Under the pieces are notes generated by a model, which searched no databases, had not been told where the DNA came from, and saw only the letters and a program-made list of their open reading frames with translations. The position numbers and the translations under genes were made by a program. From Roseiflexus sp. (GTDB lineage: Bacteria > Chloroflexota > Chloroflexia > Chloroflexales > Roseiflexaceae), in the NCBI GenBank assembly GCA_017743475.1, contig JAGHYV010000046.1, positions 1 to 37,510 of the forward strand: 37,510 nt of DNA, given 5' to 3'. Positions 1 to 37,510 of the stretch are shown piece by piece (within the stretch, counting starts at the first letter, position 1; each line of letters begins with the position of its first letter).

Positions 1-7
1 TCCATTT

Positions 8-2121
<2,114 letters not shown>

Positions 2122-2172
2122 GCAGGCGACCCCGTTCCACCGGTCAGACAGGCATCAGTCTGATACTCACTG

Positions 2173-2201
2173 ATTGTATTCGCTTCGCAGAAGAGCGTCA
2201 A
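2173..2201 (-). promoter_or_regulatory. Predicted hsdM promoter
   Basis: On the minus strand, TTGACG (2201-2196), a 17-base spacer and TACAAT (2178-2173) form a good -35/-10 pair. Transcription would begin near 2166, about 45 bases before the hsdM ATG. The palindrome ATCAGTCTGAT at 2154-2164 sits at that start point and could be an operator. Confidence 0.6.
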
Positions 2202-2290
2202 AAGTTGAACCCGCCGCCGGCAGCCGGCGCCTCTCCCCGCCGTGCATATTCTTCTCCCAACCCGCCGGGCTGCACTCAACCGCCGGGCAG

Positions 2291-2299
2291 TGCTATAAT
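2291..2299 (+). promoter_or_regulatory. Predicted extended -10 promoter of purD-purN
   Basis: TGCTATAAT is a perfect extended -10 element (TGN plus TATAAT). The -35 position (2271-2276, TGCACT) is poor, as is common for extended -10 promoters. A start near 2306 gives a leader of about 26 bases with GAGGG 9 bases before the purD ATG. Confidence 0.6.
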
Positions 2300-2331
2300 C
2301 GTACAGGATTCAGGTTCGAGGGTTGGCTGTC

Positions 2332-3588
2332 ATGAATGTTCTGCTCATCGGTTCGGGCGGGCGGGAGCACGCGCTGGCGTGGAAACTGGCGCAGTCGCCG
2401 CTGCTCGATACGCTCTTCATCGCGCCGGGCAACCCGGGCACAGCGCAGATCGGGCGCAATGTCCCCATCGATGCTCTGGACATCCCGATGGTGATCGAGG
2501 TGGCGCAGCGCGAACGGATCGGTCTGGTCGTCGTCGGTCCCGAAGCGCCGCTGGCTGCAGGACTGGCGGATGCCTGTCTGCGCGCCGGTATTCCCGTCTT
2601 CGGTCCCACTGCAGCGGCGGCGCGGATCGAGAGCAGCAAAGCTTTTGCCAAGCGCCTGATGATCGATGCGCGGATTCCAACCGCCGAGGCGCGCATTTTT
2701 GACGATCCCGATGCAGCGGTCGAGTTCGTGCGGTCGAGCAGGCGGGTGTGGGTGGTGAAGGCGGATGGGCTGGCTGCCGGTAAGGGTGTGATTGTGCCGG
2801 AGACGGTAAGCGAGACAGTGGATGCGATCCGGTTGCTGGGCGCTACCCGCGCCGGTGCGCTGCTGCTGCTGGAAGAGCGCCTGAGCGGTCCAGAGGTGTC
2901 GCTGATTGCGTTGTGCGATGGCGAACGTGCGTTGCCGCTCCTCCCCGCGCAGGACCATAAGCGGCTGCGCGACGGCGATGCCGGTCCGAATACCGGTGGA
3001 ATGGGCGCATATGCCCCTGCACCGCACCTCACATCCAGCGACATTGCCGAACTGACGGCGCTGATCATCCTGCCGGCGCTACGCGCGCTGGCAGCCGCAG
3101 GATCACCGTTCCGTGGCGCGCTCTATGCAGGGCTGATGTTGACCGAGCACGGACCACGGGTGCTGGAGTTCAATGCGCGCTTCGGCGATCCGGAAGCGCA
3201 GGCGATTCTGCCGCTTCTGCAGGGCGATCTTCTTGCGGCGCTGCTGACGTGCGCCGGGCAGGGCAGGCTCCACGATGATATGGTGCACTGGAGCAGTGAT
3301 GCAGCGGCATGTGTGGTGCTGGCGGCGGAAGGGTATCCCGATACGCCGCAGCGCGGCGATGTGATCAGTGGCATCGATGCGGTCACCGATCCGCATGTCT
3401 GTATCTTTCACGCTGGCACTGCGTGGGAGAACAATCAACTGGTCACGGCTGGCGGACGAGTGCTCGGTGTCACCGGCATCGGCGCCAGCCTGCGCGAAGC
3501 GTTGACGCGGGCATACGCCGCCATCGATCTGATCCACTTTCGCGGTATGCACTACCGCCGTGATATTGGTGCAGGGGCGTTTCGATGA
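2332..3588 (+). CDS. purD: Phosphoribosylamine--glycine ligase (GAR synthetase)
   Basis: The enzyme makes glycinamide ribonucleotide from phosphoribosylamine, glycine and ATP, the second step of purine synthesis. The N-terminal GSGGREHALAWKL, the ATP-grasp region with NTGGMGAYAPAP, and the late motif LEFNARFGDPEAQ are all typical PurD signatures. The length of 418 residues is normal. I chose the ATG at 2332, which has GAGGG 9 bases upstream and places the family's usual MNVLLIGSGGREH start at residue 1; a TTG nine bases earlier is less likely. It overlaps purN by 4 bases (ATGA), so the two are probably co-translated. Confidence 0.97.
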   Translation: MNVLLIGSGGREHALAWKLAQSPLLDTLFIAPGNPGTAQIGRNVPIDALDIPMVIEVAQRERIGLVVVGPEAPLAAGLADACLRAGIPVFGPTAAAARIESSKAFAKRLMIDARIPTAEARIFDDPDAAVEFVRSSRRVWVVKADGLAAGKGVIVPETVSETVDAIRLLGATRAGALLLLEERLSGPEVSLIALCDGERALPLLPAQDHKRLRDGDAGPNTGGMGAYAPAPHLTSSDIAELTALIILPALRALAAAGSPFRGALYAGLMLTEHGPRVLEFNARFGDPEAQAILPLLQGDLLAALLTCAGQGRLHDDMVHWSSDAAACVVLAAEGYPDTPQRGDVISGIDAVTDPHVCIFHAGTAWENNQLVTAGGRVLGVTGIGASLREALTRAYAAIDLIHFRGMHYRRDIGAGAFR

Positions 3589-4238
3589 GCGCTTCGGCGC
3601 AACCCTACCGGATTGCCGTGCTAGTCTCCGGGAGCGGGTCGAACCTTCAGGCGCTTCTAGATGCGCAGCAGGCAGGAGACCTTGGCGACGCGGAGATTGT
3701 CCTGGTTGTCAGCGACCGCGCCGACGCCTATGGGTTGCAGCGCGCGCTGAAGCGCCGCGTCGCCGCAGCCTTCATACCGCTGCGGCATCCGCGCGATCCT
3801 GCTGCGCGCGCCGCCTGGGAACGCCGCCTGGCGGACGTTGTTGCCGCATTTGCGCCAGACCTGATCGTCCTTGCCGGTTTTATGCGCGTGCTCTCACCGG
3901 TATTCCTTGATCGGTTCCCCAACCGGGTCATCAATCAACATCCGGCACTGCTCCCCGACGACGGCGGCGATACCTTTGTCACATCGCGCGGCATCGTTAT
4001 TCCAGCGCTCCGTGGCGCACACGTCGTTGCTGATGCGATCCGGCTTGGTCTGCCGGTCACCGGGTGCACCATTCATCGGGTCACTCCGGCGGTTGATGAT
4101 GGACCGGTGCTGGCGCGCGCCGAAGTGCCGGTGCTGCCCGGTGATGATGAAGCCACGCTTCACGAACGTATCAAAGACGTGGAGCACCGTCTGATCGTCG
4201 AGGTTGTGGCGCGGTTGGCGCGGGAAGGGCGACAATGA
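3585..4238 (+). CDS. purN: Phosphoribosylglycinamide formyltransferase
   Basis: This enzyme transfers a formyl group from 10-formyltetrahydrofolate to GAR, the step after PurD. The N-terminal VSGSGSNLQALLDA binds the phosphate of the substrate. The catalytic Asn and His are in NQHPALLP (about residues 116-122) and the catalytic Asp is in VDDGPV near residue 171. Compared with Escherichia coli PurN there are about 17 extra residues between NQHPALLP and RGAH (a DDGGDTF... stretch). The TGCTIH segment and the C-terminal helix are normal. It is coupled to purD, and its 3' end faces the cyclase gene with only 21 bases between them. Confidence 0.95.
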   Translation: MSASAQPYRIAVLVSGSGSNLQALLDAQQAGDLGDAEIVLVVSDRADAYGLQRALKRRVAAAFIPLRHPRDPAARAAWERRLADVVAAFAPDLIVLAGFMRVLSPVFLDRFPNRVINQHPALLPDDGGDTFVTSRGIVIPALRGAHVVADAIRLGLPVTGCTIHRVTPAVDDGPVLARAEVPVLPGDDEATLHERIKDVEHRLIVEVVARLAREGRQ

Positions 4239-4259
4239 AAGGATACAGTCGCACGATCA

Positions 4260-7163
4260 TCAGACGTGGCACTGTGCCTCATACACGATTTCATACGCCA
4301 GGTGCGCTTCGTGCTTCCCCTTGAGCTGGACATGACCGATTGGACGCAACTGCCACGGCAGGTCACAATCCGGCGGCAGCGCATCGATCAGACGATGGGA
4401 GACAATAATCTGGTCGGCGCGCGCCAGTCCGCTCAGGCGATTCGCCGTATTGACAACATCTCCGATCACGGTGTAGTCAAGGCGTTGCGGTGATCCAATC
4501 GTCCCGACAAGCGCCGGTCCATAAGCGACTCCCACACCCATCCCGAGATCGAGACCCAGGGTGCGACGCCAGATATTACGCAGTTCGTGGAACGCCAGTT
4601 GAAGATCGACGGCTGCATGCAACGAACGGGGCACATCGTCATCGCGGGCAATCGGCACCCCGAACACCCCGATCAACCCGTCGCCCAGAAACTTATCGAC
4701 TGTACCGCCATGACGGTAGAGCGCCTCGGTCATTGCGGTAAAGTAGCGGTTGAGGATCTCCTCGACAAGGATATGCGGCTCCAGACCCTCGGCGAGCGCA
4801 GTATAGCCGCGTATATCGGCAAACAGCACCACAATATTGCACTCCTGCGGTGCACCGAACTCTCCCCCGCCCGCCAGGACCTCTTCAACCACCTGGGGCG
4901 ACACATAGCGTCGGAACATCGCGCGCAGGCGTTCCTGTTCAGCGCGCTCGAGTTCTTTGATCGCAGTAATATCCTGCATCACCGCCACGCGCCCGATCAA
5001 GATATCATCGGCGCCGCGCACCGGCGCGACACTGACATTGAAGATCGCGCCGTCGGGCAGAGCGACTTCCACCACCGATTGACCATTATCGGAAGCGCCA
5101 TTCAACGCACGTAGCAGATCGCGATTCTCGACCAGCTGGTCGAGCGAACTCCCAGACGTGGCTGTCAGGTGAAGGCGCTGCTCAGCTGCTGGGTTCGCCA
5201 GCAGCAACCGGTCGTGCGGATCGATTAACAGAATTGGATCGGCAGCACTGCGTAGCACGGCGCCAAGCGTCGAGCGCTCGTCTTCCACCCTGTGGTACAA
5301 ACGAGCATTCTCTATCACCTGCGCCAGCAAACTTGCGACCGTCTCGAGCAGGGTGAGATCGGTCGCCTGGAACTGCCGTTCATAACCGCTGACATCGAGC
5401 ACAATCAGCCCGATCTGCTGACCTTCCGCTAGCAGCGGCGCTATTGCTAGCGTCGTAACGCCAGCTGCCACGAGTTCAGTCGCACATCCAGCCAGGCGAT
5501 CATCACTCACCGAAAGCACGAGAGGAGCAGAAAGCGTAACCGTTTCGGCAAGCGCGCGCCAGGGGAGACGATTCCTAACGCTATCAGTGGCATGCACTGC
5601 GCCATCCATAGCGCCCGGCTCAGTAAGGACAATACCGCATCCAACGACGTCGAAGATCGTAGCAATTGTGCGTGCAGCAATGGTCAGATTTTCCGCTGCA
5701 TCCAGACGTGCCGTCATTGCCAGGGACAGGTTGTTTACCATACCGAGTTGGCGAACGCGCCGCTGCTCCATATCGAACAGGCGTGCGTTATCCAGGGCAA
5801 TGCCTAGCTGGCTCGCCAGCGTCGAAAGAAGCCGGATATCGGCGTCACCGAACGCTTCAGGCACAGGCGACATAACAGACAGGGCACCAAAGACCTGGCG
5901 CGCGGTCTGGATTGGCACTGCTAGGTCTGAGCGCACGCTGCGATCGAGAGCCGCTAACATCGCATGTTCCGTTTGCAGTGTATCGGAGATAAGGTACGGT
6001 TTGCGGTGCAGAATCGCCTGTCCGGCAGCACTGACTTCAGAGAGCGTCACCTGACCGATTGCCTGTTCGATAGTGCGGTTGCCTGAAGCGGCGCGTAGCA
6101 CCAGACGGTCCTCCTCGCGGAGAACGACGGCGACCAGCGGATAACTGAACGTGTGATGGATCAGATGCACCACCAGGCGGAGCAGCTGATCCGGACTCAT
6201 CAACTCAGTCAGGTAGCGACTGATCTGATTGATGCGCTGAAGTTCCTCGGCGCGGCGCTCGAGCAGATCGCGCTGGGTGCGGGTCAGACGGAACAGTTCG
6301 GCATTTTCGAGCGCAATTGCGCTCTGTGCTGCTACAGCATTCAGCAGTTCCAGATGTTCCTCACTAAAATAGCCGGGAGTATGGTGCACCAGCGTAATTG
6401 CAGCAAGGGCGCGCCCCTCGCGTACTAGAGGCACGGCAGCAACACTTCGCACCGCGCGCTGCTGGGCATTTACCGCGATCCAGCGCGGATCGTCGCGCGT
6501 ATCGTTGATAATCAACGGTTGCCGCTCGCGCAGCACCCACCCGGCCACACCCTGACCGAGAATGTCAGTCAACGGAATGGTTGGGCGATTGCGCGTGCTG
6601 GAGAAAAGGCGCGGTTGGTCGCTAGTAAGCACCAGAATACTTGCGCGCACCGCACCGACGGCATCGGCAAGCCGGTCGAGAAACTGGGTGAGCAACCGAT
6701 CAAGATCGAGAGTCGTCCCCAGTTCGCGCGTCAGGTGCAACAACAATTCGGTCTTCCGCTGCTCAGCGCGCAGCGAGCGCTGACTGCGTTGCAACCGCAG
6801 CATCGCGCGCACCCGCGCAAGGAGTTCAGCCAGATCGACCGGTTTGACCAGGAAATCGTCAGCGCCAGCATCGAGCGCTGCAACTTTTGATTGCGGATCG
6901 CTATGCCCGGTGACCAGGATGACCGGAATAAACGGACGATCTGGGTTGGACTTGATGTGCTCCATCACCTGACAACCGTCAACCCCTGGTAATGCCACAT
7001 CCAGCAGCACGAGATCAGGGGTAACGAGTTCCAGGTATGCCAGCGCCTCTTCGCCAGTGGCGGCAAGCGACACACGATACCCGGCGTTGGTCAGGAGAAT
7101 CTGAAGCATACGACGCACATCGGCGTCGTCATCGACCACGAGGATGTGTGCCAGTTCGGTCAT
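4260..7163 (-). CDS. Response regulator with three GAF domains, PAS domain and class III adenylate cyclase
   Basis: This 967-residue cytoplasmic signalling protein probably makes cAMP in response to phosphorylation and small-molecule cues. The REC domain (residues 4-120) has the acidic pocket D11-D12, phospho-acceptor D55, T85 and K107. Three GAF-like domains follow (about 135-290, 310-470 and 480-640), then a PAS domain (about 650-750). The cyclase domain (775-965) has both metal aspartates (FADIRGYT and KFLGDG), the adenine-selecting Lys and Asp (VDKFLGD, LDYTVIGD) and the transition-state Asn/Arg in NTANRL, so it should be active and ATP-specific. I used the ATG at 7163, where the REC domain begins; a GTG at 7208 adds 15 residues. 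The partner kinase is not visible nearby. Confidence 0.9.
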   Translation of the reverse strand: MTELAHILVVDDDADVRRMLQILLTNAGYRVSLAATGEEALAYLELVTPDLVLLDVALPGVDGCQVMEHIKSNPDRPFIPVILVTGHSDPQSKVAALDAGADDFLVKPVDLAELLARVRAMLRLQRSQRSLRAEQRKTELLLHLTRELGTTLDLDRLLTQFLDRLADAVGAVRASILVLTSDQPRLFSSTRNRPTIPLTDILGQGVAGWVLRERQPLIINDTRDDPRWIAVNAQQRAVRSVAAVPLVREGRALAAITLVHHTPGYFSEEHLELLNAVAAQSAIALENAELFRLTRTQRDLLERRAEELQRINQISRYLTELMSPDQLLRLVVHLIHHTFSYPLVAVVLREEDRLVLRAASGNRTIEQAIGQVTLSEVSAAGQAILHRKPYLISDTLQTEHAMLAALDRSVRSDLAVPIQTARQVFGALSVMSPVPEAFGDADIRLLSTLASQLGIALDNARLFDMEQRRVRQLGMVNNLSLAMTARLDAAENLTIAARTIATIFDVVGCGIVLTEPGAMDGAVHATDSVRNRLPWRALAETVTLSAPLVLSVSDDRLAGCATELVAAGVTTLAIAPLLAEGQQIGLIVLDVSGYERQFQATDLTLLETVASLLAQVIENARLYHRVEDERSTLGAVLRSAADPILLIDPHDRLLLANPAAEQRLHLTATSGSSLDQLVENRDLLRALNGASDNGQSVVEVALPDGAIFNVSVAPVRGADDILIGRVAVMQDITAIKELERAEQERLRAMFRRYVSPQVVEEVLAGGGEFGAPQECNIVVLFADIRGYTALAEGLEPHILVEEILNRYFTAMTEALYRHGGTVDKFLGDGLIGVFGVPIARDDDVPRSLHAAVDLQLAFHELRNIWRRTLGLDLGMGVGVAYGPALVGTIGSPQRLDYTVIGDVVNTANRLSGLARADQIIVSHRLIDALPPDCDLPWQLRPIGHVQLKGKHEAHLAYEIVYEAQCHV

Positions 7164-7213
7164 AGTACTGCAGGAGCGGAATTGAACGCGCGAACCTGCA
7201 CGTTCCACTCGCT

Positions 7214-7242
7214 ATTGTATATCCTGCTGTAGCGATGTGCAA
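7214..7242 (-). promoter_or_regulatory. Predicted promoter of the REC-GAF-cyclase gene
   Basis: On the minus strand, TTGCAC (7242-7237), 17 bases and TACAAT (7219-7214). The start would fall near 7207, almost on the upstream GTG, which favours the ATG at 7163 with a leader of about 45 bases. It lies back-to-back with the rplU promoter, with only 5 bases between the two -35 boxes. Confidence 0.5.
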
Positions 7243-7247
7243 CGTGT

Positions 7248-7276
7248 TTGACGCCGCACCGTCGCTCTGGTATAAT
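7248..7276 (+). promoter_or_regulatory. Predicted strong promoter of rplU-rpmA-rpmE
   Basis: TTGACG (7248-7253), a 17-base spacer and a perfect TATAAT (7271-7276). Transcription would start near 7283, leaving a leader of about 85 bases before rplU that contains the hairpin at 7291-7313. Confidence 0.75.
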
Positions 7277-7290
7277 AGCGCGAGTGAATA

Positions 7291-7313
7291 AGAGAGTGGA
7301 TCTACCACTCTCT
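7291..7313 (+). promoter_or_regulatory. Hairpin in the rplU leader
   Basis: AGAGAGTGG pairs perfectly with CCACTCTCT across a 5-base loop, starting about 8 bases after the predicted transcript start. It is followed by the pyrimidine stretch TCTTCTTG rather than a pure T run. It may stabilise the 5' end of the mRNA, act as an attenuator, or be a site where a ribosomal protein represses its own operon. Which of these it is cannot be told from the sequence. Confidence 0.55.
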
Positions 7314-7367
7314 TCTTCTTGTCTGTGAGGACGGGCGCCTACACTCGCGCCCAATAGGTTGAGAAGC

Positions 7368-7736
7368 ATGGCAATGTACGCTATTATACGCGACCGCGGA
7401 ATGCAATACCGCGTTGAGGAAGGACAGGCGCTTGATATTGCCTTGCTCGACGCTGAGCCGGGAAGCGAGATCGAACTCGGTGACGTGCTGTTGATCGGCG
7501 GTGATCAACTGCGGATTGGGACGCCAACCGTCGATGGCGCGAAGGTAGTGGCGACCGTTCTGGGAACCACGAAAGGTGACAAGATCGTTGTGTTCCGCTA
7601 TAAGAACAAGAAACGCTATCGCCGCCGCACGGGTCATCGGCAGGAATATACGCGTGTGTCGATCAGCAAAATTATTGTTGATGCCAATGAACCACGTGTG
7701 ACGGGCAGCACGGAAGGAGAGACCAATGGCTCATAA
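7368..7736 (+). CDS. rplU: 50S ribosomal protein L21
   Basis: L21 binds 23S rRNA in the large subunit. The opening [18 protein letters not shown], the central [15 protein letters not shown] and the end VSISKIIVD are characteristic. The length is 122 residues; there is a short extra tail ([16 protein letters not shown]). I chose the ATG at 7368; the ATG at 7374 would also fit the family start. Its last 11 bases overlap rpmA, and the rpmA ribosome-binding site lies inside its tail, so the tail sequence is partly dictated by that overlap. It is the first gene of the L21-L27-L31 cluster. Confidence 0.97.
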
Positions 7737-7983
7737 GAAAGGGGTTGGCAGTTCACGCAACGGGCGCGACAGCAACCCGAAAATGCTGGGCGTCAAGCGC
7801 TTTGGCGGTGAGCGCGTCCGACCGGGGACGATCATCGTTCGCCAGCGCGGCACAAAGATTAAGCCAGGCAACAATGTCGGCCTTGGACGTGATTATACGA
7901 TCTATTCGTTGATTGATGGTGTTGTCACCTTTGAGCAGCATTCGCGCAATCAGAAGCGCGTGAGCGTCTACGCTACAGAGTAG
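7726..7983 (+). CDS. rpmA: 50S ribosomal protein L27
   Basis: L27 lies at the peptidyl-transferase centre, where its N-terminus reaches the P-site tRNA. The start [19 protein letters not shown] and the [19 protein letters not shown] segment are diagnostic, and 85 residues is the normal length. There is no Firmicutes-type N-terminal extension to be cleaved. A strong AGGAGAG precedes the ATG by 5 bases, inside rplU. It is followed after 10 bases by rpmE. Confidence 0.98.
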
Positions 7984-7993
7984 GAGCGCATCT

Positions 7994-8296
7994 GTGAAAA
8001 AGGGTATTCATCCCCAAAACTATAACACGCAGGTGGTCTGCGGCACGTGCGGAGCGATCTGGCCTGTGATCAGCACCCGCCAGAATCTGCGCGTCGATGT
8101 TTGTTCGCGCTGCCATCCGTTCTATACCGGCGAGCAGCGCATTGTTGATACTGCCGGTCAGGTTGACCGCTTTATGCGCCGCCTGCGCACAACTCAGGAT
8201 CAGCAGGCAGAAATTGCGCGCCGCCGGGCAGAACGTGAGAAGCCTGAGCCAAAGAAGCGCAGCCTGCTGAAGGAAATCTACGGCGAAGAAGCATGA
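7994..8296 (+). CDS. rpmE: 50S ribosomal protein L31, zinc-binding form
   Basis: L31 bridges the two ribosomal subunits. The start is a GTG with AGGAG 7 bases upstream, the latter overlapping the rpmA stop region. Residues 2-10 (KKGIHPQNY) are typical. CGTCG and [10 protein letters not shown] give two CxxC pairs, the zinc-holding form. At 100 residues it is longer than the usual 70, because of a charged C-terminal extension ([20 protein letters not shown]). Its last 19 bases overlap the 3' end of the WYL regulator on the other strand. Confidence 0.96.
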
Positions 8297-9249
8297 TAGA
8301 TCGCTGCCATCCGCCGCGCCTGATCCCGAATATCTTCGCGCAGCGCGGCGGGCGCCAGCACTTCAACATCCCCACCCCAACTTAGAATCCACGAGCGGAT
8401 CTCTCGAATTCCTCCCACGCGCAAGACAATATCACATTCGCCATCGCTGTGATCAATAACCTGTTGGCTATGGTGCCAGACGCTCTCACGCACACGACGA
8501 GCAGCCTCGCCAGTGAACCGTAACCGCACTTCCACTTCGGTCTCGTTCATGACGTTCCATGCAGAGGCCAGGTGCGCGTAGGGGTCGAAGTCTTCAGGGA
8601 TGGTGTACGTTTCGTCGAGGATCGTCGCCTGCTCAATGCGTTCGAGCTTGAATGTGCGCAGCGCGCCACGCAATTGATCGTGGGCAATAACGTATGATGC
8701 CGGTTCGCTGCGCGCTACTTCTAGCAGGTATGGCTCAATCACGCGCTGCGTTGTCTCCCCGTTCATCGCACGGTAACGAATATCGACACACCGCCGATCC
8801 GCCCATGCGCGGGTGATCGTTTCGAGAATGCGAATATACTCCGTTCGTTGTGCTCGCGCACAAATGAGATCGGCCACCCGCGCGATGTGGGTGGAAACGG
8901 TCGTGTCGGGAAGGCTCGCAGCGAGTTTCTGTAATGCCGACACGACATGTGGGTTGTGCTCGTCGCTATGATACGAAAGCAGGCGTGCCGCAAAGAACAA
9001 CGCAACGGCTTCGTTAAGGTTCAATTGCACTGTAGAGAGATAGGCCTCGCGCTCGATGCCGTAGCGTCCCCCTTGCTGCCATACCGGTACGCCCATTTCT
9101 TCGAGCGCAGCAAGATCGCGGTAGATTGTGCGCCGATCAACGCCGCACCGTTCGGCAAGGTCGACAACACGCAGGCCACCAATAGCATTGTAGAGCAGGT
9201 GTTCTATCCGGCGCAAACGCGCCGCTTTGCTCCGAGACCGATCTGACAT
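8278..9249 (-). CDS. WYL-domain transcriptional regulator
   Basis: This is a DNA-binding regulator with a sensor domain. Residues 10-65 form a DeoR-type winged helix-turn-helix ([26 protein letters not shown]). Residues about 140-215 are the WYL domain, which usually senses nucleotides or related ligands; the signature position here reads SYVIAHD. The C-terminal 80 residues are a WCX-like extension ([19 protein letters not shown]). At 323 residues it is full length. The targets are unknown. It is convergent with rpmE, with a 19-base overlap, and precedes no obvious partner gene. The start at 9249 places the helix-turn-helix at a normal distance. Confidence 0.88.
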
Positions 9250-9287
9250 GACGACGTCCGGTTCAGCGACTGCCTGCTGCCAGACTG

Positions 9288-9704
9288 CTAGACCAATCCA
9301 GACAGACGCAGCGCTACCATTGCGGCGAGCAGGAGTGTGGCAAGGATTGCAATCCGCCGGAGATCGTGGCGGGCGATCTCATAATCGAGCGAGTAATCGA
9401 CCGGTTCAAGCGCAGGGCGCGCTACCCGCCGCTGCCGACGCGATGAGGCGCTCAGTATCGTCTCACGTTCGGTCGACGCGCGACTCGCAGCAGTGGCAGG
9501 CAGAAATTGCCCATAGACGGTCGATGCCGATACAGGTGCCTCAGCCGGGGACTGCACCACTCCATCTTCGTCCGGAGCTGGAGTTTCTGTCACGACTTCA
9601 TCAGGCAATGGACGTGTTTCTACAGTTCGCCCAGGCGCCGTGCGCTGTTGCAACCGGGCGCGCTGTTGCTGACGACGACGCTGTGAACGCGATCGTGATG
9701 GCAT
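9288..9704 (-). CDS. Small basic protein with C-terminal membrane anchor, unknown function
   Basis: I do not recognise the family. The 138-residue protein begins with a very basic stretch (MPSRSRSQRRRQQQRARLQQ). An acidic/proline-rich middle follows (TETPAPDEDG), then a second basic patch. One hydrophobic segment near the C-terminus (AILATLLLAAMVALRLSGLV) is probably a tail anchor. The ATG at 9704 is preceded by AAAGG at 8 bases and by an extended -10 element, which favours it over a start 19 codons earlier. Its function is unknown; the composition suggests binding to nucleic acid or phospholipid at the membrane, but this is a guess. Confidence 0.65.
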   Translation of the reverse strand: MPSRSRSQRRRQQQRARLQQRTAPGRTVETRPLPDEVVTETPAPDEDGVVQSPAEAPVSASTVYGQFLPATAASRASTERETILSASSRRQRRVARPALEPVDYSLDYEIARHDLRRIAILATLLLAAMVALRLSGLV

Positions 9705-9738
9705 GGAACAACCTTTCACCTTGAAACTCCTGATCGCT

Positions 9739-9747
9739 ATTATAGCA
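9739..9747 (-). promoter_or_regulatory. Extended -10 element upstream of the small membrane-protein gene
   Basis: On the minus strand the sequence is TGCTATAAT, identical to the purD extended -10. There is no good -35 at the expected spacing. A start near 9732 gives a leader of about 28 bases. Confidence 0.5.
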
Positions 9748-9974
9748 CGTAACCGCGACAATCACAGATGGTTTGCAATGTAGACCACAGGAAGGGAGGG
9801 GCGTTCCAGCGCGATTGAACTACGCAAACGTGTTCGTGCAACATCCAATATGCACCCTTTTTCAACCTTTCTCATCATTATCTTAGGCAGAAGTCATTGT
9901 CTTGTGGTAGACTTTTCCATGTTCAGTTATTTCTGCTGGCTCTTACACGATTTTTTCATGCCGGGGAGAAGCGT

Positions 9975-11390
9975 ATGCGCATGCTGGCGCGTCTACTGAC
10001 GGCAATAATCGTTCTTCTGGCGCTGGTGGTCTATGTGCTGCCAGTACCTGCTCAGGCTCAGGCGACGCTGCCACAATGGTATGAGCTGCGCACGCAAAAC
10101 TTCGCAATCCTCTACGCTGATGGTGATCTTGCGTATGCTGAGAAGTATGCAACGTTCGTCGACGAGATATATGACGAAATAACATCGATCTTCAGCTACG
10201 CCGTACCAACGCCAGTCACACTGCGTCTCTACCCGAACCGCCGCGCGTATGATACAGCCAATCCGCTGGCAGCACCGATTCGCGGGATCATTGCGCATGC
10301 TGACTTCCGCCGGAACGAGGTGGTGGTCATTCTTGATCAGACTGGGGCACAGTCACTGGAAGAGATTAAGAATAATGTGCGCCACGAGTTGACCCACATT
10401 GTGCTGGCGGAGCTCTCTGCCAATCGTCTGAATGTCGGTTTCCACGAAGGCATCGCCCAGTATGTTGAGCGCCCTTCACCGGAACTGGAGCGTAAGGTAA
10501 CAGCGTTGCGACAGGCGCTGGAGCGTGATGAACTGCTTCCCTGGAGTGCGCTCGATGATCGGGACCAGATCTATGGCAGTCCACAGATCGGCTATCCGCA
10601 AACCCTCTCTATCGTCGCGTTCCTGGTCGAACGTTATTCGTTCGCCAAACTGCGCGAGTTTATTACCGTGAGCGGCCGTAGCAGCGGTTATCGCTCGGCA
10701 CTCGAACGGGTGTACGGCACATCTGCGACTGAGCTGGAACGTATGTGGCGCGAGTGGTTGCCGTCTTATCTTGAAGGCGGGTTTCGCTATAATGCGCTCA
10801 CTGAGTACGACCTCACTCCTGTCGAGACGCTGGTGGCAGATGGTCGCTATGCTGAGGCCAAACGCGAACTGGAACTGGCGATTCCGTGGTTGCGCAATAC
10901 CCGACAGAACGATGTATTGACACGCGCGCAGGATTTGCTGAGGCGAAGCGAATTGGGGCTGACCGCCGAAGAACTGGCGCGCAAGACGCGGGCTGCGCTC
11001 GAGGTACAGGATTATGCCATGGCTGCCGATCTCGCGCAGCGTGCGCTTGAAGCCTACACTGCGCTCGACAATGCTGAACGTATCGAGACGCTGCGCATAT
11101 ATGCGGCAATTGCCAATCGCGGATTGCGCGCCACCCAACTGCTTGAACAGGCAATGACCCTTGCCAAAGATTGGCGAACATTCGCCGATGCGCGGGCTGT
11201 CGCTAATCTGGCAGCGTCTGAGTTTCTCTCGCTTGGCAACCACGAAAGCGCTGCGCGTGCCCTTGAACTGCGTGCTGAAATCGACCGTGTCCAGACCCTC
11301 GCCGGATTGATTCTAATCCTTGTCGGGCTAGGGGGCATCGTTGTCGGAATGACGCGCCGCCTGGTTGTGCGCGAGGCAGAGGTCTGGTGA
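9975..11390 (+). CDS. Secreted/membrane gluzincin peptidase (peptidase MA-like)
   Basis: This is a predicted zinc metallopeptidase acting outside the membrane. A signal sequence (residues 3-28, LLTAIIVLLALVVYVLPVPAQAQA) is followed by a peptidase domain. HELTH at residues 137-141 is the HExxH zinc motif, and GFHEGIAQY near residue 160 supplies the third ligand Glu, the arrangement of the gluzincin MA families. The C-terminal third is helical and TPR-like (ALEVQDYAMAADLAQRALEA). A second membrane segment (LAGLILILVGLGGIVVGMT) lies near the end with a short cytoplasmic tail. The ATG at 9975 has GGGGAG 6 bases upstream. Its TGA overlaps the next ATG, so it is the first gene of the five-gene DUF58/VWA operon. 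Confidence 0.82.
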   Translation: MRMLARLLTAIIVLLALVVYVLPVPAQAQATLPQWYELRTQNFAILYADGDLAYAEKYATFVDEIYDEITSIFSYAVPTPVTLRLYPNRRAYDTANPLAAPIRGIIAHADFRRNEVVVILDQTGAQSLEEIKNNVRHELTHIVLAELSANRLNVGFHEGIAQYVERPSPELERKVTALRQALERDELLPWSALDDRDQIYGSPQIGYPQTLSIVAFLVERYSFAKLREFITVSGRSSGYRSALERVYGTSATELERMWREWLPSYLEGGFRYNALTEYDLTPVETLVADGRYAEAKRELELAIPWLRNTRQNDVLTRAQDLLRRSELGLTAEELARKTRAALEVQDYAMAADLAQRALEAYTALDNAERIETLRIYAAIANRGLRATQLLEQAMTLAKDWRTFADARAVANLAASEFLSLGNHESAARALELRAEIDRVQTLAGLILILVGLGGIVVGMTRRLVVREAEVW

Positions 11391-12799
11391 TGCTGGAACG
11401 TCATCATCCATTGATAGAACAGTTGCAGCGCCTAGCAACCGAACGCTGGGCACGGCGTGCTTTTCGCACCATCCTTCAGTCGGTGTCAATTGCAATCGGC
11501 GTGTGGTGCATCGGAATGGGTGCACGGCTGCTCTGGAACCTGGAGATTAGCGTGCAGGAGCTGACAGCCATTGCCCTCGCTATTGTGGGTATTGCACTCA
11601 TCACCCTGCTGCGCCCGCCAATGCGCCCGACAGACGTGGCTCGTCGCCTTGATCGGCGCTTCTGCCTAAATGAGCAACTGGCGACTGCGGTCGAGATGCT
11701 TCAGAGCGGCAGGCAACCCTCGCCAATGATGGCGCGCCTGCTCGATCAATCGACCCACACAGTGCAACAAGTGCAGCGGTATATCAATCAGCATCAGAAG
11801 GCGCCATGGACTGACCTGTTGACTCTGCTGGCACTGGTGCTGGTGGCAGGCGGGTTATTGCTGATCTCAGGCATTGGTGGGATGTTGCTCAATCCATTGG
11901 TGGTATCGTTGCCAGCGTTGCCTCAATCAGGCACGCTCCCTTTGCCATTCCCGGCGGATGATGGCGCTCCGATTGCCATTAGTGATCAGATCATCCCACT
12001 CGATCCTGGTGAAGAGATGATGCCTTTCCGTCCAGGAAACACTGCTGGTGATCAACAACCTGCTTCGACTCCAGCTCAGACGACGCAACCACCCGCCGCA
12101 GACCCCAGGACACTCGAGGCGCTGGCAAATGCACTGCGTGACCTGGGTGCAACGCGACCAGTTGCTGATGCGCTTGACCGTGGTAATACTGCAGCCGCAG
12201 CACAGCGCTTGCGTGAACTTGCCGATCAGGCTGGCGCGATGTCCAAAGAAGCGCGGCAGGCACTTGGGCGTGCGTTGCAGGATGCAGCACGCACTATCGA
12301 ACAGCAGGATCCTGCACTTGCCAGGCAAGTGCGTCAATCGGCGCGCGACATTGCTGGTCAGCAGAGTGCTGCTCAGGGGCTTGAAGAACTGGCGCAGGCA
12401 ATTGATCGATTAGGGCAATCTTCGTCTGCCAGCGCTCCACCATCGAATGGGCCGGGCGAGGGGCAGGCGAGCACTCCTGGCAGTCAACCGGGACAACCCG
12501 GTGCAGATGGCGCAAACCAGCAGAGCACGCCTGGAAGTGCGGCGGGCAATAACCCCTCCGGCGAACAGCGCCCTATTGCTCCTGCTGGACGTCTCGGCGT
12601 TGAAGGACAGCCGGTGACGATTGAGGCGCAGGGCAGCGGGCAGAGCGCTGGTGTGATCAAGAATCCAGACGCTTCACTGCAGAGCGGTGTCGGAACAGTC
12701 TCTGGCGGGGAATCGGGCACAGGCGGCGCAATCGGCGCCGACCCGTTGCGCATCCCACTCGACGAACGTGATGTGGTTCAGGAATATTTTCAGCCCTAA
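11390..12799 (+). CDS. Membrane protein with coiled-coil and low-complexity C-terminal half, DUF58/VWA operon
   Basis: I recognise no catalytic domain. The 469-residue protein has two membrane segments near the N-terminus (about residues 26-46 and 52-69) and a third near 140-165 (LLTLLALVLVAGGLLLISG). The remainder is probably periplasmic. It has an Ala/Arg/Gln-rich helical region (about 235-345: ALANALRDLG, RLRELADQAGAMSKEARQALG) and a Gly/Pro/Ser/Gln-rich linker ending in LDERDVVQEYFQP. Membrane proteins of this kind, some called DUF4175-like, accompany DUF58 and VWA genes. It is coupled to the peptidase gene (TGATG) and overlaps the DUF58 gene by 29 bases. A scaffold role in the complex is an inference. 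Confidence 0.7.
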   Translation: MLERHHPLIEQLQRLATERWARRAFRTILQSVSIAIGVWCIGMGARLLWNLEISVQELTAIALAIVGIALITLLRPPMRPTDVARRLDRRFCLNEQLATAVEMLQSGRQPSPMMARLLDQSTHTVQQVQRYINQHQKAPWTDLLTLLALVLVAGGLLLISGIGGMLLNPLVVSLPALPQSGTLPLPFPADDGAPIAISDQIIPLDPGEEMMPFRPGNTAGDQQPASTPAQTTQPPAADPRTLEALANALRDLGATRPVADALDRGNTAAAAQRLRELADQAGAMSKEARQALGRALQDAARTIEQQDPALARQVRQSARDIAGQQSAAQGLEELAQAIDRLGQSSSASAPPSNGPGEGQASTPGSQPGQPGADGANQQSTPGSAAGNNPSGEQRPIAPAGRLGVEGQPVTIEAQGSGQSAGVIKNPDASLQSGVGTVSGGESGTGGAIGADPLRIPLDERDVVQEYFQP

Positions 12800-13694
12800 A
12801 CCGCAGGCGGAGATTCCGCCGCTGTTCAATGAAGCCTTTCTACGCCGCCTGGAACGGTTAAGCCTGCAGGCGCAACGTACCTTGCGTGGTTGCCCGTCTG
12901 GTGGTGCACATCTTAGCCATCGCCTGCTGCCTACGTCTATCTTTAGCGATCATCGCCCTTACAGCATTGGTGACGATTATCGCTATGTTGACTGGAACGT
13001 GTATGCGCACCAGGATGCACTCTTTGTCAAACTGGGCGAGATCGAACAGGGTGTTAATGTTCATCTGCTACTGGACGCATCGCGCTCGATGGCGTGGGGA
13101 TCTCCTGCTAAACTGCGCGCTGCGCAATTGATTGCTGGAACGCTTGGGTATCTGGCGCTGGCGCACAATGATCGGCTTCATGTAACGCCTTTCGATGCCG
13201 ACGTGCGCCGTGAGTTCGGACCGGCACAGGGAAAATCGCGCCTGATCGAGATGTTGCGGTTCATCGAGCAGGTACAACCAGGCGGCGAAACTAATCTCAG
13301 ACTGGCACTCGAAGCATATGCGCGTCGTCATCCGCGCGGAGGGTTGCTGGTCGTCTGTTCCGATCTGCTCGTACCTGAAGGGCTTGAGGAGGGATTGCGC
13401 GCCTACCCGCCGCCGACATGGCAGATACTCGTGATCCATCTTCTCGATCCACGCGAACTAAACCCTGAACGTCTCGGTTCCGTCGAACTCGAAGATGTCG
13501 AGACGGGTAAACTCTTGCCACTGATTATTGATGATGAAGTAATCGCACACTACCGTCGTAATCTTGCCGCCTGGCAGCGGACCATCGAATCGATCTGCGG
13601 GCGGCGTGGTGCAACATATGCGCGCGTGCTTAGCACGTGGCCGCTCGAGCGACAGATTATTCCGTATCTGCGCGCACGCCAGATACTGACATAG
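12771..13694 (+). CDS. DUF58 domain protein
   Basis: DUF58 proteins work with MoxR-type AAA ATPases and VWA proteins in envelope or chaperone-like complexes whose substrates are largely unknown. The signature RPYSIGDDYRYVDWNVYA lies near residues 63-80. A VWA-like fold follows, with LLLDASRSMAWGSPAKL near residue 100 in place of a full MIDAS. There is no membrane segment. The chosen ATG at 12771 (MWFRNIF) starts 29 bases inside the previous gene, so translation is probably coupled. It is 307 residues long, close to the usual size. The gene ends three bases before the BatA-like gene. Confidence 0.88.
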   Translation: MWFRNIFSPKPQAEIPPLFNEAFLRRLERLSLQAQRTLRGCPSGGAHLSHRLLPTSIFSDHRPYSIGDDYRYVDWNVYAHQDALFVKLGEIEQGVNVHLLLDASRSMAWGSPAKLRAAQLIAGTLGYLALAHNDRLHVTPFDADVRREFGPAQGKSRLIEMLRFIEQVQPGGETNLRLALEAYARRHPRGGLLVVCSDLLVPEGLEEGLRAYPPPTWQILVIHLLDPRELNPERLGSVELEDVETGKLLPLIIDDEVIAHYRRNLAAWQRTIESICGRRGATYARVLSTWPLERQIIPYLRARQILT

Positions 13695-13697
13695 CAT

Positions 13698-15527
13698 ATG
13701 AGTTTTCTGTTGCCACTCGGATTACTGGCGCTGCTTGCCCTGCCGATTATCGTGCTCCTGCATCTGCTGCGCGAACGACGTCAGCGCGTACCTGTTCCGA
13801 GTCTGTTGCTCTGGGCAAATCTTCCACGCCGTATCGACGGTGAGCGGAGTCGTCGTCTGCCGCTGACGCTGTTATTGTTACTGCATCTTCTGGTTGCTGC
13901 GCTGCTTGGCTTCGCGCTAGGAGGACCACAGATCGCAGGTGCGCCCGCCCCTGATGCACGTCATACCGCGCTGATCATCGATACTTCGAGCAGTATGGCT
14001 GCGATCGACGGGGGGGCAAGCCGCTTTGAACAGGTGCGACAACGCGCCCGCGCTCTTATCGCAGCGATTTCCCCTGGCGACCGGATGACGCTGATAGCTG
14101 CCGGACCTCGGGCGCAGATTGTTGCGTCAGGCGAAGATCCTTTCGTTCTCACCGTAGCGCTCGACACACTGCAACCTGGCGGCGTCGGAGTGGCGATCAA
14201 CGAGGCGCTGACGCTGGCAGAAGCCGCTCTCGACCCACAGTTCAGCCGACGGATCATTGTCCTGACCGATGGAGCATTGCCACCGCAGCCGGTGCGTGAT
14301 GTTGCTGTGCCTGTGGAATGGGTGCAGATCGGTTCAGCGATTCCCAACCGCGCGATTATCGCTTTTGCTAGTCGCCCCTGGGGCAGTCGCATCCAGGTGT
14401 ATGCGCGGGTTGCCAGTTACGACACCGCTCCGTTCAACGGGACGCTGCGGATCTTTTCTGGTAATCAGGTGCTGGCAGAGGATCAGGTCACAATAGCGCC
14501 AGACAGTGAAACCGAAATCAGCTGGACACTGCCGGGCGGCGTAGAGACGCTACGCGCAGTGATCGATGGACGTGACGCACTGCCGCAGGACGATTCTGCT
14601 TATCTGAGCGTAGCACAGGGTCGCCCGGCTGTGGCGTTGCTGGTATCGAACCAGCCAGCAGCTCTCCGTCGCGCTCTCGAAGCTATCCCTGGCGTCACTG
14701 TCGTTGTCACGACCCCTGATGCCTATGCAACGACACCTGAGCGCGTGATTGCAGATCTCACCATCTTCGATGGTTTTCTCCCTGATGCCTGGCCCCAGGG
14801 ATCGGTGCTGGTCATTGCACCACCGCCAGATTCATCGTTGCTGCGTGTGGCGCCTGATCTCCAACTTCTTGATACTGGGGTGCCATTGCGTCAACGCGGC
14901 AGTACGCTGGAAGGGCTTGGTTTTGGGGGCGTCGTATTCAATGCTGTCCGGCGAATCGAGCCGCCGCCGTGGGCTGAAGTGCTGCTAGCATCCGGCGACC
15001 TACCACTGATTCTGCGTGGGCGAATTGAAGGTCGTGAAGTTGCAATCTGGACGTTCGATCTTGCCAGTGGCAACCTGACGACACGCCTGGCGTTCCCGCT
15101 TCTGGTCGCCCGCACGGTGCGCGATCTGGCGCCACCGCCGCTGCCACAGGCAGTGCGCGCTGGCGAGATGCTAACAATTCGACCCGATCCACGCACGACT
15201 GCGTTGGTGATCCGTGGTCCCGACAGCCGACGCATCGAAGTGCCGGTTACATCGGTCGTCACACTCGATACCCTGATCGAACCCGGATTCCACACAGTCG
15301 AAGAACAGCGTAGCGGCACAACTATTCTCGCTGGTGTGGTAGGTGTCAATGCTGGCGCCGCTATCGAGTCGAATCTTCGTCCACAGAGCGCACCATTGCT
15401 GCGGGCACCAGGAAATGACCCCGGAAGCGCGTCTGGACAGCACATGATCGATCTGTGGCCCTGGCTTGCTGGCACTGCCCTTATCATTCTAGCGATTGAA
15501 TGGGTTTATGTGTTACGCCGCAGGTAA
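13698..15527 (+). CDS. BatA-like membrane protein with VWA domain
   Basis: Residues 1-80 match the BatA/aerotolerance N-terminal region: a first membrane helix (LPLGLLALLALPIIVLLHLL), a basic loop (RERRQRVPVPSLLLWANL) and a second helix (LTLLLLLHLLVAALLGFALG). A VWA domain follows with the metal-site motif DTSSSM near residue 95. The remaining long region is probably extracytoplasmic with beta-rich domains. A last helix (WLAGTALIILAIEWVYVL) precedes a basic cytoplasmic tail. It is 609 residues long. It lies in an operon with the DUF58 and VWA/amidotransferase-like genes, the usual neighbours of BatA proteins. It may act as a membrane sensor or adaptor; the substrate is unknown. Confidence 0.82.
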   Translation: MSFLLPLGLLALLALPIIVLLHLLRERRQRVPVPSLLLWANLPRRIDGERSRRLPLTLLLLLHLLVAALLGFALGGPQIAGAPAPDARHTALIIDTSSSMAAIDGGASRFEQVRQRARALIAAISPGDRMTLIAAGPRAQIVASGEDPFVLTVALDTLQPGGVGVAINEALTLAEAALDPQFSRRIIVLTDGALPPQPVRDVAVPVEWVQIGSAIPNRAIIAFASRPWGSRIQVYARVASYDTAPFNGTLRIFSGNQVLAEDQVTIAPDSETEISWTLPGGVETLRAVIDGRDALPQDDSAYLSVAQGRPAVALLVSNQPAALRRALEAIPGVTVVVTTPDAYATTPERVIADLTIFDGFLPDAWPQGSVLVIAPPPDSSLLRVAPDLQLLDTGVPLRQRGSTLEGLGFGGVVFNAVRRIEPPPWAEVLLASGDLPLILRGRIEGREVAIWTFDLASGNLTTRLAFPLLVARTVRDLAPPPLPQAVRAGEMLTIRPDPRTTALVIRGPDSRRIEVPVTSVVTLDTLIEPGFHTVEEQRSGTTILAGVVGVNAGAAIESNLRPQSAPLLRAPGNDPGSASGQHMIDLWPWLAGTALIILAIEWVYVLRRR

Positions 15528-15539
15528 AGGTTGACGCTA

Positions 15540-18095
15540 ATGATCCTTCGCAATCCACAGTTCCTGGCGCTCCTGATGATCGTGCCGCTGATCATTGGCG
15601 GCTGGCTCTGGCAACGCGGTCGTCTGCCAGCAATGGCGCTTGTGCTGCGGGTTGCCATCGTCACGCTCATTATCATTGCGCTGGCTAACCCCGTCATCCT
15701 GCACAGGCGTATTGAGACTGCTGCCGCGCCGCTCATCGTCGTGCTGGTTGATCAATCGGACAGTCTGACCGATCAGGGAAAGTCGGCACTCCGCGCGCGT
15801 GCAGCTGCGCTTGCTGCGAGTAGCAATGCGCCAGTGCAGATTATTACCTTCGGTGCGACCGTGGCGGCAGAAGGCGGGACGTTGCGCAGCGACCAGACCG
15901 ACATCGCGGCTGCACTGCGTGCAGCACGCGGGTTGATCGGTACCAGTGGCGGACGGGTGGTGCTGCTCTCCGACGGTCTTCAGACCAGAGGGGATGCGAT
16001 CGCCGAAGCGCGGGCGCTGGCGCTTGCCGGTATCCCAGTCGATACGGAACAGTATCAGGCACCGGCATTGTCCGAGTTCTGGATTGCAACAGTTGAGACG
16101 CCAGCCACCCTGCGTGAAGGGGAAGAGTTTACCGCCCGCATCGTGATGGTCAGCACCGTTGCTACCAGTGTTCAACTGGAGATGACCGCTGGCAATGAGC
16201 GTGTGCTGACGCAACAGGTGCGTCTGTCACCCGGCGAAAATACCTACCTGTACACTGGTCGCGCCGGTGAGCCGGGCATTCTGCGCCTCCAGGCGACGAT
16301 CAGCGGTCAGCCCGACACACTTGCGCGCAACAATCGCGCCGGTGCAGCTATTCTCGTTGCTCCGATGCCTCGCATTCTAATGGTCGAAGAACCGGGTGGC
16401 GCTGTTAGCGCACCGTTGCGGAGCGCGCTCCGTAAAGCAGGAGTCATCGCAGATGTAACCGATCCGACGGCGCTCCCCGCCCAGATCTCGGCGCTTGGTC
16501 TCTACGAAGGGATTGTGCTGCTCAACGTACCTGCGAGCGCGCTGACCTTCGACCAAATGGCGACGTTGCGCGAATTTGTCCGCAGCGAAGGGCGCGGCTT
16601 ACTGGCGATTGGGGGACAATCGAGTTTTACGCTCGGCGCCTACAAGAACACCCCCCTCGAAGAAACACTGCCGGTCGAAATGACTCCACCCCCGCGTCCA
16701 GAACGCTCGGATACGACCCTGCTGTTGATCATCGATCAATCTGCCAGCATGGGACCCGAAACCGGCATCTCCAAATTCACAATGGCGAAAGAAGCCGCTA
16801 TCATGGCGACCGAGTCGCTCCGTGAACAGGATCGCATTGGCGTGCTGGCATTCGATGTCTCAACCCGTTGGGTGGTCGATTTTCAGCCGGTTGGCGTTGG
16901 TTTGAGCCTGGCCGATGTACAGCGTCGTATCAGCACACTGCCCCTGGGCGGCGGAACCGACATCTACAATGCGCTGCGTGAAGGATTGCCAGCCCTGGCG
17001 CAGCAACCTGGACGGGTACGTCACGCAGTGCTGCTCACCGATGGTCGTTCGTTCACCGACGACCGACAGGCATATCGGATGCTGCTTGAGGAGGCGCGCA
17101 GCCAGAATATCACTCTCTCGACGATTGCTATCGGCACAGACGCCGACATCAATCTGCTCCAGGAACTGGCGCGCTGGGGCGCGGGACGGTATCACTACGC
17201 CGCCGAACCAAACGATATTCCACGCCTGACGCTGCTCGAGAGCGAAATCGTGCGCACAGAACCGCAGGTTGAGGGCGATTTCCGCGCCGAGCAGACCGCT
17301 CCGCATCCCATGTTGCGCGACTTCGCGCCGGAGCAGATCCCCGGTTTGAAAGGATACGTGGCTACGCTTCTGAAACCCGGCGCCGATCTGGTCCTCCGTT
17401 CCCCTAACGGCGACCCGGTGCTGGCGGTCTGGCAGTATGGGCTTGGGCGCGCTGCTGCGTGGACGCCTGGCGCAGAAGCGCCGTGGGCTGCTAACTGGTC
17501 AAACTGGCCCGATTACGGTCGCTTCTGGGCGCAACTGATTCGCTACACTCTCCCTGAGCCGGATAGCGGTCCGCTTCAGGTGCGCGCCATCCGTGACGGC
17601 GATAGTGTGCGCATTGTTGCCGACTCCGTGGCGCCGGGCGGCAGACCGCTGGACCTGGCAGATACCCAGGCGACAATCGTGCTTCCAGATGGTTCATCCC
17701 GACTGATCACACTCCGTCAGACGGCACCAGGGCGCTATGAACAGGCGTTGACTCTGACAGCCGACGGTTCGTATGCAATCGAAGTGCGCCAGCAAAAGGG
17801 GAATGAGGTACGCCTGGCGCAGATTGGCTACGTGCAGCGCTACCCTGATGAATACTTGCCTCCCACCGATCCACAGGCTGGCGCACGTCTGTTGAACGAC
17901 ATCAGCGCCATTACGGGCGGAACAGCGCTACGCGGCGGACCGCTTGTAACACCGGGCGTTGTTCCTCTCAGCACTGAACGGCTGCTAGATACCGGTCTGT
18001 GGCCATGGTTGATCGGTCTTGCGGCGCTTCTCTGGATCATCGAGATTGCGCTACGGCGTGGGTGGTTACGACTACCGCGACGCTTTACCCGTTGA
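15540..18095 (+). CDS. Large membrane protein with VWA domains and glutamine amidotransferase-like domain
   Basis: This 851-residue protein has N-terminal membrane helices (residues 8-24 and 32-52). A degenerate VWA-like region follows (LIVVLVDQSDSL), then a beta-rich part. Next is a class I amidotransferase-like Rossmann domain (about 280-380: RILMVEEPGG, GEGRGLLAIGGQSSF type) without a visible catalytic Cys. A second, complete VWA domain has the metal motif DQSASM near residue 399. The last helix (WPWLIGLAALLWIIEIAL) has a basic tail. AAAGG is 9 bases before the ATG at 15540; a TTG three codons earlier is unlikely. It is the last gene of the five-gene operon. Fusion of amidotransferase-like and VWA domains is typical of this family in DUF58 operons. 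Confidence 0.82.
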   Translation: MILRNPQFLALLMIVPLIIGGWLWQRGRLPAMALVLRVAIVTLIIIALANPVILHRRIETAAAPLIVVLVDQSDSLTDQGKSALRARAAALAASSNAPVQIITFGATVAAEGGTLRSDQTDIAAALRAARGLIGTSGGRVVLLSDGLQTRGDAIAEARALALAGIPVDTEQYQAPALSEFWIATVETPATLREGEEFTARIVMVSTVATSVQLEMTAGNERVLTQQVRLSPGENTYLYTGRAGEPGILRLQATISGQPDTLARNNRAGAAILVAPMPRILMVEEPGGAVSAPLRSALRKAGVIADVTDPTALPAQISALGLYEGIVLLNVPASALTFDQMATLREFVRSEGRGLLAIGGQSSFTLGAYKNTPLEETLPVEMTPPPRPERSDTTLLLIIDQSASMGPETGISKFTMAKEAAIMATESLREQDRIGVLAFDVSTRWVVDFQPVGVGLSLADVQRRISTLPLGGGTDIYNALREGLPALAQQPGRVRHAVLLTDGRSFTDDRQAYRMLLEEARSQNITLSTIAIGTDADINLLQELARWGAGRYHYAAEPNDIPRLTLLESEIVRTEPQVEGDFRAEQTAPHPMLRDFAPEQIPGLKGYVATLLKPGADLVLRSPNGDPVLAVWQYGLGRAAAWTPGAEAPWAANWSNWPDYGRFWAQLIRYTLPEPDSGPLQVRAIRDGDSVRIVADSVAPGGRPLDLADTQATIVLPDGSSRLITLRQTAPGRYEQALTLTADGSYAIEVRQQKGNEVRLAQIGYVQRYPDEYLPPTDPQAGARLLNDISAITGGTALRGGPLVTPGVVPLSTERLLDTGLWPWLIGLAALLWIIEIALRRGWLRLPRRFTR

Positions 18096-18208
18096 AGTAT
18101 AATCTTCTACCGTTCTCTACCACTCAGAGAGAAGTGTGTTCAAATGCGCAGCCTGTTTTTCACAAAACACTATCCGTATGGTACTATTACTGTAAATTAG
18201 GTTATTTC

Positions 18209-18315
18209 ACTGCAGAGGCGCAGCGTTCAAGAGAAAATCGATTCGCTCAAACGCCACCATGCATACATCATGTTTAGCTTTTGCGGCGCTCCGCGCTCTC
18301 GGCGTCTCTGCGGTA
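18209..18315. repeat. Divergent copy of the palindromic CGCAGAG repeat
   Basis: This occupies much of the 283-base gap between the VWA operon and the acyltransferase. The left part (18209-18225) reads ACTGCAGAGGCGCAGCG. The right part (18281-18315), read on the other strand, gives CGCAGAG, GCCGAG and CGCGGAG units. The left edge shares ATTTCACTGCA with the copy at 27050. Apart from this I see nothing coding in 18096-18378. Confidence 0.55.
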
Positions 18316-18378
18316 AGTTTTTCAGTAACGTCATTATCAGGACCGTAATCGGCACCTTCACTCTCCGCGGCACTTCAT

Positions 18379-19203
18379 ATGCGTACTACCGAACCGCAGG
18401 CGACTGTCCTGCACAATGCTGCTCCTGCCATCCCTGCAAATCATAATGCATTAGGGAAGGAGTTAATCTATCGCACACTGGTGCTGCCAGCCTGCCGCTC
18501 GATGTTCGACCGGGTCTGGATTGCTATTGAAGGTCCTGTTCCCCATCCTGCCGAAGGTCCGGTTATTGCCTATATGAATCATCCAGGATGGTGGGACGGC
18601 TACATGGCGTTCCTTGTAGACAAGATCGTGCTCAATGAGCGGTTCCAGAGCTATATCATGATGGAAGAGAAGCAATTGCGCGTGTACTGGTTCTTCACCT
18701 GGTGCGGCGCATTTTCGGTCGACCGGCGTCGCCCTGGCGAGGCGGAGCGATCAATTGCCTACATCAGTCGTTTGTTGCGTGAACGACGTGACCGCATGCT
18801 CTGGATACTGCCGCAAGGACGGATTGTACCGAATGATCGTCGTCCGTTGAAGGTCTATCCTGGAGTTGCGCGCATCGCCAGACAGGTAGGTGATGTGCTC
18901 TTCTGGCCCGTCGCGCTGCGCTACGAGTTCCGCGGTGAACAGCGTCCCGAAGCATTCATTCGCGTGGGTCCGCCCCATACGTGTGACACTACACTCCCTG
19001 AAGAGATGATTGTGGGTCTGGTTCAGACACGTCTGACCGCTGCAGTCGATGCGCTGCGCGACGAGGTGAACGAAGAACGTCTGGAATCTTACCGCACCCT
19101 GCTTCGCGGACGACGCGGCATTAACCGTGTGTGGGACGATGTTGTCGCCGTATGGCACCGATCCATACAGCGACTATCAGGAAGATCACGCCAGCCAGAC
19201 TAG
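18379..19203 (+). CDS. PlsC-like acyltransferase, possibly for carotenoid or glycolipid esterification
   Basis: This is a membrane-associated acyl transferase of the 1-acylglycerol-phosphate acyltransferase superfamily, 274 residues. The catalytic motif NHPGWWDG (N67-G74) is the H-x4-D box. The second box is LPQGRIVPND near residue 150, replacing the common EGTR, so the acceptor is probably not lysophosphatidate. The third box is the FWPVALRYEF region. Its neighbour is cruF on the opposite strand, with an 83-base tail-to-tail overlap. Roseiflexus-type phototrophs carry fatty-acid esters of carotenoid glucosides, so esterification of such a carotenoid (as by CruD in Chlorobi) is a reasonable but unproven role. 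No clear ribosome-binding site was seen. Confidence 0.8.
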   Translation: MRTTEPQATVLHNAAPAIPANHNALGKELIYRTLVLPACRSMFDRVWIAIEGPVPHPAEGPVIAYMNHPGWWDGYMAFLVDKIVLNERFQSYIMMEEKQLRVYWFFTWCGAFSVDRRRPGEAERSIAYISRLLRERRDRMLWILPQGRIVPNDRRPLKVYPGVARIARQVGDVLFWPVALRYEFRGEQRPEAFIRVGPPHTCDTTLPEEMIVGLVQTRLTAAVDALRDEVNEERLESYRTLLRGRRGINRVWDDVVAVWHRSIQRLSGRSRQPD

Positions 19204-20014
19204 CCAGAGGGTATCCGTGCGCCAGATTTGCAGCAGTGAAGAAGATACTGCTCAGGATATAGAGCAGGGCGGGTACATGCTGCCAGACGAATGCGACGAT
19301 GCGCTCGCGCTTCGCTAAGATCGACAGCGGCATACGGTCAGACTCGTTCTCGCCGTTCCGGGGCAGGATTGTTGCAACGATAAGCGCAATCAGGAACCCG
19401 ACAACCCACCAACCGGCAAAGTTCTGCAGTGGCACGCCGTAGTACGAACCATCGTCGATCCAGAACCAGTAGGTATTAATGAGCGTGGCAACCGTTTCGA
19501 TCTGGAGATCAAGCACAACGATCAATACACCGGTGAGCGTTGCAAGCGCGATACGCCCGCCGCGCGCACCCAGGCTCAGGCGCGCCAGTTGCCACGACCC
19601 GAAACCTGCCATCAACCAGGCAAGCGTGATTGGAACCGGCACAACTCCCAGTATCTGTGGTTGCAACATATCGGTATACTGGTAGCGACCGAACGGCAAT
19701 CCTGTTGTTTCACCAATATGCTCGACCGCCCATGCCAGTACCGCCGCCAGCCCGACCGCCAGTGCGCCACGCGCGCCATACATCCCCAGTGCCCAGAAGA
19801 TAACCGCCAACCCCTGGACAATCAGCATCGCAGCGCCCATCCAGAGACCCCACGCTGGAACGGCATCGAGCGCAACGGTGATAGTCGAACCGGGAAATAC
19901 GGCACAGTACGCAAAAAAACAAACCAGAGACAGCATCCGAAACACAGGCAATGGTGACATGGACGGAGATACCAGCGAACGCAACGAACGATCTGCACTC
20001 CTTTTGCTCTGCAT
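19121..20014 (-). CDS. cruF: Carotenoid 1',2'-hydratase CruF-like
   Basis: CruF-type enzymes add water across the psi end group of carotenoids, giving the tertiary hydroxyl later glycosylated in myxoxanthophyll-like pigments. The family signature is clear: EHIGETTGLPFGRYQYTDML around residue 97, PVPITLAWLMAGFG, VLDLQIETVA and YYGVPLQNFAGWWVVGF. The 297-residue protein has about seven membrane segments. I chose the ATG at 20014 because GAGGAAG lies 6 bases upstream; an ATG at 19960 would also keep the whole membrane domain. The 3' end overlaps the acyltransferase gene by 83 bases. The 5' end overlaps the decayed glycosyltransferase, which runs divergently. Confidence 0.86.
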   Translation of the reverse strand: MQSKRSADRSLRSLVSPSMSPLPVFRMLSLVCFFAYCAVFPGSTITVALDAVPAWGLWMGAAMLIVQGLAVIFWALGMYGARGALAVGLAAVLAWAVEHIGETTGLPFGRYQYTDMLQPQILGVVPVPITLAWLMAGFGSWQLARLSLGARGGRIALATLTGVLIVVLDLQIETVATLINTYWFWIDDGSYYGVPLQNFAGWWVVGFLIALIVATILPRNGENESDRMPLSILAKRERIVAFVWQHVPALLYILSSIFFTAANLAHGYPLASLAGVIFLIVAVWIGAIRRQHRPTHG

Positions 20015-21432
20015 ACTCTTCCTCACCACACGGTTGCCAGGATTGATGGCGATTCCTCTCTTTTAATGACGAAGCAGTGTATCTCTCCCGCGCTCAACAC
20101 TTTCCCGACCAATTCCTGTCTACAATTCACGACGGCAAACTTATTCACGAACTGTTGCTTGCCGCGCTTGTGCATCTGCCACTGGATCCACTCGTGAGCG
20201 GCAGGCTCCTTTCGGTCGTGTGCGGCTGGCTGACCGTCATCGGATTGTGGCTCAGCGGAAAGATGGTCGCCGATCAACGGGCAGGCATCTTTGCCGGTCT
20301 TCTCTACATCTGTTCACCGCTGGCTATCGTCCACGACCTGCTGGCGATTCCTGACGCGATGCTTACCAGCGTCGCCAGTTTTGTGCTGGCATTGAGTCTG
20401 CGCCTCAATCAGATGTCAAACCCACACCGCTGGCATGCGGCGGGTGTCGGCGCACTCGTGGCGCTTGCCGGTCTGGTCAAACTATCCGGAGTGTTCCTGT
20501 TCGCGCTCCCGGCTTTGACCATACTCATGCGCACGATGCCGCCGGAACAGCGACATCGGCGGTGGGAGATGATGCGCACCGCACTGATCGTCACATTGCT
20601 GGCGCTTGCCGCATTTGCACCCTTCAACTATGGCGGCACCGAGAGACGTAAAGTTGGCGCACTCGACCTGATGCTCCAGGTTGAGCGTCTGGGACGAAAT
20701 CTGTACCAGATTGGCGAGTAGATCACGATAGCCATGCCACTGTCGGTGCTTATCATCGCCGGCATTGGTCTGGCGACGTCCCGGACACGCCGATAGCACC
20801 TGTTTCTCTCTCTCTCCGCCAGCCTGTTCTGTCTGGCGCTTGCCGTTATCGGGAGCGTCCTCTATCCCCGCTATATCCTGCCCGTGTAGGTTCCGATCCT
20901 TTTTGCCGCCGGACTGAGCCTGAGTCAACACCGACAACGTCGCGAAGCCTTGCGCAACATCAGCGCGGCGCTGGCCCTGGTCACGTGCCTGTGGGGCGCT
21001 TTCTCTGCCTTCCAGTACATCCGCAATCCGGCACATGCTCCCCTAACGACCGCTGATCGCCACCAGTATGTCAAAACGTGGACAGCAGGCTACCATCTCG
21101 AAGAGATTGTGCACCATTTGCGCGTTGAAGCGGATCGATCAGGCAGTATCACTCTGGTAAGCCTGCTGCAACCGCGCCTTATTCACCTTGGACCCAAGAT
21201 CTATCTGAACGATGATCCGCGTATTGCGTTCATTGACATCGACATGCATACAACCGACGCCCGACAACAACTCGGCGACCTGGCAGCGCAGCGCCCGCTC
21301 TACATGGCGCTCGATGCCGAAGAGATTGTAGCGTTCAGCATCGAACAGCGCTTCCCCGAACTCGAACGTATACGCGAATGGCGCAACCCATACAGCGACA
21401 TGGCATTCTTCCTGTACGTCTGGTCACCGTAG
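19959..21432 (+). pseudogene. Decayed GT39-type membrane glycosyltransferase
   Basis: The pieces read as one ArnT/PMT-like glycosyltransferase. The N-terminal membrane helix ends with LTTRLPGLMAIPLF, then a one-base T insertion in the run near 20061-20065 shifts the frame. The catalytic loop continues as NDEAVYLSRAQHFPDQ in the next frame. Several membrane helices follow to 20718. In-frame TAG codons then occur at 20719, 20797 and 20887, with clearly coding sequence between them (PLSVLIIAGIGLA; ASLFCLALAVIGSVLYPRYI). The frame stays open to 21432 and the globular C-terminal domain is intact. Since only a few changes are needed to restore it, decay looks recent. It overlaps cruF at the start and hyuB by 9 bases at the end. 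Confidence 0.82.
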
Positions 21433-23001
21433 AGGCGCGCCAAACCCGCCGCCGCCAGGCGTCTCGATGCGCAGAACGTCTCCGGGAAGCATCTCGACCG
21501 TCGTTTTGCCGGGCAGCAGACGCTCTTCACCTTCGCGGATCAGTACATTACGTCCACGCAACCCGGCAGCGCCGCCGTTCAAGCCATACGGGGCGTAGAC
21601 TCGTCGATCACTTAGCAGGCTCACCGTCACTGGCGCGCGGAACTCAACTTCACGCACCAGACCATCGCCGCCACGCATTCGCCCTGCACCGCCTGATCCG
21701 TGCCGTAATCCATAGCGACGAACAATAAGGGGGAACTGCCGTTCCAACACCTCGACGGGCGTATTGAGAGTGTTGGTCATATGCACCTGCACGCCACTGA
21801 GACCGGGAAGTGTCGGGCGAGCGCCCATTCCTCCGCCAAGCGTCTCGTAGTAGGCAAACGACGCACCATTCGACGCGACTCCTCCAAATGTCCAGTTATT
21901 CATCGTTCCTGCTGAAGCAGCAGGAATACGGTCAGGCAACGCCTGAGCCAGCGCCCCAAACACTACATCGACAATCCGCTGCGCCGTTTCGACGTTTCCC
22001 CCTGCAACTGCCGCTGGAGGGCGCGGCGCCAGCATACACCCTTCAGGAACACGAACATCAATAGGCACATATGCGCCAGAGGACAACGGCATATCAGGCG
22101 GACCAAGACAGCGGAAACAGTAGATCACTGCTGACTCGGTGACCGCGCGTGGGGCGTTTAATGGACCACGACACTGCTTTGCTGTTCCTGAAAAGTCTAC
22201 GATTGCAGTCTCGCCATGGATGTCAATGCGCACACAGATGATGAGCGGGTCGGGGTCAACGCCGTCGTTGTCCAGCAGATCGTCGAACGTATACGTTCCA
22301 TCTGGAATTGCCGCGATCACCGCGCGCATGTGGCGCTCGCCATACGCCAGGAGCGCCTCCATATGACGCGCTACCCAGGCAGGGGAGTGACGCTCCGCCA
22401 GTTCCGCCAGGCGTTGTGCGCCGATGCGGTGACAGGCAAGTTGCGCTGCCAGATCGCCACGTCGCTCTTCGGGGGTACGTGAGTTGCGACAGATCAATCC
22501 GATGACCGACTCATCTGGGACGCCGCCACGCACCAGAAGGGTTGGCGGGATAATCAACCCCTCCTGATACACCTCACGGCTCATTGGCATCGATCCGGGG
22601 GTCATACCGCCGACATCGGCGTGATGAGCGCGCGTCGCCGTGTAGCCGATCAGTGTGTCGCCAACATACACCGGAGCAACTGTGGTAATATCAGGCAGGT
22701 GCGTACCGCCAAGGTAGGGATCATTGAGCGCCACGACATCGCCTGGAGCAAGCATACCGTGCGCCAGCGCCGCCTCGACCGAGCGCGGCATCGCCCCCAG
22801 GTGCACAGGAATGTGCGCTGCCTGCGCCACCATGCGCCCCTGAGCGTCAAAGACCGCACACGAAAAGTCTCGTCGCTCCTTGATATTGGTCGAGAGTGCG
22901 CTCCGACCGAGCGCCGCTCCCATTTCTTCGGCGATAGCAGCACAGCGATTGCGGAACACTTCCAGATCGACGGGATCAATAGAGGATGAAAACGAAAACA
23001 T
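21424..23001 (-). CDS. hyuB: Hydantoinase B / oxoprolinase family protein
   Basis: HyuB-type proteins are one subunit of ATP-dependent hydantoinases, N-methylhydantoinases or related carboxylases, normally paired with HyuA. The start [21 protein letters not shown], the segment [18 protein letters not shown], the [19 protein letters not shown] motif, [17 protein letters not shown] and the Gly-rich end ([15 protein letters not shown] and [12 protein letters not shown]) are typical of the family. The length of 525 residues is normal. No hyuA is next to it, so either the partner lies elsewhere or this protein is a stand-alone relative. The true substrate cannot be read from the sequence. It is divergent from the response regulator at 23144. 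Confidence 0.9.
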
Positions 23002-23021
23002 ATGAGAACATCGTCACTTGT

Positions 23022-23049
23022 ATTTTACTTTTCCTATGGTACCATACAA
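23022..23049 (-). promoter_or_regulatory. Predicted hyuB promoter with palindrome in the spacer
   Basis: On the minus strand, TTGTAT (23049-23044), 16 bases and TAAAAT (23027-23022), with a start near 23016. The perfect 12-base palindrome TATGGTACCATA (23035-23046) covers the spacer and the edge of the -35 box and is a candidate operator. Confidence 0.42.
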
Positions 23050-23143
23050 GCAAGAGAAGTAGAATTCAGACCGTTACGTCCCCGCCTTCATCGCGCCAGA
23101 ACACATGCTATACCCATCTCGATTACCAAAGAGGGGCATCACC

Positions 23144-23551
23144 ATGGTCAGGCAACCACTCCGCATCCTGCTTGTCGAAGATGACAGTACAATCGCCAGC
23201 GTCATTGCACTTGGACTGCGAACGCTTGGCGTGCCGTACCTGCTCGATATCGCCTACTCTGCCGACGAAGGATTGGAATTGTTCAACCAGCATGCCTATG
23301 ATCTGGTAATGAGCGACTATAATCTGCGCGGGATGAATGGATTGTCATTACTTACAACGATAAGAAAGGCAAAACCTGATCTGCCGACGGTGCTGTTCAC
23401 GGCATACGATACCCCGAAGTTGCAACGCGATGCGCAGAGCGCCGGGATCAATGGATACATTGCCAAGCCATTCCTGATCGAAGATTTTGTTACCCTCGCA
23501 CGCAATCTGCTCCCTGCTATCGAGAACGAAATCGGCGCAAGTCCTTCGTAA
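23144..23551 (+). CDS. Single-domain response regulator
   Basis: This is a stand-alone receiver domain of 135 residues without an output domain. The acidic pocket is in LLVEDD, the phospho-acceptor Asp is in VMSDYNLRG near residue 57, Thr is in FTAYD and Lys is in AKPF. Such proteins relay phosphate between kinases or act by protein contact. GAGGGG lies 8 bases upstream of the ATG at 23144, which supports it over a start 13 codons earlier. The gene ends 6 bases from the convergent small membrane protein. No kinase is adjacent. Confidence 0.88.
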   Translation: MVRQPLRILLVEDDSTIASVIALGLRTLGVPYLLDIAYSADEGLELFNQHAYDLVMSDYNLRGMNGLSLLTTIRKAKPDLPTVLFTAYDTPKLQRDAQSAGINGYIAKPFLIEDFVTLARNLLPAIENEIGASPS

Positions 23552-23557
23552 ACAACA

Positions 23558-23737
23558 CTATTTCCTCCCTCGACGCCGCAACCAGAGTGCGGCAATTGCC
23601 GCAATAATCAACAGAATCGCCCAAGGAACCGGTATCTCGTAGACAAGCGCAATGCTGTAGGCGATCCCTATCAGCACGGTTGCGATCATAACGAACGCCA
23701 GGATTGTTCCTTCCCAGCCTGGTGATTTTTCTGGCAT
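23558..23737 (-). CDS. Small two-helix membrane protein, unknown function
   Basis: This protein of 59 residues has two hydrophobic segments (AFVMIATVLIGIAYSIALVY and WAILLIIAAIAALWL) and a basic end (RRRGRK). AGAGGAG lies 5 to 6 bases before the ATG at 23737, a strong ribosome-binding site that supports expression and this start. I do not recognise the family. It is convergent with the response regulator, and nothing in its context points to a function. Confidence 0.65.
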   Translation of the reverse strand: MPEKSPGWEGTILAFVMIATVLIGIAYSIALVYEIPVPWAILLIIAAIAALWLRRRGRK

Positions 23738-23929
23738 GTGGACTCCTCTGTTCTTCGAGCAGCAACAGGACGCCCCATCAGAAGCGCTCCTGGCGGGATT
23801 CGCCTGTCCAGATCGGCGTATGATCGACACAGACTTGCTGCTGGCTTTCTGTGCGCCGCCGCACGAGCGAGTAGCACCCTTTCTCTTTTTGTGTGAGACA
23901 TGGATGGGTCTGCGTACAGGTAGATTGCA

Positions 23930-24922
23930 TCAGAAGAAGTTCCACAAATGCTGATTGGTCACTTCGTGGTGAAACTGAATCTCAGCGTGCTTGATGATCG
24001 TCCCAAGCAAGCGCGGGCAACGATTGGCGGATGCCTGTTTAGTGGCTGCGAAGCGCATTGCCACATCCTCCCCTATGATCTCTTCGACCCATGTGCTGGC
24101 ACGGAAGTGATCGAGCGCATCATAGATGTTATCGGGCAGGATGCCGAGCGGTTGATAGGGATCGATCGTCGGGACTTCTGTGCCTTTGAGGCCAGTTCTC
24201 AAGAGCGAGCAGATGGCGAGGTACGGATTAGCATCCGGCGCAATCGAGCGCACCTCGATCCGCGCTGAGCATGCATTCCCGATCGGAATGCGGATCATGG
24301 CGCCGCGATCAACCGGCGACGCCTTGATCTTCTTCGGCGCTTCGTAGTGCGGATCAAGACGCCGATACGCGTTGACGCTTGAATTGAGGATCAGACAGAG
24401 ATCCTTGGCGTGATGCAGAATACGGTTGATGAAACTCCAGCCAAAGGACGAGATACCGTCACGTCCGGCGGAGTCGTAGAACAGGTTCGTATCGCCGCGC
24501 GCAATCGACAGATTGGTATGCATCCCGCTGCCATTGACGCCAGTGACCGGCTTGGGAAGGAAACTTGCCGTCATTCCCACCTTGTGCGCCACCTGGCGAC
24601 AGACCAGTTTGTAGATCAGCACCTGATCGGCGGCAATCGGCGCTTCAGTGCGTGAGTAGTTCATCTCGAACTGTGATGGGGCGACTTCTGGGTGGTCTTT
24701 TTCATTGGCAAATCCCATCGCGCACTGCACTTCGGCTGAAGCATCGATAAACAGATGCAGCGCATCACCCGGCAGCGAGTGGTAATAGCCGCTGGTTGTA
24801 ATAAACTCGAAGCGGTCGGTTTCGCGGTAGCGTTGCTCAGCGCGTTGCCCTTGGAACAGAAATCCTTCGATTTCTGTCGCCACGTGACACACCAGACCCT
24901 CGCGGCGATACAGATCATCCAC
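23930..24922 (-). pseudogene. Glutamine synthetase catalytic domain, separated from its N-terminus
   Basis: The 330-residue frame carries the catalytic half of a glutamine synthetase-like enzyme: EVAPSQFEMNY (metal site), KPVTGVNGSGMHTN (ATP site), NSSVNAYRRLDPHYEAP and ARIEVRSIAPDANPYLA. It begins only at LYRREGLVCHVATEIEGFLF, so the N-terminal beta-grasp domain, which completes the active site between subunits, is missing. The first 42 codons lie just upstream in another frame (24924-25052). Together these show an out-of-frame internal deletion of roughly 120 to 140 codons. The start at 24922 is a GTG with no ribosome-binding site. I judge it inactive, though the remaining frame is surprisingly clean. 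Confidence 0.8.
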
Positions 24923-24923
24923 A

Positions 24924-25052
24924 TTACCGGCTGCGCTCCTCGCGTAGGATGTCCACTAGCGTGCGGGCAAGGCGCAGCGCCTTCATCTGAAGGTTCAGTT
25001 CTTCGAGTTCATCGTAGGGGACTTCCAGAAAATCACGAAGCGAACTTGTCAT
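24924..25052 (-). pseudogene. N-terminal fragment of the broken glutamine synthetase
   Basis: These 42 codons begin MTSSLRDFLEVPYDELEELN, the N-terminus I associate with this glutamine synthetase subgroup. The ATG at 25052 is preceded by AAGGA at a proper distance, so the original translation start survives. The frame ends in TAA at the deletion point, directly before the catalytic remnant, which continues in a different frame. Confidence 0.7.
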
Positions 25053-25303
25053 GGGAGCGTCCTTCTGTCCAGCTTTATCGATCCGGCGGACGTGCAGCCG
25101 CCAGAGAAAACCAACCGCCCGCCTATTGTACACGATCCCGCACTGTACGACAATCATGGTGCAGGAATGCGTCAGCAACCTGCGAACGCGCCCCGTATTG
25201 TAAGCAAATTGATCGCATTTCGTTAACCGTTCTCCAACGTTTGGGTTCAATCGGTACAGTATGATGATGCCAGAAGAGAGCATCACTATAAAGAGTAGAA
25301 TGA

Positions 25304-26989
25304 ATGTATATGGCCTCGTCTGCCCGCACAACCACACCTCTTGTTCTCGGACGCGACCTGTCGCTTCGTTCGCGTCTTATCCTGGGATACAGCATCGTCG
25401 TCTCTCTGACGCTAATCCTTGGTCTCTTCATGTTCGCTCACCTGAGCGCCATCCGTGACCGCCTGGAGCAACTGAGCTCCAATGTCACCATCGACACGCG
25501 CTACAGCATTGAGGCATTCACTGCTATCGCCGATGCGCAACGCCAGGTGGATCGGTATCTGCTGCAACCAGACGAGAGCAGATACTGGGATGCGGTTCGC
25601 CAGTTCGATACGTTGCAACGCACGATTGAGCGCCTGCAACGAGACGCGCACAACCCGGCAATGCTCGAGCATCTGAAGCGAATACAAGCGCAGGCAGCAA
25701 CCTACTGCCAGATATTTGACGAGACCAGCACCAGCATCACTGCTCAGCAGCGCATGCGTGACGACCTGTACACCATGTTCTTGCAGCAATACCAGACTAT
25801 CGAGCAGGCGATCAGCAATGCCAGACCGGTGACGCCAGGCGATTATCTGGCACTGATGGACCTGAGCCGGGCAAGTACGCGCCTGCAACTGGCGTATGTC
25901 TGGATCGGGCAGATGGAGAGCGACGATACGATAGGCGCCGCCGATAACGCGATCGCTGAACTGCGTCAGGCGCGCACCTTCCTGCGCCGCTATCTCGTCC
26001 TAAACAGTCAGACACGAGTCGTCCAACCAGACGATCTTGAACGGTTGCAGAGTGTTTCTGAAAGTTTTGATCGCTCGCTCAAAAGCATTGCTAGCCTGTC
26101 GAGCGCCTATATTCGCACCGAAACGCTGATCAACAGTCGCCTGAGACCTCAGGCGGGTCAACTGTCGCGTGAAGCGTCCGCGCTCTCGGACACGGCGCTC
26201 TTGCAGTTAACAATTGCCACGAAGGAAATTGATCAAGAGACCGGTCGCACTCAAACGATCAGCGGCAGTGTGCTCGCTATGCTCCTGGTCGCCGGAATTG
26301 CGCTCGGGGTGCTGCTGGCATCGCTCATTACCCGTCCGCTAAGCGAACTGGTCGCCGCTACCGCCCGTCTGGCGCGCGGCGAGGGAGAAGCTCGCGTTCG
26401 ACCGCGGGGAGGGCGTGAACTGGTGCTGCTGGCACATGCATTCAATGATATGGCCGCCGAACTTGAGCGCGAGCGCGCCGAGGTGCGTCACCAGAACGCA
26501 CTGCTGGCGGAGCGTGCAGCTGAACTCGAACGCGCGCTGGCCCAACTGCGCGAGGAAACCGCAGCGCGTGAACAACTCAGCGCAACAGTACGCCAGTTGA
26601 GTGTGCCAATTATTCCAATCATGGAAGGGGTGCTGGTTGCACCGCTGGTTGGGGAGATCGATGCAGAGCGCGCCAGCCTGTTACAGCGCCGTCTCCTTGA
26701 ACAGATCGTCGCAGAACGCGCACAGGCGGCGATCCTCGACATCACTGGCGTGCCTGTGGTGGATGCTCAGGTCAGCATCTGGCTGATCCAGGCGACAACC
26801 GCAGCGCGATTGCTGGGAGCGCGTTGTATTCTGGTCGGCATCAATCCCGAAGTGTCGCAGGCGCTCGTTGCCAGTGGCGTTGACCTGGGCGATCTGGTGA
26901 CCAGAGCCACACTACGCGAGGGATTGGAATATGCGGTAAAGATGCTGCGTCGCCCGTCGTTCGCAGTGGTCAATGGTGATCGGCGTTAA
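25304..26989 (+). CDS. Membrane HAMP-STAS signalling protein (RsbR-like C-terminus)
   Basis: This protein of 561 residues has a first membrane helix near residues 24-46 (LILGYSIVVSLTLILGLFMF). An extracytoplasmic helical sensor of about 270 residues resembles a four-helix bundle. A second helix lies near 322-345 (LAMLLVAGIALGVLLASLI), followed by a HAMP domain, a coiled coil (about 395-430, rich in Glu/Arg/Leu) and a STAS domain (about 435-550). The STAS domain is of the RsbR/RsbS type (ILDITGVPVVDAQVSIWLIQ), but the usual Thr/Ser phosphorylation site after VVD is Ala. Membrane sensors joined directly to STAS, without kinase or methyl-accepting regions, are uncommon. The partner (an RsbT-like kinase) is not in view. 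The ATG at 25304 or the one at 25310 is possible. Confidence 0.8.
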   Translation: MYMASSARTTTPLVLGRDLSLRSRLILGYSIVVSLTLILGLFMFAHLSAIRDRLEQLSSNVTIDTRYSIEAFTAIADAQRQVDRYLLQPDESRYWDAVRQFDTLQRTIERLQRDAHNPAMLEHLKRIQAQAATYCQIFDETSTSITAQQRMRDDLYTMFLQQYQTIEQAISNARPVTPGDYLALMDLSRASTRLQLAYVWIGQMESDDTIGAADNAIAELRQARTFLRRYLVLNSQTRVVQPDDLERLQSVSESFDRSLKSIASLSSAYIRTETLINSRLRPQAGQLSREASALSDTALLQLTIATKEIDQETGRTQTISGSVLAMLLVAGIALGVLLASLITRPLSELVAATARLARGEGEARVRPRGGRELVLLAHAFNDMAAELERERAEVRHQNALLAERAAELERALAQLREETAAREQLSATVRQLSVPIIPIMEGVLVAPLVGEIDAERASLLQRRLLEQIVAERAQAAILDITGVPVVDAQVSIWLIQATTAARLLGARCILVGINPEVSQALVASGVDLGDLVTRATLREGLEYAVKMLRRPSFAVVNGDRR

Positions 26990-27064
26990 GCGCATCTGAG
27001 AGCATCTCGTCTTTTCCCCGCCGCACGCCGTTTCCTTTTCCAACGATGATTTCACTGCAACCAT

Positions 27065-27130
27065 GCACCGCTGAGACACCGAGGGCACAGAGTTCCATTC
27101 CATCTATCTCCCTGCGCCTGCTGTGCCGCT
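27065..27130. repeat. Copy of the palindromic CACAGAG repeat between convergent genes
   Basis: The left arm (27065-27092) has units ending CTGAG, CCGAG and CACAGAG. The right part (27107-27130), on the other strand, has GCGCAG and GGCACAG units. It fills the 148-base gap between the 3' ends of the STAS gene and the ABC exporter operon, and could serve as a bidirectional end-of-transcript structure. It shares ATTTCACTGCA on its left (27050) with the copy near 18205. Confidence 0.55.
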
Positions 27131-27137
27131 GCGCCGT

Positions 27138-28964
27138 TCACGCTGCCCGGAGCAGCGGTTCATCGCGGAACTGGCGGCGATGCAATTCGGCGTACAACCC
27201 GCCGCGCGCGAGCAGTTCTTCGTGTGTGCCGCGCTCGACAATCCGCCCCTGATCGAGCACCAGCACCAGATCGGCATCGTGCACGGTCGAGAGACGGTGG
27301 GCAATGACGAAACTGGTGCGCCCACGCAGCAAACGACGCAGCGCCTGCTGGATCAACTGTTCGGTGCGCGTATCGACGCTGCTGGTCGCCTCGTCGAGAA
27401 TAAGGATGCGTGGATCTGCCAGGATTGCGCGTGCAATCCCGATCAACTGACGTTGCCCCTGACTGAGGTTGCTCCCCCGTTCACTCAGGTGCGTCTGGTA
27501 CCCATCCGGCAGTCGCATGATGAAATCATGCGCATTTGCAGTCCTTGCAGCCGCTTCAACCTCTTCATCGGTCGCGTCGAGGCGTCCATAACGAATGTTA
27601 TCGGCGATTGTACCGGAGAAGAGAAAACTATCCTGGAGCACAACTCCCATCTGGGAGCGCAGACTGGCGCGCGTCACCTTGCGCACATCAACGCCGTCGA
27701 TCAATACCGCCCCGGCGCTGACATCGTAGAAACGTCCGATCAGGTTAACCAGCGTCGTTTTGCCAGCGCCGGTCGGACCAACCAGCGCAATCGTCTGCCC
27801 TGGCTCAGCAACCAGGCAGATATCCTTGAGTACGTAGCGCTCTCCATCCACCGGTTGATCTCCGGGTCGAGCGCCATAACTGAACCACACATGATCGAAC
27901 TCGACCCGTCCCTCGACCCGTGGCAGTTCCTGGGCGTCGGGATCATCAACCAGATCGGGGGGGGTGTCAAGCAGAGCAAAAATACGCTCCGCCGCCGCCA
28001 GCGCCGACTGAGCAGTCGTATAAAACGCCGAAAGTGCCTGCACCGGGCGGAAGAACTGCTGCACATACGTCAGAAATGCTACAACCACACCGATGGTCAC
28101 CGCGTTTTGCAGAACCAGCCAGCCGCCAAAACCCGCCACAATAGCGACAGCAATGGTCGAGAGTATATCCACAGCTGGCATAAACGCCGACGTGATCGCA
28201 GTCGCATTCACATTTGCATCACGATTTGCTGCATTGCGTTCCGCAAAGCGCTGCTGGTTAAGAGCAGTGCGCGTAAACGCCTGCGCAACCTTGACGCCTG
28301 CAATTTCTTCCTGAATATCCGCTGACACATCGCCAATCGTCGCGCGGGTGCGTCGGAACGCCCGGCGCGACAACTGCGAGAACAGACCGGTCATCCAGAT
28401 CATCACCGGGATAACGACGAAGCTTGCCAGCGCCAGTCGCCAGTCGAGGGCGATCATTGCCACCAGGATGCCGATCAATCCGAACAGGCTGCCGAGCACC
28501 TGTACCAGACCCTGACCCATCAACTGGGTGATCACTTCGGTGTCGTTCACCACACGCGACATCAACTCACCAGCCGGGCGGCGGTCAAAGAAGCGCAATG
28601 ACATCCGCTGCAATGCGGCGAAGATTTCGCTGCGCAGCTGCGCCAGCACCTGTTGCCCCACCTCACCCATCAGCATGAACTGATACCGTCCGGCAGCCAG
28701 ACCGGCGACATACACCACCAGGAGCCATAGCATCAGGCGATTCAATTCGTTCCCATCACGCTGTGCGATTGCGCCATCAATCGCCACGCCGATCAGCAAC
28801 GGACCCAGCGCCTGAGATGTTGCTGCAATCACAACCAGCATAAGGATCGCCAGTAATCGCCGCCAGTAGGGGCGCAAATAGCCAAGGAGCCGACGCGCGA
28901 CCGCGCCCCGTTGTTCCGCCCGCTCTTGCGGCAACTCGGCAACCCGCTGCAACATATGCATCAT
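27138..28964 (-). CDS. ABC exporter half-transporter with catalytic Walker B glutamate
   Basis: This 608-residue fused exporter half has a six-helix membrane domain (about residues 35-320) and an ATPase domain (about 350-600). Walker A is GPTGAGKT, the signature is LSQGQ (not LSGGQ), Walker B is ILILDEATSSVD with the catalytic Glu, and the H-loop is IAHRLSTV. Its partner at 29485-31329 carries a degenerate Walker B and H-loop but a perfect signature. The two thus form one canonical and one degenerate ATP site, as in heterodimeric exporters such as TM287/288. The start overlaps the reductase stop (28961-28964). The substrate is unknown; drugs, lipids or peptides are usual. Confidence 0.93.
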   Translation of the reverse strand: MMHMLQRVAELPQERAEQRGAVARRLLGYLRPYWRRLLAILMLVVIAATSQALGPLLIGVAIDGAIAQRDGNELNRLMLWLLVVYVAGLAAGRYQFMLMGEVGQQVLAQLRSEIFAALQRMSLRFFDRRPAGELMSRVVNDTEVITQLMGQGLVQVLGSLFGLIGILVAMIALDWRLALASFVVIPVMIWMTGLFSQLSRRAFRRTRATIGDVSADIQEEIAGVKVAQAFTRTALNQQRFAERNAANRDANVNATAITSAFMPAVDILSTIAVAIVAGFGGWLVLQNAVTIGVVVAFLTYVQQFFRPVQALSAFYTTAQSALAAAERIFALLDTPPDLVDDPDAQELPRVEGRVEFDHVWFSYGARPGDQPVDGERYVLKDICLVAEPGQTIALVGPTGAGKTTLVNLIGRFYDVSAGAVLIDGVDVRKVTRASLRSQMGVVLQDSFLFSGTIADNIRYGRLDATDEEVEAAARTANAHDFIMRLPDGYQTHLSERGSNLSQGQRQLIGIARAILADPRILILDEATSSVDTRTEQLIQQALRRLLRGRTSFVIAHRLSTVHDADLVLVLDQGRIVERGTHEELLARGGLYAELHRRQFRDEPLLRAA

Positions 28965-29434
28965 ATACGTTGATCCCTGATCGTTTTCAACGTTCCGACC
29001 GGACTCAATCGGAGAATCGGAAGGCGTCGTGTTGTGCGCTGCCGGTATTTCTCATAGGCAGGATAGAGAGCAACCAATCGCCGCCACAATCGCTCATATT
29101 CCTCCGGATCATCGATCTCAATGGCGACAGCAGAGGTCACAAGCCCGTGATCCTCGACTACGACGCGCGGATCGGCGCGCACATTGAGATACCAATGTGG
29201 CGGCGTATCACTGCCGCCCCACGAGCCAACCACAACATAGTCGCCGCCGTCACGCACGAACAGTAAAGGGGTAATACGTTTTTTCCCGCTGCGCCGACCG
29301 GTCGTGATGAGGAGAAGACAGTGACGCCCCAGAAGCGGATGCGGCAATGCGCCGTGCGTCAACCGATAGAGCGCCACGTGCACCGCAGTCGCAACCTTAA
29401 CCAACTGGACGAACAACGGATGATGCTTTGCCAT
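28961..29434 (-). CDS. Deazaflavin-dependent nitroreductase family protein
   Basis: This protein of 157 residues belongs to the split-barrel family that includes mycobacterial Ddn, whose members use F420 or flavin. The segments LLLITTGRRSGKKRITPLLFVRDG (about residues 42-65), YVVVGSWGGSDTPPHWYLNVRADP and the end EYERLWRRLVALYPAYEKYR are characteristic. It lies between the two halves of a heterodimeric ABC exporter and overlaps the second by 4 bases, so it is in the same transcript. This suggests it modifies or detoxifies a compound that the exporter also handles. Cofactor use cannot be settled from the sequence. No strong ribosome-binding site was seen. Confidence 0.88.
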   Translation of the reverse strand: MAKHHPLFVQLVKVATAVHVALYRLTHGALPHPLLGRHCLLLITTGRRSGKKRITPLLFVRDGGDYVVVGSWGGSDTPPHWYLNVRADPRVVVEDHGLVTSAVAIEIDDPEEYERLWRRLVALYPAYEKYRQRTTRRLPILRLSPVGTLKTIRDQRI

Positions 29435-29484
29435 AGGTCAGTCATCATTTGTGCTGTGCAGGACGCTGACGCTCCATATAGCGC

Positions 29485-31329
29485 TCAGCATACATCCCTG
29501 ACTACGTTAGAATGTTCAACCTGCTGCCGTGACGGGGGTCCGACTTCCACCAACTCTCGCACGCCGCCAAACTGCGAGTCAATGATCTCGCCGTAGAGAG
29601 CGCTGGTTGCCAGCAACTCCTCGTGCGTACCCTGCGCAACAATGCGACCGTTATCGAGCACCAGGATCAGATCGGCACGACGCACTGTACTGATGCGTTG
29701 TGCAATGACAAACGAGGTGCGCCCCTTCATCAATCGTTCGAGCGCCAGTTGAATCTGATACTCAGTTTCCGCATCGACGGATGAGGTGCTGTCATCGAGG
29801 ATCAGAATGCGCGGATTACGTAGAAGCGCACGCGCGATGGCAATTCGCTGCTTCTGACCGCCTGATAATCCGACGCCGCGCTCGCCAATGATTGTGTCGT
29901 ACCCATTGGGAAGGGCAATAATAAACTCGTGTGCCTGTGCTGCGCGCGCAGCCGCTTCGACTTCGGCATCTGTCGCATTAGGGCGACCGTAGGCAATATT
30001 GTCGCGTACACTGCCGCTGAACAGCGTGGTATCCTGCAACACAATCCCGATCTGCGCCCGCAGACTTTCGAGCGTCACATCGCGCACATCGATCCCGTCG
30101 ATGGTGACGCGACCGTGGGTAACATCGTAGAAACGCGGGATGAGATTGATAATTGTACTCTTCCCAGCGCCAGTCTTCCCCAGAATGGCAACCGTCTGCC
30201 CCGGTTCTGCGACGAATGAGACATCCTTGAGGATGTACTTCTCCTCGCGTATCGGGCGTCGCGCATCGGACACTGGATGATCGTCCGCCCTGACGCCATA
30301 GCCAAACCAGACATGATCAAACACAACACGCCCGTTGATCGGCGGAAGCGGGCAAGCGCCGGGACGATCGCGCACCTCGCTCTCGACATCAAGCACCTCG
30401 AAAATGCGCTCGGCGCTCACTGCTGCACGGGTCAGCTGTGCCATGATCATGCCCAACATCATTAGCGGCATGATCAGCAACGCCAGGTAGGTGTTGAACG
30501 CTACAAGTTCGCCGATGGTCAATGCTCCACCGATCACCTGATATCCACCAAACCAGATAACCGCCAGCGTGCCAAGGTTGCCGATGAAAAAGATCAGCGG
30601 GAATGCCAGCGACATGGCGCGGATCGAATGCAGGTTGGCGTCAAGCAGGCGCTGATTCAGGTGACTATAGCGCTGCCACTCATATGGTTCACGTGCGAAT
30701 GCCTGCACCACCCGCACACCGGCAAGATTCTCCTGCAACGCCGTGTTGAGTGCGCCCAACCGCTGCTGGATCTGATCGAACAGCGGTCGCACCACATTCA
30801 TAAAGAAGCTAATGACTCCCGCCATCAATGGCACGGTTAGCAGAACGATCAGCGCCAGTTGCCAGTTCATCAACAACATCATTGCAATGCACCCAATGAT
30901 CAGCGCAGCGGCGTTCAACAACTGCAACAGACCCATGCCGATGAAGGTGCGCACCTGTTCGACATCACTGGTGATCCGGGTCATTAACTGCCCGGTCTGC
31001 GCCCGATCGTGATAGGAAAAACTCAGCCCCTGTATCTTGGCGAAGAGAGCATTGCGCAGATCGTAGGCAACCGCTTGCGATGCCTTTTCGGACCAGAAAC
31101 CGGACGTAAAACTGAACACGCCGCGAATGACAGCGATACCGACCAGCGCAACCGACAGCCACGCTAGCGCACCTGGATTGCGTGCTGTGATGCCCTGATC
31201 GATCAGCAATCGTAGTGCTTGCGGCGTGACGAGGTTGGTGCCAGCCGCCAGGACAAGGCTTACAAATGCGCCAAGAGAGAGCCAGAGATACGGCTTCAAG
31301 AACGTCAGCGAGCGACAAAGCGGACTCAT
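29485..31329 (-). CDS. ABC exporter half-transporter with degenerate ATP site
   Basis: This is the 614-residue partner of the exporter half at 27138-28964. The membrane domain spans about residues 10-320 and the ATPase about 335-585. Walker A is GKTGAGKS and the signature LSGGQKQR is canonical. Walker B is ILILDDSTSSVD (Asp for the catalytic Glu) and the H-loop His is Gln (VIAQRIST). Both changes mark the non-hydrolysing site of a heterodimeric exporter. AGGAG lies 7 bases before the ATG, inside marR, and the two genes overlap as ATGA. The last 30 residues extend beyond the ATPase. Confidence 0.93.
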   Translation of the reverse strand: MSPLCRSLTFLKPYLWLSLGAFVSLVLAAGTNLVTPQALRLLIDQGITARNPGALAWLSVALVGIAVIRGVFSFTSGFWSEKASQAVAYDLRNALFAKIQGLSFSYHDRAQTGQLMTRITSDVEQVRTFIGMGLLQLLNAAALIIGCIAMMLLMNWQLALIVLLTVPLMAGVISFFMNVVRPLFDQIQQRLGALNTALQENLAGVRVVQAFAREPYEWQRYSHLNQRLLDANLHSIRAMSLAFPLIFFIGNLGTLAVIWFGGYQVIGGALTIGELVAFNTYLALLIMPLMMLGMIMAQLTRAAVSAERIFEVLDVESEVRDRPGACPLPPINGRVVFDHVWFGYGVRADDHPVSDARRPIREEKYILKDVSFVAEPGQTVAILGKTGAGKSTIINLIPRFYDVTHGRVTIDGIDVRDVTLESLRAQIGIVLQDTTLFSGSVRDNIAYGRPNATDAEVEAAARAAQAHEFIIALPNGYDTIIGERGVGLSGGQKQRIAIARALLRNPRILILDDSTSSVDAETEYQIQLALERLMKGRTSFVIAQRISTVRRADLILVLDNGRIVAQGTHEELLATSALYGEIIDSQFGGVRELVEVGPPSRQQVEHSNVVRDVC

Positions 31330-31808
31330 GAAATTTCTCCTGAGACAGAACCAACCGGCGTCGGACGGGATGTAGTGAGCAACGTGCGCAGGGCGCTCAG
31401 CCCATCGTACAGGCGAGCGCGATCATGGGCATCGAGCTGCGCGAGCAGTGCAGCAGCGACGTCTCTCGCAGCGTGGATCATTGCCGCATGCGCTGCGTGA
31501 CCGGCAGGCGTCAGGTGCAGCACGACTTTACGGCGATCATCTGGCGCGGTGGTGCGCGCCACCCACTCGCGCTGCACCAGCACATCCACTGTGCGCGACA
31601 TCGACGACGGCGTGACCTGATGCGCTGCCGCGAGTTCGCTCAAACTCCACGGACGATCTGCAAGCATCGCCAGCATGCGCAGTTGCACCAGCGTCGGCAT
31701 GTCGTCATCGTCACCGTAGCGCTGGCGCATGGTGCTGGCGATGGTGCGCATCAAGCCTGGAACAGTATCCAGTAGCAACGCTGCGCATTCGTAAGCGGAG
31801 GCGGGCAT
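31326..31808 (-). CDS. MarR-family regulator of the exporter operon
   Basis: This 160-residue winged-helix regulator is the first gene of the exporter operon. The recognition region is WSLSELAAAHQVTPSSMSRTVDVLVQ (about residues 55-80) and the wing is TTAPDDRRKVVLHLTPAG, both typical of MarR. As in other MarR-exporter operons it probably represses its own operon until a toxic ligand binds. The ATG at 31808 opens the family-like MPASAYECAALLLD. A TTG at 31829 is possible and neither start has a clear ribosome-binding site. The stop overlaps the ABC start by 4 bases. Direct repeats at the promoter are candidate binding sites. Confidence 0.9.
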   Translation of the reverse strand: MPASAYECAALLLDTVPGLMRTIASTMRQRYGDDDDMPTLVQLRMLAMLADRPWSLSELAAAHQVTPSSMSRTVDVLVQREWVARTTAPDDRRKVVLHLTPAGHAAHAAMIHAARDVAAALLAQLDAHDRARLYDGLSALRTLLTTSRPTPVGSVSGEIS

Positions 31809-31823
31809 GGGAAACGATGTACC

Positions 31824-31846
31824 ATACAACGTTCAGACAATACAAC
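31824..31846. promoter_or_regulatory. Candidate MarR operator: direct repeat ATACAAC x2
   Basis: ATACAAC occurs at 31824-31830 and again at 31840-31846, 16 bases apart (about one and a half helix turns). They flank the predicted transcription start of the exporter operon and the second copy overlaps its -10 box. MarR proteins usually bind inverted repeats, so this is only a candidate. Confidence 0.35.
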
Positions 31847-31873
31847 TATACCGGAATTGTGATCGAGCGTCAA
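31845..31873 (-). promoter_or_regulatory. Predicted promoter of the marR-ABC operon
   Basis: On the minus strand, TTGACG (31873-31868), 17 bases and TATAGT (31850-31845), starting near 31838. It is the same -35 and spacing as seen for hsdM and rplU. Confidence 0.62.
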
Positions 31874-31901
31874 ATCCGCCAGCGGATAGAACAGGGGGGC
31901 G

Positions 31902-32417
31902 TCAACTTCCCGCGCGCGATTCCCCCGGCGGTTGAGTGTCAGGGAGCGACGACGCTCGTCGCAGGTGATCGACGGTGAGCGTATAGGCGCGCGCGAAGCC
32001 GCCAACATACCGGGCACTGTCGGCAGTAAAACGGTAGAGATTGAAATCGGTGAAATCAAAGAGCATCGCTGCTGCCGGATGACGCGCAAGGTAGCGTTCG
32101 CGTCCGGTCGCGTATTCCGGGGTGTCTTTTGCCACCAGGTCAACGACGCCGCTGAGCGTGATGCGCGCCAGCGTTTGCACATCCGCCGTTGCGGTGGTCT
32201 CCGGCTCGGCGATCAGCAGTGCTGCACGTCGATCAGCGCGCAGGTGGCGGGTGTGTGGCGAAAGATCACTCAGATGGAGCAGATACCCGCACAGGTCATC
32301 CTCGACAGCATACGCTACCAGCGACACAAACGGCGCACCTTTAGCCAGCGTTCCCAGTGAGGCGACACGCTGACCGCGTATGAGCCGTGCCACGAATGGA
32401 AGTTCTTCTTGAAGCAT
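31902..32417 (-). CDS. Pyridoxamine 5'-phosphate oxidase-fold (HugZ-like) protein
   Basis: This 171-residue split-barrel protein is probably FMN- or heme-binding. LIRGQRVASLGTLAKGAPFVSLVAYAVEDD (about residues 12-41), HLSDLSPHTRHLRADRRAALLIAEP and the later DFTDFNLYRFTADSARYVGGFARA match the heme-utilisation/PPOX group. The His residues in LHLSDLSPHTRHL are those conserved in the group. The ATG at 32417 has AGGGAG 6 bases upstream; a start 19 codons earlier is unlikely. It is divergent from lysJ with an 80-base intergenic region that must hold both promoters. The exact substrate is unknown. Confidence 0.85.
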   Translation of the reverse strand: MLQEELPFVARLIRGQRVASLGTLAKGAPFVSLVAYAVEDDLCGYLLHLSDLSPHTRHLRADRRAALLIAEPETTATADVQTLARITLSGVVDLVAKDTPEYATGRERYLARHPAAAMLFDFTDFNLYRFTADSARYVGGFARAYTLTVDHLRRASSLPDTQPPGESRAGS

Positions 32418-32497
32418 AGCGACTCCCTGAGCATTTTCAGGTATGATACAGTAGATCGCCCAACCGGTCGTCACACACCGTCATTCAGGAGATGATC

Positions 32498-33667
32498 ATG
32501 ACGCTACCGCTCAGTGAGTCTATCATATCCGCCGAGGCAGCATACACGTCCGGCGTCTACCCCAAACGTCAGGTTGCGATTGTCCGTGGCGAAGGCGCCC
32601 TGCTCTGGGATGCCAATGGACGCATGTATATCGACTGCGTTGGCGGACAGGGCGCTGCAAACCTGGGTCATGCCCATCCTGCGATTGTGGCAGCCATCCG
32701 TGAACAGGCGGAGCGCCTGATCAGTTGCCCGGAGATTTTCTACAACGACCAGCGTGCCGCGTACCTGACAGAACTGGCAGCCGCGCTGCCCTTTGCTGCG
32801 CGGATTTTTCTGTGCAACTCGGGCGCGGAGGCAGTCGAGGGCGCAATCAAAATCGCGCGCCTGAAGACTGGACGAACCGGGATCGTTGCGGCTGTGCGCG
32901 GGTTCCACGGCCGCACGATGGGGGCGCTTTCGGCAACGTTCGAGCCAAAGTACCGCGAGCCGTTTATGCCGCTCGTGCCCGGCTTTTCCCACGTACCGTA
33001 CAACAATGTGGACGCAATCGATGCTGCGGTTACCGGGGAAACCGCGGCGGTTCTGCTGGAACCGGTGCAGGGTGAAGGCGGCGTTCATCCTGCACTGCCC
33101 GGGTATCTGCAGGAGGTCGAGCGCATCTGCTGCGAACGCGGCGCGCTGCTAATCATCGATGAGGTGCAGACCGGTTTCGGGCGCACGGGTGCGTTGTTCG
33201 CTATTGAGCATCATGGCATTGCACCGGCTATCCTTTGTCTGGCAAAATCGATCGCTGGCGGGTTGCCGATGGGCGCCATCGCTATCAATGCCGTCCTTGG
33301 TCCGTTGCCGCCAGCCAGTCACGGTACGACATTCGGCGGATCGCCGCTTGTCTGCGCTGCTGCTCGCGCTGCGTTGCGCACGCTGCGTGATGAGGATTTG
33401 CCACGTCAGGCTTCGGAGAAGGGTGCATACTTCCTTGAACGCCTGAGCGCGCTGCGTCTGCCTCGTGTGCGCGCCGTGCGCGGTCAGGGGTTGCTGATCG
33501 GCATCGAACTGAAAGAGCGGGTGCAGCCCTTCCTGGTTGCGCTGATGGAACGCGGCGTGCTGGCATTGCCCGCCGGACCGAATGTGTTGCGGTTATTGCC
33601 GCCGCTGGTCATTACACACGAGCAGATCGACGTCGTGATCGCTGCAATCGCTGAGGTGCTGGCATGA
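32498..33667 (+). CDS. lysJ: LysW-gamma-L-lysine/ornithine aminotransferase (LysJ/ArgD family)
   Basis: This is a class III PLP-dependent aminotransferase of 389 residues. The PLP lysine is in [13 protein letters not shown], the Asp contacting the pyridine nitrogen is in [14 protein letters not shown], and [18 protein letters not shown] and [15 protein letters not shown] are ArgD/LysJ signatures. Its 4-base overlap with lysK indicates the lysine branch that uses LysW as amino-group carrier (amino donor step before release), though it may also serve arginine. AGGAG sits immediately before the ATG at 32492 and 6 bases before the ATG at 32498, so I use the latter. LysW, LysX, LysY and LysZ are not in the window. 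Confidence 0.9.
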
Positions 33668-34764
33668 TGCTCGATCCCGTCGCCCTACTCACCCGCATGC
33701 TGGAAATCCCGTCTGTTTCCACCCAGGAAGCGGAACTGGCGCATGTTCTGACGGCGGAGATGGCGCGTCTGGGGTTCGACAGTTTTGTTGACGAAGCTGG
33801 AAATGCAGTCGGCATTGTCGGCGCCGGGCCTGATCTGGTGCTGCTCGGTCATATCGACACCGTTCCGGGGCAAATCCCGGTGCGCATCGAGAACGGCAGG
33901 CTCTACGGTCGCGGCGCGGTTGACGCCAAAGGACCGTTCGCTGCATTCATCTGCGCTGCGGCGCGTCTGGCAGCGTCGGGGGAGCGTCTGCCATTCCGCC
34001 TTGTGCTGATCGGCGCTGTGGAAGAAGAAGCTGCCTCATCGAAAGGCGCCCGCCATGCTGCTGAACGCTATCACCCTATCGCCTGCATTATCGGCGAACC
34101 GAGCGGGTGGGATCGGATCACGCTCGGGTACAAGGGGCGCCTGCTGGTGGACGGATTCTGGGAGCAGCCGATGAGTCACAGCGCCGGACGCGAGTCGTCC
34201 GCTGCTGAACGCGCTGTCGCCTGCTGGAACGATGTCGCCACCTATTGTGCAACGTACAACCAGGGGCGCGAGCGATTGTTCGACCAGTTACTCCCCTCGT
34301 TGCGCACAATCTGCAGCCGGAGCGATGGGTTGACAGAGCAGGCAGAACTGACCATCGGCGTGCGCCTGCCGCCGGATGTCCCTCCCGACATGCTGGCATC
34401 CGCCATCGCCGGGCATGCTCACGGCGGCAGGTTACGCTTCCGCGATCTCTGCCCGGCATACCGGGCAGACAAGAACAACCCGCTGGTGCGCGCATTTATC
34501 CGGAGCATCCGGGCATCTGGCGGAACGCCCGGATTCCTGCTCAAAACCGGTACATCCGATATGAACGTTGTCGGTCCGGTCTGGCGCTGTCCTATCCTGG
34601 CGTATGGTCCAGGAGACTCGAACCTCGACCACACGCCGGATGAGCACATTCTTATCGACGAGTACCTGCGCGCAATCAAGGTGCTTGAAGACGCACTGCG
34701 GCGTCTGACAGAAGTTGAGGAGGAGCAACGTTCCAACAGTGCGCGGGACGGTGCTGTTGTCTGA
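33664..34764 (+). CDS. lysK: LysW-lysine/ornithine hydrolase (LysK, M20 peptidase family)
   Basis: This zinc-dependent deacylase of 366 residues is thought to release lysine (or ornithine) from the LysW carrier. Metal ligands and catalytic residues are visible: [20 protein letters not shown], the catalytic Glu pair in [20 protein letters not shown] and the final His in [10 protein letters not shown]. The TSDMN motif ([11 protein letters not shown]) is typical of LysK as opposed to ArgE. It overlaps lysJ as ATGATG and they are probably one transcript. The C-terminus has a short polar extension. A rhaM remnant follows after 73 bases. Confidence 0.9.
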
Positions 34765-34837
34765 CACCAGACTTTACCCGCGGCGCGGCGGGGCATTGCA
34801 CAACCTGCTGCGCTCCCTGAGCGTGAGGAGACGATCC

Positions 34838-34951
34838 ATGAAACGGGTCGGATGTACCCTCGAAGTCAAACCTGAACTCGTTGACGAGTACAACGCCATC
34901 CACGCCAGCATCTGGCTCAACATGCTCGATGCCCTACGCCGTCACAGATAG
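34838..34951 (+). pseudogene. rhaM: Truncated L-rhamnose mutarotase remnant
   Basis: The 37-codon frame begins [19 protein letters not shown] and continues through [12 protein letters not shown], the start of the RhaM family (about 105 residues), with GAGGAG correctly placed before the ATG. It stops at TAG (34949). Reading past the stop gives [10 protein letters not shown], which resembles the family's next segment (RNYSLF...GL), so the TAG probably replaced a Trp codon. After that the frame is lost where rhaA begins, so the rest of the gene is deleted. Confidence 0.75.
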
Positions 34952-34982
34952 CGCAACGACACGCTGTTCAGAGGAGGCTTGC

Positions 34983-36269
34983 ATGACATTCACGGCGCCG
35001 ACTCCCGCACAGATTGAAGCCGCTTACGCCGTCGCCCGTGAACGGTATGCGGCACTTGGCGTCGATACCGAAGCGGCGCTGGAGACCATGGCGACGGTCA
35101 GTCTGAGCCTGCACTGCTGGCAGGGCGATGATGTCGCCGGTTTCGAGAATCCCGGCGGTCCGCTCGAAGGTGGAATTGCCGCGACGGGCAACTATCCGGG
35201 TAAGGCGCGCAACGCCGACGAATTGCGCAGCGATCTTGATATGGTATACCGGTTGTTACCCGGTCGTCACCGTCTCAACCTTCACGCCATCTATGCCGAA
35301 ACGGGCGGAGTTAAGGTCGAGCGCGACGAACTGCGCCCTGAGCATTTTGCCTCCTGGCTCGATTGGGCAAAGGCGGGCGGACACGGGATCGACTTCAATC
35401 CAACATGCTTTTCTCATCCGCTGGCAGCCGATGGTTTGACCCTCTCTCACCCCGATCCGGCGATTCGCCGCTTCTGGATTGACCACTGTATCGCATGTCG
35501 TCGCATCGGCGCCCACTTTGGGCAGGCGCTGGGCACGCCATGCATCACAAACATTTGGATTCCAGACGGCATGAAGGATAACCCGGTTGATCGGTTGGGA
35601 CCACGTGAGCGCCTACGTGAATCGCTTGATGCTATCCTGTCAGAACCACTCGATCCAGCGCATAACCGTGACGCTGTGGAAGCCAAACTCTTCGGTATTG
35701 GCTCCGAAAGCTACGTCGTTGGTTCGCACGAGTTTTACCTGGGGTACGCGGTCCGTCGCCCTGGCGTGATCCTCTGCCTCGACACGGGGCATTTTCATCC
35801 GACCGAACTGGTCTCGGACAAAATTTCGTCCGTGCTGCTGTACGTAGACGAAATCCTGCTGCATGTCAGTCGCGGCGTGCGCTGGGACAGCGATCACGTC
35901 GTGACCTTGAGTGACGAGACGCAAGCTATCATGCAGGAGGTGGTGCGCGGTGGCTTTCTGAGTCGCACCCACATCGGTCTGGATTTTTTCGATGCCAGTA
36001 TCAATCGGGTTGCTGCATGGACAATCGGCGCCCGTAATGCCCTGCGCGCGCTGTTGATTGCGCTCCTCGAACCGACCGAACGCCTGCGCGAACTGGAACG
36101 CGCCGGGGATTTCACGGCGCGCCTTGCCCTGCTCGAAGAGTTGAAGGGCATGCCGTGGGGGGCAGTGTGGGATGCCTACTGCTACCGCCACGATGTGCCG
36201 GTAGGTGCCGGTTTCCTGAACGAAGTGCGGCGGTATGAAACTGACGTGCTCGCGGCGCGCTCCCGATGA
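34983..36269 (+). CDS. rhaA: L-rhamnose isomerase
   Basis: This enzyme interconverts L-rhamnose and L-rhamnulose. The 428-residue sequence follows Escherichia coli RhaA closely: [78 protein letters not shown] and [17 protein letters not shown]. The metal-binding His and Asp residues in those motifs are all present. AGGAGG lies 5 bases before the ATG at 34983. It sits just after the rhaM remnant. No rhamnulose kinase, aldolase or transporter is in the window, so the pathway must be completed elsewhere or is partial. Confidence 0.95.
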
Positions 36270-36295
36270 ATGGTATGACATGGTATCCTGTGGCT

Positions 36296-36320
36296 CGCAC
36301 AGAGGCACAAAGGCGCGCAG
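36296..36320. repeat. Partial copy of the CACAGAG repeat after rhaA
   Basis: It reads CGCACAGAGGCACAAAGGCG and continues CGCAG: two or three 9-base-like units without a clear opposite arm. It begins 26 bases after the rhaA stop. Confidence 0.4.
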
Positions 36321-36429
36321 ATTCTGTATCATGCAATCGTCGGTCTTCTCTACCAGACGAAGGATCAGCCAGGTGCGCGCAGACGAGACGCCCGCGCTCC
36401 CGGGTGCAGCTCCAGGAGAGGTGTAAACA

Positions 36430-36506
36430 GTGAAGAAACTGCTGGTTTCATCTATTATGGAGAAGGTGTGAGGCTGCGTTGGTCGGCAGTTGTGCTGCCT
36501 CACCTT
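36430..36506 (+). other. Possible leader peptide and overlapping hairpin before the DruA-like gene
   Basis: A GTG at 36430 with AGGAGAGG 8 bases upstream opens a 13-codon frame (VKKLLVSSIMEKV, stop at 36469-36471). Its end overlaps the left arm of a hairpin: AAGGTG-TG-AGGC (36463-36474) pairs with GCCTCACCTT (36497-36506) apart from a 2-base bulge, with a 22-base loop. A run of five T lies at 36526-36530. It could be an attenuator, a terminator for rhaA, or the cut-off start of a gene lost when the right-hand region arrived. The rest of 36270-36549 holds only the partial repeat. Confidence 0.35.
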
Positions 36507-36549
36507 ATATTTGGTGAGCACTGTCTTTTTAGGCATCAGGATCTTCCAA

Positions 36550-37510
36550 GTGGATAGTGCAAAATTAGCAGAGCTTCTGCTACAGAGACTTCACGAGCTA
36601 GGTTTCGTGGTCACAGAAGACGGTTCACTACGTCCTCTCATGCTTGATAAGGTGAGTTTGCGTCAAATTCACCGACCGGCTTCTCAATTAGAAATTGCTG
36701 CCCGTCAAGATTGGCTTCGCCAGCATCTTTCCAAGTATCTTCCTTTCTTCGCCAATGGTGATGATGTTGTTGCTGAGCGGATTGACCCCGTATTGGTTGA
36801 AGTGACCAAAGAGCACGACCATCATCTCTTCCGTATAGCACGATTACTCTGGTCCGTTCCATTTTCCCAGGGCTATGGCCGCCGCTTGAGATTTCTTATC
36901 ATCGATCAGGCCAATGACAAGTTAATCGGTTTGCTGGCGTTACAGTCTCCTCCCCTCAGTTTTCCGGCACGCGACCGTTTGTTTCGTTATCCTCCCGGCA
37001 GAAAGACAGAGATGGTCAACCAGACGATGGACATCCATACGCTGGGGGCAGTGCCGCCGTATGATCGTCTGTTGGGTGGGAAGTTGGTTGCACTGGCAGC
37101 GGTATCGAATGAAATTCGACAGGCCTATTGGCGCAAATATTGTGGTCGCGTGACCGAAATGGAACGACGGATCTTGCCCCCTCATCTTGTGGCGCTCACA
37201 ACGACAAGTGCTTTCGGGCGGAGTAGCCTGTATAACCGCCTAAGATATAACGGGACAATCATCGCTGAGTCGCTTGGTTATACTGAAGGCTACGGCGCCT
37301 TTCACCTGATGGAACTGTACCCCTTATTCCGCGAACTTTTGGAAGGCCAGGGTATTTCGACGCGAGGCGGCTTTGGCGTTGGCCCACGCCGCAAATGGCA
37401 AACGATGGTGCGAGCACTTGGCCGATTAGGTCTCTCATCCGATTTACTCCGTCACGGCGTAAAGCGGGAAGTGTTTCTGTTTCGCCTGGTGGACAATCTG
37501 GAAGCATACA
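36550..37510 (+). CDS. DruA-like DUF4338 protein, partial (runs off the right edge)
   Basis: DUF4338 includes DruA of the Druantia type I anti-phage system. The 320 visible codons contain the recognisable core: LRFLIIDQANDKLIGLLAL near residue 118, NQTMDIHTLGAVPPYDRLL and GGKLVALAAVS, then ALTTTSAFGRSSLYNRLRYN, SLGYTEGYGAFHL and LLRHGVKREVFLF. The end is near but the stop is outside the window. I chose the GTG at 36550, with AGGA 8 bases upstream; another in-frame GTG lies at 36514. Codon use is AT-richer than its neighbours (GCAAAATTAGCAGAGCTTCT), which suggests horizontal transfer. Its biochemical role is unknown. Stand-alone DUF4338 genes exist, so a full Druantia system is not assured. 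Confidence 0.82.
   Translation, partial: MDSAKLAELLLQRLHELGFVVTEDGSLRPLMLDKVSLRQIHRPASQLEIAARQDWLRQHLSKYLPFFANGDDVVAERIDPVLVEVTKEHDHHLFRIARLLWSVPFSQGYGRRLRFLIIDQANDKLIGLLALQSPPLSFPARDRLFRYPPGRKTEMVNQTMDIHTLGAVPPYDRLLGGKLVALAAVSNEIRQAYWRKYCGRVTEMERRILPPHLVALTTTSAFGRSSLYNRLRYNGTIIAESLGYTEGYGAFHLMELYPLFRELLEGQGISTRGGFGVGPRRKWQTMVRALGRLGLSSDLLRHGVKREVFLFRLVDNLEAY

Follow-up and report, generated by a model that had tools for sequence, protein, structure and literature searches.

The right edge of a Roseiflexus contig cuts through an open reading frame that resembles DruA (DUF4338), and the question raised by this locus is whether the gene opens a known Druantia system or a new arrangement, the two outcomes that the original prediction allowed. 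The window, the whole stretch of DNA analysed here, is the entire contig G000:C34 of 37,510 nt and ends within that frame. The assignment of the protein itself was confirmed: positions 36550-37509 matched the Pfam DruA family PF14236 with an E value of 1.3e-73 and 248 bits (cut-off 27), the match spanning positions 3-292 of the 297 in the profile, and the PADLOC DruA profile was matched at 3.5e-85. The start codon is likely the GTG at 36550 because conservation begins about there. The terminal 55 nt of the window are identical to the opening 55 nt of contig C195, with no other copy in the assembly; this is the pattern of two neighbouring nodes of a short-read assembly graph, so druA can be followed beyond the window. 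The join is further supported by related loci, where the same gene has the same neighbours, and the joined frame is unbroken, giving a protein of 378 aa.

Downstream, nurA begins 17 nt after druA and herA overlaps the end of nurA (Table 1). The NurA nuclease domain PF09376 scored 25.3 bits (cut-off 21), and the central domain of HerA matched DUF87 with an E value of 9.5e-16. To the right of herA lie the last part of a bifunctional rhamnulose-1-phosphate aldolase/dehydrogenase, a rhamnulokinase and a hydrogenase maturation protease. A DruE-type helicase and DruB-D had been expected on this side; the rightward extension gave NurA and HerA instead, followed by host rhamnose genes. Judging from gene content, DruB, DruC and DruD are absent from the 20 kb after DruA, no large DruE helicase stands beside DruA, and neither NurA nor HerA of the cassette matched a Druantia profile. 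On the other hand, the outcomes named in advance as contrary to a defence locus, a lack of DUF4338 or housekeeping genes directly to the right, were not what we found, since a nuclease and a DNA motor precede the host genes. The locus is thus defence-like, although it is a compact three-gene cassette rather than the entry to a long island, and the suggestion of a new arrangement in Chloroflexota held up, as it fits no known Druantia type.

Table 1. Coordinates of the features discussed (C195, contig adjoining the window; L numbers, related loci)
Feature	Location	Strand	Remarks
HsdM-type DNA methylase	window 565-2121		left contig edge; any type I partners would lie beyond the edge
Repeat, left edge	window 19-57		probably an insertion sequence
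rhaA, L-rhamnose isomerase	window 34881..36269	+	PF06134, E 5.5e-206; host gene on the left flank, outside the system
Left end of acquired segment	window 36260..36549	.	between rhaA and druA; no match in closed Roseiflexus genome G166
Hairpin before druA	window 36499-36518		one 6-pair stem
druA, first 320 of 378 codons	window 36550..37510	+	GNAT fold, long subfamily; PF14236 match
druA, remainder	C195:56-231		beyond the window; frame unbroken across the join
nurA	C195:249-1397		outside the window; 382 aa; PF09376 above cut-off
herA	C195:1369-3216		outside the window; 615 aa; DUF87 above cut-off
Repeat, right insert border	C195:3312-3523		truncated copy; probably an insertion sequence
SACS-NOV_C proteins	L089:2693-5824, L114:2698-5862		between DruA and NurA
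GmrSD	L091:5208-6980		between NurA and HerA; McrC-type gene in front of the operon
Pentapeptide-repeat protein	L093:3515-5812		nested in the operon; apparent NTPase part
BrxC/D ATPase and unknown protein	L115:342-2791		nested in the operon
NurA-HerA pair, exchanged DruA	L131:5839-8761, L134:5839-8764		NurA start to HerA stop
DruA with DruE-type helicase	L236:1024-8925, L237:6914-14873		Druantia-like; helicase about 1820 aa
Second, distant NurA-HerA-DruA set	L239:7879-11843, L240:7943-12074		gene order changed
DruA fused to SspF-like part	L241:4383-9658, L242:5896-11074		proteins of about 1250 aa

The cassette lies within the L-rhamnose operon. When the locus was compared with the closed genome G166 of the same genus, homology ended at window position 36259 and resumed at C195:3524, with 94-95% identity on either side (94% for rhaA, whose true start is probably about 35000). 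In G166, rhaA is followed by an intact rhaD frame of 737 codons, whereas here 4,719 nt replace 1,770 nt of the operon and rhaD is cut. The left end of the acquired segment is single-copy in the genome except for one 32-nt match. On the right, the insert ends in a truncated copy of a repeat that occurs at more than a dozen genome sites; translated, this fragment resembles the beginning of an IS transposase. The left edge of the window carries the same repeat (Table 1). GC content is 52% in the insert, against 60% (rhaA) and 61% in its flanks, in agreement with the prediction that DruA is AT-richer than the housekeeping genes to its left. The break in homology with G166, the low GC and the repeat at the right border show that the cassette is a fairly recent arrival, and it broke the rhamnose pathway. 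No tRNA that could serve as the integration site was found near the cassette. A repeat and a hairpin had also been noted in the gap before druA, and both are present, but both are at chance level: there is a single hairpin (0.4 expected in shuffles), one promoter-like site (0.3 expected) and only one direct repeat, of 16 nt with 88% identity and copies 667 nt apart, so the repeat and the hairpin were rejected as functional sites. As for the restriction-modification genes announced at the left edge of the window, an HsdM-type methylase is indeed there, but it is not in the island of DruA because 34 kb of mostly housekeeping genes lie between them.

DruA and NurA go together far beyond this genome. 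Among 400 Chloroflexota genomes, 29 have DruA, 20 have NurA of the cassette type and 16 have the two adjacent (Fisher p 2e-17 for co-occurrence), while three of the four sampled Roseiflexus relatives lack the cassette. A HerA-alignment scan with one genome per species gave 185 relatives, of which we kept the best 80. All three genes are present at 78 of 91 non-duplicate loci, in the order DruA-NurA-HerA and on one strand without exception (78/78). The spacing is at most 60 nt between DruA and NurA in 73 of 84 loci and between NurA and HerA in 81 of 84, and the distances of the three proteins correlate with each other (r 0.67, 0.47 and 0.79). The hosts form 22 groups in the HerA tree (about 20 phyla), which mixes phyla, and include Chloroflexota, Cyanobacteriota, Acidobacteriota, Bacillota, Pseudomonadota, Planctomycetota, Nitrospirota and an archaeal bin; many of these genomes are metagenome bins, so that single placements may be contamination, and isolates are represented by Thermanaerothrix, Pyrinomonas, Thermovorax, Tepidiphilus and Methylococcus.

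DruA is missing from 13 of the 91 loci. Seven of them (L059, L063, L067, L101, L106, L115 and L129) are cut by a contig end, leaving 84 that could show DruA, and the other six keep NurA-HerA with no DruA beside the pair. Four of the six (L049, L050, L051 and L053) come from one genus near Thermomicrobium, where the pair lies beside a glycosyltransferase, the genomes have no DruA at all, and the L053 copy is interrupted by stops. The fifth, L061, is from the isolate Pyrinomonas methylaliphatogenes K22 of another phylum; its HerA and NurA are 82% and 80% identical to the Roseiflexus copies, NurA lacks its first 40 residues, and it may be a transferred copy that is decaying. The sixth, L128, adjoins apparent type I restriction-modification genes, as far as their sequences tell. 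L234, L235 and L243 may be further sets of this kind, with a HerA domain in L234 and L235; their NurA candidates gave no NurA match, so they were left out of the counts.

Because a profile search of NurA against the PDB returned nothing useful, we relied on a fold search, in which the NurA model (pLDDT 92) matched solved NurA structures best (Z 22.2 and 22.1) and TdpAB next (Z 14.2). NurA has invariant Asp/Glu residues, the Walker A and B residues of HerA are invariant in 15 sequences, and the HerA profile matches HerA and TdpA chains.

DruA has, to our knowledge, had no activity assigned to it since Druantia was described. Its model (pLDDT 91) matched GNAT acetyltransferases, the fold of the Mom family. 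Phage Mu Mom came in the first row (Z 9.6, rmsd 3.6, 178 residues) but was tied with other GNATs (Z 9.5 and lower), so the row alone was not taken as proof. A DruA profile search against the PDB gave only chance coiled-coil matches. That DUF4338 is a GNAT domain had been stated earlier (PMC10853773). The family falls into a long and a short form. Short DruA, as in L041 and L042, matches PF14236 (E 4e-32) and shows no BLAST link to long DruA in gene clustering; profile alignment, with a single pair of profiles each, connected long with short DruA at E 1e-8 and short DruA with Mom at E 4e-7. Short DruA keeps Mom H48, R101, S114 and G158 in all six sequences, Y49, Y149 and N153 in five of six and D139 in three of six. 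We take H48, Y49, R101, S114 and D139 to be the key residues of Mom, the serine presumably being the one mutated in 8bv8 with a numbering offset of 10 allowed. For long DruA, a direct match to Mom was sought and rejected (hhalign probability 0.03%), and an alignment by way of the short form suggested that the Mom positions are not kept: LGGK stands at the place of the Mom serine, and TTTSA near that of D139. Long DruA has invariant residues of its own, K198, S240, S245, S246, Y248 and R250 in L057 numbering (K178, S220, S225, S226, Y228 and R230 in the Roseiflexus locus). It may do other chemistry, or none.

Two loci show that the two forms can replace each other. The stretch between the start of NurA and the stop of HerA is 84% identical in the DNA of L131 and L134, and beyond it there is no identity; one carries a long DruA and the other a short, Mom-like one, and the break falls at the NurA start codon. 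This is a natural swap of DruA over a common NurA-HerA pair. Together with the second set (L239 and L240), it shows that the link of DruA with NurA-HerA is functional and not an accident of one lineage.

We consider it probable that DruA-NurA-HerA is a mobile three-gene anti-invader (antiviral) system in which HerA feeds NurA and DruA picks the target DNA. HerA would assemble into a hexameric ring and, driven by ATP, push double-stranded DNA into a dimer of NurA for degradation, in the manner of the solved HerA-NurA and TdpAB complexes. DruA, with its Mom fold, would choose the DNA to attack and thus serve as the self/non-self module; its exchange over a constant NurA-HerA pair is as expected of a module for specificity or self-marking. 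What DruA does chemically is the most speculative part. In short DruA loci it would most likely acyl-modify host DNA as a self mark, marking being favoured there because of the Mom residues, while long DruA, including that of the Roseiflexus locus, would perform a diverged version of this task, by making a different modification or by recognising a mark or a DNA structure. The TdpC modification step alongside TdpAB is a precedent for marking. Another is provided by the predicted Mom-nuclease pairs of jumbo phages (PMC7824862). With ATP, the T. kodakarensis HerA-NurA complex digests double-stranded DNA on both strands (PMC12977600). A bolder version, that DruA is a Mom-related DNA modifier in a new type of restriction-modification, with a GNAT acyl mark that blocks HerA-NurA and subfamilies that write different marks, is possible but less likely than not.

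A role in defence is suggested by the mobility, the patchiness (20 of 400 genomes), the company of the cassette and the known biochemistry of its parts. Loci of a subgroup around Nitrospirota and Kapaibacterium have additional genes nested in the operon (SACS-NOV_C, GmrSD, pentapeptide-repeat and BrxC/D-type proteins; Table 1), and such varied restriction-type cargo within one operon is what defence loci show. Some of the 101 nearest flanking genes match restriction-modification, Gabija or DRT profiles and most match none, in a census that had no control set. Against the proposed system, the flanking genes are mostly ordinary, six loci keep NurA-HerA with no adjacent DruA, long DruA appears to lack the Mom catalytic positions and has no direct profile match to Mom, and the HerA-NurA of archaea and Deinococcus is a DNA-repair machine.

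This last point leads to a different reading, a DNA-repair module, in which the cassette would encode a second machine for end resection by HerA-NurA, DruA being an accessory or regulator. In archaea, HerA-NurA carries out resection of DNA ends, and the same role is presumed in Deinococcus (PMC9960219, PMC12977600); the strongest fold matches of NurA are to those repair proteins. We nevertheless regard this as unlikely, because the cassette is so patchy, inserted recently at the cost of a metabolic gene, has restriction genes nested in its operon and exchanges its DruA. In addition, a second, more distant NurA relative occurs elsewhere in the Roseiflexus genome and in many related genomes, and is the better candidate for a housekeeping role.

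It is also quite improbable that the three genes serve the maintenance or transfer of a mobile element, for example in partition or competitor exclusion, rather than host defence as such. The truncated IS-like repeat at the right border would fit this, as would one copy behind a TraG/TraD-type coupling protein (L111), the short DruA relatives that also occur away from NurA-HerA, and the viral contigs, since both that were found carry DruA, NurA and HerA. However, the cassette is not accompanied by genes for an integrase, a relaxase or replication; only the three genes are conserved as a unit, and the flanks differ between genomes. HerA gave only six distant matches in 72,556 plasmids, the four of which that were opened have NurA and no DruA, and none in 50,697 phage records.

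It is very improbable that the cassette is a form of Druantia from which DruE was lost or always absent: it has DruA (PF14236/DUF4338) in common with type I (DruA-DruB-DruC-DruD-DruE) but neither the DruE helicase nor DruB-D, NurA and HerA taking their place in all complete loci, and the DruA-DruE loci of the same phylum stand separate. A Druantia system with DruE was rejected on the same grounds, since the true DruA-DruE loci of Chloroflexota (L236 and L237) look different. These two loci, of which L236 also has a DruK-like nuclease, fit no type I set by the neighbours of DruA alone.

The likely defence system described here resembles several known ones in part. It shares hexameric HerA, the NurA fold and gene adjacency with the end-processing complexes of T. 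kodakarensis (9x1m) and D. radiodurans (7f6d; PMC12977600, PMC9960219), but identity is low and the cassette differs in its fixed third gene, its patchiness, its mobility and, in some operons, its restriction genes. TdpABC (8wet, 8wfd) likewise has a modification gene beside a motor-nuclease pair, the HerA-like TdpA and the NurA-like TdpB matching by profile and fold; these matches are only distant, and the third gene here is DruA with a GNAT fold instead of a phosphorothioation enzyme. HerA-DUF4297 and HerA-SIR2 are two-gene defence operons that also combine a HerA motor with an effector enzyme, but they use a PD-(D/E)xK nuclease or a SIR2 NADase where the cassette has NurA, and they lack DruA (PMC11291478). 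Mom of phage Mu and the predicted Mom-nuclease pairs share the GNAT fold, the motif residues of short DruA and the logic of modification plus nuclease (PMC7824862), whereas long DruA has other residues and the nuclease here is NurA-HerA rather than a fused REase. Finally, DndFGH with fused DUF4338 and BRC combine a HerA/FtsK motor with a protein of GNAT type, and their operons are predicted to act in defence; NurA is named in neither paper, and BRC also has PglZ and BrxC-like parts (PMC10853773, PMC12839542). In the literature searched, which mostly did not cover subscription journals, no paper paired DruA, Druantia or DUF4338 with NurA. Thus, defence by HerA and a nuclease is of a known kind, while the composition DruA-NurA-HerA appears to be new. 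DruA now has partners of known biochemistry that stay constant across many phyla, together with a link to a DNA-modifying enzyme, and its function becomes testable with three small proteins, several of them thermophilic, and a natural swap. The system seems to be widespread, and PADLOC-DB 2.0.0 contains no model for its NurA. A further type, in which DruA is fused to an SspF-like part (L241 and L242), is separate from DruA-NurA-HerA, and in L241 an SspG-like gene follows.
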